A DNA stretch of 52,954 bases from Bacteroidales bacterium. GTDB lineage: Bacteria > Bacteroidota > Bacteroidia > Bacteroidales > UBA932. The position numbers and the translations under genes were made by a program. Below, in pieces: positions 1 to 52,954 of the stretch. The DNA lies in the NCBI GenBank assembly GCA_017631435.1, contig JAGBTG010000020.1:1-52954 (forward strand), in the 5' to 3' direction. The stretch's first letter is position 1. Every line of letters begins with the position of its first letter. Under the pieces are notes generated by a model, which was not told the DNA's origin, did no database searches, and saw nothing but the letters and a program-made list of their open reading frames with translations.

Positions 1-149
1 AAGTGAAAAATGTCATATAGAGTATAGGAAGGCGTTAGATGGAAGGTTTGTGAAGGAGTTAACTTTTTTCGAAAAAAGTTGCTAATAATTTCCATTACCG
101 ACAACTAGTGCTACTTGAATAGAAAGTACAATTCTCTTCGCCGTGTTTT

Positions 150-199
150 TTGCACCTCATTGCACTCCATTGCAGCTCGTTGCGACCCATTGCAAACTT
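150..199. repeat. Five-unit 10-bp tandem repeat (TTGCA family)
   Basis: Five consecutive 10-bp units each begin TTGCA or TTGCG (positions 150, 160, 170, 180, 190), followed by variable C-rich pentamers in the first four. The period equals about one DNA helical turn, so the conserved part of each unit lies on the same helix face. Function unknown. Confidence 0.7.
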
Positions 200-236
200 G
201 ACGAGATATTTTAGTTGATGACATTTAAGCATATAA

Positions 237-270
237 AAATCCCGAAAGTCGAGTCTAACTTTCGGGATTT
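237..270 (-). terminator. Intrinsic terminator of the rlmD-yjdM-mnmE transcript
   Basis: A 13-bp perfect stem (237-249 with 258-270) closes an 8-nt loop. Read on the minus strand it is followed by a T-rich tract. It lies 78 bp beyond the mnmE stop codon. Both arms contain TCGGGA/TCCCGA, the hexamer that recurs through the window. Confidence 0.75.
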
Positions 271-347
271 ATTCGTCTATTTTTGTAGGATTTTCTGTTG
301 CTTTTCGTGAGCGTTAGCTTTTGTTAGTGAGCATTAGAGGGCGTTAG

Positions 348-1760
348 TTACTTCCCGATGCAAAACCTCCCAAATATATTCCCCAATATCTCCTCAGTAT
401 TAATTTCGCCAACGATTGAGCCAAGATGGTACAGGGCCTCGCGGATATCCTGGGCAACCAGGTCGGTTGGGATGCCTGAGGCAAGGCCGTCTTCTACACG
501 GTCCAGGGCTATTTGGGCGTCCATTAGGGCCTGGTAGTGGCGGACATTGGTAACCAGGGTGCCGGAACCGGAGGCAGAATTTGAAAGGGCTCCCTGGCTC
601 TCTACAAGGGTGTTGCGCAAAGCATCCACATTCAGGCCTTTCTTGGCTGAAATTGGAAGCACTGCAATAGGAGAGAGGGTATCGGCAACACACAAATCTT
701 TAATCTTCTCAACAAAAACATCAACGTCTGATGGAGCAATCTCATCCATCTTGTTCAGCAGGATGATGAGTTGCTGTCGGGAAGAAATCTTTCCAACCAG
801 ATTATGCAAGCTGTCATCTATGTTTTCTGGGCGGGAAGCGTCAAGGACAAGGATTACCACTGAGGCTGAGCGGAGTTTCTGGTAAGTGCGCTCAATTCCA
901 ATGATTTCTATGGTCTCTTTGGTCTCGCGGATGCCGGCGGTATCAATGAAGCGGAAGGTGATTCCGCCAAGGTTCATGGTATCTTCAATCACGTCTCGGG
1001 TAGTGCCGTGAATATTGGATACAATGGCCCTCTCTTCGCCAACCAAGGTGTTGAGCAAAGTACTTTTTCCTGTATTTGTGGCACCTACAATGGCTACCGG
1101 AACACCGTTCTTGATCACATTTCCAAGGCTGAAACTCTCTATAAGTTGTGTAACGCGTGCAGAGACTGCCGAGAGCAGCTGCGTAAGCTGACTGCGGTCT
1201 GCAAATTCCACGTCCTCCTCGCTAAAGTCAAGTTCCAACTCCATGAGCGACACCAGGTTAAGCAAGTCGTCCCTCATCACTTTAAGTTCTGCCGAGAAGC
1301 CACCTTTCATCTGCTGCATGGCAATTCTGTGGGCAGCCTCGGTCTCGGAAGAAATCAAATCTGCAACAGCCTCTGCCTGTGCCAGGTCAAGTTTACCGTT
1401 AAGGAAAGCCCTCTTGGAGAACTCACCGGGCTCTGCCATCTTCATACCATGTTTCAACAGCAGCTTAAGAATCTCCTGAACAATATATTGTGAGCCGTGG
1501 CAATAGATCTCTGCACTGTTCTCGCCAGTGTAGGAGTGAGGTCCGCGGAAAGTTACCACAAGGCACTCATCTATAAGCCTTTCGCCGTCCTTTATAGCTC
1601 CAAACTGCATCTTATAGGGTAGGGGAGCCTTCCCGCCAGCAGGGGTAAAAATCTTCCCCACAATCTCCGGAGTATCCTCACCGCTCAACCTTATAACCGC
1701 AATGGCACCCTGACCTTGAGGGGTAGAGAGCGCACAAATATTTGTATTCAAGTATTCCAT
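348..1760 (-). CDS. mnmE: tRNA uridine-5-carboxymethylaminomethyl(34) synthesis GTPase MnmE
   Basis: MnmE, with MnmG, installs the carboxymethylaminomethyl group on wobble uridine 34 of certain tRNAs, using a tetrahydrofolate one-carbon unit and GTP hydrolysis. The 470-residue protein shows the N-terminal folate-binding domain opening ALSTPQGQGAIAVIR, a helical domain, and an inserted G domain with GATNTGKST (G1), GTTRD (G2), DTAGIRE (G3) and NKMD (G4). It ends in FCIGK, the conserved C-terminal Cys motif. G1 lacks the Pro common in this family but keeps GxxxxGKS/T. An in-frame ATG lies 63 bp upstream at 1823, but the family's usual N-terminus begins near the internal Met at 1760, so that start is used. 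It is the last gene of a minus-strand group with rlmD and a YjdM-like gene. Confidence 0.96.
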   Translation of the reverse strand: MEYLNTNICALSTPQGQGAIAVIRLSGEDTPEIVGKIFTPAGGKAPLPYKMQFGAIKDGERLIDECLVVTFRGPHSYTGENSAEIYCHGSQYIVQEILKLLLKHGMKMAEPGEFSKRAFLNGKLDLAQAEAVADLISSETEAAHRIAMQQMKGGFSAELKVMRDDLLNLVSLMELELDFSEEDVEFADRSQLTQLLSAVSARVTQLIESFSLGNVIKNGVPVAIVGATNTGKSTLLNTLVGEERAIVSNIHGTTRDVIEDTMNLGGITFRFIDTAGIRETKETIEIIGIERTYQKLRSASVVILVLDASRPENIDDSLHNLVGKISSRQQLIILLNKMDEIAPSDVDVFVEKIKDLCVADTLSPIAVLPISAKKGLNVDALRNTLVESQGALSNSASGSGTLVTNVRHYQALMDAQIALDRVEDGLASGIPTDLVAQDIREALYHLGSIVGEINTEEILGNIFGRFCIGK

Positions 1761-1823
1761 TTCTTCCCGATAAATTCTTATAAAAAGCCTTCTACAAACA
1801 CGTTGCAGAAGGCATTTGTTCAA

Positions 1824-2153
1824 CTATTTCTTTAGGAAACAAGTCTTGAGAACAATGCTGCTGCCCTCAATCTTGCAGTCAACGTGCTCAGGGTCATCTG
1901 TAAGGCGGATGCTCTTAACTTTAGTACCGCGTTTGATAACCATTGATGAGCCTTTCACCTTAAGGTCCTTGATAACTGTAACTGCATCGCCATCAAACAG
2001 TTCAGCGCCGTTGCTGTCTCTTGGAACTGAATCGGTTGCTGCAGCCTCCTCGCCCTCATGGAACTCGTGGGTACAGTCTGGGCATACATAAAGTGATCCG
2101 TCGAAATAAGTAAATTCACTGCCGCATTTTGGGCAATTTGGTGTCTCGTTCAT
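1824..2153 (-). CDS. yjdM: YjdM/PhnA-like zinc ribbon protein
   Basis: A 109-residue protein with an N-terminal zinc ribbon (CPKC near residue 8, CPDC near residue 28) and a C-terminal PhnA-type SH3-like domain (DGDAVTVIKDLKVKGSS, then IKRGTKVKSIRL). It matches the YjdM family, once annotated as phosphonate utilisation (PhnA); that role is not supported for most members and the true function is unknown. No phosphonate genes are nearby. It starts 5 bp after the rlmD stop codon and so is almost certainly cotranscribed with it. A 63-bp gap separates it from the mnmE start. Confidence 0.88.
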   Translation of the reverse strand: MNETPNCPKCGSEFTYFDGSLYVCPDCTHEFHEGEEAAATDSVPRDSNGAELFDGDAVTVIKDLKVKGSSMVIKRGTKVKSIRLTDDPEHVDCKIEGSSIVLKTCFLKK

Positions 2154-2158
2154 ATAAA

Positions 2159-3568
2159 TTATTTAAGTTTTAGTGCCACCACATTCTCTACATGGTGGGT
2201 ATGTGGGAACATATCTACAGGGCGGACCGCTGTAATCTCATATTTCTCGCTCAAAATGGCCAAATCACGGGCCTGTGATGCCGGATTGCAGCTCACATAA
2301 ACCATACGTTTAGGAGCAGCCTCAAGAAGCACTGCAGCCACATCAGGGTGGATACCTGCGCGAGGCGGGTCAAGCACTACAATGTCGGGATGACCGTTCT
2401 CTTCAATGAATTTGCCGGTAAGCATATCCTTCATGTCACCTGCATAGAAGTGGGAATTGGTGATTCCGTTGTTGGCAGCATTTATCTTTGCATCATCAAT
2501 TGCCTCCTGAACATACTCAATACCAACCACTTTCTTTGCTCTTCCCGACAGGAACAGACCGATTGTACCAGTACCGGTATAAAGATCATAAAGCACCTCA
2601 TCACCCTTCAGATCAGCAAACTCCCTAACCACGCTGTATAGTCTGTAAGCCTGTTTGGAGTTGGTCTGGTAGAACGATTTAGGGGAGATGCGGAACTTGA
2701 TGTCCTCCATAGTATCGTAGATGCAGTCGTCTCCGTAGTATTTGGTACAAGGTAGGTCTCCAATGGAGTCGTTCTTCTTGCCGTTTATCACGTAATGAAG
2801 AGATGTAATCTGAGGGAACTTGGCAATAAGGGCATCCAATAGGGCAGTCCTCAACTCCACATCCTCGTAGAAGAATACCATGATAAGCATCACATCACCG
2901 TTGGAAGCGGTGCGGACAACCATATTGCGCAAATAACCAACCTGTTCACGCAAGTCGAAGAAGCTCAAGCCGTTCTCAATTGCATACTCGCGTACAAAGT
3001 TCCTGATAGCGTTGGAAGGCTCTGCCTGCAAGTGGCAATCCCTGATATCCAACACTTTATCAAAGAAACCGCTGATATGGAAACCAAGTCCAAGACGGTC
3101 TGTAGGGGAGATGGCCTCCGGATCCTCGCCGGTAAGCAACCAACGGCGGTTAGAGAAGGTAAACTCCAGTTTGTTACGGTAGTCCTCAATCTCCTCTGAA
3201 CCCAAAATTGGGGTAATCTCAGGCAACTGCAAATGACCGATTCTGGTAAGCTGGTCAACAACCTGCTGCTGTTTGTATTTGAGCTGCAACTCATATGGAA
3301 GTGCCTGCCATTTGCAGCCGCCACAAACGCCATAGTGCTGGCAGAACGGCTCCACGCGCAATGGCGAAGGCTTTACCATATTCACAACAACGCCTTCCAT
3401 ATAACCGCTGCGTTTGCGTGTAAGTCTCACATCCACAACATCTCCAGGAATGCACTGCGGAACAAAAAGCACTTTGCCGTCTACACGCGCAAGGGCATTT
3501 CCCTCAGCCGCAACAGACTCAATCTCAATATTATTAAGGACAATTTTCTCTTTTTTATGTCTTGCCAT
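2159..3568 (-). CDS. rlmD: 23S rRNA (uracil-5-)-methyltransferase, RlmD/RumA family
   Basis: SAM-dependent enzyme of the TrmA/RlmD family that makes 5-methyluridine in RNA, most likely in 23S rRNA. The 469 residues show an N-terminal TRAM domain, a cysteine cluster for an Fe-S centre (CQHYGVCGGCKWQ around residue 77), the SAM-binding motif YDLYTGTGTIGLF, VVLDPPRAGIHPDV, and the catalytic motif VYVSCNPASQARDL with the nucleophilic Cys. The length suits the family. The exact target uridine (1939 or 747) cannot be told from sequence. First gene of the minus-strand set, starting 82 bp from a divergent secreted-protein gene. Confidence 0.93.
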   Translation of the reverse strand: MARHKKEKIVLNNIEIESVAAEGNALARVDGKVLFVPQCIPGDVVDVRLTRKRSGYMEGVVVNMVKPSPLRVEPFCQHYGVCGGCKWQALPYELQLKYKQQQVVDQLTRIGHLQLPEITPILGSEEIEDYRNKLEFTFSNRRWLLTGEDPEAISPTDRLGLGFHISGFFDKVLDIRDCHLQAEPSNAIRNFVREYAIENGLSFFDLREQVGYLRNMVVRTASNGDVMLIMVFFYEDVELRTALLDALIAKFPQITSLHYVINGKKNDSIGDLPCTKYYGDDCIYDTMEDIKFRISPKSFYQTNSKQAYRLYSVVREFADLKGDEVLYDLYTGTGTIGLFLSGRAKKVVGIEYVQEAIDDAKINAANNGITNSHFYAGDMKDMLTGKFIEENGHPDIVVLDPPRAGIHPDVAAVLLEAAPKRMVYVSCNPASQARDLAILSEKYEITAVRPVDMFPHTHHVENVVALKLK

Positions 3569-3590
3569 ATTTTAGTACTTTATATCCCGA

Positions 3591-3598
3591 CAAAAATA
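3591..3598 (-). promoter_or_regulatory. Candidate -7 box for the rlmD operon
   Basis: TATTTTTG on the minus strand fits the Bacteroidetes -7 consensus TAnnTTTG and lies 22 bp before the rlmD ATG. No clear -33 TTTG is seen at the usual distance. Confidence 0.45.
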
Positions 3599-3650
3599 AG
3601 CAAAATATTAGTAACTTCGCACTAATAAACAGTCAGTAAACATAAGCACA

Positions 3651-5009
3651 ATGAAATTGAAAATTTTATTTCTCCATCTCATCTTCTTTACATCCTTTTG
3701 TTTGAAGGCTCAAGACCAAACTCTACTCATTGCCACAAAGACAAAATTTGCAACTCAAACCTGGTTTTATTGCGGCCACGGCAATGCTTTGGACACACAA
3801 AAAATCAAAGAAAAATACAATGAAAATTATTACATAACCAGCTTGTCCTATACAGATAAAGGTTGGTTTGTAGCATTGAGCAAGAATTGTGGTTTCACCT
3901 CACAATCATATAATTATACAACAGAATGGCCCTCAGATTGGTTGAGTGAAAGGAGAAGTAAAGGGTATTATATAACATCAATAGCCGCCGGTAATGGTAA
4001 ATGGATGATTGTTGTTTCAAAGGGTATCTATACTAACCAAGTATGGGAATATGACAAATGGGACAATCTGAACAAATTCCTTCAGGAATATTGGAAAAAA
4101 GGATATGAAATTACAGATATTGAATACACGAATGGCAAATGGCTTCTGATAATGTCTGCAAATGCACCTTATAAAGATCAAAGTTGTATATTCCAGTATA
4201 CTGAATCAGATGCAAGGAAAATGATCAATAAATATTGGGACGAAGGAAGACGTATCCAATTAGTTGAATACGGAGATGGCAAGTACTTCATTTTGGCTTC
4301 TAAATTCAAGGACGGTTCATTGCCAAGTCAATCCTTCGGATTTAATGTCAATGATGTAAAAAAATGGATCTCAGACGAATGGAATGAAGACAGGGACATC
4401 ACATATATTGGTGGCGGCAACAAAGTATCAACTGAAGGGCACAATAATGCGGCTACCCACAACCATAACCACAATAATCACAACGGTAAAACAGTTGTCA
4501 TTGATGCAACAATGCCATACATGAACGGTACAGCAAGACATGTAATATACTCTGACGGTTCAGGATATTCTGAGTACGATTTCCCTTGCACAAACCTTCA
4601 TTGCCGCAATGGAAGATGTACAATGTGCAATGGAACAGGAATATTTGTCCATCCTATGGTAAACTACACAACTTATTGCACCGCTTGCAATAATGGCCTT
4701 TGCAAATACTGCGGTGGTAAAGGACGAATTACAAACTCCAAACATTGGGCACCTGGTGAAGCCCAGGCATATATGCAGGCAGTCAGATCACTTAAAAATG
4801 GAGGATACGATGTTCCGGAAGATAAAATCAAGAGAAACACCGGAGTTTGTCCTGATTGTGGCGGCACCGGATACAGACCAGAATCATATCAGTACGCTGC
4901 AGGATCATATATGGCACCATACCATAATCACGCAGGCAACAAATGTCCAATCTGCAGCAAAACAACAGACCATTACCATTACAGATGTACAACCTGTAAG
5001 AAATTTTAA
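3651..5009 (+). CDS. Secreted protein: DUF7477-like repeats plus DnaJ-type zinc finger
   Basis: Function unknown. A signal peptide (residues 1-20, MKLKILFLHLIFF to CLKA) indicates export. Residues about 25-265 hold four to five degenerate repeats of about 48 residues with the pattern YITS-GxW-VxxSKG-QxW, followed by an aromatic/charged helix (KWISDEWNEDRDITYIGGG). From memory this resembles DUF7477, known from the tails of plant casein-kinase-like proteins. A His/Asn linker follows. Residues about 310-452 carry a Cys-rich module with CxxCxGxG-type motifs (CTMCNGTG, CKYCGGKG, CPDCGGTG) as in the DnaJ zinc finger, plus CPIC and CTTC pairs. There is no J domain. The gene is visibly A+T-rich compared with rarA. 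A weak -7 box (TAACTTCG, 3612-3619) lies upstream. Confidence 0.8.
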   Translation: MKLKILFLHLIFFTSFCLKAQDQTLLIATKTKFATQTWFYCGHGNALDTQKIKEKYNENYYITSLSYTDKGWFVALSKNCGFTSQSYNYTTEWPSDWLSERRSKGYYITSIAAGNGKWMIVVSKGIYTNQVWEYDKWDNLNKFLQEYWKKGYEITDIEYTNGKWLLIMSANAPYKDQSCIFQYTESDARKMINKYWDEGRRIQLVEYGDGKYFILASKFKDGSLPSQSFGFNVNDVKKWISDEWNEDRDITYIGGGNKVSTEGHNNAATHNHNHNNHNGKTVVIDATMPYMNGTARHVIYSDGSGYSEYDFPCTNLHCRNGRCTMCNGTGIFVHPMVNYTTYCTACNNGLCKYCGGKGRITNSKHWAPGEAQAYMQAVRSLKNGGYDVPEDKIKRNTGVCPDCGGTGYRPESYQYAAGSYMAPYHNHAGNKCPICSKTTDHYHYRCTTCKKF

Positions 5010-5051
5010 GTAATTAATATACTGCATATTAAAAATTACACAATTTATATT

Positions 5052-6344
5052 ATGTTAAATAGCAACACGCAGAGGAAACCTCTTCCAGAAAGATTGAGAC
5101 CAACTACCCTTGAGGAATATGTTGGCCAGGAGCATCTTATTGGTCCTGATGCCATCCTGCGCAAAATGATTGACGCAGGTAACATCTCCTCATTTATCCT
5201 TTGGGGTCCTCCGGGTGTCGGCAAAACAACTTTGGCCCGTATCATTGCATCTAAGCTCGACCGTCCTTTCTTCACCCTTTCTGCAATCAGTTCTGGTGTA
5301 AAGGATATCCGCGATGTAATTGAGAAATCCAAAAACACAACACTATTCAGCACCGCTGCACCAATCCTGTTCATTGATGAGATCCACCGCTTCAGCAAAA
5401 GCCAGCAGGACGCCCTTCTTGGAGCCGTTGAGGACGGTACATTCACACTTATTGGCGCAACCACCGAAAATCCTTCATTTGAGGTAATCAGTCCATTGCT
5501 TTCAAGGTGTCAGGTTTATGTGCTCAAGGAAATGAGCGTTGAGAACCTTGATACCCTTCTGCAAAGAGCCTTAACTGAAGATGAGTACCTTAAAAAGCTG
5601 AAAATCACTGTAAAAGAGAAAGAACTGCTGTTCCGATACAGCGGCGGTGACGCCCGAAAGCTGTTGAATATCCTGGAGATAATCACATCAAGCTTCCCTC
5701 CTTTTGCCCAGATTACCATTGATAATCAGGTTGTTCAGGAGCGCTTACAGGAGAATATAGCCCTTTACGACAAAAACGGTGAGCAGCATTATGATATAAT
5801 CTCTGCATTCATAAAAAGCATCCGCGGATCGGATCCCAACGGTGCTGTTTACTGGCTTGCCCGAATGATAGCCGGAGGTGAAGATCCAATGTTCATAGCC
5901 AGAAGAATGCTCATTTCAGCATCGGAAGACATAGGCCTGGCCAACCCCAACGCAATGCTTCTGGCGCAGGCAACAATAGACACAGTTCACCAGATAGGAA
6001 TGCCTGAAGGACGTATTCCCCTCTCTGAATGTGCCATTTATCTGGCCACATCACCAAAGAGCAACAGTGCCTATATGGCAATAAATGAAGCACTTGACCG
6101 TGTTCATAAGGAGGGTCCCCTACCCGTTCCGCTCCACCTTCGCAATGCCCCTACCAAACTTATGGCAGACCTGGGGTATGCCAAGGACTACAAATATGCC
6201 CACTCCTATGCAGGAAACTTTGTGGATCAGGAATTTCTTCCAAGCAAACTGTCGGGAACAAAATTCTATGAGCCGGGAGAAAACTCAAAGGAGGGTGAGA
6301 TAAGAAAGAGGCTGAATGCAATGTGGAAAAAATACAATTACTGA
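5052..6344 (+). CDS. rarA: Replication-associated recombination protein A (AAA+ ATPase)
   Basis: RarA (MgsA) is a clamp-loader-like AAA+ ATPase that acts at stalled forks and interacts with SSB. The 430 residues contain the N-terminal RPTTLEEYVGQEHLIGP box, Walker A GPPGVGKTT near residue 54, Walker B LFIDEIHRF, sensor-1 GATTENPSFEV and sensor-2 GGDARKLLNILE, then the C-terminal MgsA tetramerisation domain (ASEDIGLANPNAM, LATSPKSNSAYMAINEAL). Length and all motifs are as expected. The start at 5052 places the RPTTLEEYVGQ box about 15 residues in, as usual. The next gene is a helicase pseudogene 47 bp downstream on the same strand. Confidence 0.96.
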   Translation: MLNSNTQRKPLPERLRPTTLEEYVGQEHLIGPDAILRKMIDAGNISSFILWGPPGVGKTTLARIIASKLDRPFFTLSAISSGVKDIRDVIEKSKNTTLFSTAAPILFIDEIHRFSKSQQDALLGAVEDGTFTLIGATTENPSFEVISPLLSRCQVYVLKEMSVENLDTLLQRALTEDEYLKKLKITVKEKELLFRYSGGDARKLLNILEIITSSFPPFAQITIDNQVVQERLQENIALYDKNGEQHYDIISAFIKSIRGSDPNGAVYWLARMIAGGEDPMFIARRMLISASEDIGLANPNAMLLAQATIDTVHQIGMPEGRIPLSECAIYLATSPKSNSAYMAINEALDRVHKEGPLPVPLHLRNAPTKLMADLGYAKDYKYAHSYAGNFVDQEFLPSKLSGTKFYEPGENSKEGEIRKRLNAMWKKYNY

Positions 6345-6391
6345 ACAAAAGGTGATAGAAACCTCCCCCCTGGAAACTCTATTTAGTACTT

Positions 6392-7904
6392 ATGGACTTT
6401 ACAAAACTGAATAAGGAGCAGCTAAAGGCGGCTACCTTCAACGGCAAGCACCTTCTTGTTCTGGCTGGAGCCGGAACCGGGAAGACCCGCACTATCATTG
6501 CGCGGGCAGTGCATCTTTTATCGGTTGGTGTAAAGCCAGAAAGGATCAAAATCCTCTCATTTACAAAGAAATCTGCCCTTGAGATTGCAGAAAGGATAAA
6601 GATTGAGGGGATGGAATACCCAAGTGTGAAGGATATATCGGGAAGCACATTCCATTCCTGGTGTATGGAGATTATACACCGTTATGGGAAACAGCTTGGA
6701 CTGGAGGATTTCGGGTGCATAGATGAGGAGGACCGCAATGCAGCAATCAAATTGGCCATTGGTACTGTATACAACACCCCAAGCATCAAAGTTGCTGACA
6801 CAAAGGTGAGTGACAAGGTTATATCCGAGATATATTCCTATGCCACCAACACCAGATGCAACCTCACAACTGCCATAAAGACAAGGCTTTTCCCACTGGA
6901 AAAAGGGCCTAAAGTTGAAAGTGCGGTTGAAGAGATAAGGTGTGCCATTGCCCCTGTAATCAAATGTTATCTCCAATACAAACAGAGCCGCAGATACATA
7001 GATTATGACGATATGCTGCTCACTGTAGCAACCGCCCTGCAGCAGGATGCCTCATTGAGGGAGAAAGTTTCTTCCCGATATGACCATATCCTTATAGATG
7101 AGATGCAGGACACCAACCCGCTGCAATGGATGCTCATAGATTCTTTCATGGCAAATTGCCACCTGTTCTGCGTAGGTGACGATGCCCAGAGCATCTATGC
7201 CTTCCGCGGGGCAGATTTCAACAGCATACATTCATTCAAAGAGAGGGTTCCGCAATCTCAAGTATACAAGCTTGAAACAAACTACCGCTCTACACAGGAG
7301 ATTCTTGACATTTCAAACTGGCTGCTGGATAAATCTCCACTGAATTACGACAAAAAGCTTATAGCCCACAGAGGAACCGGCAAGAAACCCGTTATACGTT
7401 ACGTACGCAGCGATTGGGAGGAGGCTGAGTTTGTTACCTCCAATATTGTAGACAATGTACGGGCCGGGGCCAAATACGGTTCACATATGATTCTTGCCCG
7501 CAGCGCCTTTGCGGCCCGCAAGGTTGAGGCTGCCTGTGTAAGCAAGAAGATTCCGTATGTGCTATATTGAGACCTGCTACATATTGAATGTGGCTCCGGG
7601 CACCTTCCCTACAGACAAAGCCCAGACTAAAGAAGAGATTGAAGAGGAACGCCGATGCCTGTATGTGGCACTCACCAGGGCCAAGGAAACCCTGTACCTT
7701 CTCTCCCCTATCGGGAGCATTACCGGCTACGCCCAAAGCACACAGAAACACCTCATTTCACCAGATCCAAGCTACTTCCTCAATGAACTCCCAGAGGAAC
7801 TGGCCGAACATGTATCCCCAGAATCCCGCACCATCCACACCACCGAAAAGGAATCAGGCGGCAACAGATGGTGGAATCCGTTTGGGGCGTTTGATTTTGA
7901 GTAA
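6392..7904 (+). pseudogene. UvrD/PcrA-type superfamily 1 helicase, internally deleted and frameshifted
   Basis: SF1A DNA helicases of this type normally run to about 650-750 residues. Here 6392-7570 encodes 392 residues with motif I (AGAGTGKTR), Ia, II (DEMQD), III (GDDAQSIYAFRGA) and IV (NYRST), and stops after KIPYVLY, exactly where GG and the 2B subdomain usually follow. In another frame 7557-7904 resumes at ETCYILNVAPGTFP and includes motif VI (YVALTRAKETLYL). So the 2B subdomain and the first part of motif V (SKGLE), probably 150-200 residues, are missing, with a frame change at the join. Near-repeats TGCTATATTGA (7560-7570) and TGCTACATATTGA (7575-7587) sit at the junction. The gene should be non-functional unless the junction is an assembly error. 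Confidence 0.85.
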
Positions 7905-7913
7905 AGTGGAATA

Positions 7914-8939
7914 TCAAGCTACACCCGAATCCTTAAGAAGACCTAATTTCTTCTTGGCATCTTCATCTCCCTGCTCAGCAGACATGGCAAACCATTTTAT
8001 TGCCTTATCCATATTCTTTTCTACTCCAATTCCCAATTCGTAACATGCACCTAAATTGTACTGAGCAACAGCGAATCCTTGTTCTGCAGACAATTTATAC
8101 CACTTTACCGCTTCTTTATGATTTACAGGTACACCTACTCCATCTTCATAACAGACTCCAAGATTACACTGTGCGCAAGCTAATCCCTGTTCTGCAGATT
8201 TTGTATACCATTTGACTGCTTCAACGCCATCCTCAGGAACACCTATTCCATACTGATAACAATAGCCCAAATTGAACTGTCCCCCCATAAACCCCTGCTC
8301 CGCCGATTTCTTATACCATTTTACTGATTCTGCATCATTTGCAGGCACACCTTTTCCCATCTTGTAACAAACACCCAGATTACGCTGAGCTATAGCAAAT
8401 CCTTGTTCAGCAGATTTTCTGTACCACTTTACAGCTTCATTATAATCTATAGGCTTACCATTCCTTCCCAAAAAATAGTCATCCCCCCTATCATTCATCT
8501 CACTGGGAGTAAGTGTTTCTTCTACAGCTTCTGTTTTTTGTTTACCGGTCCATGAAGAAAGATTACTGAAAAATTTCTCTGTCTGCAGTTCATTTGTAAT
8601 ATCTATACAATCTATCCTACCGAATTTGAACAGAAACCACCCTTTCATAGTTGATCCTCTCAAAAGCAATGGAATAACCTTCTTGTCAGTATTCTTTGCA
8701 TACATCACCTCATCTTTGGTCCATCGGGATTCCAAAGAGTAATCTGAAAGTGCAAACAAAATATATGAAGAATTGTCTATAGCAGATATGATTTTGTCAT
8801 CAAACTCATCTCCAGATTCAATGCCGTCAATATCAAACCATATCTTGAGTTCCGGAATCCTGGATCTGAGCAATTCTATGAAAAAATTTACCTCATCAAA
8901 ATTCCGTCGGGAATAACTTATGAACAAATCATATTTCAT
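7914..8939 (-). CDS. TIR domain protein with five Sel1 repeats
   Basis: The N-terminal ~135 residues form a TIR domain: DLFISYSRRN at the start, then WFDIDGIESGDEF, and SLESRWTKDEVMYAKN, where the Glu after the W fits the catalytic Glu of NAD-cleaving TIR domains. Residues about 165-337 are five Sel1-like (TPR-family) repeats of 36 residues with the core EAVKWYxKSAEQGxAxAQxNLGxCY. Many prokaryotic TIR proteins are NADases of anti-phage systems in which a repeat domain senses a signal; this is family knowledge, and activity here is inferred. It lies 69 bp downstream of a small gene on the same strand. Both genes are A+T-rich beside their neighbours. It converges on the helicase pseudogene, with 9 bp between the two stops. 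Confidence 0.88.
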   Translation of the reverse strand: MKYDLFISYSRRNFDEVNFFIELLRSRIPELKIWFDIDGIESGDEFDDKIISAIDNSSYILFALSDYSLESRWTKDEVMYAKNTDKKVIPLLLRGSTMKGWFLFKFGRIDCIDITNELQTEKFFSNLSSWTGKQKTEAVEETLTPSEMNDRGDDYFLGRNGKPIDYNEAVKWYRKSAEQGFAIAQRNLGVCYKMGKGVPANDAESVKWYKKSAEQGFMGGQFNLGYCYQYGIGVPEDGVEAVKWYTKSAEQGLACAQCNLGVCYEDGVGVPVNHKEAVKWYKLSAEQGFAVAQYNLGACYELGIGVEKNMDKAIKWFAMSAEQGDEDAKKKLGLLKDSGVA

Positions 8940-9008
8940 TGTGGAATATTTTTTTCAAATTTAAAGAAATTCACTGCATTTACATCATAATCCCGACAAC
9001 ATTTCTTC

Positions 9009-9362
9009 CTAATTAACGAATCTGTAATATTCTTCACCAATTTTAAGCCTCAGATTTGCACCATTTTCTTTACACCAAGATGTACATTTATATAGAAGAT
9101 CTGTAATCAGCACGTGAGGTTTTTCTTCAAATATAACGTCAATATATATAGTAGATTGTGGATACTCTGCTTTGAAATCCTCAGAGTTTATATGCTTAAG
9201 ATACCCCTCCATCTTATCAAGAAGTTCAGTTTGGATTTCCGGACTTCCGTCAATGTATCCTACAGTTACCAATCCCAGCACAGCACAATCATCTTCCCGA
9301 CGGGAATATACCAGATCAATCTTGGATAAATCACCAAAGTGCACAGTAATTTTATTACTCAT
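9009..9362 (-). CDS. Small hypothetical protein, possibly DUF6572-like
   Basis: A 117-residue soluble protein, not confidently recognised. Its layout resembles my recollection of DUF6572 proteins: an initial SKIDLVY strand, a polar turn, a long helix ELLDKMEGYLKHINSEDFKAEYP, a hydrophobic strand IYIDVIFE, and a helix ending in strand GANLRLKIGEEY. Without a search this is tentative. No signal peptide or membrane segment is present. It is upstream of, and on the same strand as, the TIR-Sel1 gene with 69 bp between them, so the two probably form a unit. No catalytic residues are evident. It could be a regulator or partner of the TIR protein, but that is only inferred from position. Confidence 0.7.
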   Translation of the reverse strand: MSNKITVHFGDLSKIDLVYSRREDDCAVLGLVTVGYIDGSPEIQTELLDKMEGYLKHINSEDFKAEYPQSTIYIDVIFEEKPHVLITDLLYKCTSWCKENGANLRLKIGEEYYRFVN

Positions 9363-9491
9363 ATTCTTATTCCATATACTGTTAACACAACTAAAGTTAG
9401 TAAAAATATTATCAAATATAAACTTACCCTCCCTTTATATTGTTATTGATTGAGTTGAACGGAGTGTTTTACTTAATTGATATGGAAGTAT

Positions 9492-10268
9492 ATGAAGAAA
9501 TTGGTTAACAAAGTGGCCCTTATAACCGGTGCATCCAACGGCATTGGCAAGGCTACTGCAGAAAGATTTGTAAAGGAAGGGGCAAAAGTCATCATTGCAG
9601 ACCACAATATTGAAAGGGCAGAGAAACTGGCATCATCACTCAGGGACAACCAGTTCCATGCAGAGGCTGTTATGTTTGAGGCCTCGGACCTCAGAAGCGC
9701 TACAAAAGCGGTAGACAAGGCACTGGAATTCTTTGGGAGCATAGACTGCATTGTAAACAATGTAGGCGGCAGCGACCTCTCAAGAGACCTCAATGCCGGC
9801 GAACTTGACATCAGATACTTTGATGAAGTTATGCACACCAATCTGCGCAGCATGATTGCAACAGTTCAGTCTGCAATCCCTTACATGAAAGAGAAAAAAG
9901 AAGGCACAATCATAAATGTAGCCTCCATAGGGGGCATTTTAGGTGATTTCCGCGGCACACTGTACGGCATAAGCAAGGCCGGTGTAATCAATCTCACACG
10001 TTACATAGCAACACAATACGGCAGATATGGAATCCGATGCAACGGAGTGGCGCCAGGACTGGTCCTCACCCCTGCCTCTATCGGGAACCTTACACCGGAG
10101 CAGAGGGAGACCTTCACACAATACAACTCTCTGCCATACTCCGGACAGCCCGAAGACATTGCCGGGATCATTGCCTTCCTGGCATCAGAAGATGCACGCT
10201 ACATCAGCGGACAAACCATCATCGCCGACGGAGGAATGAGCTGCCACAACCCTACTGCGATAAAATGA
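9492..10268 (+). CDS. SDR-family NAD(P)-dependent oxidoreductase, 7-alpha-HSDH-like
   Basis: Classical short-chain dehydrogenase of 258 residues: nucleotide-binding TGASNGIG near residue 12, NNVG in place of NNAG, Ser in NVASIGG, and catalytic YGISK (Tyr-x3-Lys), then RCNGVAPGLVLTP and the C-terminal SGQTIIADGG. From memory the sequence resembles Bacteroides fragilis 7-alpha-hydroxysteroid dehydrogenase unusually closely (NNVGG, YFDE, GTLYGISKAGVINLT, IAFLASEDARYISGQTI), so bile-acid 7-alpha-OH oxidation is a reasonable guess. Other SDR substrates remain possible. An in-frame TTG lies at 9477, but the ATG at 9492 is preferred because it begins a typical N-terminus. Single-gene unit ending at a bidirectional terminator. 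Confidence 0.88.
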   Translation: MKKLVNKVALITGASNGIGKATAERFVKEGAKVIIADHNIERAEKLASSLRDNQFHAEAVMFEASDLRSATKAVDKALEFFGSIDCIVNNVGGSDLSRDLNAGELDIRYFDEVMHTNLRSMIATVQSAIPYMKEKKEGTIINVASIGGILGDFRGTLYGISKAGVINLTRYIATQYGRYGIRCNGVAPGLVLTPASIGNLTPEQRETFTQYNSLPYSGQPEDIAGIIAFLASEDARYISGQTIIADGGMSCHNPTAIK

Positions 10269-10337
10269 ACTTTTTGACGTCGTCCTGGATGGCAAATGGC
10301 ATTCGGGACGGCGTACCAAAGGGCAAAAAATTAAAAA

Positions 10338-10364
10338 AGCGCAGAAGGAAATCCTTTCTGCGCT
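10338..10364. terminator. Bidirectional intrinsic terminator
   Basis: A 9-bp stem (AGCGCAGAA with TTCTGCGCT) extended by GGA/TCC across a one-base bulge lies between the convergent SDR and CBM9-like genes. An A-run on the left and a T-rich stretch on the right serve both directions. Confidence 0.8.
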
Positions 10365-10385
10365 AAATTTTCAATTGCAAGCCGT

Positions 10386-11171
10386 CTACTCAAAATAAAG
10401 CGTTCCAAAATGGTCAGGCCTATGGAAATTAGGCTTCTCAATCTCAATTGGATGCCAGCTCAAGTAGTGTTTCTGCGGCATATTGTCTCCACATTTGTAG
10501 AAGTTGGCCTGTATCTTGCGTCCTTTAAGGGGTTTTACCTCTGAAAGTGAATAAAGTTTCACAGGAAGTGCTACAGTAAGTTTCCAGGTATAAGGAGCAT
10601 TGCTGTTATCTGCAAATGTTCGTGTTCCAAAAGCCTCGCTGCCCAATGTAGATTCCCTGCGGATCTGCACCAACACATCATCTGCATAGCGGGTGCGGTC
10701 TGTCCTCTGGGCTCCGCCTGCAAAAGTACCCTTACCAATACAGTTGAGCTCAAGGTTATAATACTCGCCACCCTCTCCCGGGATTGCAAAGAACTCTACG
10801 CAAGAATCTGTATAAGGCTTGCTGCCTGCATCCTCTCCAAACTCCGCCTTGATGTCATTCTCGGTAACAAGATACTGGATATAGATCTCCTCAGGGGTGT
10901 ATCCTATACGGAATTTTACGTCGGGATTATAATCACCGTTATACGAAGGCCAGTTGGCACATGCAATTGATGAATACTCAACATTCTTGGCATTGAATGC
11001 ATCCTCAATCTGGGCTGCAGAAGGTTGCTGCACATCAAATGCAAGTTCTTTAACTATTAGATCAACGTCTGTCATATCCACTTCTTGTTTTTTTGCATTG
11101 CCGCCGCAGGAAACAAGCATTCCTGCAACAGCTGCTGCTGTAACAGTTTTCTTAATCAGTCTTTTTATCAT
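10386..11171 (-). CDS. CBM9-like (carbohydrate-binding family 9-like) lipoprotein
   Basis: A 261-residue lipoprotein: basic N-terminus, hydrophobic segment and lipobox MLVSC with the modifiable Cys at about residue 22. The mature part has the features of CBM9/DOMON-like beta-sandwich proteins common in Bacteroidales: FRIGYTPEEIYIQYLVTEND, DSCVEFFAIPGEGGEYYNLELNCIG, YTWKLTVALPVKLYSL, and the terminal FHRPDHFGTLYFE. Such proteins are thought to bind sugars at the cell surface or in the periplasm; the ligand is unknown and no glycan-utilisation genes adjoin. It is the last gene of the 18020-10386 run, 27 bp after kdsA, and ends at a shared terminator. Confidence 0.8.
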   Translation of the reverse strand: MIKRLIKKTVTAAAVAGMLVSCGGNAKKQEVDMTDVDLIVKELAFDVQQPSAAQIEDAFNAKNVEYSSIACANWPSYNGDYNPDVKFRIGYTPEEIYIQYLVTENDIKAEFGEDAGSKPYTDSCVEFFAIPGEGGEYYNLELNCIGKGTFAGGAQRTDRTRYADDVLVQIRRESTLGSEAFGTRTFADNSNAPYTWKLTVALPVKLYSLSEVKPLKGRKIQANFYKCGDNMPQKHYLSWHPIEIEKPNFHRPDHFGTLYFE

Positions 11172-11198
11172 TTTGCTATGATTTATATTTCTGGCAAA

Positions 11199-12017
11199 TT
11201 ACAGAATAACCTTTCTTATGGCAACAAGTTTGGCAAGCAGCGCCTCAACATACTCAAGTTTGAGCATATTGGCTCCATCTGATTTTGCCACTGCAGGGTT
11301 TGGATGTGTCTCCATGAAAAGTCCGTCTGCACCAACTGCAATTGCCGCTTTTGCTATGGTCTCAATCATCTGAGGCTGTCCACCGGTAACGCCGCTGCTC
11401 TGGTTAGGCTGCTGTAGGCTGTGTGTAATGTCCATTACAACCGGATATCCGGTCTCCTGCATTTGTGGAATGCCACGGAAATCAACAATTAGGTCTGAAT
11501 AGCCGAACTGTGTACCACGGTCTGTAAGTATAATGTTGTTGTTGCCGTGTGAAGCAATCTTCTCTGCTGCAAACTTCATTGAAGACGGCGCAAGGAACTG
11601 CCCTTTCTTTATATTCACATACTTTCCAGTCTGAGCAGCTGCATCAAGGAGATCTGTCTGGCGGCAAAGGAATGCCGGAATCTGCAGGATATCCACATCA
11701 TAAGAAGCGGCAAGTTCCGCCTCATTTGGATTATGGATATCAGTTACAATTGGCACCTGAAGCTCGTTTTTAATGTCTTTAAGTATCTGAAGGCCTTCAC
11801 GGTCTCCGATTCCTGTAAAAGAAGAAGCCTTTGAACGGTTGGCTTTGCGGTATGAGGCTTTGAATACCAAAGGTATCTGCAGTCTCTCGCAAATGCCTTT
11901 GAGTTCTCTGGCTATTTCATGCGTAATTTCCTCACCTTCAACCACGCAAGGACCAGCAAGCAAGAAAAAATTATCATTGTTGTACTCTTTGAGTAATGGT
12001 AAATTTATTTTATTCAT
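11199..12017 (-). CDS. kdsA: 3-deoxy-8-phosphooctulonate synthase
   Basis: KdsA condenses phosphoenolpyruvate with arabinose-5-phosphate to give KDO-8-phosphate for the LPS inner core. The 272 residues carry AGPCVVEG near residue 21, FKASYRKANRSK, LTDRGTQFGY, VVMDITHSLQQPN and the C-terminal METHPNPAVAKSDGANML, all characteristic. The Cys in AGPC sits where metal-dependent (class II) KDO8P synthases have their metal-ligand Cys, while the E. coli enzyme has Asn there, so this enzyme is probably metal-dependent. It is 44 bp downstream of the thioredoxin-barrel gene and 27 bp upstream of the CBM9-like lipoprotein; other KDO genes are not in the window. Confidence 0.96.
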   Translation of the reverse strand: MNKINLPLLKEYNNDNFFLLAGPCVVEGEEITHEIARELKGICERLQIPLVFKASYRKANRSKASSFTGIGDREGLQILKDIKNELQVPIVTDIHNPNEAELAASYDVDILQIPAFLCRQTDLLDAAAQTGKYVNIKKGQFLAPSSMKFAAEKIASHGNNNIILTDRGTQFGYSDLIVDFRGIPQMQETGYPVVMDITHSLQQPNQSSGVTGGQPQMIETIAKAAIAVGADGLFMETHPNPAVAKSDGANMLKLEYVEALLAKLVAIRKVIL

Positions 12018-12061
12018 TTCAATTTCTAAGGTTAGTCTACAAATTTAAGAAAAAAATCTAA

Positions 12062-13186
12062 CTAATCTCCAAGATTTAATGAAATACCTGCCGTTACTGC
12101 ATTACTGAAAGCTTTAACATCTTCAGAAGATATTCTGTCCACAAAGCCCCTTACATAACCTATTGAAAGGTCAAATGACCCCATTTGCCATACAAAAGCA
12201 GCCTGTAACCCGGCATCAAGTCTTCTGGCTGCAAAAGGGGTATCATTTGCCAGGGTAACACCACCCCAAACTCCTCCCCTCAATTTTATATCTGCAAAGG
12301 GAATACCACTACCGGGAGAATAAACTATTTTTATAAGCTTTTCCACTTCAACAGGAATCCTCAAGGAATACTCTATTGAAGGTTCAAATCCTTTGGAACT
12401 CTTTGCCCCCCACGAATCAAAAGAGAATCCTGCAGCATAATCCCAACCTTTTTTGCCATTCTTCCTTGCGCCAACATACAATCCGTATCCTGTTCTGGCT
12501 TTGTCATAAGAAGCGTTCCCGGAGTACCATCCGAAATTCACCTGAGGCTGAAATTCCGCAGCCCAACCATAGTAAACGCATGCCTCATACAAGTCCAGTT
12601 TATTCTTCTGAAGGACTGTATTATCATTTACAGATGATGATCTTGAGATTGTCTTGAATACCACAGGTGCAACACTTGCATTATCAACTGTTACTGAAAC
12701 TTGAGCTCCTTCAACATCCTGCAGCACCTGATTTTCCCTTGCAGGCAAAAGCTGCCCAGGAGAATCATCTGCAGCACTCTCTACTGGCCCTACAGCCTTC
12801 AGAAATTCAACAAAACGTTCCACCTTTAAAAGACCGGTTTCCGACACAACAACATTATGCCCGGCATCCAAAAGCATGAAGAACGGAATTCCACCTTCAA
12901 AACCGGCACTCTTGTCCAATGAAGAGAGAAATTTCTTCCCTTCTTTACTGTCTATATCAATAATTACATTCTCAAATCTCACCAGCTCCTGCTGCACAGC
13001 CTTATCTGTAAGCACCTTCTCTTTTGCAATTTTACAAGGACCGCACCACGACGCCGTAAGCATAACCATCACAGGCTTCCCCTCCTCAACCTTAATGCCT
13101 TCAGGCAAAACAACCTGTGAGAACAAATTACCTGAAATTGCCATAAAGGCAAGCAATACAACAACCTTAATACTTCTCATAATCAA
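12062..13186 (-). CDS. Thioredoxin-domain protein fused to a C-terminal beta-barrel-like region
   Basis: A 374-residue exported protein: signal peptide (residues 1-23, ending NLFSQ), then a thioredoxin fold (residues about 30-130) with the active site WCGPCK and the cis-Pro segment GGIPFFMLL. A linker (about 135-185) leads to a region of about 190 residues made of alternating aromatic strands (YEACVYYGWAAEFQPQVNFGW, TGYGLYVGARK, LDAGLQAAFVWQ, FDLSIGYVRGFVDR) ending in GISLNL, which resembles a small outer-membrane barrel with a C-terminal beta-signal. Joining the two is unusual; it may be a surface- or membrane-anchored disulfide enzyme. An alternative start is the Met at residue 3. It lies 22 bp after the permease gene. 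Confidence 0.75.
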   Translation of the reverse strand: MIMRSIKVVVLLAFMAISGNLFSQVVLPEGIKVEEGKPVMVMLTASWCGPCKIAKEKVLTDKAVQQELVRFENVIIDIDSKEGKKFLSSLDKSAGFEGGIPFFMLLDAGHNVVVSETGLLKVERFVEFLKAVGPVESAADDSPGQLLPARENQVLQDVEGAQVSVTVDNASVAPVVFKTISRSSSVNDNTVLQKNKLDLYEACVYYGWAAEFQPQVNFGWYSGNASYDKARTGYGLYVGARKNGKKGWDYAAGFSFDSWGAKSSKGFEPSIEYSLRIPVEVEKLIKIVYSPGSGIPFADIKLRGGVWGGVTLANDTPFAARRLDAGLQAAFVWQMGSFDLSIGYVRGFVDRISSEDVKAFSNAVTAGISLNLGD

Positions 13187-13208
13187 CTTTTATAATACAC
13201 TATCAAAT

Positions 13209-15587
13209 TTAACCCTGTTTTATTACAGTTGCAGGATTGAGGTCTGCAATTTTTATTATCTTGAAAACTATAGTAACATACACCAACAATGAGAAAATTA
13301 CAAACAGGAATGTCCAGAAAATGAATCCATAATCAAAGAAATTCTTATAAGCTAATTTCCAGTAACCAAAGGTATAATATAAAATAGGGAACGCAACTGC
13401 TGCAGATGTTGTTAGGAGTATTGCATATAGCCTAATAAAAATGAATGCTATCCTGAATTTACCGGCTCCATTAATTTTTCGCAGTGCCACCTCCTTCTGC
13501 CTGCGCAACGTATCAAAACTTATACCGGCATATACGCCAAGAAGTGTCAAGATTACACACACCACAGCAAAAAAGATGAACATCTTACGTAAAACAAACT
13601 CTATAACCTGAACAGCATGCACATCATCCAGGAAAGTTCCAATTTCAACCCCCACATTTGGTGGAAGTTCCTTAGAAAGGATATCATTGACCCACTCTCT
13701 AACTTGTCTTACCTGTCCGGGGTAGCATTTAATATAACAATGTCTTATCTTCTTAACTAAATTTGGTATATACAAAAATCCACGGTCTTTATGATACAGA
13801 TCAAAATTATGTAAATCTGCTATACCGCATACTGTATAGTATCCGTCAGAATTGAAAAATAAAAGTGTCTTATCAAGTACATCCTGGCTCCTCAATTCCG
13901 CAAACTTTTCATCAACAACAATTTCCCTCTCACCAGCTGGCATTCTTCCGTGTAAAAGAGGCATATTCATAAAAGAGAAATAGTTGTCGGGAACAGAAAA
14001 TATACCTGCACCAAACTCTGTTTTATTCTCATCATCTTCCAAATACATCCGTCCGGTAAAACCCGAATATCCATCCATGAGCGGGATATCCGTAACCATC
14101 ACATCAATCACTCCTGAATGGCCCTTGAATTTCTCAACAAGAACCTCTTTTTTTGAGTCATTCATAAAAAACCATTTCATTGGCACACTCAAAATCTCCT
14201 GCTTCTCCTCTATTGAAAGACTAGGAAAAAGATTGCTTGTACTTAAGTTCGATTGTAAGGTCATTGCAAAGATGAACCCCAGGAAAATCCAGGTAATGAA
14301 TAATTGCCACCAAAGCATTATATTCCTTCCCACTACATTGCCTCCCGACGGTTTTGAAGAAAACCCACCAAAAACAGAAATTCTATACAGACGCCTGACA
14401 ATAAACCAACAAATCACAGCACTTGCTGCAAACAACAGAACAATATACTGCAATGAATGTTCCATAAGTTGAGGCCGGCCAAAATCCAGTTCCATTTCCA
14501 ATATAGGAAGAGAAATCCTTATACCGTCACCAAATATCTCTATCAAAGAGAACATCAACAGTGCCGACAAAACCAGCATAAGGGCAACATGGGCATACAA
14601 CTGTAGGAAAAGTTGTTTGCAGGTACTGCCAAAAACCTTTCTCACTGAATACTCTGCAATTCTAGTATAAAAAAAAGATACAAGAAAATTAAAGAAATTA
14701 AGCAGTGCCATAACCAGAATCATAACACCTATCGCCAACGTAATACCGGCTGCAATAATATAATCATTGTCAACCTTTAAATTGTATGAAGCTACATTCC
14801 AATCTTCATCATACATCTTTACAACATACCCCATACCATTCAGAAAATCTGAAAATCCTTTTGCAAATGCGTCCTTGCCTAAAAGTACATAAATATCAGT
14901 TCCGGCATTTTCTTTTCTGTTAATGTAATTCAACATTCCTTCAGAATCATTGAGCCTCAACAAATCAATATGCTGCATAAAACTTAAGGAACTGTTGAGC
15001 GGAATATCTTCCATTACAGCAGCAATATTATAGACTGATCCGCCATTCCCATAGAGTTTTCTTGAAAGCATCATGGTTTTTCCAAGGGCATCGAAAGCAT
15101 TTCCAAAAATCCTTTCCGCTGTAGACCTGCTGATTATTATAGAATTCTGCTGCATTACCGCACTCTCCCAACTGCCGGCTAAGATATCAATGCCAAATAC
15201 AGAATTGAACGCGCTATCTATTTCCAAAGTCACAAACTTATATGGCAAAATCTTATCTTCAGACAAATGCACATTATATGGAAGTTCCCTATCGAAAGGG
15301 ATACATGTAATGCTCTCCATCTGCGGGATACCCATCTGTCGCAACTCCTCTGCCACTGTAGCCGGAATTCCTCCACCCATTAAATAGCCCTTGGAATCCT
15401 TCAATGAAAGCACTGTTATTCTCTCCTTATATTCAAAACAACTGTCTGTAGAAAACACAAAACGGGTAAAATACAGACATACGGTAAAACTGAGGATACC
15501 CACGGCCAAACCCAAAATACATACAATATTCTGCAGTTTATATTTAGCCAAATTCCTTATGGCCAAAGCAATATAATGTAAAAACAT
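13209..15587 (-). CDS. FtsX/MacB-like ABC transporter permease (second of a tandem pair)
   Basis: A 792-residue inner-membrane protein of the orphan MacB-like permease class widespread in Bacteroidetes. It opens MFLHYIALAIRNLAKYKLQN, then TM1, a large periplasmic MacB_PCD-like domain, three TM segments around residues 270-400, a fifth TM segment, a second periplasmic domain, and a C-terminal FtsX module (RRQKEVALRKINGA coupling helix) with the last TM segments. It is paralogous to the next gene upstream throughout its length, pointing to tandem duplication. No ATP-binding subunit is nearby, so it must use an ATPase encoded elsewhere or act as a mechanotransducer. The substrate is unknown. It is 15 bp downstream of its paralogue. 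Confidence 0.88.
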   Translation of the reverse strand: MFLHYIALAIRNLAKYKLQNIVCILGLAVGILSFTVCLYFTRFVFSTDSCFEYKERITVLSLKDSKGYLMGGGIPATVAEELRQMGIPQMESITCIPFDRELPYNVHLSEDKILPYKFVTLEIDSAFNSVFGIDILAGSWESAVMQQNSIIISRSTAERIFGNAFDALGKTMMLSRKLYGNGGSVYNIAAVMEDIPLNSSLSFMQHIDLLRLNDSEGMLNYINRKENAGTDIYVLLGKDAFAKGFSDFLNGMGYVVKMYDEDWNVASYNLKVDNDYIIAAGITLAIGVMILVMALLNFFNFLVSFFYTRIAEYSVRKVFGSTCKQLFLQLYAHVALMLVLSALLMFSLIEIFGDGIRISLPILEMELDFGRPQLMEHSLQYIVLLFAASAVICWFIVRRLYRISVFGGFSSKPSGGNVVGRNIMLWWQLFITWIFLGFIFAMTLQSNLSTSNLFPSLSIEEKQEILSVPMKWFFMNDSKKEVLVEKFKGHSGVIDVMVTDIPLMDGYSGFTGRMYLEDDENKTEFGAGIFSVPDNYFSFMNMPLLHGRMPAGEREIVVDEKFAELRSQDVLDKTLLFFNSDGYYTVCGIADLHNFDLYHKDRGFLYIPNLVKKIRHCYIKCYPGQVRQVREWVNDILSKELPPNVGVEIGTFLDDVHAVQVIEFVLRKMFIFFAVVCVILTLLGVYAGISFDTLRRQKEVALRKINGAGKFRIAFIFIRLYAILLTTSAAVAFPILYYTFGYWKLAYKNFFDYGFIFWTFLFVIFSLLVYVTIVFKIIKIADLNPATVIKQG

Positions 15588-15602
15588 ATAAACCTCCCCC
15601 TA

Positions 15603-18020
15603 CTACTCCTGCTGTATAATCCTTGCAGGATTGATTTTTACAATTGCAGAGACTTTCCAGAAGATTGTAATCCCAACGAGCACAGCCAGTACCATAAAGA
15701 GCGAGATCCAGAACACCGGACCGCAGTTGAAGAACTGCACATACATCATCCTCCAGAAGTGGAATATCACATACAGCAGCGGGAAAGCAACCATGGCACT
15801 TGATACAAGCAAAATTGCATAAAGCCTTGTGAATTTCCACGCAATATGTCTGCCCTGGGCACCGTTCACCTTCATAATGGCAACCTCCTTCACCCTCTTG
15901 GCGGTATCCATGCTTATGCTTGAATAGACTCCCAGCAGGGTAATAAGGATGCACACCAGGGCAAAGAATACAAACAATTTCCTCAAGCTGTATTCTATAA
16001 CCTGTACCGCATAAATATCCTCCATCAATGTAGTTGAACGGTAATCTATGGTAGCAGGAAGCTCTTTGCCCAGGATATCATCAACATATTTTCTAACCTT
16101 ACCGGCATCACCAGGGGTACATTTGAGATAGCAGTGCCCTATATAATCTTTCTCCTTTCTTGGAACAAAAACAAACCCGGCCCCATCCGCACCATATAAA
16201 GAATAGGTATAAGTCTCACACAAACCTTTTACAGTATAAGGACTGTTGCTCATGGAGAACACTTTTCCCACAACTTCTTCTCCGCAGTTCTGCTGGAACC
16301 TCCTGTCAACTATCACCTGGTCCGATGTTTCAAACATATCCCCCTGCTCAATATCTATGTTCATAAAACTGAAGAAATTGTCGGGAACAGTCAAAAGCAG
16401 CACTTCAAACCATTTCTCATAATCATTCTCATCCCCTTCCCAAAAGATACGGGAATTTCCGGAGAAGCCTTCACATAAAGATCCGTCGGTAAGAAGCATC
16501 TCCTGTACAGATGAGTGTTTTGAGAACTTGTCAATCATCACCCGTTTCCACTCTTCATTTACAAATGAATAATTGAGGTTTACACTCACAATGGAACTTT
16601 TAGTATCTTTTGGAAGTTCAGAGAACATTATTCCCGAACTCTTTCTGCTCTGCATGTAAAGTCCCCCAACAAGACCCAGGAATATCCAGCAAATGAATAT
16701 CTGCCACCAAAGCATAATGTTCCTCCCGACAACTTTATTTGAAACAACCTTCTTCCTGATACCTGTATAAACTGATATCTTATAGAGTCTGATTGTTACA
16801 ACCAGGCAAATCAATGCACAAACGCCCAACAGCATTGCAGTATACTGCAGGGCATGCATAACCAGAATCCGTTTGCTTACAAGGAAATTCAGTTCAACAA
16901 TATCTATTGAAAGGCTCAATGAACCGCCAATGATCTCTATGATTGAGAGCATTAAAAGACAAGAGACAAGCACAACTATGGCAGCCTGCACATACAGTTG
17001 CCTGAACAGATGCCAGAACTCCCCTCCGTACACTTTTCTTAGGGAGAACTCCTTTGTTTTGTTATAAAATACAGAGACAAGGAAATTGAAGAAGTTCAAC
17101 AATGATATTGAGAGGATCAATATTCCTATTGCTCCGGTAATGAATGCAATAAGATAAAATGATTCTCGTATGCCAAGAGGTGTTGCATCAACAATGGCAT
17201 CCATCCCTAACGTTTTGTAGGAGTAGTCATTTTTAAGCAGCCATTCCCTAAGATCTTTACCACTGAATCCCTCATTCAAAAGCACATAAGTATTTGTACC
17301 GGTTGTGTTCTCTATTGCAGAAGGGTTCCGTTTTACATAATTGATTACACCTTCTGAATCATTGAGCCTCAGGATATCCAATGAATTCATAAAATTGAGG
17401 GAGTTGTTTCCGGGAAAATCCCTCATCACCGCAGCTACTGTATAGGATATGCCACCGTTTTTTGGGGTAGATTTTGGAGAAGACCATATCCTGTGGGTCA
17501 ATACCAGATTCTTTCCAAGAGCGTCTGGAGAGCTTCCAAAAATCCTTGTTGCTGCAGATTCTGAGATTACAATGGAATTTTGCATATTTACAGCACTCTC
17601 CCATGTACCGGCAATAATTTCAGGGGTAAACACATCCAGAAACTCCCCATCGGTCTCAATTGACTGCAGCGTATAAGGCAAAACAAGATTCTCAGACACG
17701 GAACAATTGAAAGTCATCTCCCTTGGATAGGCAATAGGAACAATACTCCTGAGCTGAGGGATGTTCATGCTCCTCAATTCATCAACCATTGCGGTACAAG
17801 TGCCGGCAAAACTGCTCATACCATCTTTGCTTACCATACGGACACGTGCAATTCTCTCCTTATTTGGGAAGCAATCATCAACAGAAAGCACATAACGCGT
17901 ACAATAAAGGCATATTGTAAAGCACAACACTCCAACGGCCAGGCCCAGAATGCAAATGAGATTCTGTACCTTGTACTTGGCCAGGTTCCTTAAAGCTAAT
18001 GTCAGATAATGTAAAAACAT
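15603..18020 (-). CDS. FtsX/MacB-like ABC transporter permease (first of a tandem pair)
   Basis: An 805-residue protein with the same two-module plan as its downstream paralogue: opening MFLHYLTLALRNLAKYKVQN, TM1, periplasmic domain, TM cluster near residue 285-415 (FYNKTKEFSLRKVYGG coupling helix), then a second MacB_PCD-like domain and FtsX C-terminus (RVKEVAIMKVNGAQGRHIA). It is the first gene of the minus-strand run. A sigma-54-type promoter lies 59 bp upstream and an NtrC-type regulator gene is divergent, as is often seen for this permease class in Bacteroidetes. Family knowledge suggests a role in envelope stress or efflux with RND-like adaptors and a MacB ATPase, none of which is visible in this window. 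Confidence 0.88.
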   Translation of the reverse strand: MFLHYLTLALRNLAKYKVQNLICILGLAVGVLCFTICLYCTRYVLSVDDCFPNKERIARVRMVSKDGMSSFAGTCTAMVDELRSMNIPQLRSIVPIAYPREMTFNCSVSENLVLPYTLQSIETDGEFLDVFTPEIIAGTWESAVNMQNSIVISESAATRIFGSSPDALGKNLVLTHRIWSSPKSTPKNGGISYTVAAVMRDFPGNNSLNFMNSLDILRLNDSEGVINYVKRNPSAIENTTGTNTYVLLNEGFSGKDLREWLLKNDYSYKTLGMDAIVDATPLGIRESFYLIAFITGAIGILILSISLLNFFNFLVSVFYNKTKEFSLRKVYGGEFWHLFRQLYVQAAIVVLVSCLLMLSIIEIIGGSLSLSIDIVELNFLVSKRILVMHALQYTAMLLGVCALICLVVTIRLYKISVYTGIRKKVVSNKVVGRNIMLWWQIFICWIFLGLVGGLYMQSRKSSGIMFSELPKDTKSSIVSVNLNYSFVNEEWKRVMIDKFSKHSSVQEMLLTDGSLCEGFSGNSRIFWEGDENDYEKWFEVLLLTVPDNFFSFMNIDIEQGDMFETSDQVIVDRRFQQNCGEEVVGKVFSMSNSPYTVKGLCETYTYSLYGADGAGFVFVPRKEKDYIGHCYLKCTPGDAGKVRKYVDDILGKELPATIDYRSTTLMEDIYAVQVIEYSLRKLFVFFALVCILITLLGVYSSISMDTAKRVKEVAIMKVNGAQGRHIAWKFTRLYAILLVSSAMVAFPLLYVIFHFWRMMYVQFFNCGPVFWISLFMVLAVLVGITIFWKVSAIVKINPARIIQQE

Positions 18021-18078
18021 GGATTATTTGATTTTCAAATTTAACTATAAATGCCAATTATTCACCCAAACCCATAAG

Positions 18079-18093
18079 GCCAAATGCATGCCA
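18079..18093 (-). promoter_or_regulatory. Sigma-54 (-24/-12) promoter for the permease run
   Basis: On the minus strand the sequence TGGCATG-CATT-TGGC fits the RpoN consensus TGGCAYG-N4-TTGC with one mismatch and the exact GG-N10-GC spacing. Transcription would begin near 18068, giving a leader of about 48 nt to the ATG at 18020. A vegetative-like box, TAAATTTG at 18036-18043 (minus), is an alternative. Confidence 0.65.
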
Positions 18094-18146
18094 AAAGCAC
18101 ACTCCACTCATTATCTGCAAGATACAGAAACGAACAAAACCAAAAC

Positions 18147-18187
18147 AATGTGCACAAACAAACACATTATGTGCGCAAACGCACATT
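18147..18187. promoter_or_regulatory. Tandem palindromes, likely binding sites of the adjacent NtrC-type regulator
   Basis: Two operators lie side by side: AATGTG-N10-CACATT (18147-18168) and ATGTGCG-CAAA-CGCACAT (18169-18186). They share the direct repeat TGTGC(A/G)CAAAC at 18149 and 18170, 21 bp or two helical turns apart. Their centres fall about 90 and 110 bp upstream of the predicted sigma-54 start, the usual place for enhancer sites. They also flank the regulator's own promoter, so autoregulation is likely. Confidence 0.65.
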
Positions 18188-18206
18188 TTTAACCGCAACA
18201 ATACAT

Positions 18207-18214
18207 TATCTTTG
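18207..18214 (+). promoter_or_regulatory. -7 box for the response regulator-kinase operon
   Basis: TATCTTTG fits the Bacteroidetes -7 consensus and lies 23 bp before the regulator ATG. No clear -33 box is seen; the palindromes occupy the region just upstream. Confidence 0.55.
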
Positions 18215-18237
18215 CACAAAGGAAACCAAAGGGAAAT

Positions 18238-19593
18238 ATGGAAAATTTAGGAAAGGTACTGGTAGTTGACGACAACGAGGATGTCCTCTTTGCCCTCAAT
18301 CTGCTTCTGGAGCCATACGCAGAAAAAATTCGTGTAGCCAAAACCCCGGAGAAGATAGATTTCTTCATGAAAGAGTATCTTCCCGACATCATCCTCCTCG
18401 ACATGAACTTCCGCAAAGATGCCATCAGCGGCCAGGAGGGGTTTGAATGGCTGGAAAAAATCCTCAAGACAGACAAGGATGCCGTGGTTATCCTCATGAC
18501 AGCATACTCAGATACCGAGAAGGCTGTGAGGGCCATCAAATCGGGAGCAACCGACTTCATCACAAAACCTTGGGAGAATGAAAAACTGCTGGCAACACTT
18601 TCGTCGGGAATAAAATTGAGGAGGAGCAGGAAGGAGGTGGATACACTGGAGGAGCAGGTTGCTGTGCTGGCAAACGGAAAAACTCCCCTCCCCCAGATAA
18701 TTGGGGAATCGGAGGCCATTTGCAGGATATTCACCACTGCAGAAAAATTGGGCAGCACAGATGCCAATGTGCTCCTGTTGGGAGAGAACGGCACCGGAAA
18801 AGACCTCATAGCCCAGTTGCTGCACAGGAATTCCCTCCGCAACAACAGGCCTTTTGTACATATAGACCTTGGAAGCATCCCCGAGCAACTCTTTGAGAGT
18901 GAACTCTTCGGCTACGAAAAGGGGGCATTTACAGATGCAAAAAAGGCCAAACCGGGAAGGATGGAAATTGCCAACAAGGGGACACTGTTCCTCAATGAGA
19001 TAGGCAACCTCCCCCTCCAGGCCCAGGCAAAACTCCTTACCGCCCTGGAATCCAAACGGATAACCCGCTTGGGCGGGACATCCCCAATTGAAATAGATGT
19101 AAGGGTAATCTGTGCCACAAATGCAGATCTCCCCACAATGGTGGAGAACGGCACTTTCAGGGAAGACCTCTTCTACAGGATAAACACCATTGAACTCAAC
19201 ATACCCCCTCTAAGGGAAAGGGGCAACGATATCATCCTCCTGGCAGAGCATTTTACAGAGAAATACTCCCACAAATACGGGAAAAAGGTTCCCCGCATCA
19301 CCCGCGAGGCAAAAGAGCATCTGCTCAAATACACTTGGCCGGGCAACGTAAGGGAACTGCAGCACATTATTGAGAGGGCTGTGATTCTTGGCAATGGTCT
19401 CTCCCTTCATCCCGACGACCTTGCCCTGAAACCATCCCAGCGCAGCAAAGGGAAAGAGCCAGCAAACCTTAACCTTAAAGAACTTGAACAGCAGGCAATT
19501 GACCGTGCAATGGAGCTCAGCGACGGCAACATGAACAGGGCGGCTGAACTGCTTGGTATAACCAGGTATGCACTCTACAGGAAACTCAAATAA
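18238..19593 (+). CDS. Sigma-54-dependent response regulator (NtrC family)
   Basis: A 451-residue activator. The receiver domain (residues 1-120) has VVDDNED, the phospho-acceptor Asp in IILLDMNF and the Lys of FITKPW. The AAA+ domain (about 150-375) has Walker A GENGTGKD, the sigma-54 contact loop as GAFTDA rather than GAFTGA, the Walker B region as GTLFLNEIG, FREDLFYRIN and WPGNVREL. A Fis-type helix-turn-helix (NMNRAAELLGITRYALYRKL) ends the protein. In Walker B, Asn replaces the nearly invariant Asp (usual form FLDE), which should weaken Mg-ATP handling. The next gene is its histidine kinase, 10 bp away. The divergent permease run has a sigma-54 promoter, so that is the probable target. 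Confidence 0.93.
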   Translation: MENLGKVLVVDDNEDVLFALNLLLEPYAEKIRVAKTPEKIDFFMKEYLPDIILLDMNFRKDAISGQEGFEWLEKILKTDKDAVVILMTAYSDTEKAVRAIKSGATDFITKPWENEKLLATLSSGIKLRRSRKEVDTLEEQVAVLANGKTPLPQIIGESEAICRIFTTAEKLGSTDANVLLLGENGTGKDLIAQLLHRNSLRNNRPFVHIDLGSIPEQLFESELFGYEKGAFTDAKKAKPGRMEIANKGTLFLNEIGNLPLQAQAKLLTALESKRITRLGGTSPIEIDVRVICATNADLPTMVENGTFREDLFYRINTIELNIPPLRERGNDIILLAEHFTEKYSHKYGKKVPRITREAKEHLLKYTWPGNVRELQHIIERAVILGNGLSLHPDDLALKPSQRSKGKEPANLNLKELEQQAIDRAMELSDGNMNRAAELLGITRYALYRKLK

Positions 19594-19603
19594 GGAAATT
19601 GCA

Positions 19604-20560
19604 ATGAAAAGATACTCCACAACCGTAATCGCACACATCTGTGCCATAGTACTCCTATCGGCCGCCGCATTCTTTGCCTTCAGCCACACGATGCCTTTTA
19701 CAGGAATCCTCCTTGCTCTGTTCATAGCAGGATTGGGAATCAATCTCTACAGGCTGCAGATGATACAGCTGCGCCTTATGAAGCAACTCTCCCAGAATAT
19801 CCGCTGCGGAGATACTGCCCTGAGTTTCAGGAGCAAATACAGGAATGCACAACTGGAAGAACTCACAGATGAGTTGAGGGAGGCCATGAGACTGTACAAA
19901 AAACGGACAATGGAAGCCAACGAAATAGAATCGTGGCAAAAACTCATAAGGGTAATGGGACATGAAATAATGAACTCCATTACCCCCATCATCTCCCTCT
20001 CGGAAACACTGAGCACCAGAGAGGTGGAATACAGCCGGATGCAGCAGGGAATGCAGGTAATCCACAAACGGAGCAAGGGGCTTCTGGAATTTGTGGAAAA
20101 CTACCGCCGCATAACCAAAATTCCTGCCCCCGTAAAGGAAAAGGTAACCCTGGCAGAACTGTTCAACGGCATTGCAGAACTTATCCCCAATGATTACATC
20201 AGTTTTGCACAACCTGCTCCACAAATATCCATAAAAGCAGACCGCACCCAAATAGAGCAGGTACTGATAAACATCATAAAAAATGCCATTGAAGCATGTG
20301 CAGAAGTACCCTTTCCGCAGATACAGGTAAAATCATCCGTATCTGAAACAGGAACAGTATCCATAACCGTCTCAGACAACGGCCCCGGCATACTCTCCAA
20401 TGTACTTGACAAAATATTCATCCCATTTTTCACCACCAAGGAAAACGGCAGCGGCATAGGTCTGAGCCTTTGCAAACAGATCATGCACCTGCACGGGGGC
20501 AACATCACCGCCCGCTCCACCCCGGAACAGGGCTCAGAGTTCACCCTCTTTTTCAACTGA
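19604..20560 (+). CDS. Sensor histidine kinase partner of the NtrC-type regulator
   Basis: A 318-residue membrane kinase. Two N-terminal TM segments (about residues 6-25 and 31-50) enclose almost no periplasmic loop, so it probably senses through the membrane or a partner. A HAMP-like or coiled linker follows, then the H box GHEIMNSITPI with the phospho-accepting His near residue 123, the N box NIIKNAIEA, G1 SDNGPGI, F box IFIPFFTTK and G2 GSGIGLSLCKQI. The ATG at 19604 is preferred over an upstream in-frame ATG at 19568 that overlaps the regulator; AAGGAA sits 8 bp before it. It forms a two-gene operon with the regulator. Confidence 0.92.
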   Translation: MKRYSTTVIAHICAIVLLSAAAFFAFSHTMPFTGILLALFIAGLGINLYRLQMIQLRLMKQLSQNIRCGDTALSFRSKYRNAQLEELTDELREAMRLYKKRTMEANEIESWQKLIRVMGHEIMNSITPIISLSETLSTREVEYSRMQQGMQVIHKRSKGLLEFVENYRRITKIPAPVKEKVTLAELFNGIAELIPNDYISFAQPAPQISIKADRTQIEQVLINIIKNAIEACAEVPFPQIQVKSSVSETGTVSITVSDNGPGILSNVLDKIFIPFFTTKENGSGIGLSLCKQIMHLHGGNITARSTPEQGSEFTLFFN

Positions 20561-20665
20561 CAGGGTGTTGTATGTTTCTGCCAACATAGCATTTTCCAGA
20601 AAATGGATGTAAAAAACATTGCAGAAGCCCTAACCTACGCCCAGAACCACCAGCTGATATAACTG

Positions 20666-20676
20666 CACATTATGTG
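20666..20676. promoter_or_regulatory. Extra copy of the CACATTATGTG palindrome
   Basis: This perfect 11-bp palindrome is identical to the one at 18163-18173 in the operator cluster upstream of the NtrC-type regulator. It lies 106 bp after the kinase stop codon and about 140 bp before RhuM, so the same regulator may bind here. Confidence 0.5.
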
Positions 20677-20681
20677 TAACC

Positions 20682-20756
20682 TTTTTTCTTTTTTAAAAAA
20701 TTGCTGTTTTTAAAAAAAGAAAAATCTTTCACCCACACAAAAGTTTTTCTTTTTCA
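20682..20756 (+). repeat. AT-rich upstream element, copy A (before RhuM), core inverted relative to copy B
   Basis: It starts TTTTTTCTTTTTTA (20682-20695), contains TTGCT (20701-20705) and TTTTTAAAAA, then an inverted repeat AAAAAGAAAAA (20714-20724) / TTTTTCTTTTT (20744-20754) enclosing the 19-bp core 20725-20743. The same landmarks occur with the same spacing at 40137-40212, but there the core reads in the opposite direction. Here CTTTTGTG points away from the RhuM gene, leaving a poor -7 box. Confidence 0.65.
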
Positions 20757-20814
20757 AAAATAGAAACCATTCCCAATCCTCTACATTTGTTCATAACCAA
20801 AATAATTTTTGAGT

Positions 20815-21795
20815 ATGAACAATTCTTCTATTGAAATTTACCGTTCTCCCGAAGGCACTGTAGAGTTGGATGTAAAACTGGAAAATGAGACAGTATGGCT
20901 GACACAAGAACAAATGTCCATCTTGTTTGGAAGGGATAGAACAGTAATTACAAAGCATATAAATAATTGTTATAAAGAAGGCGAACTTGATAAGAATATC
21001 ACATGTGCAAAATTTGCACATGTGGGTCAGGATGGAGACCAAGTGTATGAAACACAGATGTATAACCTCGATGTAATTATCTCTGTAGGTTATAGAGTCA
21101 AATCTGTCAATGGCACAAGATTCAGACAATGGGCCAATAAAATCCTGAAGAACTATCTGATAAAAGGATATACCATAAACAAAAATATCACTGCAGAACG
21201 TTACAATGAGCTTAAGGATATGGTACGCATTATGTCAAGGACCATATCCCTTCAAAGCAATGTAAGTAATGATGAATATAGCGGACTGTTTAATGTAATA
21301 AGCGACTATATATATGCATTGGATATTTTGGACGGTTATGATTACCAGAATCTGACCATTGCCAAAACCACAAACGAGGAACCTTTCAAGATAACATATG
21401 AAAACGCCATGCAGGCAATCAATGCCCTCAAGGTAAAATTTGGAGATAGCCGCTGGTTTGCAAACGAGAAAGACAACTCCTTCAAAAGCAGTATCGGGCA
21501 GATCTATCAGACATTCGGAGGAAAAGAGCTGTACGCATCAGTTGAAGAAAAGGCAGCGATGCTGCTCTATCTGGTTGTAAAGAACCACTCATTCAGCGAC
21601 GGAAACAAACGCATAGCAGCAATGCTCTTCCTGTGGTTTATGGAGAAAAATGGTATCCTTTATGGTCCCGACAAAGAAAAACGCATAGCCGACAACACTC
21701 TCGTAGCCCTCACCCTGATGATAGCTGAAAGCCACACGGAAGAAATGAGCATAATGGTAAAAGTTGTAGTGAATCTTATAAACAGAGAAAATTAA
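20815..21795 (+). CDS. RhuM family protein with C-terminal Fic/Doc domain
   Basis: A 326-residue protein of the 'virulence RhuM' family. Residues 1-120 are the RhuM/Bro-like DNA-binding region (EIYRSPEGTVELDVKLENET, LTQEQMSILFGRDRTVITKHI, then VGYRVKSVNGTRFRQWA). The C-terminal half has the Fic/Doc signature HSFSDGNKR near residue 265, which in that superfamily transfers AMP or phosphate to target proteins. Such genes are scattered accessory genes in Bacteroidetes, some toxin-like; no antitoxin gene is seen beside it. An in-frame TTG precedes at 20809, but the ATG at 20815 is chosen. The gene is A+T-rich and sits alone between the kinase and the ilv operon, and it shares its upstream element with the Rpn gene at 40265. 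Confidence 0.88.
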   Translation: MNNSSIEIYRSPEGTVELDVKLENETVWLTQEQMSILFGRDRTVITKHINNCYKEGELDKNITCAKFAHVGQDGDQVYETQMYNLDVIISVGYRVKSVNGTRFRQWANKILKNYLIKGYTINKNITAERYNELKDMVRIMSRTISLQSNVSNDEYSGLFNVISDYIYALDILDGYDYQNLTIAKTTNEEPFKITYENAMQAINALKVKFGDSRWFANEKDNSFKSSIGQIYQTFGGKELYASVEEKAAMLLYLVVKNHSFSDGNKRIAAMLFLWFMEKNGILYGPDKEKRIADNTLVALTLMIAESHTEEMSIMVKVVVNLINREN

Positions 21796-21798
21796 AAA

Positions 21799-21838
21799 AA
21801 GAGTGACCTTTGTGGCGATCGTCCCAAAGGTCACTCTT
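21799..21838 (-). terminator. Terminator of the ilv operon
   Basis: A perfect 14-bp stem (21799-21812 with 21825-21838) closes a 12-nt loop. Read on the minus strand it is followed by a run of seven T, so it mainly stops ilv transcripts. It may also block RhuM read-through. Confidence 0.88.
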
Positions 21839-21870
21839 GTATCAATTACTTCTTCTTTGCAGGTGCATTT

Positions 21871-22899
21871 TTACAGAATTGTACACCATCCGTGCTTGTC
21901 CTCAATCTCACCGTACTGGATTCCGGTTAGGGTCTCGTAGAGCTTGCGGCTCTTAGGGCCACACTCCTGACTGTAAGCATATGAGGCAGTAACATTCTCT
22001 GCAGCAAGGGTCTCCTTGTCTTCAACAAGTTTTACAGGAGTAATTACCACAGCAGTACCGCACTGGCCTACCTCCTCAAATGTTGGAAGTTCATCTACCG
22101 GGATATCCCTGCGCTCAACCTCCATACCCAAATCCTCTGCAACCTGCCTCAAAGACTTGTTGGTAATGGAAGGGAGAACTGTTTTTGCACATGGGGTAAC
22201 ATATTTGTTCCCTTTAATGCCAAAGAAGTTTGCAGATGAGAACTCGTCAATGTTCTTGGTTTCAGGGTTGAGGAACAATACATCCTTGTAGCCCTGTTTT
22301 ACAGCAACTCCGGTTGCGTACATAGCACATGCGTAGTTTCCTCCAACCTTGAACGAACCGCTTCCGTTAGGTGCTGCACGGTCATAATCCCTTGCAATAA
22401 CGGTCTTGATAGGATCAAGTACCTTGCCTGCGTATGAACCTACAGGGAGGGTGATTACCATAAAGAGGATACCGTCCTGCTGTGGAACAAGGTTGATTGA
22501 AGGGATTGTAGTGATTAGGATAGGACGGATATACAAGGATGCCCTCAATTCGTAAGGAGGCAAGAAATCCAGGTTCTCCTGAACCGCCTGCTTGCACATT
22601 TTAACGAACAGCTCCTCTGAAGGACAAGGGATGCCAAGGAACCCTGCCGAACTCTGCAATCTCTTTGCGTTCTCATCCGGGCGGAAGATTCTTACCTTAC
22701 CGTCCGCTCCGCGGAAGGCCTTAAGACCTTCAAAGCATGACATTCCGTAATGCAATGATGGCGAGAATACTGTAAGGTTCAAAGTATCTGCACTCTGGCT
22801 CTGGATAGGGCCCCATTTTCCGTCTTTATACAAACAGGTAAGTACTGTATTGGTTTTTGAATATGAGAATGACAAATTTGTCCAGTCTTTCTTTTCCAT
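21871..22899 (-). CDS. ilvE: Branched-chain amino acid aminotransferase
   Basis: PLP-dependent class IV aminotransferase that makes Ile, Leu and Val from their keto acids with glutamate. The 342 residues show HYGMSCFEGLKAFRG near residue 51, RPDENAKRLQ, and GSFKVGGNYACAM with the PLP-binding Lys near residue 184, then EFSSANFFGI and TPVKLV, typical of the longer eukaryote/Bacteroidetes-type IlvE. It is the last gene of the ilvD-B-N-C-E operon, 18 bp after ilvC, and ends just before a strong terminator. Regulation is probably through the leader upstream of ilvD. Confidence 0.95.
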   Translation of the reverse strand: MEKKDWTNLSFSYSKTNTVLTCLYKDGKWGPIQSQSADTLNLTVFSPSLHYGMSCFEGLKAFRGADGKVRIFRPDENAKRLQSSAGFLGIPCPSEELFVKMCKQAVQENLDFLPPYELRASLYIRPILITTIPSINLVPQQDGILFMVITLPVGSYAGKVLDPIKTVIARDYDRAAPNGSGSFKVGGNYACAMYATGVAVKQGYKDVLFLNPETKNIDEFSSANFFGIKGNKYVTPCAKTVLPSITNKSLRQVAEDLGMEVERRDIPVDELPTFEEVGQCGTAVVITPVKLVEDKETLAAENVTASYAYSQECGPKSRKLYETLTGIQYGEIEDKHGWCTIL

Positions 22900-22917
22900 A
22901 GCAATTTCCTTTTAAAA

Positions 22918-23964
22918 TTAATTGTTCTCAGGACGCAAAGACCTTACAGTTGCACCAGCCTGCCACATCTCGCTCTCTCTCATCTCTTTAAGCTCTGCCT
23001 CAAGTTTTACCCTGTAATCAGGCTTGCTGTTTGAATCAATTGAAATCTGGGCCTCGTTACCGCATTTTACCTCATTGTAAAGCTCAGTGAATACAGGTTT
23101 GGTTGCATCACGGAATTTCTTCCACCAGTCAAGTGCACCTCTCTGCGCAGTAGTTGAGCAGTTTGCATACATCCAGTCCATTCCGTTCTCTGCAATAAGC
23201 GGCATAAGGCTTTGTGAAAGCTCCTCAACTGTCTCGTTGAACGCCTCAGAAGGGGTATGTCCGTTCTCCCTCAAAGTCTCATACTGGGCTGCAAACAATC
23301 CCTGAATAGCACCCATCAGTGAGCCGCGCTCTCCGGTAAGGTCTGAATAAACCTCACGTTTGAAAGTGGTCTCAAACAAGTAGCCGCTTCCAATGCCAAC
23401 GCCAAGGGCAATAACCCTGTCATAAGCCTTTCCGGTAGCATCCTGATAAATTGCATAAGAAGAGTTCAATCCCCTGCCCTCAAGGAAAAGTCTCCTCAAG
23501 GATGTACCTGAGCCTTTAGGTGCAACAAGGATAACATCCACATCTGCTGGAGGAACAATGCCTGTACGGTCATTGTAGGTGATGCCAAAGCCGTGTGAGA
23601 AATAAAGGGCCTTGCCTGGAGTAAGGTGTTTCTTTACTGTAGGCCATACAGCAATCTGACCGGCATCTGAAAGAAGGTATTCAATGATTGTTGCCTTCTC
23701 GCATGCCTCCTCAATCTCAAACAAAGTCTCTCCCGGTACCCAGCCGTCGGCAACAGCCTTGTCCCAAGTCTTGGATCCTTTTCTCTGTCCTACAATCACT
23801 TTAATGCCGTTATCTTTAAGGTTCAATGCCTGTCCAGGCCCCTGAACGCCATATCCAATTACTGCTACTGTCTCACCAGACAATACTTCCTGTGCTTTCT
23901 CCAAAGGAAACTCAGCGCGGGTAACTACCTGCTCCTCTACGCCTCCAAAATTCAATTTTGCCAT
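22918..23964 (-). CDS. ilvC: Ketol-acid reductoisomerase
   Basis: IlvC isomerises and reduces acetolactate and acetohydroxybutyrate, the second common step of branched-chain synthesis. The 348-residue class I form has the Rossmann motif VIGYGVQGPGQALNL near residue 35, the cofactor-selecting loop GQRKGSKTW, APKGSGTSLRRLF, and the C-terminal knotted domain with ETTFKREVYSDLTGERGSLMGA carrying metal-binding acidic residues. The loop retains Arg and Ser residues that favour NADPH. It lies 48 bp after ilvN and 18 bp before ilvE. Confidence 0.95.
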   Translation of the reverse strand: MAKLNFGGVEEQVVTRAEFPLEKAQEVLSGETVAVIGYGVQGPGQALNLKDNGIKVIVGQRKGSKTWDKAVADGWVPGETLFEIEEACEKATIIEYLLSDAGQIAVWPTVKKHLTPGKALYFSHGFGITYNDRTGIVPPADVDVILVAPKGSGTSLRRLFLEGRGLNSSYAIYQDATGKAYDRVIALGVGIGSGYLFETTFKREVYSDLTGERGSLMGAIQGLFAAQYETLRENGHTPSEAFNETVEELSQSLMPLIAENGMDWMYANCSTTAQRGALDWWKKFRDATKPVFTELYNEVKCGNEAQISIDSNSKPDYRVKLEAELKEMRESEMWQAGATVRSLRPENN

Positions 23965-24012
23965 ATCTGTGTATTTTTTAAGTTTTTCAAATCTTGTTTA
24001 TATATCTGCCAA

Positions 24013-24249
24013 TCACATTGTGTAATAGGCTCTCTTTATCTCAACTATATTGCTAATCTGGTTTACAAGCCTCTCAATCACATCCTTGCGCTCGCTCAGG
24101 CAGGTAATCCTGTAAGCCCCCTGCTCCGGTGCTGTCCTGTTATACTCAAAGGTCTCAACCTGAATCCTTTTCTGCAAGTACAATGTTGCTATCCTGTTCA
24201 TTACGTCAAGTCTGTCCTTGCCCTCTGCCAATACTGTATATCTTTCCAT
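24013..24249 (-). CDS. ilvN: Acetolactate synthase small (ACT) subunit, short form
   Basis: A 78-residue protein consisting of a single ACT-type domain (MERYTVLAEGKDRLDVMNRIATLYLQ, then an internal strand-helix ending VEIKRAYYTM). ACT subunits stabilise and feedback-regulate the catalytic IlvB subunit. The length matches the E. coli IlvM/IlvN class (roughly 85-95 residues) rather than the 160-190 residue IlvH form, so the C-terminal half found in IlvH is absent. It starts 12 bp after the ilvB stop codon and precedes ilvC by 48 bp. Position and length together make the call secure; sensitivity to valine cannot be judged from sequence. Confidence 0.88.
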   Translation of the reverse strand: MERYTVLAEGKDRLDVMNRIATLYLQKRIQVETFEYNRTAPEQGAYRITCLSERKDVIERLVNQISNIVEIKRAYYTM

Positions 24250-24261
24250 AGTGTTAAAAGT

Positions 24262-25962
24262 CTATTCAAAAATTATGTCATCAAGTGTTTTTCCTGCAGG
24301 AATCATCGGGAAGACATTCTCCTGCTCTGTCATTGCCGCCTCAAGGAAGAAAGGTCCGTCGTGGGCCATCATCATCCCCACAGCTTCCCCAAGTTCCTCC
24401 CTGTTGCTCACCTTGGCATATCTTATGCCGTATGCCGATGCCAGAACTCCAAAATCTGGGTTTGCCAGGTAGGTGAAGGAGTATCTTCTGTCAAAGAAAA
24501 GCTCCTGCCACTGCCTTACCATTCCCAAATATGAGTTATTCAAAAGAACTATCTTAACCGGAATCTTGCTCTGGAGGATTGTTCCCAGCTCCTGAATGTT
24601 CATCTGCAGGCCGCCGTCTCCGGTAAAGAGGACCACATCCTTGTCGGGATTACCAACCTGTGCCCCTATTGCTGCTGGGAGTCCGAATCCCATTGTTCCA
24701 AGGCCTCCGGATGTAACCCAGCATCTGTAGCCGTCCAATTTGGAATATCTTGCCGCAAACATCTGGTTCTGTCCCACATCGGTAACAACTACCTTCTTCT
24801 TGCTGCCGGCCTTGGTAACTGCATCTACCACCTGTGCCATTGTCAATGAACTTGAATTGAGTTGCGGATCCTTCACCATTGTCTGTTCATGATCCCTTTT
24901 ATCTTTATAAAGTCCAAACCACTCATCCCTCTGCCTGAACTCCAGTTTCTGATACAGCCCCTCCAGGAATACCCTTGCATCGCTCTCAACCGCCAGATGG
25001 CACTTTACATTCTTGTCAAACTCCGATACATCAATATCCACATGGATAATCTTTGCTTTAGGGGCGTATCCCTTAACCTCACCTGTAACCCTGTCTGAGA
25101 ACCTCATTCCAATTGCCAGAATCACATCTGCATTCTGGGTCATCACATTAGGCCCCACATTTCCGTGCATTCCCACCATTCCAACATATTCAGGATCTGT
25201 CTGGTCCATGGCCCCCATTCCCATCAGGGTAACCGCTACCGGAATATTTCCCCTGTCTGCACAATCCTGCAAAATCCTGTTTCCTCCCGACAGTATCACT
25301 CCATGTCCTGCAATTATCAGAGGCCTCTTTGCATTGTTGAGGTCATTTGCAGCCTCCTCAATCTTCTCTGCCAAAGTACAGGTAACATCAACCCCTTCAT
25401 GCTCCAGCAATTTCAGCGCAGCCTCCTTGTCATATGAGTAATCCATCATCTCCACCTGGGCATTTCTGGTAAGGCTTATAAGAACCGGCCCCGGTCTGCC
25501 GCTCTGTGCAATATGGAATGCCTGGGCAATTACTGTTGGGATCTCTGCAGCCTTTGAAATCTGATAACTCCATTTGGTAATTGGGATTGTGATTCCAATC
25601 ATATCAGCCTCCTGGAAGAAGTTTGTACCAAGTTTGTCGGCATTTACCTGAGCTGTGATGCATACAAGCGGTGTTGAATCCATCATTGCATCTGCAATTC
25701 CCGTTACAAAATTTGTTGCTCCCGGCCCTGCTGTTGCCATACACACACCAACCTTGCCTGTACTTCTGGAATAACCTTCCGCTGCGTGTACCGCCCCCTG
25801 CTCATGCCTTACAAGAATATGGTTCAACCTGTCTGTATAATCGTACAACCTGTCATAAACCGGCATTATTGTTCCCCCCGGATATCCGAATATTGTATCA
25901 ACTCCCTCATCCAAAAATGCATTCATCAGAGCATCTGCCCCCGTCATTCTTCTCGTTTCCAT
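24262..25962 (-). CDS. ilvB: Acetolactate synthase large (catalytic) subunit
   Basis: A thiamine-diphosphate and FAD enzyme that condenses pyruvate with pyruvate or 2-ketobutyrate, the first committed branched-chain step. The 566 residues contain the catalytic Glu in HEQGAVHAAEGYSR near residue 55, VCMATAGPGATNFVTGI, the FAD-binding middle domain (GMVGMHGNVGPNVMTQNADVI), and the ThDP/Mg motif GDGGLQMNIQELGT through LLNNSYLGMVRQWQ. Length and motifs are complete. It follows ilvD by 15 bp and precedes the small subunit gene by 12 bp, so the subunits are made together. Confidence 0.96.
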   Translation of the reverse strand: METRRMTGADALMNAFLDEGVDTIFGYPGGTIMPVYDRLYDYTDRLNHILVRHEQGAVHAAEGYSRSTGKVGVCMATAGPGATNFVTGIADAMMDSTPLVCITAQVNADKLGTNFFQEADMIGITIPITKWSYQISKAAEIPTVIAQAFHIAQSGRPGPVLISLTRNAQVEMMDYSYDKEAALKLLEHEGVDVTCTLAEKIEEAANDLNNAKRPLIIAGHGVILSGGNRILQDCADRGNIPVAVTLMGMGAMDQTDPEYVGMVGMHGNVGPNVMTQNADVILAIGMRFSDRVTGEVKGYAPKAKIIHVDIDVSEFDKNVKCHLAVESDARVFLEGLYQKLEFRQRDEWFGLYKDKRDHEQTMVKDPQLNSSSLTMAQVVDAVTKAGSKKKVVVTDVGQNQMFAARYSKLDGYRCWVTSGGLGTMGFGLPAAIGAQVGNPDKDVVLFTGDGGLQMNIQELGTILQSKIPVKIVLLNNSYLGMVRQWQELFFDRRYSFTYLANPDFGVLASAYGIRYAKVSNREELGEAVGMMMAHDGPFFLEAAMTEQENVFPMIPAGKTLDDIIFE

Positions 25963-25977
25963 AGTGTTCTTTCCAAA

Positions 25978-27765
25978 TTACTCTATAACTCTTACTCCAC
26001 CTATATCTGCACTTCCTGCCAATGATGCATATGCCTTAAGTGCCTTGCTTACTTTTCTGTCCCTTGCTTTAGGTTTATAACCTGTTCCTGATTCAAGTTT
26101 CTCTTTTCTCTGCAGCAACTCCTCATCTGAAAGTTCCACATTTATACTTCTCTTTGGAATATCAATCACCATTGTATCACCATCCTCCAAAAATGCTATT
26201 GGTCCTCTGCTGGCTGCCTCCGGAGAGATATGTCCAATTGAAAGGCCGCTTGTTCCACCGGAGAACCTTCCGTCGGTGATGAGGGCACAATCTTTATCCA
26301 GCTTCATGCTCTTTAGGAACGAGGTTGGATAAAGCATCTCCTGCATTCCCGGACCTCCCTTAGGTCCCTCATATCTTATCACCACCACATCCCCTTTCTT
26401 CACTTTTCCGCCAAGGATTCCATTTACCGCATCCTCCTGGCTCTCAAACACTACTGCTGTGCCTTTGAACTTCAGGATATTTTCAGCCACACCGGCTGTC
26501 TTTACTATACATCCTTTTGGTGCTATATTTCCGTAAAGTACTGCAAGGCCGCCATCTTTTGAGTATGCGTTTTCAATATTTCTTATACAACCGTTCTCCC
26601 TGTCTGTATCAAGCTCCTTATAAACACTTTCATTCTCCCCCAATTTCACTGTTCTCACTCCACAAGGGGCAGACCTGTAAAGGTTCTCATTATCCGCCTC
26701 AAGTGCTGCCTGCAAACTTGGATAATCTACCCTTGCCACATCAGTCTTCAGTATTCCCCCTTTGGCAAGTTCCCTCATGATTCCCATGATGCCTCCTGCC
26801 CTGTTCACATCCTGAATATGGTAACTGCTGTTTGGCGCAACTTTACAAAGTACCGGAACCTCTTTAGAAAGGCGGTCAATATCCTTCATTGTAAAGTCTA
26901 CACCGGCCTCATGGGCAATTGCAAGAAGATGCAATACTGTATTTGTAGAACCTCCCATTGCAATATCAAGTTTCATTGCATTCTCAAAAGCATCTTTAGT
27001 TGCTATTGATCTTGGGAGAACACTTTCATTATTGTTGAAATAATACTCATTTGCCAATTTCACCACAAGCTCTGCACCTTTTCTGAACAACTCCTTTCTG
27101 TTGGCATGAGTGGCAAGCACTGTACCGTTACCCACCTGTGCCAAACCCAAAGCCTCGGTAAGGCAGTTCATGGAGTTTGCCGTAAACATTCCCGAGCAGC
27201 ATCCGCAAGTAGGGCAACCAAACTCCTCATACTCCTTCAAATCCTCATCAGAAACCTCCGGAGCGGCACCTTTAACCATAATATCAACCAAATCACAATC
27301 CGCACCCTTAACTCTTCCTGCCTCCATTGGTCCTCCCGACACAAATACAGCCGGAATATTCAATCTCATGGCCGCCATAAGCATGCCGGGTGTAATTTTG
27401 TCACAATTTGAAATGCATATCATGGCATCGGCACAATGGGCATTGCACATATATTCAACGCTATCTGCAATAATCTCTCTTGAAGGCAGCGAATAAAGCA
27501 TTCCGTCATGACCCATTGCAATACCGTCATCAATGGCTATTGTATTGAACTCAGCTGCAAAGCAACCTGCCTTTTCTATCTCATTCTTAACAAATTGACC
27601 AATCTCATGAAGGTGTACGTGACCTGGAACAAACTGGGTAAATGAATTCACTACCGCAATCACAGGCTTGCCAAACTGCTCTCTCTTCATACCGTTGGCT
27701 CTCCAGAGTGCCCTTGCACCCGCCATTTTCCTTCCTTCTAAAGTTTTATTGCTTCTGAGTTCCAT
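25978..27765 (-). CDS. ilvD: Dihydroxy-acid dehydratase
   Basis: IlvD dehydrates dihydroxyisovalerate and dihydroxymethylvalerate using an Fe-S cluster. The 595-residue protein has cluster-ligand Cys residues in [13 protein letters not shown] and [19 protein letters not shown], plus [20 protein letters not shown] and [20 protein letters not shown], all diagnostic of the IlvD/Edd family. It is the first structural gene of the operon. Upstream lie an intrinsic terminator (27791-27831) and an Ile-rich leader ORF (27859-27966), which suggests transcription into ilvD depends on attenuation. Confidence 0.96.
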
Positions 27766-27790
27766 TTTGCTTACAAATTATAACCAAATG

Positions 27791-27831
27791 AAAAAACCTG
27801 CTTAACGGTCAAATCCATTAAGCAGGTTTTT
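27791..27831 (-). terminator. Attenuator terminator in the ilv leader
   Basis: A perfect 14-bp stem (27792-27805 with 27818-27831) closes a 12-nt loop and, on the minus strand, is followed by a T run. It lies between the Ile-rich leader ORF and ilvD, so an uninterrupted transcript would stop before the structural genes. The leader stop codon is 27 nt upstream of the stem, a spacing suited to ribosome-mediated attenuation. Confidence 0.85.
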
Positions 27832-27858
27832 AATTATTACTTAAAGGATTCTACAGCA

Positions 27859-27966
27859 TTATGGAATAATAATGGCACAAAGCATAATAATAGAAATAGA
27901 GTGCAGAATGCTCTCCATCATGCTAATTCGCCCTATTATAATGCCGTTATGCAATTTGTTATTCAT
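27859..27966 (-). CDS. Isoleucine-rich leader peptide of the ilv operon (ilvL-like)
   Basis: A 35-codon ORF with 11 Ile codons. It starts MNNKLHNGIIIGRISMMES and ends SISIIMLCAIIIP before TAA. Leu codons (3) are also present but no Val. It lies in the transcribed leader of ilvDBNCE, directly before a strong intrinsic terminator. In classical attenuation, scarcity of charged tRNA-Ile stalls the ribosome in the Ile runs and prevents the terminator from forming. There is no Shine-Dalgarno sequence, as usual in this phylum. The coding call rests on composition, position and its match to the pathway end product; no homologue was checked. Confidence 0.72.
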   Translation of the reverse strand: MNNKLHNGIIIGRISMMESILHSISIIMLCAIIIP

Positions 27967-28002
27967 AAATGTGTAAAATCTGTGGTTTCAATTACAACGA
28001 AA

Positions 28003-28010
28003 CAAAGCTA
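28003..28010 (-). promoter_or_regulatory. -7 box for the ilv operon leader
   Basis: TAGCTTTG on the minus strand fits TAnnTTTG and lies about 37 bp upstream of the leader-peptide ATG at 27966. A -33 box at normal distance is not evident (the nearest CAAA on the plus strand is about 25 bp away), so this is tentative. Confidence 0.4.
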
Positions 28011-28071
28011 TAAAACTTTTCAATACGTTGTACTCCAAAATTCAAAAAAATTTAAAAAAAGTTACAATTTG

Positions 28072-29733
28072 TTACATACTGCGGATAAAAATGGTCCAAA
28101 GCTCTGCTTTAAGGTCCTCCCAGGTCTTTGCAGTAGTTGATGCCCACTTCTGAGTGTATTTATTCAAAACATCAGCAGCCTCCTCAGCTTTACCGGCTTT
28201 CACAAGCTCTGCAACCTCTTTCTCCACTACAGGATTCTCCTGCATCATCTGTTTCTCAAAATAGGCTACTTTAGGCTCCAAAAGGCCTCTTGTCTTATGC
28301 CAGTCAATTGTAGAGATTCTGTTGGTCTCCCTGAAAGACCAGATGGCAGCATCTGTACGGTATCTGTGCTGGCCGCAAACATCAAACTCATTAGGAAGCT
28401 GTGTAGAACCTGCATAAATAGGAATACGAGGACTCTGTGCAGGATTGTCAAATGAGAAATAAGCTACACCACCAACCTCATCAGGCAACCAGTCGCGGCA
28501 CTGCATAATGTGTGAATAAGAACACTGGATAACTGCAATGGTCCTTGTCTTCTCTGTAACACCCGGTTTGATTGTATTCAAAAGGGTTCTCATATCACCT
28601 GTCATAAATGTAGATACAGGGCAAGCAATCTCCTTGTAATACTCGGTCTCACCTTTCTCATTCTTCCTCTTTCTCTCTACCTCCACATAGAAATCCTTAA
28701 CCTGGTCAAACTCTGTACCCTCATAAGTCTCCCTATAGAAAGCAAACATCTGCTCAGGAGAAACTTTCTTGTCGGGTTTAACTGAGAAAGGAAGCTCATC
28801 TGCATCATATTTCAGGTTCAAAGATGGAGCAAGGGTGCTCAAAATGAAATACTCTCTAACTGAGAAAGGTTTAGGACCATCGTGAGCAACTTTCCAGAAT
28901 ACATAGTCACCTTCTCCGTTCCATAGGCCAAGAGCTTTAGAACGCTCTCTGAGGTCTTTTGAGAACATGTAATTCTCTGTATCCTCAAAGTCAATCTTTC
29001 CAATTCTTGGGATATTTGCAGAAACACCTACATGATCGTCGGGAATACGTACTGCTGCCCAAAGTGCACCCGCCTTGTCAACTGGGGCTTTCTTTGATTT
29101 CTTTGCCTTTGGATCTACAGGAAGGGTTCCGTTTCCATAAATCTCAAAATGCCATACCTCTTTTTTGTCTGCAACGGTAAGGCACTCACCGCCATCTGCA
29201 TAACCGTACTCCTCTGCAAGGGCACCCATAAGGGCAATTGCCTCACGTGCAGTTGAACATCTCTCAAGGGCAACCCTCTCAAGCTCCTCAATCATAAAGA
29301 GACCGTCTTTTCTCTTCAATTCCTTTCTCCCAACAGTTGTAGTCTCACCAATAGCCAACTGTTTCTCATTCATACAAGGGTAAGCCACATTAAGGAATCT
29401 GTAAGTAGGAGTTGTTGGAGCTGTAATATAACCTTTAACCTCAAGGTTCCTCAAATCGTCATGCTCCTCTGTATGAAGCATACCCCAATAGATTGGCTGT
29501 TTACCGTCTGCGTAAGTCTTGCTCTCCTCCATGGTAAGCCATGTACGGTAGTTTGAATCGCAAGAATGGGCTGTCATTACAGAGCCGTCTGTACTGGCCT
29601 TCTTGCCCACCATAATTGAAGTACAGCTCTCTGCATAATTCTCATCATCGGGATGCCATCCGCGCTGCTGTGCAACGGCTGCAGTTGCAAACATCACACA
29701 GATTGCTGCAACAAATAGTCTTCTAAATTTCAT
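28072..29733 (-). CDS. C69-family dipeptidase, exported
   Basis: A peptidase family C69 (Ntn hydrolase, PepD-like) protein of 553 residues. A signal peptide (MKFRRLFVAAICVMFATAAVA) leads to GWHPDDENYAESCTSIMVGKKASTDGSVMTAHSCD. In this family the Cys of CTSI is the N-terminal nucleophile after processing. Further family motifs are GMLHTEEHDDLR, IGETTTVGR, DGLFMIEELERVALERCSTAREAI and YGYADGGECLTVADK. It probably cleaves dipeptides in the periplasm. The reading frame extends upstream to 29811, but the Met at 29733 starts the signal peptide and is chosen. No terminator separates it from the ilv leader downstream, so some read-through is possible. Confidence 0.92.
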   Translation of the reverse strand: MKFRRLFVAAICVMFATAAVAQQRGWHPDDENYAESCTSIMVGKKASTDGSVMTAHSCDSNYRTWLTMEESKTYADGKQPIYWGMLHTEEHDDLRNLEVKGYITAPTTPTYRFLNVAYPCMNEKQLAIGETTTVGRKELKRKDGLFMIEELERVALERCSTAREAIALMGALAEEYGYADGGECLTVADKKEVWHFEIYGNGTLPVDPKAKKSKKAPVDKAGALWAAVRIPDDHVGVSANIPRIGKIDFEDTENYMFSKDLRERSKALGLWNGEGDYVFWKVAHDGPKPFSVREYFILSTLAPSLNLKYDADELPFSVKPDKKVSPEQMFAFYRETYEGTEFDQVKDFYVEVERKRKNEKGETEYYKEIACPVSTFMTGDMRTLLNTIKPGVTEKTRTIAVIQCSYSHIMQCRDWLPDEVGGVAYFSFDNPAQSPRIPIYAGSTQLPNEFDVCGQHRYRTDAAIWSFRETNRISTIDWHKTRGLLEPKVAYFEKQMMQENPVVEKEVAELVKAGKAEEAADVLNKYTQKWASTTAKTWEDLKAELWTIFIRSM

Positions 29734-29786
29734 AATGTATTGTTTTTGTGTATTTGTTTCCTCTCTGCGGGAAATCCCGCGACTAA

Positions 29787-29794
29787 CAAAGATA
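29787..29794 (-). promoter_or_regulatory. -7 box for the C69 dipeptidase gene, with hairpin leader
   Basis: TATCTTTG on the minus strand lies 53 bp upstream of the ATG at 29733. The leader then contains GCGGGAAATCCCGC (29767-29780), a short perfect hairpin of 6 bp. No -33 box is clear. Confidence 0.5.
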
Positions 29795-29878
29795 CATAAT
29801 TTTATTTCCAAACGTTTACATATATAATAAAATATAAGAAAACATCACAGACCAGAAACATAATCCCGTAAAATTCAC

Positions 29879-29886
29879 TACTTTTG
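29879..29886 (+). promoter_or_regulatory. -7 box for nfeD
   Basis: TACTTTTG, identical to the -7 boxes of carA and the SulP gene, lies 22 bp upstream of the nfeD ATG. The -33 region is not recognisable. Confidence 0.5.
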
Positions 29887-29908
29887 GTAGATAAAATTAC
29901 ACAGGACA

Positions 29909-31297
29909 ATGAATATCAGAACTCTTATAAAAATAATGACACTTGCAGTATGCGCACTCATCTGCATCACACTGCAGGCCCAGGACACAACCGGCACCAA
30001 AAACATCTACGAAATCAAACTGCACAAGGAGATTGACAAATCCTCCGCAAAGATGTTTACAGATGCTCTCAGGGAGGCCCAAACAGCAAAGGCAGATTAT
30101 GTCATCCTCAACCTGAACACCTACGGCGGTGCACTTGATGCTGCCGACAGCATCCGCAGTGCAATCATCCAGTCACCGGTTCCTGTAATCTCATTTGTAA
30201 ATATACAGGCAGCCTCCGCCGGCGCCCTCATCTCCATTGCATGCGACTCAATCTACATGCGCAACGGCAGTTCCATAGGGGCAGCCACAGTGGTAGACGG
30301 CAGCGGTAATGTTCTTCCCGACAAATACCAGTCATTCATGCGTGCAATGATGCGTTCCACCGCAGAAAGCCATGGCAAAAAAGCCATAGTGAATGGAAAC
30401 GACACCACATGGGTATGGCACAGGGATCCTGAAATTGCCCAGGCAATGGTGAGTGCAGACAGCGTATTGAGTTACACCCCAAGCGAGGCCATTGAAAACA
30501 GCTACTGTGAGGGAATGGCCGAAAGTGTGGAAGATATAGCCAGGATACTTGCCGGAGAATCAACAGAATACACTATTACCGAGCACAAGATTACCTCTAC
30601 AAACAGGATCATATACTTTTTCCTCAACCCCGTAATTCAAGGCATCTTGCTGATGCTCATTATGGGAGGGTTGTATTTTGAGTTCCAGAGCCCGGGCATA
30701 GGATTCCCTCTTGTTGCCGCTATAATTGGCATTGTGCTGTACTTTGTACCTTTATACCTTAACGGACTTGTACAGAACTGGGAGATCATTTTCTTCTTTG
30801 CGGGCATACTGCTGCTGGTGCTTGAGCTGTTTGTAATACCCGGATTCGGTGTGGCCGGAATCTGCGGAATCATACTTATTATAATTACACTCGCCTTTGC
30901 AATGATAGACAACCAAATTGTATTTGAAGGAGGGGATTTCAACTTTACACCACTTGTAAAACCGTTTGCAATAGTGCTGGTTTCAAGTACAACCACCCTA
31001 TTCCTGTCAATCTTCCTTTTGAGCAGGCTGTTCCCTACAGAGGCATTTTCACACATTGCCCTAAAGACAAACCTATCCTCTGACAATGAAGGTGTTGTGG
31101 GAGTTGAGAAGTCAGGGCTTGATAAATTTGTCGGGAAGAAAGGAGTTGTTGTTGCAGACTTGAAACCTCAGGGGACAATTGAGGTGGATGGAGTCCGTCA
31201 GCAGGCCCAACTTGTTGCAGGTTATGCCCCAAAAGGAGAAATTGTTGAAATTTTCCGTCATGAGGGTGGCAGATTATATTGCAAAAAATCTAATTAA
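29909..31297 (+). CDS. nfeD: NfeD family membrane-bound serine protease (ClpP class)
   Basis: The long-form NfeD protein of 462 residues. A signal peptide (residues 1-25, ending LQAQD) is followed by a ClpP-like periplasmic protease domain with NTYGGALDAADSI and catalytic Ser in AASAGALISIACDS (near residue 97), and the Lys region LPDKYQSF. Four or more TM segments (about residues 245-385: GILLMLIMGGLYFEF, IIGIVLYFVPLYL, IIFFFAGILLLVLELF, AGICGIILIIITLAFAM) lead to a C-terminal OB-fold NfeD domain (KGVVVADLKPQGTIEVDG). In other bacteria it partners with SPFH/stomatin proteins in membrane quality control; no such gene is adjacent. The carA promoter overlaps its 3' end. Confidence 0.92.
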   Translation: MNIRTLIKIMTLAVCALICITLQAQDTTGTKNIYEIKLHKEIDKSSAKMFTDALREAQTAKADYVILNLNTYGGALDAADSIRSAIIQSPVPVISFVNIQAASAGALISIACDSIYMRNGSSIGAATVVDGSGNVLPDKYQSFMRAMMRSTAESHGKKAIVNGNDTTWVWHRDPEIAQAMVSADSVLSYTPSEAIENSYCEGMAESVEDIARILAGESTEYTITEHKITSTNRIIYFFLNPVIQGILLMLIMGGLYFEFQSPGIGFPLVAAIIGIVLYFVPLYLNGLVQNWEIIFFFAGILLLVLELFVIPGFGVAGICGIILIIITLAFAMIDNQIVFEGGDFNFTPLVKPFAIVLVSSTTTLFLSIFLLSRLFPTEAFSHIALKTNLSSDNEGVVGVEKSGLDKFVGKKGVVVADLKPQGTIEVDGVRQQAQLVAGYAPKGEIVEIFRHEGGRLYCKKSN

Positions 31298-31309
31298 TCA
31301 GTACTTTTG
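31279..31309 (+). promoter_or_regulatory. Promoter of carAB
   Basis: TTG (31279-31281), a 20-bp spacer and TACTTTTG (31302-31309) fit the Bacteroidetes -33/-7 promoter well. It starts within the end of nfeD and gives a leader of about 30 nt to carA at 31345. Confidence 0.7.
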
Positions 31310-31344
31310 TCCAATTTTGTTAATAACTATACAATATTATATAG

Positions 31345-32403
31345 ATGCAGTCAATTAAAAAAGCAAAACTGGTATTGGAAAATGGTCTTGAGTTTCAAGG
31401 ATTTTCCTTTGGTTATGAGCAACCTGCATGTGGAGAGGTTGTTTTCAGCACCGCAATGGTCGGATATCCGGAGTCATTGACTGACCCTTCTTATTCAGGT
31501 CAGATCCTTTGCGTTACCTACCCTATTATCGGTAACTACGGTGTCCCTTCAGATGAGTTGGTAAATGGTATTTCTAAATATTTTGAGTCAGATAAGATCC
31601 AGGTTAAAGCATTGGTGATATCTGACTATTCTTTTAATTACAGCCACTGGAATGCTGCAAAAAGCTTGGACCAATGGCTTAAGGAGAACCAGATACCGGG
31701 CATCTTTGGCATTGATACCAGAGAACTTACCAAAACAATCAGGGAGAACGGCTCAATGATGGGCAAGATTGTTCAGGAAGACTGCACTGCAGAGTTTGCA
31801 TGTGTAAACCCTAATGTGGTTAACCAGGTAGATGAGGTGAGCTGCAAGGAGGTTATCAAATACAATGAGGGTAAAGGCAAGAAGGTTGTACTTTTGGATT
31901 GCGGTGTAAAGACCAGCATTCTAAGGACTCTTGCAGGCAAGGATGTTGAGGTTATCAGAGTTCCTTGGAACTACAACTTCAACAATCTTGAGTACGACGG
32001 CCTTATCATCTCAAACGGTCCGGGCAATCCTGATTTTTGCACCGAAGCTGTTGAGAACATCAAAGTTGCAATGGCTGCAGAGAAACCTATTTTTGGTATC
32101 TGTATGGGTAACCAGCTTCTTGGAAAGGCTGCAGGCGCATCAACACTGAAACTCAAATTCGGCCACAGGTCACAGAACCAGCCGGTAAGAAGAACAGGCA
32201 CTACAACCTGCTACATCACTACACAGAACCACGGCTACGCACTTGATGCCGCTACACTTCCTGCAGATTGGGAGCCAATGTTCGAGAACTTGAACGACGG
32301 CAGCAACGAGGGTATCAGACACAAGAGCAAACCATTCTTCTCTATACAGTTCCAGCCGGACGGTGTAGAGTTCCTATTTGACGAATTCATTAAAATGTTG
32401 TAA
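31345..32403 (+). CDS. carA: Carbamoyl-phosphate synthase small (glutaminase) subunit
   Basis: CarA hydrolyses glutamine and passes ammonia to CarB for carbamoyl phosphate, feeding pyrimidine and arginine synthesis. The 352 residues have the N-terminal CPSase domain (KLVLENGLEFQGFSFGYE, EVVFSTAMVGYPESLTDPSY) and a class I glutaminase domain with ISNGPGNPDF, the nucleophile Cys in IFGICMGNQLLG (near residue 253), HGYALD and the catalytic His/Glu region FFSIQFQPDG. The usual HPE triad form is QPD here, so the textbook His is not evident at that spot; this deserves an alignment. carB follows after 6 bp. Confidence 0.95.
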   Translation: MQSIKKAKLVLENGLEFQGFSFGYEQPACGEVVFSTAMVGYPESLTDPSYSGQILCVTYPIIGNYGVPSDELVNGISKYFESDKIQVKALVISDYSFNYSHWNAAKSLDQWLKENQIPGIFGIDTRELTKTIRENGSMMGKIVQEDCTAEFACVNPNVVNQVDEVSCKEVIKYNEGKGKKVVLLDCGVKTSILRTLAGKDVEVIRVPWNYNFNNLEYDGLIISNGPGNPDFCTEAVENIKVAMAAEKPIFGICMGNQLLGKAAGASTLKLKFGHRSQNQPVRRTGTTTCYITTQNHGYALDAATLPADWEPMFENLNDGSNEGIRHKSKPFFSIQFQPDGVEFLFDEFIKML

Positions 32404-32409
32404 TATACG

Positions 32410-35400
32410 ATGGAGAAAATTAAGAAAGTACTTCTACTAGGTTCCGGAGCGCTTAAGATTGGTGAGGCCGGAGAGTTTGACTATTCCGGTTCACAGGCTA
32501 TCAAAGCCATGAAGGACGAGGGAATTGAGACAATCCTTATCAATCCGAATATTGCAACAGTACAGACATCAGAAGGTGTTGCAGACAAGATATATTACCT
32601 TCCGGTTACCCCATACTTTGTAGAGCAGGTTATCAAGAAGGAGCAGCCTCAGGGTATTCTTCTTGCATTCGGCGGACAGACTGCATTGAACTGTGGTGTT
32701 GAGCTTTACAGAACAGGCATTCTGGAGAAATACAACCTGAGAGTTCTTGGTACCCCGGTACAGGCTATCATGGATACAGAGGACCGCGAGCTTTTCAACA
32801 AGAAACTGGATGAGATTGATGTAAAGACCATCAAGAGCCACGCTGTTGAGAACATTGAGGATGCTGTAGCAGCAGCAAAAGAGCTTGGCTACCCTGTCAT
32901 CATCCGTGCCGCTTATGCACTTGGAGGTTTGGGTTCAGGTTTCTGCAACAACGAGGAGGAGCTTGTAAAACTTGCAGAGAAATCATTCACATTCTCTCCA
33001 CAGGTTTTGGTTGAGAAATCGCTAAAAGGATGGAAAGAGATTGAGTTTGAGGTAGTAAGGGACAAATACGACAACTGTATTACAGTTTGTAACATGGAGA
33101 ACTTCGACCCTCTTGGAATCCACACCGGAGAGAGTATCGTTGTTGCACCTTGCCAGACCCTTACAAATTCAGAGCTTCACAAACTTAGGGACATTGCAAT
33201 CAGAATTGTAAGACATATAGGTATTGTTGGTGAGTGTAACGTACAGTACGCTTTTGATACTGAGAGCGAGGATTACAGGGTAATTGAGATCAACGCACGT
33301 TTGAGCCGTTCATCAGCACTTGCTTCAAAAGCAACAGGTTACCCTCTTGCTTTCGTTGCTGCAAAAATCGGTTTGGGTTACGGCTTGTTCGAGCTCAAGA
33401 ACTCGGCTACCGGCACTACCCCAGCATTCATGGAGCCTTCATGCGACTACATCGTATGTAAGATGCCACGTTGGGACCTTTCAAAATTCCAAGGTGTAAG
33501 CCGTGAGATTGGTTCATCAATGAAATCTGTAGGTGAGATCATGTCTATCGGCCGTACTTTTGAGGAGGTAATCCAGAAAGGTATCCGTATGATTGGACAG
33601 GGTGCACACGGTTTCGTTGCAAACAAGGAGATTGTTGTAAATGATATTGCAAAAGCCCTTAACCAGCCTACAGACAACCGTATCTTTGTAATTTCAAAAG
33701 CGTTCAACGCAGGCTACACTGTAGACCAGATCCACGAGCTTACAAAGATTGACAGATGGTTCCTTGAGAAACTCTACAATATCATCATCACTGGCAAGGA
33801 GCTTATGGCCCTTAACAGCACTGAGGAACTTGGATACGATTTGCTTAAAAAGGCTAAACGCCAGGGATTCTCAGATTTCCAGATTGCAAGACTAGTTCTT
33901 AAAGAGCTTAACGCACAGGATTCAGACGCATCTCTATTGGAGATAAGAAAATATAGAAAATCATTGGGTATCCTTCCTGTTGTAAAACAGATTGACACCC
34001 TTGCAGGTGAGTATCCTGCCAAAATCAACTACTTGTACTTGTCATACAGCGGAGACAAACATGACATTGAGTTTGCAGATGACAAGAAATCAATCATCGT
34101 ACTTGGTTCTGGTGCATACAGAATCGGTAGCTCGGTAGAGTTTGACTGGTGTAGCGTCAACGCCCTTACAACAATCCAGAAATGCGGTTGGAGAGGCGTT
34201 ATGATCAACTACAACCCTGAGACTGTATCTACAGACTACGATATGTGCGACAGATTGTACTTTGATGAGCTTACATTTGAGCGCGTACTTGACATCCACG
34301 ATCTTGAAAACCCTCACGGTACAGTAGTTTCTGTAGGTGGCCAGATCCCTAACAACCTTGCACTTAAACTTGATGCCAACGGTGTGAACATCCTTGGTAC
34401 CCAGGCAAAATATATCGACAACGCAGAGGACCGTCACAAATTCTCATCAATGTTGGATGAGTTGGAGATTGACCAGCCTAAATGGAAAGAGCTTTCTACA
34501 ATGTCTGACGTTTACGAGTTTGTAGACAAAGTTGGATTCCCTGTATTGGTAAGACCTTCTTATGTATTGTCGGGAGCAGCAATGAATGTATGCTCAAACA
34601 AAGTTGAATTGGAGCAGTTCCTTAACCTTGCAGCAAACGTTTCCAAGAAACATCCAGTTGTGGTAAGTGAGTTTATCCAGAATGCAAAAGAGATTGAGTT
34701 TGATGCAGTTGCAGACAAAGGTGAGGTTATTGCATACGCAATTTCAGAGCACATTGAGTTTGCAGGTGTCCACTCAGGAGATGCAACTATCCAGTTCCCT
34801 CCTCAGAAACTTTACATTGAGACTGCACGCAGAATCAAGAAGATTGCACGCAAGATTGCCCAGGCTCTACAGATCACTGGTCCATTCAACATCCAGTTCC
34901 TTGCTAAAGACAACGCAATCAAAGTTATTGAGTGTAACCTTAGAGCTTCAAGAAGCTTCCCATTTGTTTCTAAAGTTCTTAAGATCAACTTCATTGAGCT
35001 TGCTGCAAAAGCAATGATAGGTGAGCCGTACGAGATTCCTAACAAGAGTGCATTTGATTTGGACTACGTAGGTATCAAGGCTTCACAGTTCTCATTTGCA
35101 CGTCTTCTTAAGGCAGACCCTGTTCTTGGTGTAGATATGGCTTCTACAGGTGAGGTAGGATGCTTGGGCGACGACACCAACGAGGCTATCCTTAAATCTA
35201 TGCTTTCTGTAGGTTACAAGATTCCTCAGAAGAACATCCTTCTTTCTACAGGTGACGCAAAACAGAAGGCTGAGCTTTTGGATGCTGCAAAACTTCTTGC
35301 AGACAAAGGATACAACCTTTACGCTACCGGTGGTTCATGGAAATACCTTGTTGAGAACAATATCCCTGCAACCAGAGTTTATTGGCCAACCGAGCCTTCT

Positions 35401-35634
35401 ATGGAGCCTCAGGCAATGGACATGTTGAGCAACAAGCAGATTGATATGGTTATCAACATCCCTAAGAACCTTACCCAGGAGGAGTTGGAGAACGGTTACA
35501 AGGTAAGACGTGCTTCAGTGGACTTCAATATTCCACTTATCACCAATGCCCGTCTTGCAAGTGCGTTCATCAATGCATTCTGCAATGTGCCTCTTGAGAA
35601 GATTCAGATAAAGAGCTGGGACGAGTACAGATAA
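32410..35634 (+). CDS. carB: Carbamoyl-phosphate synthase large subunit
   Basis: Full-length CarB of 1074 residues, with two homologous ATP-grasp halves. The N-terminal half opens KKVLLLGSGALKIGEAGEFDYSG and has IIRAAYALGGLGSGF; the second opens SIIVLGSGAYRIGSSVEFDW with VLVRPSYVLSGAAM. An MGS-like allosteric domain ends the protein (ILLSTGDAKQKAELLDAAKLL, YATGGSWKYL, DMVINIP). The first half phosphorylates bicarbonate, the second carbamate. It is the second gene of carAB, 6 bp after carA, and ends before a strong terminator. Codon choice is regular and favours abundant-codon use, as expected for a well-expressed gene. Confidence 0.97.
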   Translation: MEKIKKVLLLGSGALKIGEAGEFDYSGSQAIKAMKDEGIETILINPNIATVQTSEGVADKIYYLPVTPYFVEQVIKKEQPQGILLAFGGQTALNCGVELYRTGILEKYNLRVLGTPVQAIMDTEDRELFNKKLDEIDVKTIKSHAVENIEDAVAAAKELGYPVIIRAAYALGGLGSGFCNNEEELVKLAEKSFTFSPQVLVEKSLKGWKEIEFEVVRDKYDNCITVCNMENFDPLGIHTGESIVVAPCQTLTNSELHKLRDIAIRIVRHIGIVGECNVQYAFDTESEDYRVIEINARLSRSSALASKATGYPLAFVAAKIGLGYGLFELKNSATGTTPAFMEPSCDYIVCKMPRWDLSKFQGVSREIGSSMKSVGEIMSIGRTFEEVIQKGIRMIGQGAHGFVANKEIVVNDIAKALNQPTDNRIFVISKAFNAGYTVDQIHELTKIDRWFLEKLYNIIITGKELMALNSTEELGYDLLKKAKRQGFSDFQIARLVLKELNAQDSDASLLEIRKYRKSLGILPVVKQIDTLAGEYPAKINYLYLSYSGDKHDIEFADDKKSIIVLGSGAYRIGSSVEFDWCSVNALTTIQKCGWRGVMINYNPETVSTDYDMCDRLYFDELTFERVLDIHDLENPHGTVVSVGGQIPNNLALKLDANGVNILGTQAKYIDNAEDRHKFSSMLDELEIDQPKWKELSTMSDVYEFVDKVGFPVLVRPSYVLSGAAMNVCSNKVELEQFLNLAANVSKKHPVVVSEFIQNAKEIEFDAVADKGEVIAYAISEHIEFAGVHSGDATIQFPPQKLYIETARRIKKIARKIAQALQITGPFNIQFLAKDNAIKVIECNLRASRSFPFVSKVLKINFIELAAKAMIGEPYEIPNKSAFDLDYVGIKASQFSFARLLKADPVLGVDMASTGEVGCLGDDTNEAILKSMLSVGYKIPQKNILLSTGDAKQKAELLDAAKLLADKGYNLYATGGSWKYLVENNIPATRVYWPTEPSMEPQAMDMLSNKQIDMVINIPKNLTQEELENGYKVRRASVDFNIPLITNARLASAFINAFCNVPLEKIQIKSWDEYR

Positions 35635-35653
35635 TATTTTAACTGAATAAAGG

Positions 35654-35687
35654 AACTCGGGTATAATATGCCCGAGTTTTGTTTTTA
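35654..35687 (+). terminator. Intrinsic terminator of carAB
   Basis: An 8-bp stem (AACTCGGG, 35654-35661, with CCCGAGTT, 35671-35678) closes a 9-nt loop and is followed by TTGTTTTT. It lies 19 bp after the carB stop. Confidence 0.88.
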
Positions 35688-35792
35688 ATGCCGGTTAAAT
35701 CCCTGAACCGTGCTACCCCCCTGGCCGCAGGGGGAGGGGCCCGCACGAAGTGTGGGAGGGGTTGTTCAGGGATTTAATGGAGGCATTAAAAA
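35682..35792. repeat. Structured palindromic repeat element (REP/MITE-like)
   Basis: Outer arms TTTTTAATGCC/GGCATTAAAAA (35682-35692, 35782-35792) and inner arms TTAAATCCCTGAAC/GTTCAGGGATTTAA (35695-35708, 35764-35777) enclose two more hairpins: CCCCCTG-GCCG-CAGGGGG (35717-35734) and CCCGCAC-GAA-GTGTGGG (35740-35756, one mismatch). The G+C-rich centre contrasts with its surroundings. The element would fold as a stem with two side hairpins. It ends 16 bp before the antiporter start codon. Confidence 0.75.
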
Positions 35793-35808
35793 CATAATAC
35801 GAACATTT

Positions 35809-36792
35809 ATGATAGACATTTTATTATTGATTGCAGGTTTGGCATTAATCCTTGTAGGAGCCAATTACCTTGTAGACGGCGCCAGCCACGTGGCAAAAAG
35901 GCTGGGCATGTCTGATTTCATCATTGGAATGACCATTGTGGGTATAGGAACATCCACCCCAGAGATGGTTGTAAGTTTTGCATCAGCAATTAAGGGCAAT
36001 GCAGACATTGCAGTAGGAAACGTATTGGGATCGAACATCTTCAATGTTCTTATGATATTGGGAATAACAGCTTTGTTCACCCCTATTGCCCTTACATCAA
36101 ACAACATCAAGAAAGATATTCCCTTTTCGCTTCTTGCAGCCTTTGTCTTGTGCGTAATGGGATGCGGCACATGGTTGGACGGTGCTGCGGTAAACTCAAT
36201 CACAAGGGTAAACGGCATTATGCTTCTTAGCCTGTTTGGAGTATTCATGGCATATACAATCTACTCCGGAAGTTCACAGGCAGCACTGGCAGACGGTGGC
36301 GCTGCGCAGGAAGAGTTGTCGGGAAGCAAGAAACTTCCTTCTGTATGGGTGTCGGTTGTAATGATTCTTGGAGGTCTCTGCGGATTGGTGTTTGGTGGCG
36401 ACATGTTTGTAAACGCAGCATCTGCAATTGCCCGCAGCTTGGGTGTCTCTGATGCCGTAATTGCCGTTACGATTGTTGCCGGAGGTACATCAATGCCGGA
36501 GTTGGCATCTTGCCTTGTTGCAGCACTCAAGAAAAATACAGACCAGGCCCTTGGAAATGTAATAGGCTCCAATGTATGCAACATATTCCTCATCCTTGGC
36601 GGCAGTGCAACCATCCACCCTCTTGTTATGAACGGCGTAAAACCTTTGGATCTGATTACCCTTATGGTATCATCAGTACTTGTGTTCCTGTTTGCCTTCA
36701 CCTTCAAGAAGAAATCAATTGACAGAATTGAGGGTGCAATACTGGTATGCATCTACATTGCGTTTGTGGTACTCACACTGCGCAGCCTTTAA
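35809..36792 (+). CDS. Calcium/sodium antiporter, CaCA family (YrbG-like)
   Basis: A 327-residue inner-membrane cation antiporter with about ten TM segments. The two inverted alpha repeats are clear: GMTIVGIGTSTPEMVVSF with GNVLGSNIFNVLMILG (about residues 38-90), and AVTIVAGGTSMPELASCL with GNVIGSNVCNIFLILG (about 222-270), each with the Glu and Asn residues that bind Ca and Na ions. An acidic, polar loop lies between the halves. The reading frame continues upstream through the repeat element to 35710, but the TM1-initiating Met at 35809 gives the standard N-terminus (MIDILLLIAGLALILVGANYL). No promoter is recognised; the folded repeat lies directly upstream. Confidence 0.92.
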   Translation: MIDILLLIAGLALILVGANYLVDGASHVAKRLGMSDFIIGMTIVGIGTSTPEMVVSFASAIKGNADIAVGNVLGSNIFNVLMILGITALFTPIALTSNNIKKDIPFSLLAAFVLCVMGCGTWLDGAAVNSITRVNGIMLLSLFGVFMAYTIYSGSSQAALADGGAAQEELSGSKKLPSVWVSVVMILGGLCGLVFGGDMFVNAASAIARSLGVSDAVIAVTIVAGGTSMPELASCLVAALKKNTDQALGNVIGSNVCNIFLILGGSATIHPLVMNGVKPLDLITLMVSSVLVFLFAFTFKKKSIDRIEGAILVCIYIAFVVLTLRSL

Positions 36793-36847
36793 ATAACGTC
36801 GTCTCTTTGTACAATTAACTGATTATCAACTTAAAATTTATACAGCT

Positions 36848-38017
36848 ATGAAAACTTTCAGACTATTTCTGGCAGCAGCGGTTTCTGCAGTTATGATGCA
36901 GGCCTGCTCATCAGCGCCATCAGTGGAACAGAAAACTGACGAGGCCATCAAAGGTGTTATGGAGGAGTTCCAGGCAGTGGGCATTTCCGCTGCAGTAGTG
37001 AAGAATGGAGAAATTGTGTACAACAAGGCTTTCGGTTTCAAGAACCTGGAGACACAGCAGCCTCTTGCTACAGATGATTTCATGAGAATTGCTTCAATCT
37101 CAAAATCATTTACCGCAACTTCACTGATGCAGCTTGTAGACAAAGGTGTTGTTTCTTTGGACGCTGACGTGAGCGACCTTATAGGTTTCAGAATCAGAAA
37201 CCCTCATCATCCGGAGATTCCAATTACACTTAAAATGGTACTTTCCCACACTGCAAGTATTAAAGACAAAGAGGATTACTTTACCCTAGACCATCTTAAC
37301 CCTGCAATCTATGGTGACTGCGTTGAGTCTTTCTATGAGTACAAACCTGGTGAGGGTTACAACTACTCAAATATGGGCTTGAACTTGGCAGGAGCAATTT
37401 TGGAGAAACTGTCGGGAGTAAGATTTGATGATTATGTGAGGGAGAATGTGATTTGGAAACTTGGGCTTTACGGAGGCCACAACAATGACTCCCTTGATAT
37501 GGGCAAATGCGCACTTATCTACAATAAAGTGGACGGACAGTGGGTTGCTTCTGAGGGTGCTTACAGAAGCAGGGCTGAGGATATGCCTTCATACGTTATG
37601 GGCTACTCTGCTCCTATCTTCTCTCCTACCGGCGGCGTAAAGATCTCTGCACAGGACCTTGCAAAATATATGATGATGCATATGAACTACGGTGAGTACA
37701 ACGGCGTACGCATCATCTCCCAGGAGAGCGCAAAGGCAATGCAGACCCCAGTAAGGGTTAAAGAGGACCCTAATGCAGCTGAGTACGCACTTTGCCTTAC
37801 AGAGATGGCCGGATATGTTGATGATGAAAAATACAACACCCCTGGCAACTACCCTATGGGCCACACAGGCGGCGCTTACGGACTCAACAGCATCATGATC
37901 TGGAGCCCTGCAGACAACTGGGGAATAGTTGCAATGACCAACGGTTACGTATCTGTAGAGGGAAAAAGCTTCCTCAAAACACTTACAAAAGCCATTTACA
38001 ACGCAAGCATAAAGTAA
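36848..38017 (+). CDS. Serine hydrolase (beta-lactamase/class C PBP family), lipoprotein
   Basis: A 389-residue lipoprotein with lipobox VMMQAC (Cys near residue 20). The serine-hydrolase fold has the SxxK motif as SISK in RIASISKSFTATSLMQL (near residue 80), YxN as YSN in GYNYSNMGLNLAGAIL, and the third motif as GHTGGAYG. The family includes AmpC-like beta-lactamases, DD-peptidases and esterases; this standalone envelope form is more likely a peptidase or esterase than a resistance enzyme. It is 55 bp after the antiporter and precedes the SulP promoter. Confidence 0.9.
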   Translation: MKTFRLFLAAAVSAVMMQACSSAPSVEQKTDEAIKGVMEEFQAVGISAAVVKNGEIVYNKAFGFKNLETQQPLATDDFMRIASISKSFTATSLMQLVDKGVVSLDADVSDLIGFRIRNPHHPEIPITLKMVLSHTASIKDKEDYFTLDHLNPAIYGDCVESFYEYKPGEGYNYSNMGLNLAGAILEKLSGVRFDDYVRENVIWKLGLYGGHNNDSLDMGKCALIYNKVDGQWVASEGAYRSRAEDMPSYVMGYSAPIFSPTGGVKISAQDLAKYMMMHMNYGEYNGVRIISQESAKAMQTPVRVKEDPNAAEYALCLTEMAGYVDDEKYNTPGNYPMGHTGGAYGLNSIMIWSPADNWGIVAMTNGYVSVEGKSFLKTLTKAIYNASIK

Positions 38018-38034
38018 TTCTTCCCGATAAAATC

Positions 38035-38065
38035 TTGACAAACAAGACAAAATAAAGTACTTTTG
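38035..38065 (+). promoter_or_regulatory. Promoter of the SulP transporter gene
   Basis: TTG (38035-38037), a 20-bp spacer and TACTTTTG (38058-38065) match the Bacteroidetes consensus and precede the ATG at 38110 by about 44 bp. Confidence 0.7.
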
Positions 38066-38109
38066 CACCCCCAAATCAAAAAGGGCAAATAATCTAACAA
38101 AATAAAAAA

Positions 38110-39816
38110 ATGAGCTTTAAATTTTCTGAGGTATTCCAGCCAAAGCTGTTTGAGCTTTTCAAAAAAGGAAACTACAATAAGCAGACATTCACTGCCGATC
38201 TTATTGCCGGTGTGATTGTAGGTATCATTGCCCTTCCTTTGGCAATTGCTTTTGGTATAGCGTCTGGAGTATCACCACAACAGGGACTTATCACTGCAGT
38301 AGTTGCAGGTTTCCTTGTATCCTTCTTCGGAGGTTCACACTTCCTTATTGGAGGTCCAACCGGAGCCTTCATTGTAATTGTATACGGCATTGTTGCCCAG
38401 TACGGCATCTCTGGCCTTATCATTGCAACCGTACTTGCAGGTGTTCTGCTTGTACTAATGGGTGTCTTCAAACTTGGAAGCATCATCAAGTTCATCCCTT
38501 ATCCTATTGTAGTAGGATTCACCAGCGGTATTGCTGTGGTAATCTTCTCAACACAGGTAAAGGACTTCCTTGGCTTGCAGATTGAGAACCTTCCAAGCGA
38601 ATTTATCCCGCAGTGGGGCGCCTACTTCAGCAACATGGCTACATTCAGGCTTCACGAGTTCCTTTTGAGCTTGGGTTGCCTTCTTGTAATCATTTTCTGG
38701 CCTAGAGTAACCAAAAAGGTTCCAGGATCCCTTATTGCAATTATCCTTGGTACAGCAGCCTCTATCCTATTGGCTAAATTCGCAGGTATAGAGTTCGCAA
38801 CCATTGGAAGCAAGTTCCCGGAGCTTGCAAAAGGCATTGAGGTTCCAAAGCCCCAGGCTCCACACATCACCTGGGAGATTGTAAAGGACATGTTCCAGCC
38901 TGCATTCACAATTGCCCTGCTTTGTGCAATTGAGTCATTGCTTGCAGCAATGGTTGCAGACGGTGTAACCGGCAAGAGACACAACTCCAACACCGAGCTT
39001 ATTGGCCAGGGTATAGCAAACATCATCACCCCATTCTTTGGCGGTATCCCTGCTACAGGAGCTTTGGCAAGAACAATGGCAAACATCAACAACGGCGGTA
39101 AATCACCTGTTGCAGGTCTTGTACACGCAGTTGTACTGTTGCTCATCTTCCTGTTCCTTATGCCATACGCAGTGTACATTCCGCTAGGATGCCTTGCAGC
39201 AATCCTTGTAATGGTTGCATACAACATGAGTGAGTGGAGAACCTTCAAATACCTTCTTAAAGGTAACAAGACAGATGTATCAGTACTTCTTATCACCTTC
39301 TTCCTTACAGTAATCATAGACCTTACTGTAGCAATTGAGGTAGGCCTTGTACTTGCAATCATCCTGTTCGTAAAACGTATCTCAGAAACCTCAACCATCA
39401 AAGTATTGGATACAGACAATGTAGCAGGAACCGAGAACGACGAGATTGCAATGCTTGCAGACACCGAGCACCTTGACGTAGCACCGGAGGTAGAGATCTA
39501 CGAGATTGACGGACCTTTCTTCTTTGGTCTTGCCAGCAAACTTGATGAGATTGACCACTTGCGCGAGGGCAATATCAAAGTACGTATCATCCGTATGAGA
39601 AAAGTTCCTTTCATGGACTCAACAGGACTGAACAACTTGCGCAGCCTATGGAAACGCTCACAGAAAGACGGCGTTCAGCTTATCCTCAGCGGCGTAAACG
39701 ACAACGTCCAGAAATACCTTACAAAAGTAGGCTTTGTACAGGAACTTGGAAAAGAGTACATCTTCCCTCACATCATCCCTGCCGTTGCAAAGGCAAATGA
39801 GTTGAGCAGGAAATAA
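38110..39816 (+). CDS. SulP family anion transporter with STAS domain
   Basis: A 568-residue SLC26/SulP transporter. The N-terminal TADLIAGVIVGIIALPLAIAF and GGPTGAFIVIVYGIV motifs and about 12 TM segments form the transport core. FGGIPATGALARTMANINNGGKSPVAGLVHA is the conserved central signature, and residues about 455-560 form a cytoplasmic STAS domain (VRIIRMRKVPFMDSTGLNNL, with the usual DSTG). Substrates in this family include sulfate, bicarbonate and dicarboxylates; sequence alone does not decide. It stands alone between its own promoter and terminator. Confidence 0.93.
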   Translation: MSFKFSEVFQPKLFELFKKGNYNKQTFTADLIAGVIVGIIALPLAIAFGIASGVSPQQGLITAVVAGFLVSFFGGSHFLIGGPTGAFIVIVYGIVAQYGISGLIIATVLAGVLLVLMGVFKLGSIIKFIPYPIVVGFTSGIAVVIFSTQVKDFLGLQIENLPSEFIPQWGAYFSNMATFRLHEFLLSLGCLLVIIFWPRVTKKVPGSLIAIILGTAASILLAKFAGIEFATIGSKFPELAKGIEVPKPQAPHITWEIVKDMFQPAFTIALLCAIESLLAAMVADGVTGKRHNSNTELIGQGIANIITPFFGGIPATGALARTMANINNGGKSPVAGLVHAVVLLLIFLFLMPYAVYIPLGCLAAILVMVAYNMSEWRTFKYLLKGNKTDVSVLLITFFLTVIIDLTVAIEVGLVLAIILFVKRISETSTIKVLDTDNVAGTENDEIAMLADTEHLDVAPEVEIYEIDGPFFFGLASKLDEIDHLREGNIKVRIIRMRKVPFMDSTGLNNLRSLWKRSQKDGVQLILSGVNDNVQKYLTKVGFVQELGKEYIFPHIIPAVAKANELSRK

Positions 39817-39838
39817 CATTCTTCCCGACAAATAACAG

Positions 39839-39870
39839 AAAAGTCCACCCCCTCCGGAGTGGACTTTTTT
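39839..39870 (+). terminator. Intrinsic terminator of the SulP gene
   Basis: A 10-bp stem AAAAGTCCAC/GTGGACTTTT (39839-39848, 39859-39868) lies 22 bp after the stop codon and ends in a run of T. An A-run on the left could also serve the minus strand. Confidence 0.85.
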
Positions 39871-39987
39871 ATTGCGTATCACCTCGTGGCAGATCCATCC
39901 ACAAAACTCCTCCCGACAGTGGACAAAAACACATCCACGGTACATTACATCACTAAACGATATATTTTATCCTTCAGCTTATTTTAG

Positions 39988-39995
39988 TAACTTTG
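39988..39995 (+). promoter_or_regulatory. -7 box upstream of the gene remnant
   Basis: TAACTTTG fits TAnnTTTG and lies 18 bp before the ATG of the 27-residue remnant at 40014. No -33 box is evident. It suggests that the lost gene was expressed from here. Confidence 0.5.
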
Positions 39996-40013
39996 CTAAA
40001 CAAGCAAAAACTC

Positions 40014-40097
40014 ATGCAAATGCCACAACAAGAAAGGCTTAGCACAGGCCTTCTAAGCCGCGTATTTAACAATACGGTTGCAACATACAAATACTAA
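40014..40097 (+). pseudogene. 27-residue N-terminal remnant, probably of an HNH-endonuclease-type gene
   Basis: The short ORF begins MQMPQQERLSTGLLSR and ends FNNTVATYKY before a stop. From memory the F-NTTATYKFYWFL pattern is the standard N-terminus of a Bacteroidetes HNH-endonuclease family, where YKY is followed by YWFL. Here the frame stops at exactly that point and nothing similar continues before the direct repeat at 40122. A -7 box directly precedes it. I read this as the stump of a deleted gene; a genuine small protein is the alternative. Confidence 0.5.
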
Positions 40098-40121
40098 CAG
40101 GGAAGGGGACAATCCAAGAAT

Positions 40122-40141
40122 TCATCGGGAAGAGGATTTTT
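40122..40141 (+). repeat. 20-bp direct repeat, left copy
   Basis: TCATCGGGAAGAGGATTTTT is repeated exactly at 41215-41234. The two copies bracket the Rpn/PD-(D/E)XK gene. The core CATCGGGAAG also belongs to the motif that recurs through the window. Confidence 0.8.
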
Positions 40142-40212
40142 TCTTTTTTAGCATTTTGCTCTTTTTAAAAACAGAAAAACTTTTGTGCGAGTATGCAGAT
40201 TTTTCTTTTTCA
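40137..40212 (+). promoter_or_regulatory. AT-rich upstream element, copy B (before the Rpn gene), with promoter
   Basis: It has the same landmarks and spacing as 20682-20756: TTTTTTCTTTTTTA at 40137, TTGCT near 40156, arms AGAAAAA (40173-40179) and TTTTTCT (40200-40206), then TTTTTCTTTTTCA at 40200. The core 40180-40199 reads CTTTTGTGCGAGTATGCAGA. With the arm it gives AACTTTTG (40178-40185), which lies 19 bp after TTG (40156-40158). That is a good Bacteroidetes promoter pointing at the Rpn gene, with a leader of about 70 nt. Confidence 0.65.
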
Positions 40213-40264
40213 GAAAAGGTTTTTCCGTGAGGTGAGGTATGTTTGCTCTCAAATCAATTAGATC

Positions 40265-41176
40265 ATGGAGTTTATGGAAAAGAAAGGAAATGAGAGTAAG
40301 GTGATGAATCCATTTGTGGATTGGGGGTTCAAGTACCTGTTTGGAGTGGAAAGGGGAAAGAAAAATCTTTTGGGGTTCCTGAATTTATTGTTGGAGCTGG
40401 ATAGCCCTATTGTGAATCTTCAGTATTTGAACAATGAAAGTATTCCGCTGGATGAGGAAGGGAGAGAATGCATCTTTGATATTCTGTGTGAGGATGAGAG
40501 AGGGGAAAAGTTTTTGGTGGAGGTTCAAAATGCTGCAATTGGATATATCCGCAACAGGATGGTTTATTATGCCTGCAGACTGGTGGACCAAATGGGTGAG
40601 CAGGGAAAAGAGTGGAAGTATGACATTAAGAAGGTGTACAGCATATGCCTGATGAATTTCACATACGAAACACAGCCTGTACTGAGGAGAGATTTTACGC
40701 TTTGTGAGCCAGGGACGGAGAATATCCTTTCAGATAAGCTCCATTTTATAATGCTCCAGTTGCCTTGCCTGGAAAAGGCAGATATACAGGATTGCGAAAA
40801 TTTCTATGAAAAATTGTTATATTTACTCATTCAAATGAAAACGGGTATGAAGACAATAGAGGAATTGAAACAGGAGGTTTATGACCATGGACTTAATGAC
40901 CATATCAGGGAAGTCTTTTTGGGCGTTCTTGAAGATGCTGATGTAATGTCTCTTACTCCTAAAGAGAGGGAAATTTATGATGCCCGTCTGAAACGCTACA
41001 GAGACAACCGTGCCTGTTTGGATTACGCTATTGAGAAGGGCATAAGAGAAGGCCTGGAGAAAGGACAGCTAGAGGAAAAACTCAGAATTGCCAGATCTAT
41101 GAAGGAGAAAAATATAGATTCTGCAACAATTGCCCAGTGCACAAATCTGACTATTGAACAAGTGGAAGCTCTATAA
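40265..41176 (+). CDS. Rpn/PD-(D/E)XK nuclease family 'transposase' protein
   Basis: A 303-residue member of the PD-(D/E)XK family annotated as putative transposase or Rpn recombination-promoting nuclease. The opening MNPFVDWGFKYLFGVERGKKNLLGFLN, the catalytic core FDILCEDERGEKFLVEVQNA (Asp, then Glu-x-Gln), and YYACRLVDQMGEQG, VYSICLMNF and FIMLQLPCLEK are all conserved. A charged C-terminal helix (EKGIREGLEKGQLEEKLRIAR) and a small HTH-like tail (NIDSATIAQCTNLTIEQVEAL) end it. It appears intact. Family members promote RecA-independent recombination or nick DNA; this one's role is unknown. It is flanked by 20-bp direct repeats and driven by the copy B element. Confidence 0.88.
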   Translation: MEFMEKKGNESKVMNPFVDWGFKYLFGVERGKKNLLGFLNLLLELDSPIVNLQYLNNESIPLDEEGRECIFDILCEDERGEKFLVEVQNAAIGYIRNRMVYYACRLVDQMGEQGKEWKYDIKKVYSICLMNFTYETQPVLRRDFTLCEPGTENILSDKLHFIMLQLPCLEKADIQDCENFYEKLLYLLIQMKTGMKTIEELKQEVYDHGLNDHIREVFLGVLEDADVMSLTPKEREIYDARLKRYRDNRACLDYAIEKGIREGLEKGQLEEKLRIARSMKEKNIDSATIAQCTNLTIEQVEAL

Positions 41177-41214
41177 TGGGCTCCGTCAGAAGAATTTAAC
41201 ATATAAGTAAAAAG

Positions 41215-41253
41215 TCATCGGGAAGAGGATTTTTATTATCCCCTACCCGATGA
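41215..41253 (+). terminator. Right direct-repeat copy within a hairpin after the Rpn gene
   Basis: The right copy of the 20-bp repeat (41215-41234) overlaps an 8-bp inverted repeat TCATCGGG/CCCGATGA (41215-41222, 41246-41253). The loop can pair further (GGAT/ATCC). Only a weak T-tract follows, so it may be a terminator or the end structure of the cassette. Confidence 0.5.
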
Positions 41254-41336
41254 TTAATTATATATGGGCAGATTACCACTTTATATTGCGCCCTGTCATT
41301 TCTCCAAGGACATTGCAGCCACCATACATTTCAAAA

Positions 41337-41900
41337 TCACCTTAGCCATCCCTGTTTCAGATAGATTGTATCATTTTCAATATTAACACTTATAAAACCT
41401 CCATCCCAATCCGGGACAAGAGACCCGTCTTCCATCTTTACCATCCTGTCGCACATTCCTTTTGTGCGGTCTACAGTATCTTTATCGGGAAGAATATAAT
41501 ATCTGTAACAGGAATCAGTCAGACTCCAGTGGGTTGAATCCTCTTTGCATGCTTTGTCCAATTTCCTGAAGAAATCCTTATTGAAGCCATCATCAGGGAC
41601 ATATTTGTACTCATTACACCATGCAGCGGCAGGAAATCCCCCTTCATCAAAATGGACTGAATCAGCCAGAGCAAGCTGCGGGAACACAACACCAGTAAGT
41701 TTATGGAAGTCTTCTGCACTCCTATATATAGGAGAAGGAGCCATTTCCCTGGAATAGACCGGTTTGCCTGAATTGGTGCAAAAGCAATCCAGTAAAAATA
41801 TAAAAATGATAATCATAACTGCAGCAAACTTTACTATAAGGAATGGGATTCCTATAACAAGGACTATTGCCTTGAATATTTTAGTCAGAACTTTTTTCAT
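41337..41900 (-). CDS. Hypothetical membrane-anchored protein
   Basis: A 187-residue protein of unknown function. A basic N-terminus and a long hydrophobic segment (residues about 10-38, IVLVIGIPFLIV to IIIFIFLLDCF) make a signal anchor, with the remaining 145 residues outside. The outer part has many Asp, Tyr and Trp residues, four Cys (two nearby pairs are possible), and ends GGFISVNIENDTIYLKQGWLR. No domain is recognised. It lies 20 bp downstream of an M23 peptidase gene on the same strand and may share its transcript. Confidence 0.7.
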   Translation of the reverse strand: MKKVLTKIFKAIVLVIGIPFLIVKFAAVMIIIFIFLLDCFCTNSGKPVYSREMAPSPIYRSAEDFHKLTGVVFPQLALADSVHFDEGGFPAAAWCNEYKYVPDDGFNKDFFRKLDKACKEDSTHWSLTDSCYRYYILPDKDTVDRTKGMCDRMVKMEDGSLVPDWDGGFISVNIENDTIYLKQGWLR

Positions 41901-41920
41901 ATGAACAAAATTCAGAAGTG

Positions 41921-42469
41921 TTATTTGCTTGGCAGATGATCTGCCGGATCAAGCCAGAACATCAGTCTCCAGTTGAACCATACGGGTGGATTGCAGGTAC
42001 CTTCATTCTGGAAGAGTCTCCATACATACGGGATTGGGGTGATTACGCCATAATGTACATGCGCCGGGGTCTTTGCCGCATTGCCGCTCTTGCCAAGGGT
42101 ACCAATCTGCTCCTCAGGACGGACAAACCTGCCGGCTTTTGTATCTACTGTATGAAGATGCAGATACATATGAAGTCTCCATTTTGGTCCCAGAACCACT
42201 ACTCCGTTACCGGCCTTGCCGCCATATTCACCGGCAAAAAGGACTATACCACCGGTTTGTGAAACCACTTTGGTTCCAACTTTACCAAAAATATCCACAC
42301 CAGTATGCGGATGGCCGGCCTCGCCCCTTGTCCATGGCCAGTGCCAGAAACTCTGATGATTGTAATCGGATGGCCTGCAGCAAGGCATTGCTTTTCTTTC
42401 AGGAATCAGGTATCCTGCAAGCAGCACCAAAGAGAGTGCTGCAAATGTGATTTTAAAAAACTTTTTCAT
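41921..42469 (-). CDS. M23 family metallopeptidase (LytM-like)
   Basis: A 182-residue exported protein: N-terminal signal or anchor (KKFFKITFAALSLVLLAGYL), then a LytM/M23 domain with zinc ligands His and Asp in HPHTGVDIFG (near residue 53), GNGVVVLGP, a LHLHTV segment, and the HxH pair in PAHVHYG (near residue 138). M23 enzymes cut peptidoglycan cross-bridges; standalone short forms may be hydrolases or regulators. The set of ligands looks complete, so activity is likely. It is 20 bp before the hypothetical membrane protein gene and divergent from the DUF4491 gene. Confidence 0.88.
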   Translation of the reverse strand: MKKFFKITFAALSLVLLAGYLIPERKAMPCCRPSDYNHQSFWHWPWTRGEAGHPHTGVDIFGKVGTKVVSQTGGIVLFAGEYGGKAGNGVVVLGPKWRLHMYLHLHTVDTKAGRFVRPEEQIGTLGKSGNAAKTPAHVHYGVITPIPYVWRLFQNEGTCNPPVWFNWRLMFWLDPADHLPSK

Positions 42470-42555
42470 ATGCTTTCATCATTTGGTTTGTATTATAATG
42501 TCGGCATGAGGGCATATACAACCGCAAAAAACCAAAAAAATATTATATTTGAATC

Positions 42556-42843
42556 ATGAACTATACCGGACTGCTTGTAGGCCTCTCAACATTTCTAATT
42601 ATAGGCCTTTTTCATCCGCTGGTAATTAAAGCGGAATATTATCTTGGAGTAAAGAGCTGGTGGCTGTTTGCCATAGCTGGAGCTGTATTTTCCATCCTGT
42701 CACTCATTGCGGCCAATATGATCTGGTCCACCATTCTGGGGGTAACCGCATTTTCATCCTTCTGGAGCATACTGGAAGTGTACGAACAAAAGCAGAGAGT
42801 AAAGAAAGGGTGGTTCCCTAAAGGCCCGGGGCACGACAAATAG
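42556..42843 (+). CDS. DUF4491 family small membrane protein
   Basis: A 95-residue protein with three hydrophobic segments (MNYTGLLVGLSTFLIIGLFHPLVIKAEYYLG, WWLFAIAGAVFSILSLIAAN and WSTILGVTAFSSFWSILEVYEQ) and a basic tail. This matches the DUF4491 family, known mainly from Bacteroidales, with no assigned function. It lies 3 bp before the metallophosphoesterase gene, so the two are surely cotranscribed. A TATATTTG box (42544-42551) is only 4 bp from the ATG, so the transcript would start almost at the start codon if the box is used. Confidence 0.88.
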   Translation: MNYTGLLVGLSTFLIIGLFHPLVIKAEYYLGVKSWWLFAIAGAVFSILSLIAANMIWSTILGVTAFSSFWSILEVYEQKQRVKKGWFPKGPGHDK

Positions 42844-42846
42844 AAT

Positions 42847-43836
42847 ATGGTGAAATTCATGTTCATAGCCTCATTGGTAGCCGGACTGCTCCTGGCACTG
42901 GTGCCAAATCTTCTATGGATCATAGGGAAGATAATTGGCATTTTTGCCAAGTACAGGCTCCCCTATGCACCGTTCGGATACACAGCACTTGGCCTGGCAC
43001 TGCTGTTGTGGGGCCTGGTGGCCTACGGTTATAACATAGGACGCTGGAGACTGGATGTCAACCATATGGAATACTCACACCCTGATATCCCATCTGAGTT
43101 CAAGGGCTTCAGAATTGTACATATATCAGACTTGCACCTTTCCACTTTTGACGGCCACCCCGAGAAGTTGCAGCGCATCATAAACACCATCAATGCCCAG
43201 CATGCAGACCTTATCTGCTTCACCGGCGATATGGTAACCATTGGCACCCAGGAAGCTCTCCCATATACTGCCATGCTGCAGACTCTGCAATCCAAATACG
43301 GAGTTACATCGGTAATGGGCAACCACGATTTCCTCATCTACGGCAACCGCTTTGGAGGAGACTCCACAGCACACGTAGCTGCAGTGGAAGCATTTGCAGC
43401 CTACCAGAGAGACACCCTTGGATGGCACCTTTTGCGCAACTCTTTCATCCCGATAATAAAAGATTCAGCCAAAATGACAATCCTTGGAGTAGACAACAAA
43501 AGCTGCACAAACCAGGGATTCAGAAGCACAAATACCGGAGATTTGGATGCTGCAATGCAAGGAACCGACGGATTCCGTATACTCCTCTCCCACGACCCTA
43601 CCCACTGGGCCGCAGAGGTTGTCCCGCAAACAGACATTCCCCTTACCCTTTCCGGCCACACCCACGCAGCCCAAATAAAGCTGTTTGGCTACACCCCGGC
43701 ATCATGGACCTTCAAACACACCCATGGCATGTATGTGCAGGACGGCCAGACACTCTACATCAACATAGGCCTTGGATGCACTGCCCCATTCCGTCTTGGG
43801 GCTTCACCTGAGATTACCGTAATTACTCTCAGGTAA
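42847..43836 (+). CDS. Membrane-associated metallophosphoesterase (YkuE/YaeI-like)
   Basis: A 329-residue calcineurin-like phosphoesterase. Two N-terminal TM segments (residues about 5-28 and 40-60) precede the catalytic domain with all metal motifs: HISDLHLS near residue 97, CFTGDMV, VMGNHDF, SHDP and LSGHTHAAQ. This arrangement resembles the YkuE/YaeI group, whose proposed substrates are lipid or nucleotide phosphates, not settled. It is 3 bp after the DUF4491 gene and 25 bp before sbcD. Confidence 0.9.
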   Translation: MVKFMFIASLVAGLLLALVPNLLWIIGKIIGIFAKYRLPYAPFGYTALGLALLLWGLVAYGYNIGRWRLDVNHMEYSHPDIPSEFKGFRIVHISDLHLSTFDGHPEKLQRIINTINAQHADLICFTGDMVTIGTQEALPYTAMLQTLQSKYGVTSVMGNHDFLIYGNRFGGDSTAHVAAVEAFAAYQRDTLGWHLLRNSFIPIIKDSAKMTILGVDNKSCTNQGFRSTNTGDLDAAMQGTDGFRILLSHDPTHWAAEVVPQTDIPLTLSGHTHAAQIKLFGYTPASWTFKHTHGMYVQDGQTLYINIGLGCTAPFRLGASPEITVITLR

Positions 43837-43861
43837 TCTTTTTTTTATTATAAATGTAAAT

Positions 43862-45052
43862 ATGAAACTGATCCATACATCCGACTGGCATCTTGGCCAG
43901 AACTTTCACGGCTACGACAGGAGTGCAGACCACGCCGGAATGATTGCCCAACTGATAGAACTGGTAAAGGAAGAAAGACCCGATGCGCTGATAATAGCAG
44001 GGGATATATATGACATTCCTGTTCCAGGCACTGCCGTGCAAAAAGCATTTGCAGAACATATAGTTGCACTGCACAATGCCTGCCCTGCAATGACAATAGT
44101 GTGCATTTCCGGCAATCACGACAGCGCTTCCCGCCATGAAGTACACCAGACCCCTTGGGAAGCATTGAATGTAAGGATGGTTGGAAAGGCAGATATGGAA
44201 GACCTTTCATCAAATATTATCCCTCTTCCCGATAAAGGATGGATAGTGGCTGTACCCTACACAAACGACCGTTTTCTCACAGATAAGTTCTACAAGAATC
44301 TTGAACAGGCAACAAAAGAGGTAACCGGAGAGGTACTCCCCACAGTATATGTAGGACACGCAGCAATCAACGGATGCAATTTTCTGGGGCACGACATTAT
44401 GAGCGGCAGATTTGTTGGTGGAATTGAATGTACCGGCATAGATGAGATAGGTTCAATATATGATTATATAGCATTGGGACATATACACAAGGCCCAGACA
44501 TTTGACAATGGACGTGCCAGGTACAGCGGATCACCCCTACCCGTAGGATTTGACGAGATACGCAGCGGATATGAACATTCGTTCTCAATAGTTGAAATAG
44601 AATCGCACAACAGCACACCAGTTATCCGCACAAAAGAGGTTGCATGCGGTTGTCCGCTGGTGAACATACCGGCAGAAGGTTATGCCTGTTGGGATGAGGT
44701 AATGGAGGAACTCAACAATTTCCCTGCGGATATAGAGGCATATATAAGACTTAATGTCCTTCTTAAAGACCAGCAGATGCTCCCTTACAATAAAGACCAT
44801 CTGATAACCATGGCTCTGGCGGGGAAAATAGCCCATTATGCAGCAATAAATCCAACTAGGGAGATAAGCGGATCAAGGGAGAGCGCCGGTGACGGGATTG
44901 TATCACTTACAATGGAGGAACTCAAGAAGACAGAACCCCTGGATGTGCTCAAATCATATGCCACCAGCAATGACATAGTATTCTCAGATGAATACAATGA
45001 AATGTTCAATACTGTAATCAAAATTATAAACGCTACTGAGAATGAGAATTAG
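43862..45052 (+). CDS. sbcD: Exonuclease SbcCD, D subunit
   Basis: SbcD is the Mre11-type nuclease of the SbcCD complex, which cuts hairpins and palindromic DNA behind forks. The 396 residues have the phosphoesterase motifs HTSDWHLGQNFHGYDR (residues 4-20), IAGDIYD, ISGNHDS, VGHAAINGC and ALGHIHKAQ, followed by the capping domain and a C-terminal SbcC-binding tail. It overlaps sbcC by 11 bp, indicating coupled translation. The several large palindromes in this window are the type of substrate the complex attacks. Confidence 0.96.
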   Translation: MKLIHTSDWHLGQNFHGYDRSADHAGMIAQLIELVKEERPDALIIAGDIYDIPVPGTAVQKAFAEHIVALHNACPAMTIVCISGNHDSASRHEVHQTPWEALNVRMVGKADMEDLSSNIIPLPDKGWIVAVPYTNDRFLTDKFYKNLEQATKEVTGEVLPTVYVGHAAINGCNFLGHDIMSGRFVGGIECTGIDEIGSIYDYIALGHIHKAQTFDNGRARYSGSPLPVGFDEIRSGYEHSFSIVEIESHNSTPVIRTKEVACGCPLVNIPAEGYACWDEVMEELNNFPADIEAYIRLNVLLKDQQMLPYNKDHLITMALAGKIAHYAAINPTREISGSRESAGDGIVSLTMEELKKTEPLDVLKSYATSNDIVFSDEYNEMFNTVIKIINATENEN

Positions 45053-48000
45053 GAGACTTGAAATATTGAATATAGCATCAATAGAGAGTGCCGAAATTGA
45101 TTTTGACAAACAACCTTTGTCTGATGCTGAACTGTTTTTGATTACAGGTACTACAGGTGCAGGAAAAACCACAATACTGGATGCAATATGCCTTGCCCTT
45201 TACAACACCACCCCAAGAATTGCCAAAGGGTCTACAAGGGATTTTCAGGTAAACAGAGATGGCCTTACGGGTGTGGATCCCCGCAATATGATGAGGCAGA
45301 ATACAGGAGAAGCATACTCAAAGGTGTATTTCACTGGAAATGACGCAAAAGAGTACTGTGCAGAGTGGAGTGTGCAGAGAGGAAAGAAGAAAAAGCCAAG
45401 CAGTGAACTCTCAAATGCGGTATGGAGCATTGAGAATCTCACAACCGGAGAATCCGCTTCAGGAGATACATCAAAGAAACAGGATGAGGTAAAAAGAATC
45501 ATAACTGACGCTGTAGGATTGGATTTCAACCAGTTCTGCCGTACAACCATGCTTGCCCAGGGAGAGTTTACCGAATTTCTTAAAAGTGATGAAGATGCCA
45601 AAGCCGCAATCCTTGAGAAAATATCGGGATCCGGCATATACAGGAAGATAGGTGCAGAGATATTCAACCAGTTTTCCCAGGCAAAAAGGAGATTGGATGC
45701 TGAACAGGAGAAACATGCCCAGATTACTGTACTGGACAAAGAAGAGAGGAAGAGCAAGGAAGAAGAACTCATCTTTATAGATAAGGAACTTGCACAGATA
45801 GGGACAGCAATGGCCTCTATCCTCTCCTGCATTGGCTGGCTTGAAACTGAAAATGCACTTAAGGAGAAATGTGAGGTGGCAAAGCAGAACATGGAGACTG
45901 CTGCAGCAAATGTAAAGTCTGAGGAGTTCATCAGACTGGAGCACGATGTAAGGCAATGGAACGAGACAATTGATGTTAGAGGAGCGCTCATGAATTCAAT
46001 TATGCATAGGGATGCTGCAATAAAGGCCAATGGAAAACTGAGGGCACTAGAGAGAGATTTTACAGAGGCTGCTGCAGCACGGGCATATATGCAGCTATGG
46101 CTGGATTCAAAAGCAGGTGAACTGCAAAAGATGGAGGAATTTGCCAAAAGCCAGGCTGCCAATACAGAAGCGTACAGGCAGTCCCAGACAATAATTGCCA
46201 ACATTAAAGCCCAAATGGCTGCACTTGGGGATCTTGCAGGCAAAAAGGATGAATTGAAAAGGGAAACTGAAGAAAACCTTCCAAAAGCAGAAAAAATACT
46301 TGAAGTTTCATTCAAGCAGTTGGATGCAATAATGGCAGCTGTTGAATCGTCGGGAAAAGAATTGGAGAGGATAAAAGGTGAAGTTGGGGAATTTGACCTG
46401 TCGGGAAAAAGAAATGAAAAGGATTTCCTTACCCAAGTAGCTGCCATCAAGAAATCGGTTGAGGAGAACACCATTTCCGTTCTGAATGCTGAAAAATCAA
46501 TCAAGGGAAAAGAGGCAGAACTGGCAATTCTTAAAGAAAATGAGACAAAAGAAAGGGCTGAACTGGAGCGTTTGCTGCAGGAGCACCAAAGACGCAGAGT
46601 CACAATTGACACCTTTGCCCAACAGATGCGCTCAATGCTGCATCAGGGATTGGGTGATGAAGAGAATCTGTGTCCGGTGTGCGGCCAAAAGGTAACTTCT
46701 TTACCTTCAGATGCGGTACTGGACAATGAGTATAAAAAAATAGAGGCAGAGTTCAAAGCACAACAGGAAAAAGCGGCAACTGCTTCCAATGCTGTCATAA
46801 AGACCGGAAACATGATTTCATTGGAGAAGGACGCGCTTGCTCAAATACAAAAGAAACTCAATGAAGACACATCGCAGTTGGAAGAGATGATAACTGGAAG
46901 GGAGGATGCCGATTTATTGAGGAATCTCGCACAGAAGGAGATATTGAAAAAAATTGAATCCCTTGCACAACTGGTAGCAAAGGGGGAAGAACTGGATGCA
47001 AGATTCAGGAAGGTTTCTTTGGATTACACAAAACTGCTGGAAGGGAAAGGAAAGGCTGAAACCAAATATACCAATGACAAAAATGGAGTTGACAATATTA
47101 AGGGGAACATCGTCCGCCTTAATGATGAGATAAAAGCCCTGTCCCGGAATTCAGATGAGTTGGCCGGCAAAATTGGCAACATGCTTGCGGGGACCCTCCC
47201 TTGGGGAAACCTGCCACATGAGAACCCATTGGGCTTCATAAGCGAATTGTCTGCCAAGGCTGCAGAATATGATGCCAATGCAAAGAATATTGAAAAGACA
47301 AGATTGGGGATAAACTCGGCGGGAACTGTACTTGAGAATGTGGATAAAATCAGAAAGCAGATTGTGGATTTGATGCCGGGATGGGATGATGGGGAGATTG
47401 CACCGGCAGAGAAGTCCAACATGCAGGAATTGTGGATAAATCTTGTTGGAAATGTACAGTCACAATTGCAGGCTATTGAAAAATGTAAAAAAATTGGAGA
47501 AAAATATTCATATGAGATTGAGAGTTTCCTTGGAACCTATCCGCAATATTCAATGGAGAGGATCTCTGAACTCAATGGCATAAGTTTACAGACCCACAAT
47601 GCCAATGCCGAATATGTAAGCAAGAAAAGAACGGAAGTGGAATCCTGTACAGCCCAATATTTCTCTGCACAAAAGGATCTTGCAACACATCTGGAAAGGA
47701 AGCCTGAAACACTTGCTGAGGAGATGTCATTGGAAACCTTGAATGCCACAAAATCAGGTTATGATGCCAAAAGGGATGCGCACAATGTACGTAAGGGTGT
47801 ATTGGAGAAGGAAATAAAGGATGATGACTTTGCCATACAGCAGAAGGGAGATACTACCCAATTGGACAAACTTAAGGAGGAGTATGAGAAATGGAGAAGT
47901 TTCAACAAGGAATTTGGAGACAGCGAGGGTAAGGTCCTCAGCCGCATTGCCCAGAGTTATGTCCTTGGCACACTGCTCAATGCAGCCAACAAGTACCTTA

Positions 48001-48389
48001 AAAACATGGCTCCTAGATACAGTCTGCTGGTGAATCCGGGTACATTGAACCTAAAACTGGAAGACAAGTACAATGGATTTTCCACACGCAGTACCAACTC
48101 AATATCAGGAGGAGAATCATTCCTTGTTTCATTGGCTCTGGCACTTGCACTGGCAGATTTCGGGCAGCATCTGGGTGTTTCCATGCTCTTCATTGATGAG
48201 GGCTTTGGCACCCTGAGCGGTGAGGCCCTGCAAAGTGCGCTCAACACCCTTAAAACCCTGCATACAGATGTGGGACGCCAGGTTGGTATAATTTCCCACA
48301 GGGAGGAAATAAGGGAGAATATCCCTGTGCAGATAAAGGTAAACCTTGCACCCGGAACCTCAACCAGTACCGTTGAGGTGCTGGGGTAA
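45042..48389 (+). CDS. sbcC: Exonuclease SbcCD, C subunit (SMC-like ATPase)
   Basis: SbcC is the Rad50-like ATPase partner of SbcD. The 1115 residues have Walker A TGTTGAGKTTILDAICL near residue 38, the Q-loop region TMLAQGEFTEFLKS, two long coiled-coil arms, a zinc hook CPVC near residue 545 in LCPVCGQKV, the ABC signature SISGGESFLVSLALALALAD and Walker B LFIDEGFGTLS. The start at 45042 overlaps the end of sbcD. The Lys/Glu-rich coiled-coil sequence leaves a long open frame on the opposite strand (45245-46612), which is an artefact. Confidence 0.96.
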   Translation: MRIRRLEILNIASIESAEIDFDKQPLSDAELFLITGTTGAGKTTILDAICLALYNTTPRIAKGSTRDFQVNRDGLTGVDPRNMMRQNTGEAYSKVYFTGNDAKEYCAEWSVQRGKKKKPSSELSNAVWSIENLTTGESASGDTSKKQDEVKRIITDAVGLDFNQFCRTTMLAQGEFTEFLKSDEDAKAAILEKISGSGIYRKIGAEIFNQFSQAKRRLDAEQEKHAQITVLDKEERKSKEEELIFIDKELAQIGTAMASILSCIGWLETENALKEKCEVAKQNMETAAANVKSEEFIRLEHDVRQWNETIDVRGALMNSIMHRDAAIKANGKLRALERDFTEAAAARAYMQLWLDSKAGELQKMEEFAKSQAANTEAYRQSQTIIANIKAQMAALGDLAGKKDELKRETEENLPKAEKILEVSFKQLDAIMAAVESSGKELERIKGEVGEFDLSGKRNEKDFLTQVAAIKKSVEENTISVLNAEKSIKGKEAELAILKENETKERAELERLLQEHQRRRVTIDTFAQQMRSMLHQGLGDEENLCPVCGQKVTSLPSDAVLDNEYKKIEAEFKAQQEKAATASNAVIKTGNMISLEKDALAQIQKKLNEDTSQLEEMITGREDADLLRNLAQKEILKKIESLAQLVAKGEELDARFRKVSLDYTKLLEGKGKAETKYTNDKNGVDNIKGNIVRLNDEIKALSRNSDELAGKIGNMLAGTLPWGNLPHENPLGFISELSAKAAEYDANAKNIEKTRLGINSAGTVLENVDKIRKQIVDLMPGWDDGEIAPAEKSNMQELWINLVGNVQSQLQAIEKCKKIGEKYSYEIESFLGTYPQYSMERISELNGISLQTHNANAEYVSKKRTEVESCTAQYFSAQKDLATHLERKPETLAEEMSLETLNATKSGYDAKRDAHNVRKGVLEKEIKDDDFAIQQKGDTTQLDKLKEEYEKWRSFNKEFGDSEGKVLSRIAQSYVLGTLLNAANKYLKNMAPRYSLLVNPGTLNLKLEDKYNGFSTRSTNSISGGESFLVSLALALALADFGQHLGVSMLFIDEGFGTLSGEALQSALNTLKTLHTDVGRQVGIISHREEIRENIPVQIKVNLAPGTSTSTVEVLG

Positions 48390-48407
48390 GACTTTTGCAC
48401 ACAACTT

Positions 48408-49160
48408 CTACTCCACCCAATAATTCCCCAATCCGTCCCTGCAGATGGTATCCCCTTCATTAACTGTAAGGAAACCGTCGGGAACAATAAGGGAGAGCAT
48501 TGAGAAGCCCATACAGATATATGGGGCAAGGATTTTGTCACCGCAAAATTCCTGAACCTGAGGATAATTGAGGCCTGTGTAGAGTATCCTGTCCTCAGCA
48601 AAGAGATGGGTGCACTGCATATGGCGCATTTTGTGGCCAAAGAATAGTTTCTCTCCAACATCCTCAAAGCCGCATGCACAATAAAGTGAAGATGCACCTG
48701 GATTCTCCACATCCACTATCAGGCCAACTCTGCTGCAGCCCAAGGCCAGGCCCTTGCCTGTCATTGCCATAAGAAGACGTTTTCCCACACCATGGCCCCT
48801 GAACTGGGGCAATACTCCAAAAGAATCTATATAGAATTCGCCGGCCTGGGTTTCATCATCGGGAAGAGAATATCCGGGAAAGGACTTTTTAATGACTGAA
48901 ACCGTTGCGGAACGCAAAGGCTCCAACAAAGCTCCGTCATAACCTAGAACAGCCCCTGCGGGTTCGCCGTTTACTTCGGCTATCAAAGCATTCCTGTAAC
49001 TGTACTGGGTGCCTTCAGTCAGAACAATCTGCTCAAGAACTTTCATGTACTCTGCTCCGCACAAAATGGTTGCACTCTCCTCTCCCATTGCCATTGCAAC
49101 AACCCTGGCTATAAGTTTTGCATCAGCCTCAGATGCAGGCCTTATTTTTATATCTTCCAT
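48408..49160 (-). CDS. GNAT family N-acetyltransferase with extra C-terminal domain
   Basis: A 250-residue protein. Residues 1-180 form a GNAT acetyltransferase domain (KIRPASEADAKLIARVV; the acetyl-CoA site GVLPQFRGHGVGKRLL near residue 125; VDVENPGASSLYCACGFEDVG). The last ~65 residues are a separate small domain: ILYTGLNYPQVQEFCGD, then FLTVNEGDTICRDGLGNYWV. This pattern resembles small phage-associated proteins with the TGxN-EVxEFxG and GDxIxxG-GxxY motifs; from memory, not searched. An earlier in-frame Met at 49187 exists, but MEDIKIRP at 49160 is the standard GNAT beginning. It begins 4 bp after the AtoE-like gene ends, so the two share a transcript. Confidence 0.87.
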   Translation of the reverse strand: MEDIKIRPASEADAKLIARVVAMAMGEESATILCGAEYMKVLEQIVLTEGTQYSYRNALIAEVNGEPAGAVLGYDGALLEPLRSATVSVIKKSFPGYSLPDDETQAGEFYIDSFGVLPQFRGHGVGKRLLMAMTGKGLALGCSRVGLIVDVENPGASSLYCACGFEDVGEKLFFGHKMRHMQCTHLFAEDRILYTGLNYPQVQEFCGDKILAPYICMGFSMLSLIVPDGFLTVNEGDTICRDGLGNYWVE

Positions 49161-49164
49161 TACT

Positions 49165-50553
49165 TTACACCAGGAACATAAATCCAAGCACTACAATAAG
49201 CCCTACTACAAAAAGGTCTATCAGGCAGTAGCCCATAATATCCTTTGCATTAAGTTTTGCAATTGCTAGTGCCGGTAGCGCCCAGAACGGCTGTATAAGG
49301 TTAGTCCACGCATCACCGTAAGCAATGGCCATACCGGTAACTGAAGGATCCACTCCAAGCTGAACTCCGGCAGGAAGCATAATTGGAGCCTGAACAGCCC
49401 ACTGACCTCCGCCACTAGGCACAAACACATTCACAATACCGGCACTCAAGAAACTGAGCATAGGAAAAGTCTTCTCATTTGAAATTGCCACACACGCTTC
49501 GCTTATCTGTCCGGCAAGGGAAACACCCTCGGCAGAAGCTGAAGTCATTATACCCATAATACCTGCATAGAACGGGAACTGCAACAAAATGCCTGCAGAA
49601 GATGACGCAGCCTTGTTCACCGCCTTCACATATTTGATTGGAGTCTTGTGCAGCACAATACCAAGGAACATGAACAGCATAATCACATTGTTCAAATCCA
49701 GAGTACCACCTTTCAGCACAATTTTGATGAACAGATACCCTAATCCCAACAATGCTGTTATTCCCGACAGCAACATGCTGTTGTTCAATTTCTCAGATGG
49801 TGTAAGCTTCCACTCAATCCGGCACTCCTTTTCTCCTATGGCTCCACAAAGTTCCCTCTCCTGCAGATCCTCCTCCTCACCAAGCAATGCCGGATCAACG
49901 GTGAATGTCTTGTCGGGAGCAGGATGCATAATGGTGTTTACTACAGTAAGGGCAACTATTATTGCAAAAGCAATTATAAGGTTATATGTTGCAAAAATTG
50001 TCTGCGAAATGGGAATTGCTGAGGTGATTGTACCTCTTGAAACTTCTACCAAAGAAGCTCCTTCTGTAGCCATAGCCAAAGGAATTGATGCCGAAAGGCC
50101 TGAATGCCAAACCACAAATCCGCTATATGCAGATGCAATCAAAAGCCTGTAATCCACCCCTTTAACGGCACGTGCAATTTCCTTTGCAAATATGGCACCT
50201 ACAATGAGTCCAAAACCCCAGTTTATCCAGCAAGCTATTGAAGAAACCAGTGTTACAGTAGTAATTGCCGCAGCTGGAGTCTTAGGAAATGCTGCCATCT
50301 TGCGCAAGCCTTTCTTTACCAGTGGCGCATCTGCAAGGGCCGAACCGCAAACCAGCACCAATGCCATCTGCATTGAGAATGCCAAAAGGCTCCAAACACC
50401 TCCACCCCAGTTCTCAACCACCTCAAGCGGTGTCTGACCGGTAGAAAACATAGCAGCCAAAGCCGCAACAATAGTAAGAATGATTGCAAATACAAAAGGA
50501 TCAGGAAGATATTTCCTTATCATCTTCACCGACAAATCTATCAATTTCTGCAT
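49165..50553 (-). CDS. Short-chain fatty acid transporter (AtoE family)
   Basis: A 462-residue inner-membrane transporter with about 11-12 TM segments, matching the AtoE/short-chain fatty acid uptake family: KYLPDPFVFAIILTI, NWGGGVWSLLAFSMQMALVLV, SSIACWINWGFGLIVGAI, YSGFVVWHSGLSASIPL, LLQFPFYAGIMGIM, and VPSGGGQWAVQAPIMLPAG, the conserved C-terminal signature. It would import or export acetate, butyrate or acetoacetate. The preferred start is MQKLIDLS at 50553, 28 bp after a -7 box; the reading frame is open further upstream. A GNAT gene follows after 4 bp. Confidence 0.92.
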   Translation of the reverse strand: MQKLIDLSVKMIRKYLPDPFVFAIILTIVAALAAMFSTGQTPLEVVENWGGGVWSLLAFSMQMALVLVCGSALADAPLVKKGLRKMAAFPKTPAAAITTVTLVSSIACWINWGFGLIVGAIFAKEIARAVKGVDYRLLIASAYSGFVVWHSGLSASIPLAMATEGASLVEVSRGTITSAIPISQTIFATYNLIIAFAIIVALTVVNTIMHPAPDKTFTVDPALLGEEEDLQERELCGAIGEKECRIEWKLTPSEKLNNSMLLSGITALLGLGYLFIKIVLKGGTLDLNNVIMLFMFLGIVLHKTPIKYVKAVNKAASSSAGILLQFPFYAGIMGIMTSASAEGVSLAGQISEACVAISNEKTFPMLSFLSAGIVNVFVPSGGGQWAVQAPIMLPAGVQLGVDPSVTGMAIAYGDAWTNLIQPFWALPALAIAKLNAKDIMGYCLIDLFVVGLIVVLGFMFLV

Positions 50554-50581
50554 AGTTTCTATATTCAAGTTAAATTGCACA

Positions 50582-50589
50582 CAAAAGTA
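50582..50589 (-). promoter_or_regulatory. -7 box for the AtoE-GNAT operon
   Basis: TACTTTTG on the minus strand, the same octamer as at carA and the SulP gene, lies 28 bp before the ATG at 50553. No -33 box is obvious. Confidence 0.55.
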
Positions 50590-50708
50590 CAAAAAAAACC
50601 ACCACCACTACTCCAAAATATCCCTGTTCTCCCGCCATTTCCAGGACAAAACCCGTCACCCAACCCAAAATGTCCTAGAAAACGACACAAAACCAGGACA
50701 AAAAAAGA

Positions 50709-50730
50709 GCAACCCATTAAGATGGATTGC
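50709..50730 (-). terminator. Terminator of the His/Cys-rich lipoprotein gene
   Basis: A 9-bp stem with one wobble (50709-50717 with 50722-50730) and a 4-nt loop is followed on the minus strand by TCTTTTTTTG. It lies 24 bp beyond the stop codon. Confidence 0.78.
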
Positions 50731-50754
50731 CCTCATGTCTATATTGCCGTAAAA

Positions 50755-51090
50755 TTACTGTGCCTGCTCAGCTGCAGCTTTCTTTGCAGCAGCCTCTTTG
50801 CATGCATCACACTGTTTCTCTGCAGGCTGGTTGCACTCACCGTTCTCGTGGTTGCATTTGTGCTCACCCTCTGCATTGTGGTTGCACTCGTGTTTTGTAG
50901 AATCTGCAGCGTGGTTGCACTCATGTTTTGTAGAATCGCATGCATGTTTGCACTCATGACCCTCTCCGTGGTTACATACGTGCTCTGTAGCAGCTTTAGT
51001 CTCGCAGCACTCTGCCTCTTTGTTTGAATTTGAATTGCCACATGCAGCAAATGCAAATGCTACAGCAGCCATAAGCAAAAGTTTCTTCAT
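50755..51090 (-). CDS. His/Cys-rich lipoprotein, probably metal-binding
   Basis: A 111-residue lipoprotein: MKKLLLMAAVAFAFAAC with the lipobox Cys at about residue 17. The mature part is dominated by repeated CxH and HxC pairs: HVCNHGEGHECKHACDS, then STKHECNHA and STKHECNHN, ending in EKQCDACKEAAAKK. The density of Cys and His suggests binding of Zn, Cu or Ni in the periplasm. Imperfect tandem repeats of about 11-12 residues (33-36 bp) are visible at DNA level. No family is recognised. It is a single-gene unit between two minus-strand terminators. Confidence 0.8.
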   Translation of the reverse strand: MKKLLLMAAVAFAFAACGNSNSNKEAECCETKAATEHVCNHGEGHECKHACDSTKHECNHAADSTKHECNHNAEGEHKCNHENGECNQPAEKQCDACKEAAAKKAAAEQAQ

Positions 51091-51142
51091 AATTGTTATG
51101 TTTTTATTGGTAAATAATTCAGTTGGATACCTACAAAACTAC

Positions 51143-51175
51143 GAAAAAAAAGGGAGCAACCAAGCAGTCGCTCCC
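51143..51175 (-). terminator. Terminator of etfBA
   Basis: A GGGAGC/GCTCCC stem (51152-51157, 51170-51175) with partial extension is followed on the minus strand by a run of eight T. It lies 30 bp beyond the etfA stop codon. Confidence 0.82.
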
Positions 51176-51205
51176 CAAAATATCTAAATACAATTATATA
51201 TCAGA

Positions 51206-52222
51206 TTATTTTTTGATCTCTTTTGCCAATCTCTCAGTAAGCATAGGAACAATCTTGTTAACATCACCAACGATACCAAGATCTGCAACCTGGAAAATAG
51301 GAGCAAATTTATCTTTGTTGATAGCGATGATAAGCTCAGACTCCTCCATACCTGCCAAGTGCTGGATAGCACCTGAGATACCGCAAGCCAAGTATAGGTC
51401 TGGACGTACAGTTTTACCAGTCTGACCAACCTGTCTGTCATGATCCATGATACCTGCATCAACCATTGCACGTGAAGATGAAACCTCACCACCAATAACC
51501 TCAGCAAGAGCAGCAAGTTTGTCAAAGTTCTCTTTGTTACCAACACCTCTACCACCTGATACAAGTACTTTAGCCTCAGTAATGTCTACAAGACCTTTCT
51601 CAGCTTTAACTGTCTCAACTAGTTTAACGGCAAATTTAGATGAATCAAATGTTACAGCGAAAGGAATAACGTTACCGGTTCTGGTAGCATCTTTCTCTTT
51701 TTTCTGCATAACGCCTGGACGTACTGTTGCCATCTGAACACCATCTTTAGCAGCAACGATAGTAGCCATTAGGTTACCACCGAATGCAGGACGGGTCATC
51801 ATAAGTTTTCTTGCCTCCAATTTAGGATCTGAACCGTCTGAGATCTCAAGTTTAGTACAGTCTGCAGTAAGACCTTTCTCCAATCTAGCTGATAGTCTTG
51901 GAGCCAAGTCTCTACCGATTGTAGTAGCACCGAACAATACGATATCTGGGTTCATAGCAGTAATAACCTGATATACAGCCTGAGTATACTGCTCAGTAAC
52001 ATAATCTTTAAGCTCTGGAGCGTCAACTACGATAACATCATCAGCACCGTAAGCGATCAACTCGTTAGCCTGAGAAGCGATGTTGTGGCCAGCGAAAATA
52101 GCAACTACTTTATCGCCCAAAACATCAGCCAAATCTCTTGCTTTGCCAATAAGCTCTAGAGCAACAGGTTGGATTACACCCTCTCTCTGCTCTGCGAATA
52201 CATATACGTTTTTATTATTCAT
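51206..52222 (-). CDS. etfA: Electron transfer flavoprotein, alpha subunit
   Basis: EtfA, with EtfB, carries electrons between acyl-CoA dehydrogenases or other flavoenzymes and the respiratory or fermentative chain. The 338 residues have the N-terminal domain (KNVYVFAEQREGVIQPVALELIG), DIVLFGATTIGRDLAPRLSARLEKGLTADC, and the C-terminal FAD-binding domain with VSGGRGVG, SSRAMVDAG, QVGQTGKTVRPDLYLACGISGAIQHLAGM and IAINKDKFAPIF, which are family-diagnostic. It follows etfB after 20 bp. The acyl-CoA partner gene is not in the window. Confidence 0.95.
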   Translation of the reverse strand: MNNKNVYVFAEQREGVIQPVALELIGKARDLADVLGDKVVAIFAGHNIASQANELIAYGADDVIVVDAPELKDYVTEQYTQAVYQVITAMNPDIVLFGATTIGRDLAPRLSARLEKGLTADCTKLEISDGSDPKLEARKLMMTRPAFGGNLMATIVAAKDGVQMATVRPGVMQKKEKDATRTGNVIPFAVTFDSSKFAVKLVETVKAEKGLVDITEAKVLVSGGRGVGNKENFDKLAALAEVIGGEVSSSRAMVDAGIMDHDRQVGQTGKTVRPDLYLACGISGAIQHLAGMEESELIIAINKDKFAPIFQVADLGIVGDVNKIVPMLTERLAKEIKK

Positions 52223-52242
52223 TTCTTCTTAAGTTTTGGCGA

Positions 52243-52954
52243 TTAGATAATAAATTTCTCTTTAAGTTTGCTTACGATCAAGCCAACAGCCTGCTCTGCG
52301 TCAACCTCGTGAACCTCACCTGCAGCTTTAACACCTTTGGTGAATGATTTGTAAACTCTTGTACCTGAGCCTTTCAAACCTAGCATCTCTAGAGGTAGGT
52401 TTACTTTATCTACACCCCAAACAGCAACTGGTTTGTCAAATGCATCAACGATACCAGCAACATTCATATAACGAGCTTTGAAACCGCTTGCAAGAGCAGT
52501 AAGAAGAACTGGACCAGCTACCTCTAGCATCTGGTAACCCTCCTCAGTCTCTTTCTTAACTACGAATTTGCCGTCTTTGTACTCAAGACCTGCAACGTAA
52601 GAAATCTGTGGAAGGCCAAGGTGCTCAGCAATCTGAGGACCTACCTGAGCTGTATCACCGTCAATTGCCTGTCTACCTGCAATGATCAAATCATACTCAA
52701 GGTTTTTAAGAGCTGCAGCAATAGTGTGAGATGTTGCCAAAGTATCAGCACCACCAAACTCTCTACCTGTTAGCAAAATAGCCTCGTCAGCACCCATAGC
52801 GTAAGCCTCTCTTAGGATAGCATCTGCCTGAGGAGGACCCATTGTAATAACTGTTACATGAGCGCCATACTGATCTTTCAACTGAAGAGCCATCTCCAAG
52901 CCACCTTTATCATCTGGGTTCATAATGCTTGGAACGCCATCACGGATAAGTGTA
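52243..52954 (-). CDS. etfB: Electron transfer flavoprotein, beta subunit (5' end outside window)
   Basis: The reading frame is open to the last base of the window, so the start of the gene is missing. The visible C-terminal ~237 residues begin TLIRDGVPSIMNPDDKGGLEMALQLK, then VTVITMGPPQADAILREAYAMGADEAILLT, LIIAGRQAIDGDTAQVGPQIAEHLGLPQ (AMP/FAD region) and end LIVSKLKEKFII. The Met at 52923 is internal, since the family's IMNPDD segment normally lies about 35-40 residues into EtfB, so roughly 25-30 residues are absent. First gene of etfBA. Confidence 0.93.
   Translation of the reverse strand, partial: TLIRDGVPSIMNPDDKGGLEMALQLKDQYGAHVTVITMGPPQADAILREAYAMGADEAILLTGREFGGADTLATSHTIAAALKNLEYDLIIAGRQAIDGDTAQVGPQIAEHLGLPQISYVAGLEYKDGKFVVKKETEEGYQMLEVAGPVLLTALASGFKARYMNVAGIVDAFDKPVAVWGVDKVNLPLEMLGLKGSGTRVYKSFTKGVKAAGEVHEVDAEQAVGLIVSKLKEKFII

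Follow-up and report, generated by a model that had tools for sequence, protein, structure and literature searches.

The window analyzed here, positions 1 to 52,954 of contig JAGBTG010000020.1 of assembly GCA_017631435.1 (Bacteroidales bacterium, GTDB UBA932), carries on its minus strand a short isoleucine-rich ORF and a hairpin directly upstream of ilvD. An earlier note on this DNA interpreted the arrangement as ribosome-mediated attenuation of the ilv operon. This raises the question whether such a switch can be recognized from the conservation and the spacing of its parts in related bacteria, and how it would operate.

The leader ORF is located between a TAnnTTTG box, which we take to be the promoter consensus of Bacteroidota, and a hairpin with a U-run whose end lies 25 nt 5' of ilvD (Table 1). 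Recounting confirmed the 35 codons, the 11 Ile codons and the two Ile triplets (codons 9-11 at 27942-27934 and codons 32-34 at 27873-27865) described before; three codons are Leu and none is Val. The -7 box was found as described as well, and the perfect 14-bp terminator corresponded to 14 contiguous Watson-Crick pairs within a stem of 17 pairs including one G-U (6-nt loop, -23.2 kcal/mol). When the 420 nt upstream were shuffled with dinucleotides preserved, an ATG ORF of 15-60 codons with at least 11 Ile arose in 2 of 5000 cases. A Shine-Dalgarno sequence was not seen before the leader ORF, and leaders of Bacteroidales are thought to be read without one. On the opposite strand a mirror ORF (27872-27976, plus strand; MAQSIIIEIECRMLSIMLIRPIIMPLCNLLFINV) is likewise rich in Ile, probably because the leader hairpin is nearly palindromic. 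The genes follow in the order ilvD-B-N-C-E, with gaps of 12-48 nt in the part after ilvD (21871..25962). Between the terminator and ilvD the motif TATAATTTG is present at 27782-27774 (minus strand). It was kept in three close relatives and nearly so in a fourth, and is possibly a weak second promoter or a part of the ilvD start region.

Table 1. Location of the leader, its RNA elements and the neighbouring genes in the window
Feature	Position	Strand	Remarks
C69-family peptidase gene	ends 28072	-	upstream neighbour, same strand as leader
Promoter -7 box TAGCTTTG	28010-28003	-	Bacteroidota TAnnTTTG type; 36 nt 5' of leader ATG
Long hairpin enclosing leader ORF	27847..27980	-	candidate "1:2" or anti-antiterminator hairpin
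Hairpin base, 5' strand GATTTTACA	27972..27980	-	just before leader start codon; pairs with 27855-27847 in window fold
Leader peptide ORF MNNKLHNGIIIGRISMMESILHSISIIMLCAIIIP	27966..27859	-	35 codons; stop TAA 27861-27859
Antiterminator strand, region 2, GAAUCCUUUAAG / GAATCCTTTAAG	27851-27840	-	7 nt after leader stop
Intrinsic terminator hairpin and U-run	27791..27831	-	arms 27831-27815 / 27808-27792; U-run to 27791
Region 3, CTTAATGGATTT / CUUAAUGGAUUU	27822-27811	-	part of terminator 5' arm and loop; pairs with region 2
ilvD, dihydroxy-acid dehydratase	25978..27765	-	Pfam PF00920 and PF24877; start 27765; first gene of operon
ilvB-like TPP enzyme	25962-24262	-	label from order, length and Pfam domain
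ilvN-like short ORF	24249-24013	-	no Pfam match; label from order and length
ilvC	23964-22918	-	third gene after ilvD
ilvE-like aminotransferase	22899-21871	-	label from order, length and Pfam domain

To compare ilvD upstream regions, the best 80 of 594 contig matches were combined with 49 loci from the own genome and its relatives, and removal of 2 duplicates left 127. To count as a leader, an ORF had to start with ATG, contain a 12-codon stretch with 9 or more I/L/V codons and stop 60-280 nt before ilvD. Such a branched-chain-rich ORF was present in 62 of the 127 distinct regions, compared to 0.2 expected from dinucleotide shuffles and 3 on the reverse complement. This criterion misses some leaders that are visible on reading (L015, L032), and the window leader, which scores 7 of 12 and so falls under the cut, was added to the locus set by hand.

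Group labels for the following counts were assigned by hand from titles and kinship. At a threshold of at least 8 of 12, leaders were found in 13 of 15 genus members, the exceptions being the window (7) and one region shortened by a contig end, in 6 of 11 loci from other genera of the family, in 16 of 21 from other families of the order and in 35 of 64 contigs labelled Bacteroidota. No leader was recorded by the criterion in the remaining 29 of these contigs, 3 of which have short upstream sequence, and none of the 16 contigs labelled as other phyla carried one at 9, or even at 7, of 12. Outside the order, 11 of 29 loci possess an ORF at 8 of 12 or above (e.g. L148, L154, L156, L160, L162); this count is without a composition control, so no claim is made for these loci. 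The gene ilvD was present in 50 of 118 genomes, the own one included. Twenty same-genus genomes are listed with no match. Since some of these are more than 90% complete, the genus seems to have branched-chain synthesis in a patchy distribution.

Leaders of the closest relatives read MNNNRYMNNIIGRISASGIIQVAISIIIVINVIIIP and similar, other leaders of the genus terminate in VVVVLSVIIIK or VVVLNVIIIQ, and two Bacteroides leaders end in HIIRVVVVASRA and HIIRVVVMESRA. Upstream of the leaders, a TAnnTTTG box lies 50-200 nt before the stop codon in 63 of 70 loci, with 9.4 expected from shuffles (70 of the 71 loci of the set were usable, one being too short). The most likely transcription start is therefore 5' of the leader and not downstream of the hairpin, the alternative that the earlier note had named as fatal to its interpretation. 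Its other refuting outcome, a lack of conservation among relatives, does not appear either: the ORF and the terminator hairpin are both conserved.

In the window, the region 27998-27780 has a folding z-score of -6.98, which none of 200 shuffles matched. Conservation of the terminator is reflected in its base pairs. Of the 14 genus loci whose terminator had been tested, all but L122, which has a differing leader and linker, were aligned (A4, 13 loci). In this alignment 8 of 13 terminator pairs had changed on both sides and 94.1% of the cells were paired; 0 of 500 shuffles reached either the number of double changes or the pairing level.

An alternative antiterminator pairing, which the earlier note had suggested looking for without naming one, is present as well. 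For each locus, the duplex formed by the linker (from stop codon to terminator) with the 5' arm plus loop of the terminator was evaluated against 200 linker shuffles. In the window the duplex between regions 2 and 3 has a single mismatch and an energy of -13.3 kcal/mol (shuffled mean -6.7, p 0.015). The locus set consisted of 71 loci, i.e. 70 at 8 of 12 or more plus the window. The terminator scan was successful in 62 and found none after the leader in 9. Among the 62 testable loci the antiterminator reached p <= 0.05 in 45 and was not significant in 17. In several Bacteroides-like loci the antiterminator strand UGAGAAAGG starts with the stop codon itself and has CCUUUCUCA as partner.

Linkers also matched their own terminators. 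The own arm was better than the median of the arms of other loci in 54 of 62 loci and belonged to the best tenth in 31 of 62. Linkers of the genus paired with a mean of -12.3 with their own arms versus -5.0 with arms of the other group, and the corresponding values for non-genus linkers were -13.2 and -7.1. Within the genus (13 loci) the antiterminator is conserved but shows no covariation above shuffles (84.2% of the cells paired, 76 of 500 as high); the argument rests on the comparison between clades.

The position of the ribosome relative to the antiterminator was analyzed next to the pairing itself. In line with the usual footprint, the front edge of a ribosome was placed 15 nt downstream of the first P-codon nucleotide. 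For a ribosome stalled with the last clustered I/L/V codon in its A site, the distance between this edge and the start of the antiterminator is at most 7 nt in all 45 significant loci (median 1 nt). Such a spacing was found in 51 of all 62 loci versus 1192 of 3100 shuffled linkers (38%). The stalled ribosome covers at most 3 nt of the antiterminator in 40 of the 45 loci, and in the window it is 3 nt clear of it. A ribosome whose A site holds the stop codon overlaps the strand by 1 nt or more in 43 of 45 loci (median 10 nt, 3 nt in the window). In 38 of the 45 loci the stalled ribosome covers at most 3 nt and the terminating one at least 1 nt. From this tight spacing of control codons and antiterminator the position of a stalled ribosome can be predicted.

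Taken together, the conserved leader, promoter box, terminator, antiterminator and spacing strongly support the proposal of the earlier note, and the locus is very probably a ribosome-mediated transcription attenuator before ilvDBNCE, as far as sequence and comparison can tell. Transcription would start a few nt after 28003 (about 27996), and a ribosome would begin the leader peptide without a Shine-Dalgarno sequence. When charged Ile-tRNA is scarce, it would stall on an Ile codon. Since its front edge would reach only 27855 on the last Ile, region 2 would stay free to pair with the terminator 5' arm once this is made; no terminator would form and ilvDBNCE would be transcribed. With plentiful Ile, the ribosome would get as far as the stop codon and overlap the antiterminator strand by its initial 3 nt. 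Once the ribosome is released, the long ORF hairpin could hold the GAAUC of the antiterminator, the terminator would form and RNA polymerase would stop near 27791. Such a mechanism, if correct, requires that these bacteria couple translation to transcription.

The occupancy of the antiterminator was scanned in 12 of the 62 leaders, with a named codon in the P site and the RNA cut before the terminator 3' arm; the values are equilibrium values. In the window it was 0.85-0.97 for any P-site codon up to the last Ile, 0.73 with the terminating ribosome (Pro in the P site) and 0.81 in the ribosome-free RNA, for which 0.65-0.98 was obtained across the 12 loci. With a terminating ribosome the six non-genus loci dropped to 0 to 0.19, and the six genus loci gave 0.73, 0.73, 0.00, 0.76, 0.68 and 0.98. 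In L086 and L092 the antiterminator also dips in mid-leader. According to this model, the terminating ribosome thus masks the strand clearly in the non-genus loci but only weakly in most genus loci. With 0.73 and 0.81 in the window, either the ORF hairpin or timing has to account for the off state. Furthermore, the complete terminator exceeds the antiterminator in stability (-23.2 versus -13.3 kcal/mol in the window), so timing must decide between them, as it does in classical attenuators.

The long hairpin of the genus, which the earlier note does not mention, encloses the leader ORF. In the five closest sequences (alignment A5, used for the consensus fold) the nine base pairs of the hairpin base are kept throughout, one as U-G or U-A. 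The base reads GAUUUUACA/UGUAGAAUC (or UGUAAAAUC). Double-sided changes occur in 7 of the 43 consensus pairs. Folded up to region 2, the window reached z -4.5 and the 14 genus loci a mean of -3.8, compared to a mean z of -0.14 in the 33 other loci with a significant antiterminator and -1.7 in the 15 without one. Permutation of synonymous codons significantly weakened the fold in 11 of 14 genus loci (not in L095, L105 and L122) and in 4 of 48 others. On this sequence evidence the genus hairpin is conserved beyond the peptide. Its signal depends on folding the entire ORF region or on shuffling codons; in the duplex energy of region 2 alone against the upstream RNA, p <= 0.05 was found in none of the 14 genus loci, and in 5 of 33 and 3 of 15 loci of the two other groups.

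Three of the 15 loci without a significant antiterminator, L020, L034 and L050 (Marinifilum/Labilibaculum-type), fold strongly as well (z -3.0 to -4.7). They carry two branched-chain-rich ORFs in series before ilvD, perhaps tandem attenuators.

The leaders of the genus are longer than those of the others (median 37.5 versus 23 codons), and Asn codons make up 0.18 of their first half versus 0.10. The hairpin base contains the GAAUC of the antiterminator, so that both structures exclude each other there, and in loci with weak masking by the ribosome the genus hairpin may bring the off state to completion. We tentatively propose a genus leader that is double-coded, a composite picture which as a whole we give somewhat less than an even chance. 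The lengthened, Asn-richer N-terminal half would partly be the RNA complement of the Ile/Val control codons. These codons would thus lie inside a hairpin closing over the leader start region and the start of the antiterminator, and the ribosome would have to unwind its own sensor codons. Where the terminating ribosome masks weakly, as predicted for most of the genus members scanned, the hairpin would form first in transcription, pause RNA polymerase, confine sensing to the pioneer ribosome and close the switch. Other Bacteroidales would possess a simpler switch of two parts: masking would be left to the terminating ribosome, and a leader that is not translated would remain on.

The hairpin downstream of the leader might be only the terminator of the upstream peptidase gene, which ends on the same strand, and the Ile-rich ORF a chance product of AT-rich sequence, as Ile codons are AT-rich themselves. 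The rarity of such an ORF in shuffled sequence, the promoter boxes between upstream gene and leader and the antiterminator all count against this explanation. Additionally, 60 of the 71 loci were surveyed for upstream genes, and the 49 ORFs of at least 120 codons within 700 nt upstream of the leader fell into 37 groups, 22 of the 49 being on the other strand. The terminator therefore belongs with ilvD, and we regard the explanation as next to negligible. A structured RNA that senses a ligand, a tRNA or a protein directly, with an untranslated ORF, would be consistent with the strong genus hairpin conserved beyond the peptide and with the ability of the naked RNA to form the antiterminator. However, no Rfam family was matched at gathering score, the I/L/V-rich frames persist while the RNA differs between clades, and the 33 other loci with a significant antiterminator are without such a fold, which makes direct sensing highly improbable. 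A second promoter between terminator and ilvD, giving most of the expression and leaving little weight to the attenuator, could be seen in the conserved TATAATTTG. This motif lacks the TAnnTTTG spacing and the conservation of the attenuator argues for its use, so a dominant second promoter is very unlikely, too.

Within the attenuation reading itself it has to be asked which amino acid is sensed. The operon serves all three branched-chain amino acids, and runs of Ile, Val and Leu occur mixed in the leaders of genus-mates and of other Bacteroidales; in several of the latter Val or Leu comes last. The switch might thus answer all three about equally, or a general slowing of translation. The window leader with its 11 Ile and no Val, as well as the last control run, which is III in 10 of 14 genus leaders examined, speak against this, and we consider it a real but less likely version of the attenuation reading. 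With this last III run, Ile is the codon nearest the switch in the genus. The previous claim that the absence of Val codons implies control mainly by Ile is weak, since genus-mates carry Val runs at the same place; the lack of Val in the window leader is a lineage detail. Attenuation that would respond mainly to Ile is the preferred reading.

The same genome contains a further candidate. Before hisG, at 2266-2192 on the minus strand of locus L130, a His-rich leader MRNVTIHIHHHHALNTVVRWAYGL with a TATATTTG box is followed by a terminator and by a 13-bp antiterminator pairing (-18.7) that was equalled in none of 500 base shuffles. Judged by these elements it is a histidine attenuator, so the mechanism would not be confined to ilv. 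The homoserine dehydrogenase gene, considered for a further attenuator, closely follows another gene, and no leader was visible on reading before the HMGL-like gene, which is preceded by a small ORF that we take to be ribosomal protein S21. The chorismate-binding family was not found in the own genome (88% complete).

Control of branched-chain synthesis in Bacteroidales is little described in the searchable literature. The present loci provide a concrete sequence-level model of amino acid sensing in this order, and many unannotated leader peptides are predicted.

Leader-peptide attenuation is a classical principle. The attenuators of enterobacterial ilvGMEDA (ilvL), trp and his consist of a leader with codons for the end product, a terminator and a mutually exclusive antiterminator, and the Bacteroidales element shares all of these. 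The genus hairpin is a candidate for the place of the 1:2 hairpin, and here too a terminating ribosome is predicted to reach region 2, in the window by 3 nt. In contrast, the window has ilvD as first gene, a TAnnTTTG box and no Shine-Dalgarno sequence seen before the leader. A further difference concerns trp, since untranslated trp leaders terminate whereas naked Bacteroidales leader RNA is predicted to form the antiterminator. The enterobacterial ilvL/ilvG layout, in which ilvG is the first structural gene, as proposed in the earlier note thus holds as an analogy but not literally, since here ilvD comes first and the window had no match to any Rfam family at gathering score, T-box, riboswitch and other cis-elements included.

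Outside Proteobacteria, a branched-chain attenuator with three hairpins is described for Corynebacterium ilvBNC in the available part of PMC11857589; it differs in phylum and genes, and the likeness is one of description only. Portions of PMC2965389 state that by 2010, to the knowledge of its authors, demonstrated leader peptide systems were limited to Proteobacteria and Actinobacteria, to which Firmicutes were added. In the phylum of the window, strong clues for leader-peptide attenuation before amino acid operons were given for Flavobacterium psychrophilum (PMC9723704); the main text, as far as available, names no ilv, and the supplement may list an ilv leader. Excerpts of PMC7366714 report sORFs of Bacteroides thetaiotaomicron reminiscent of leader peptides. 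Bacteroid-trp RNA (RF01692), a Bacteroidetes motif that in the section available of PMC2864571 is regarded as probably cis-regulatory and not a switch, had no match in the window at gathering score. Among the open-licence literature matches listed, none described a leader attenuator before ilvD for Bacteroidales. Although the element is found again in many members of the order, descriptions of it there seem to be scarce. In comparison with these systems, what seems new here is the ilvD leader element together with its genus-specific hairpin elaboration, both built on the known principle of attenuation.
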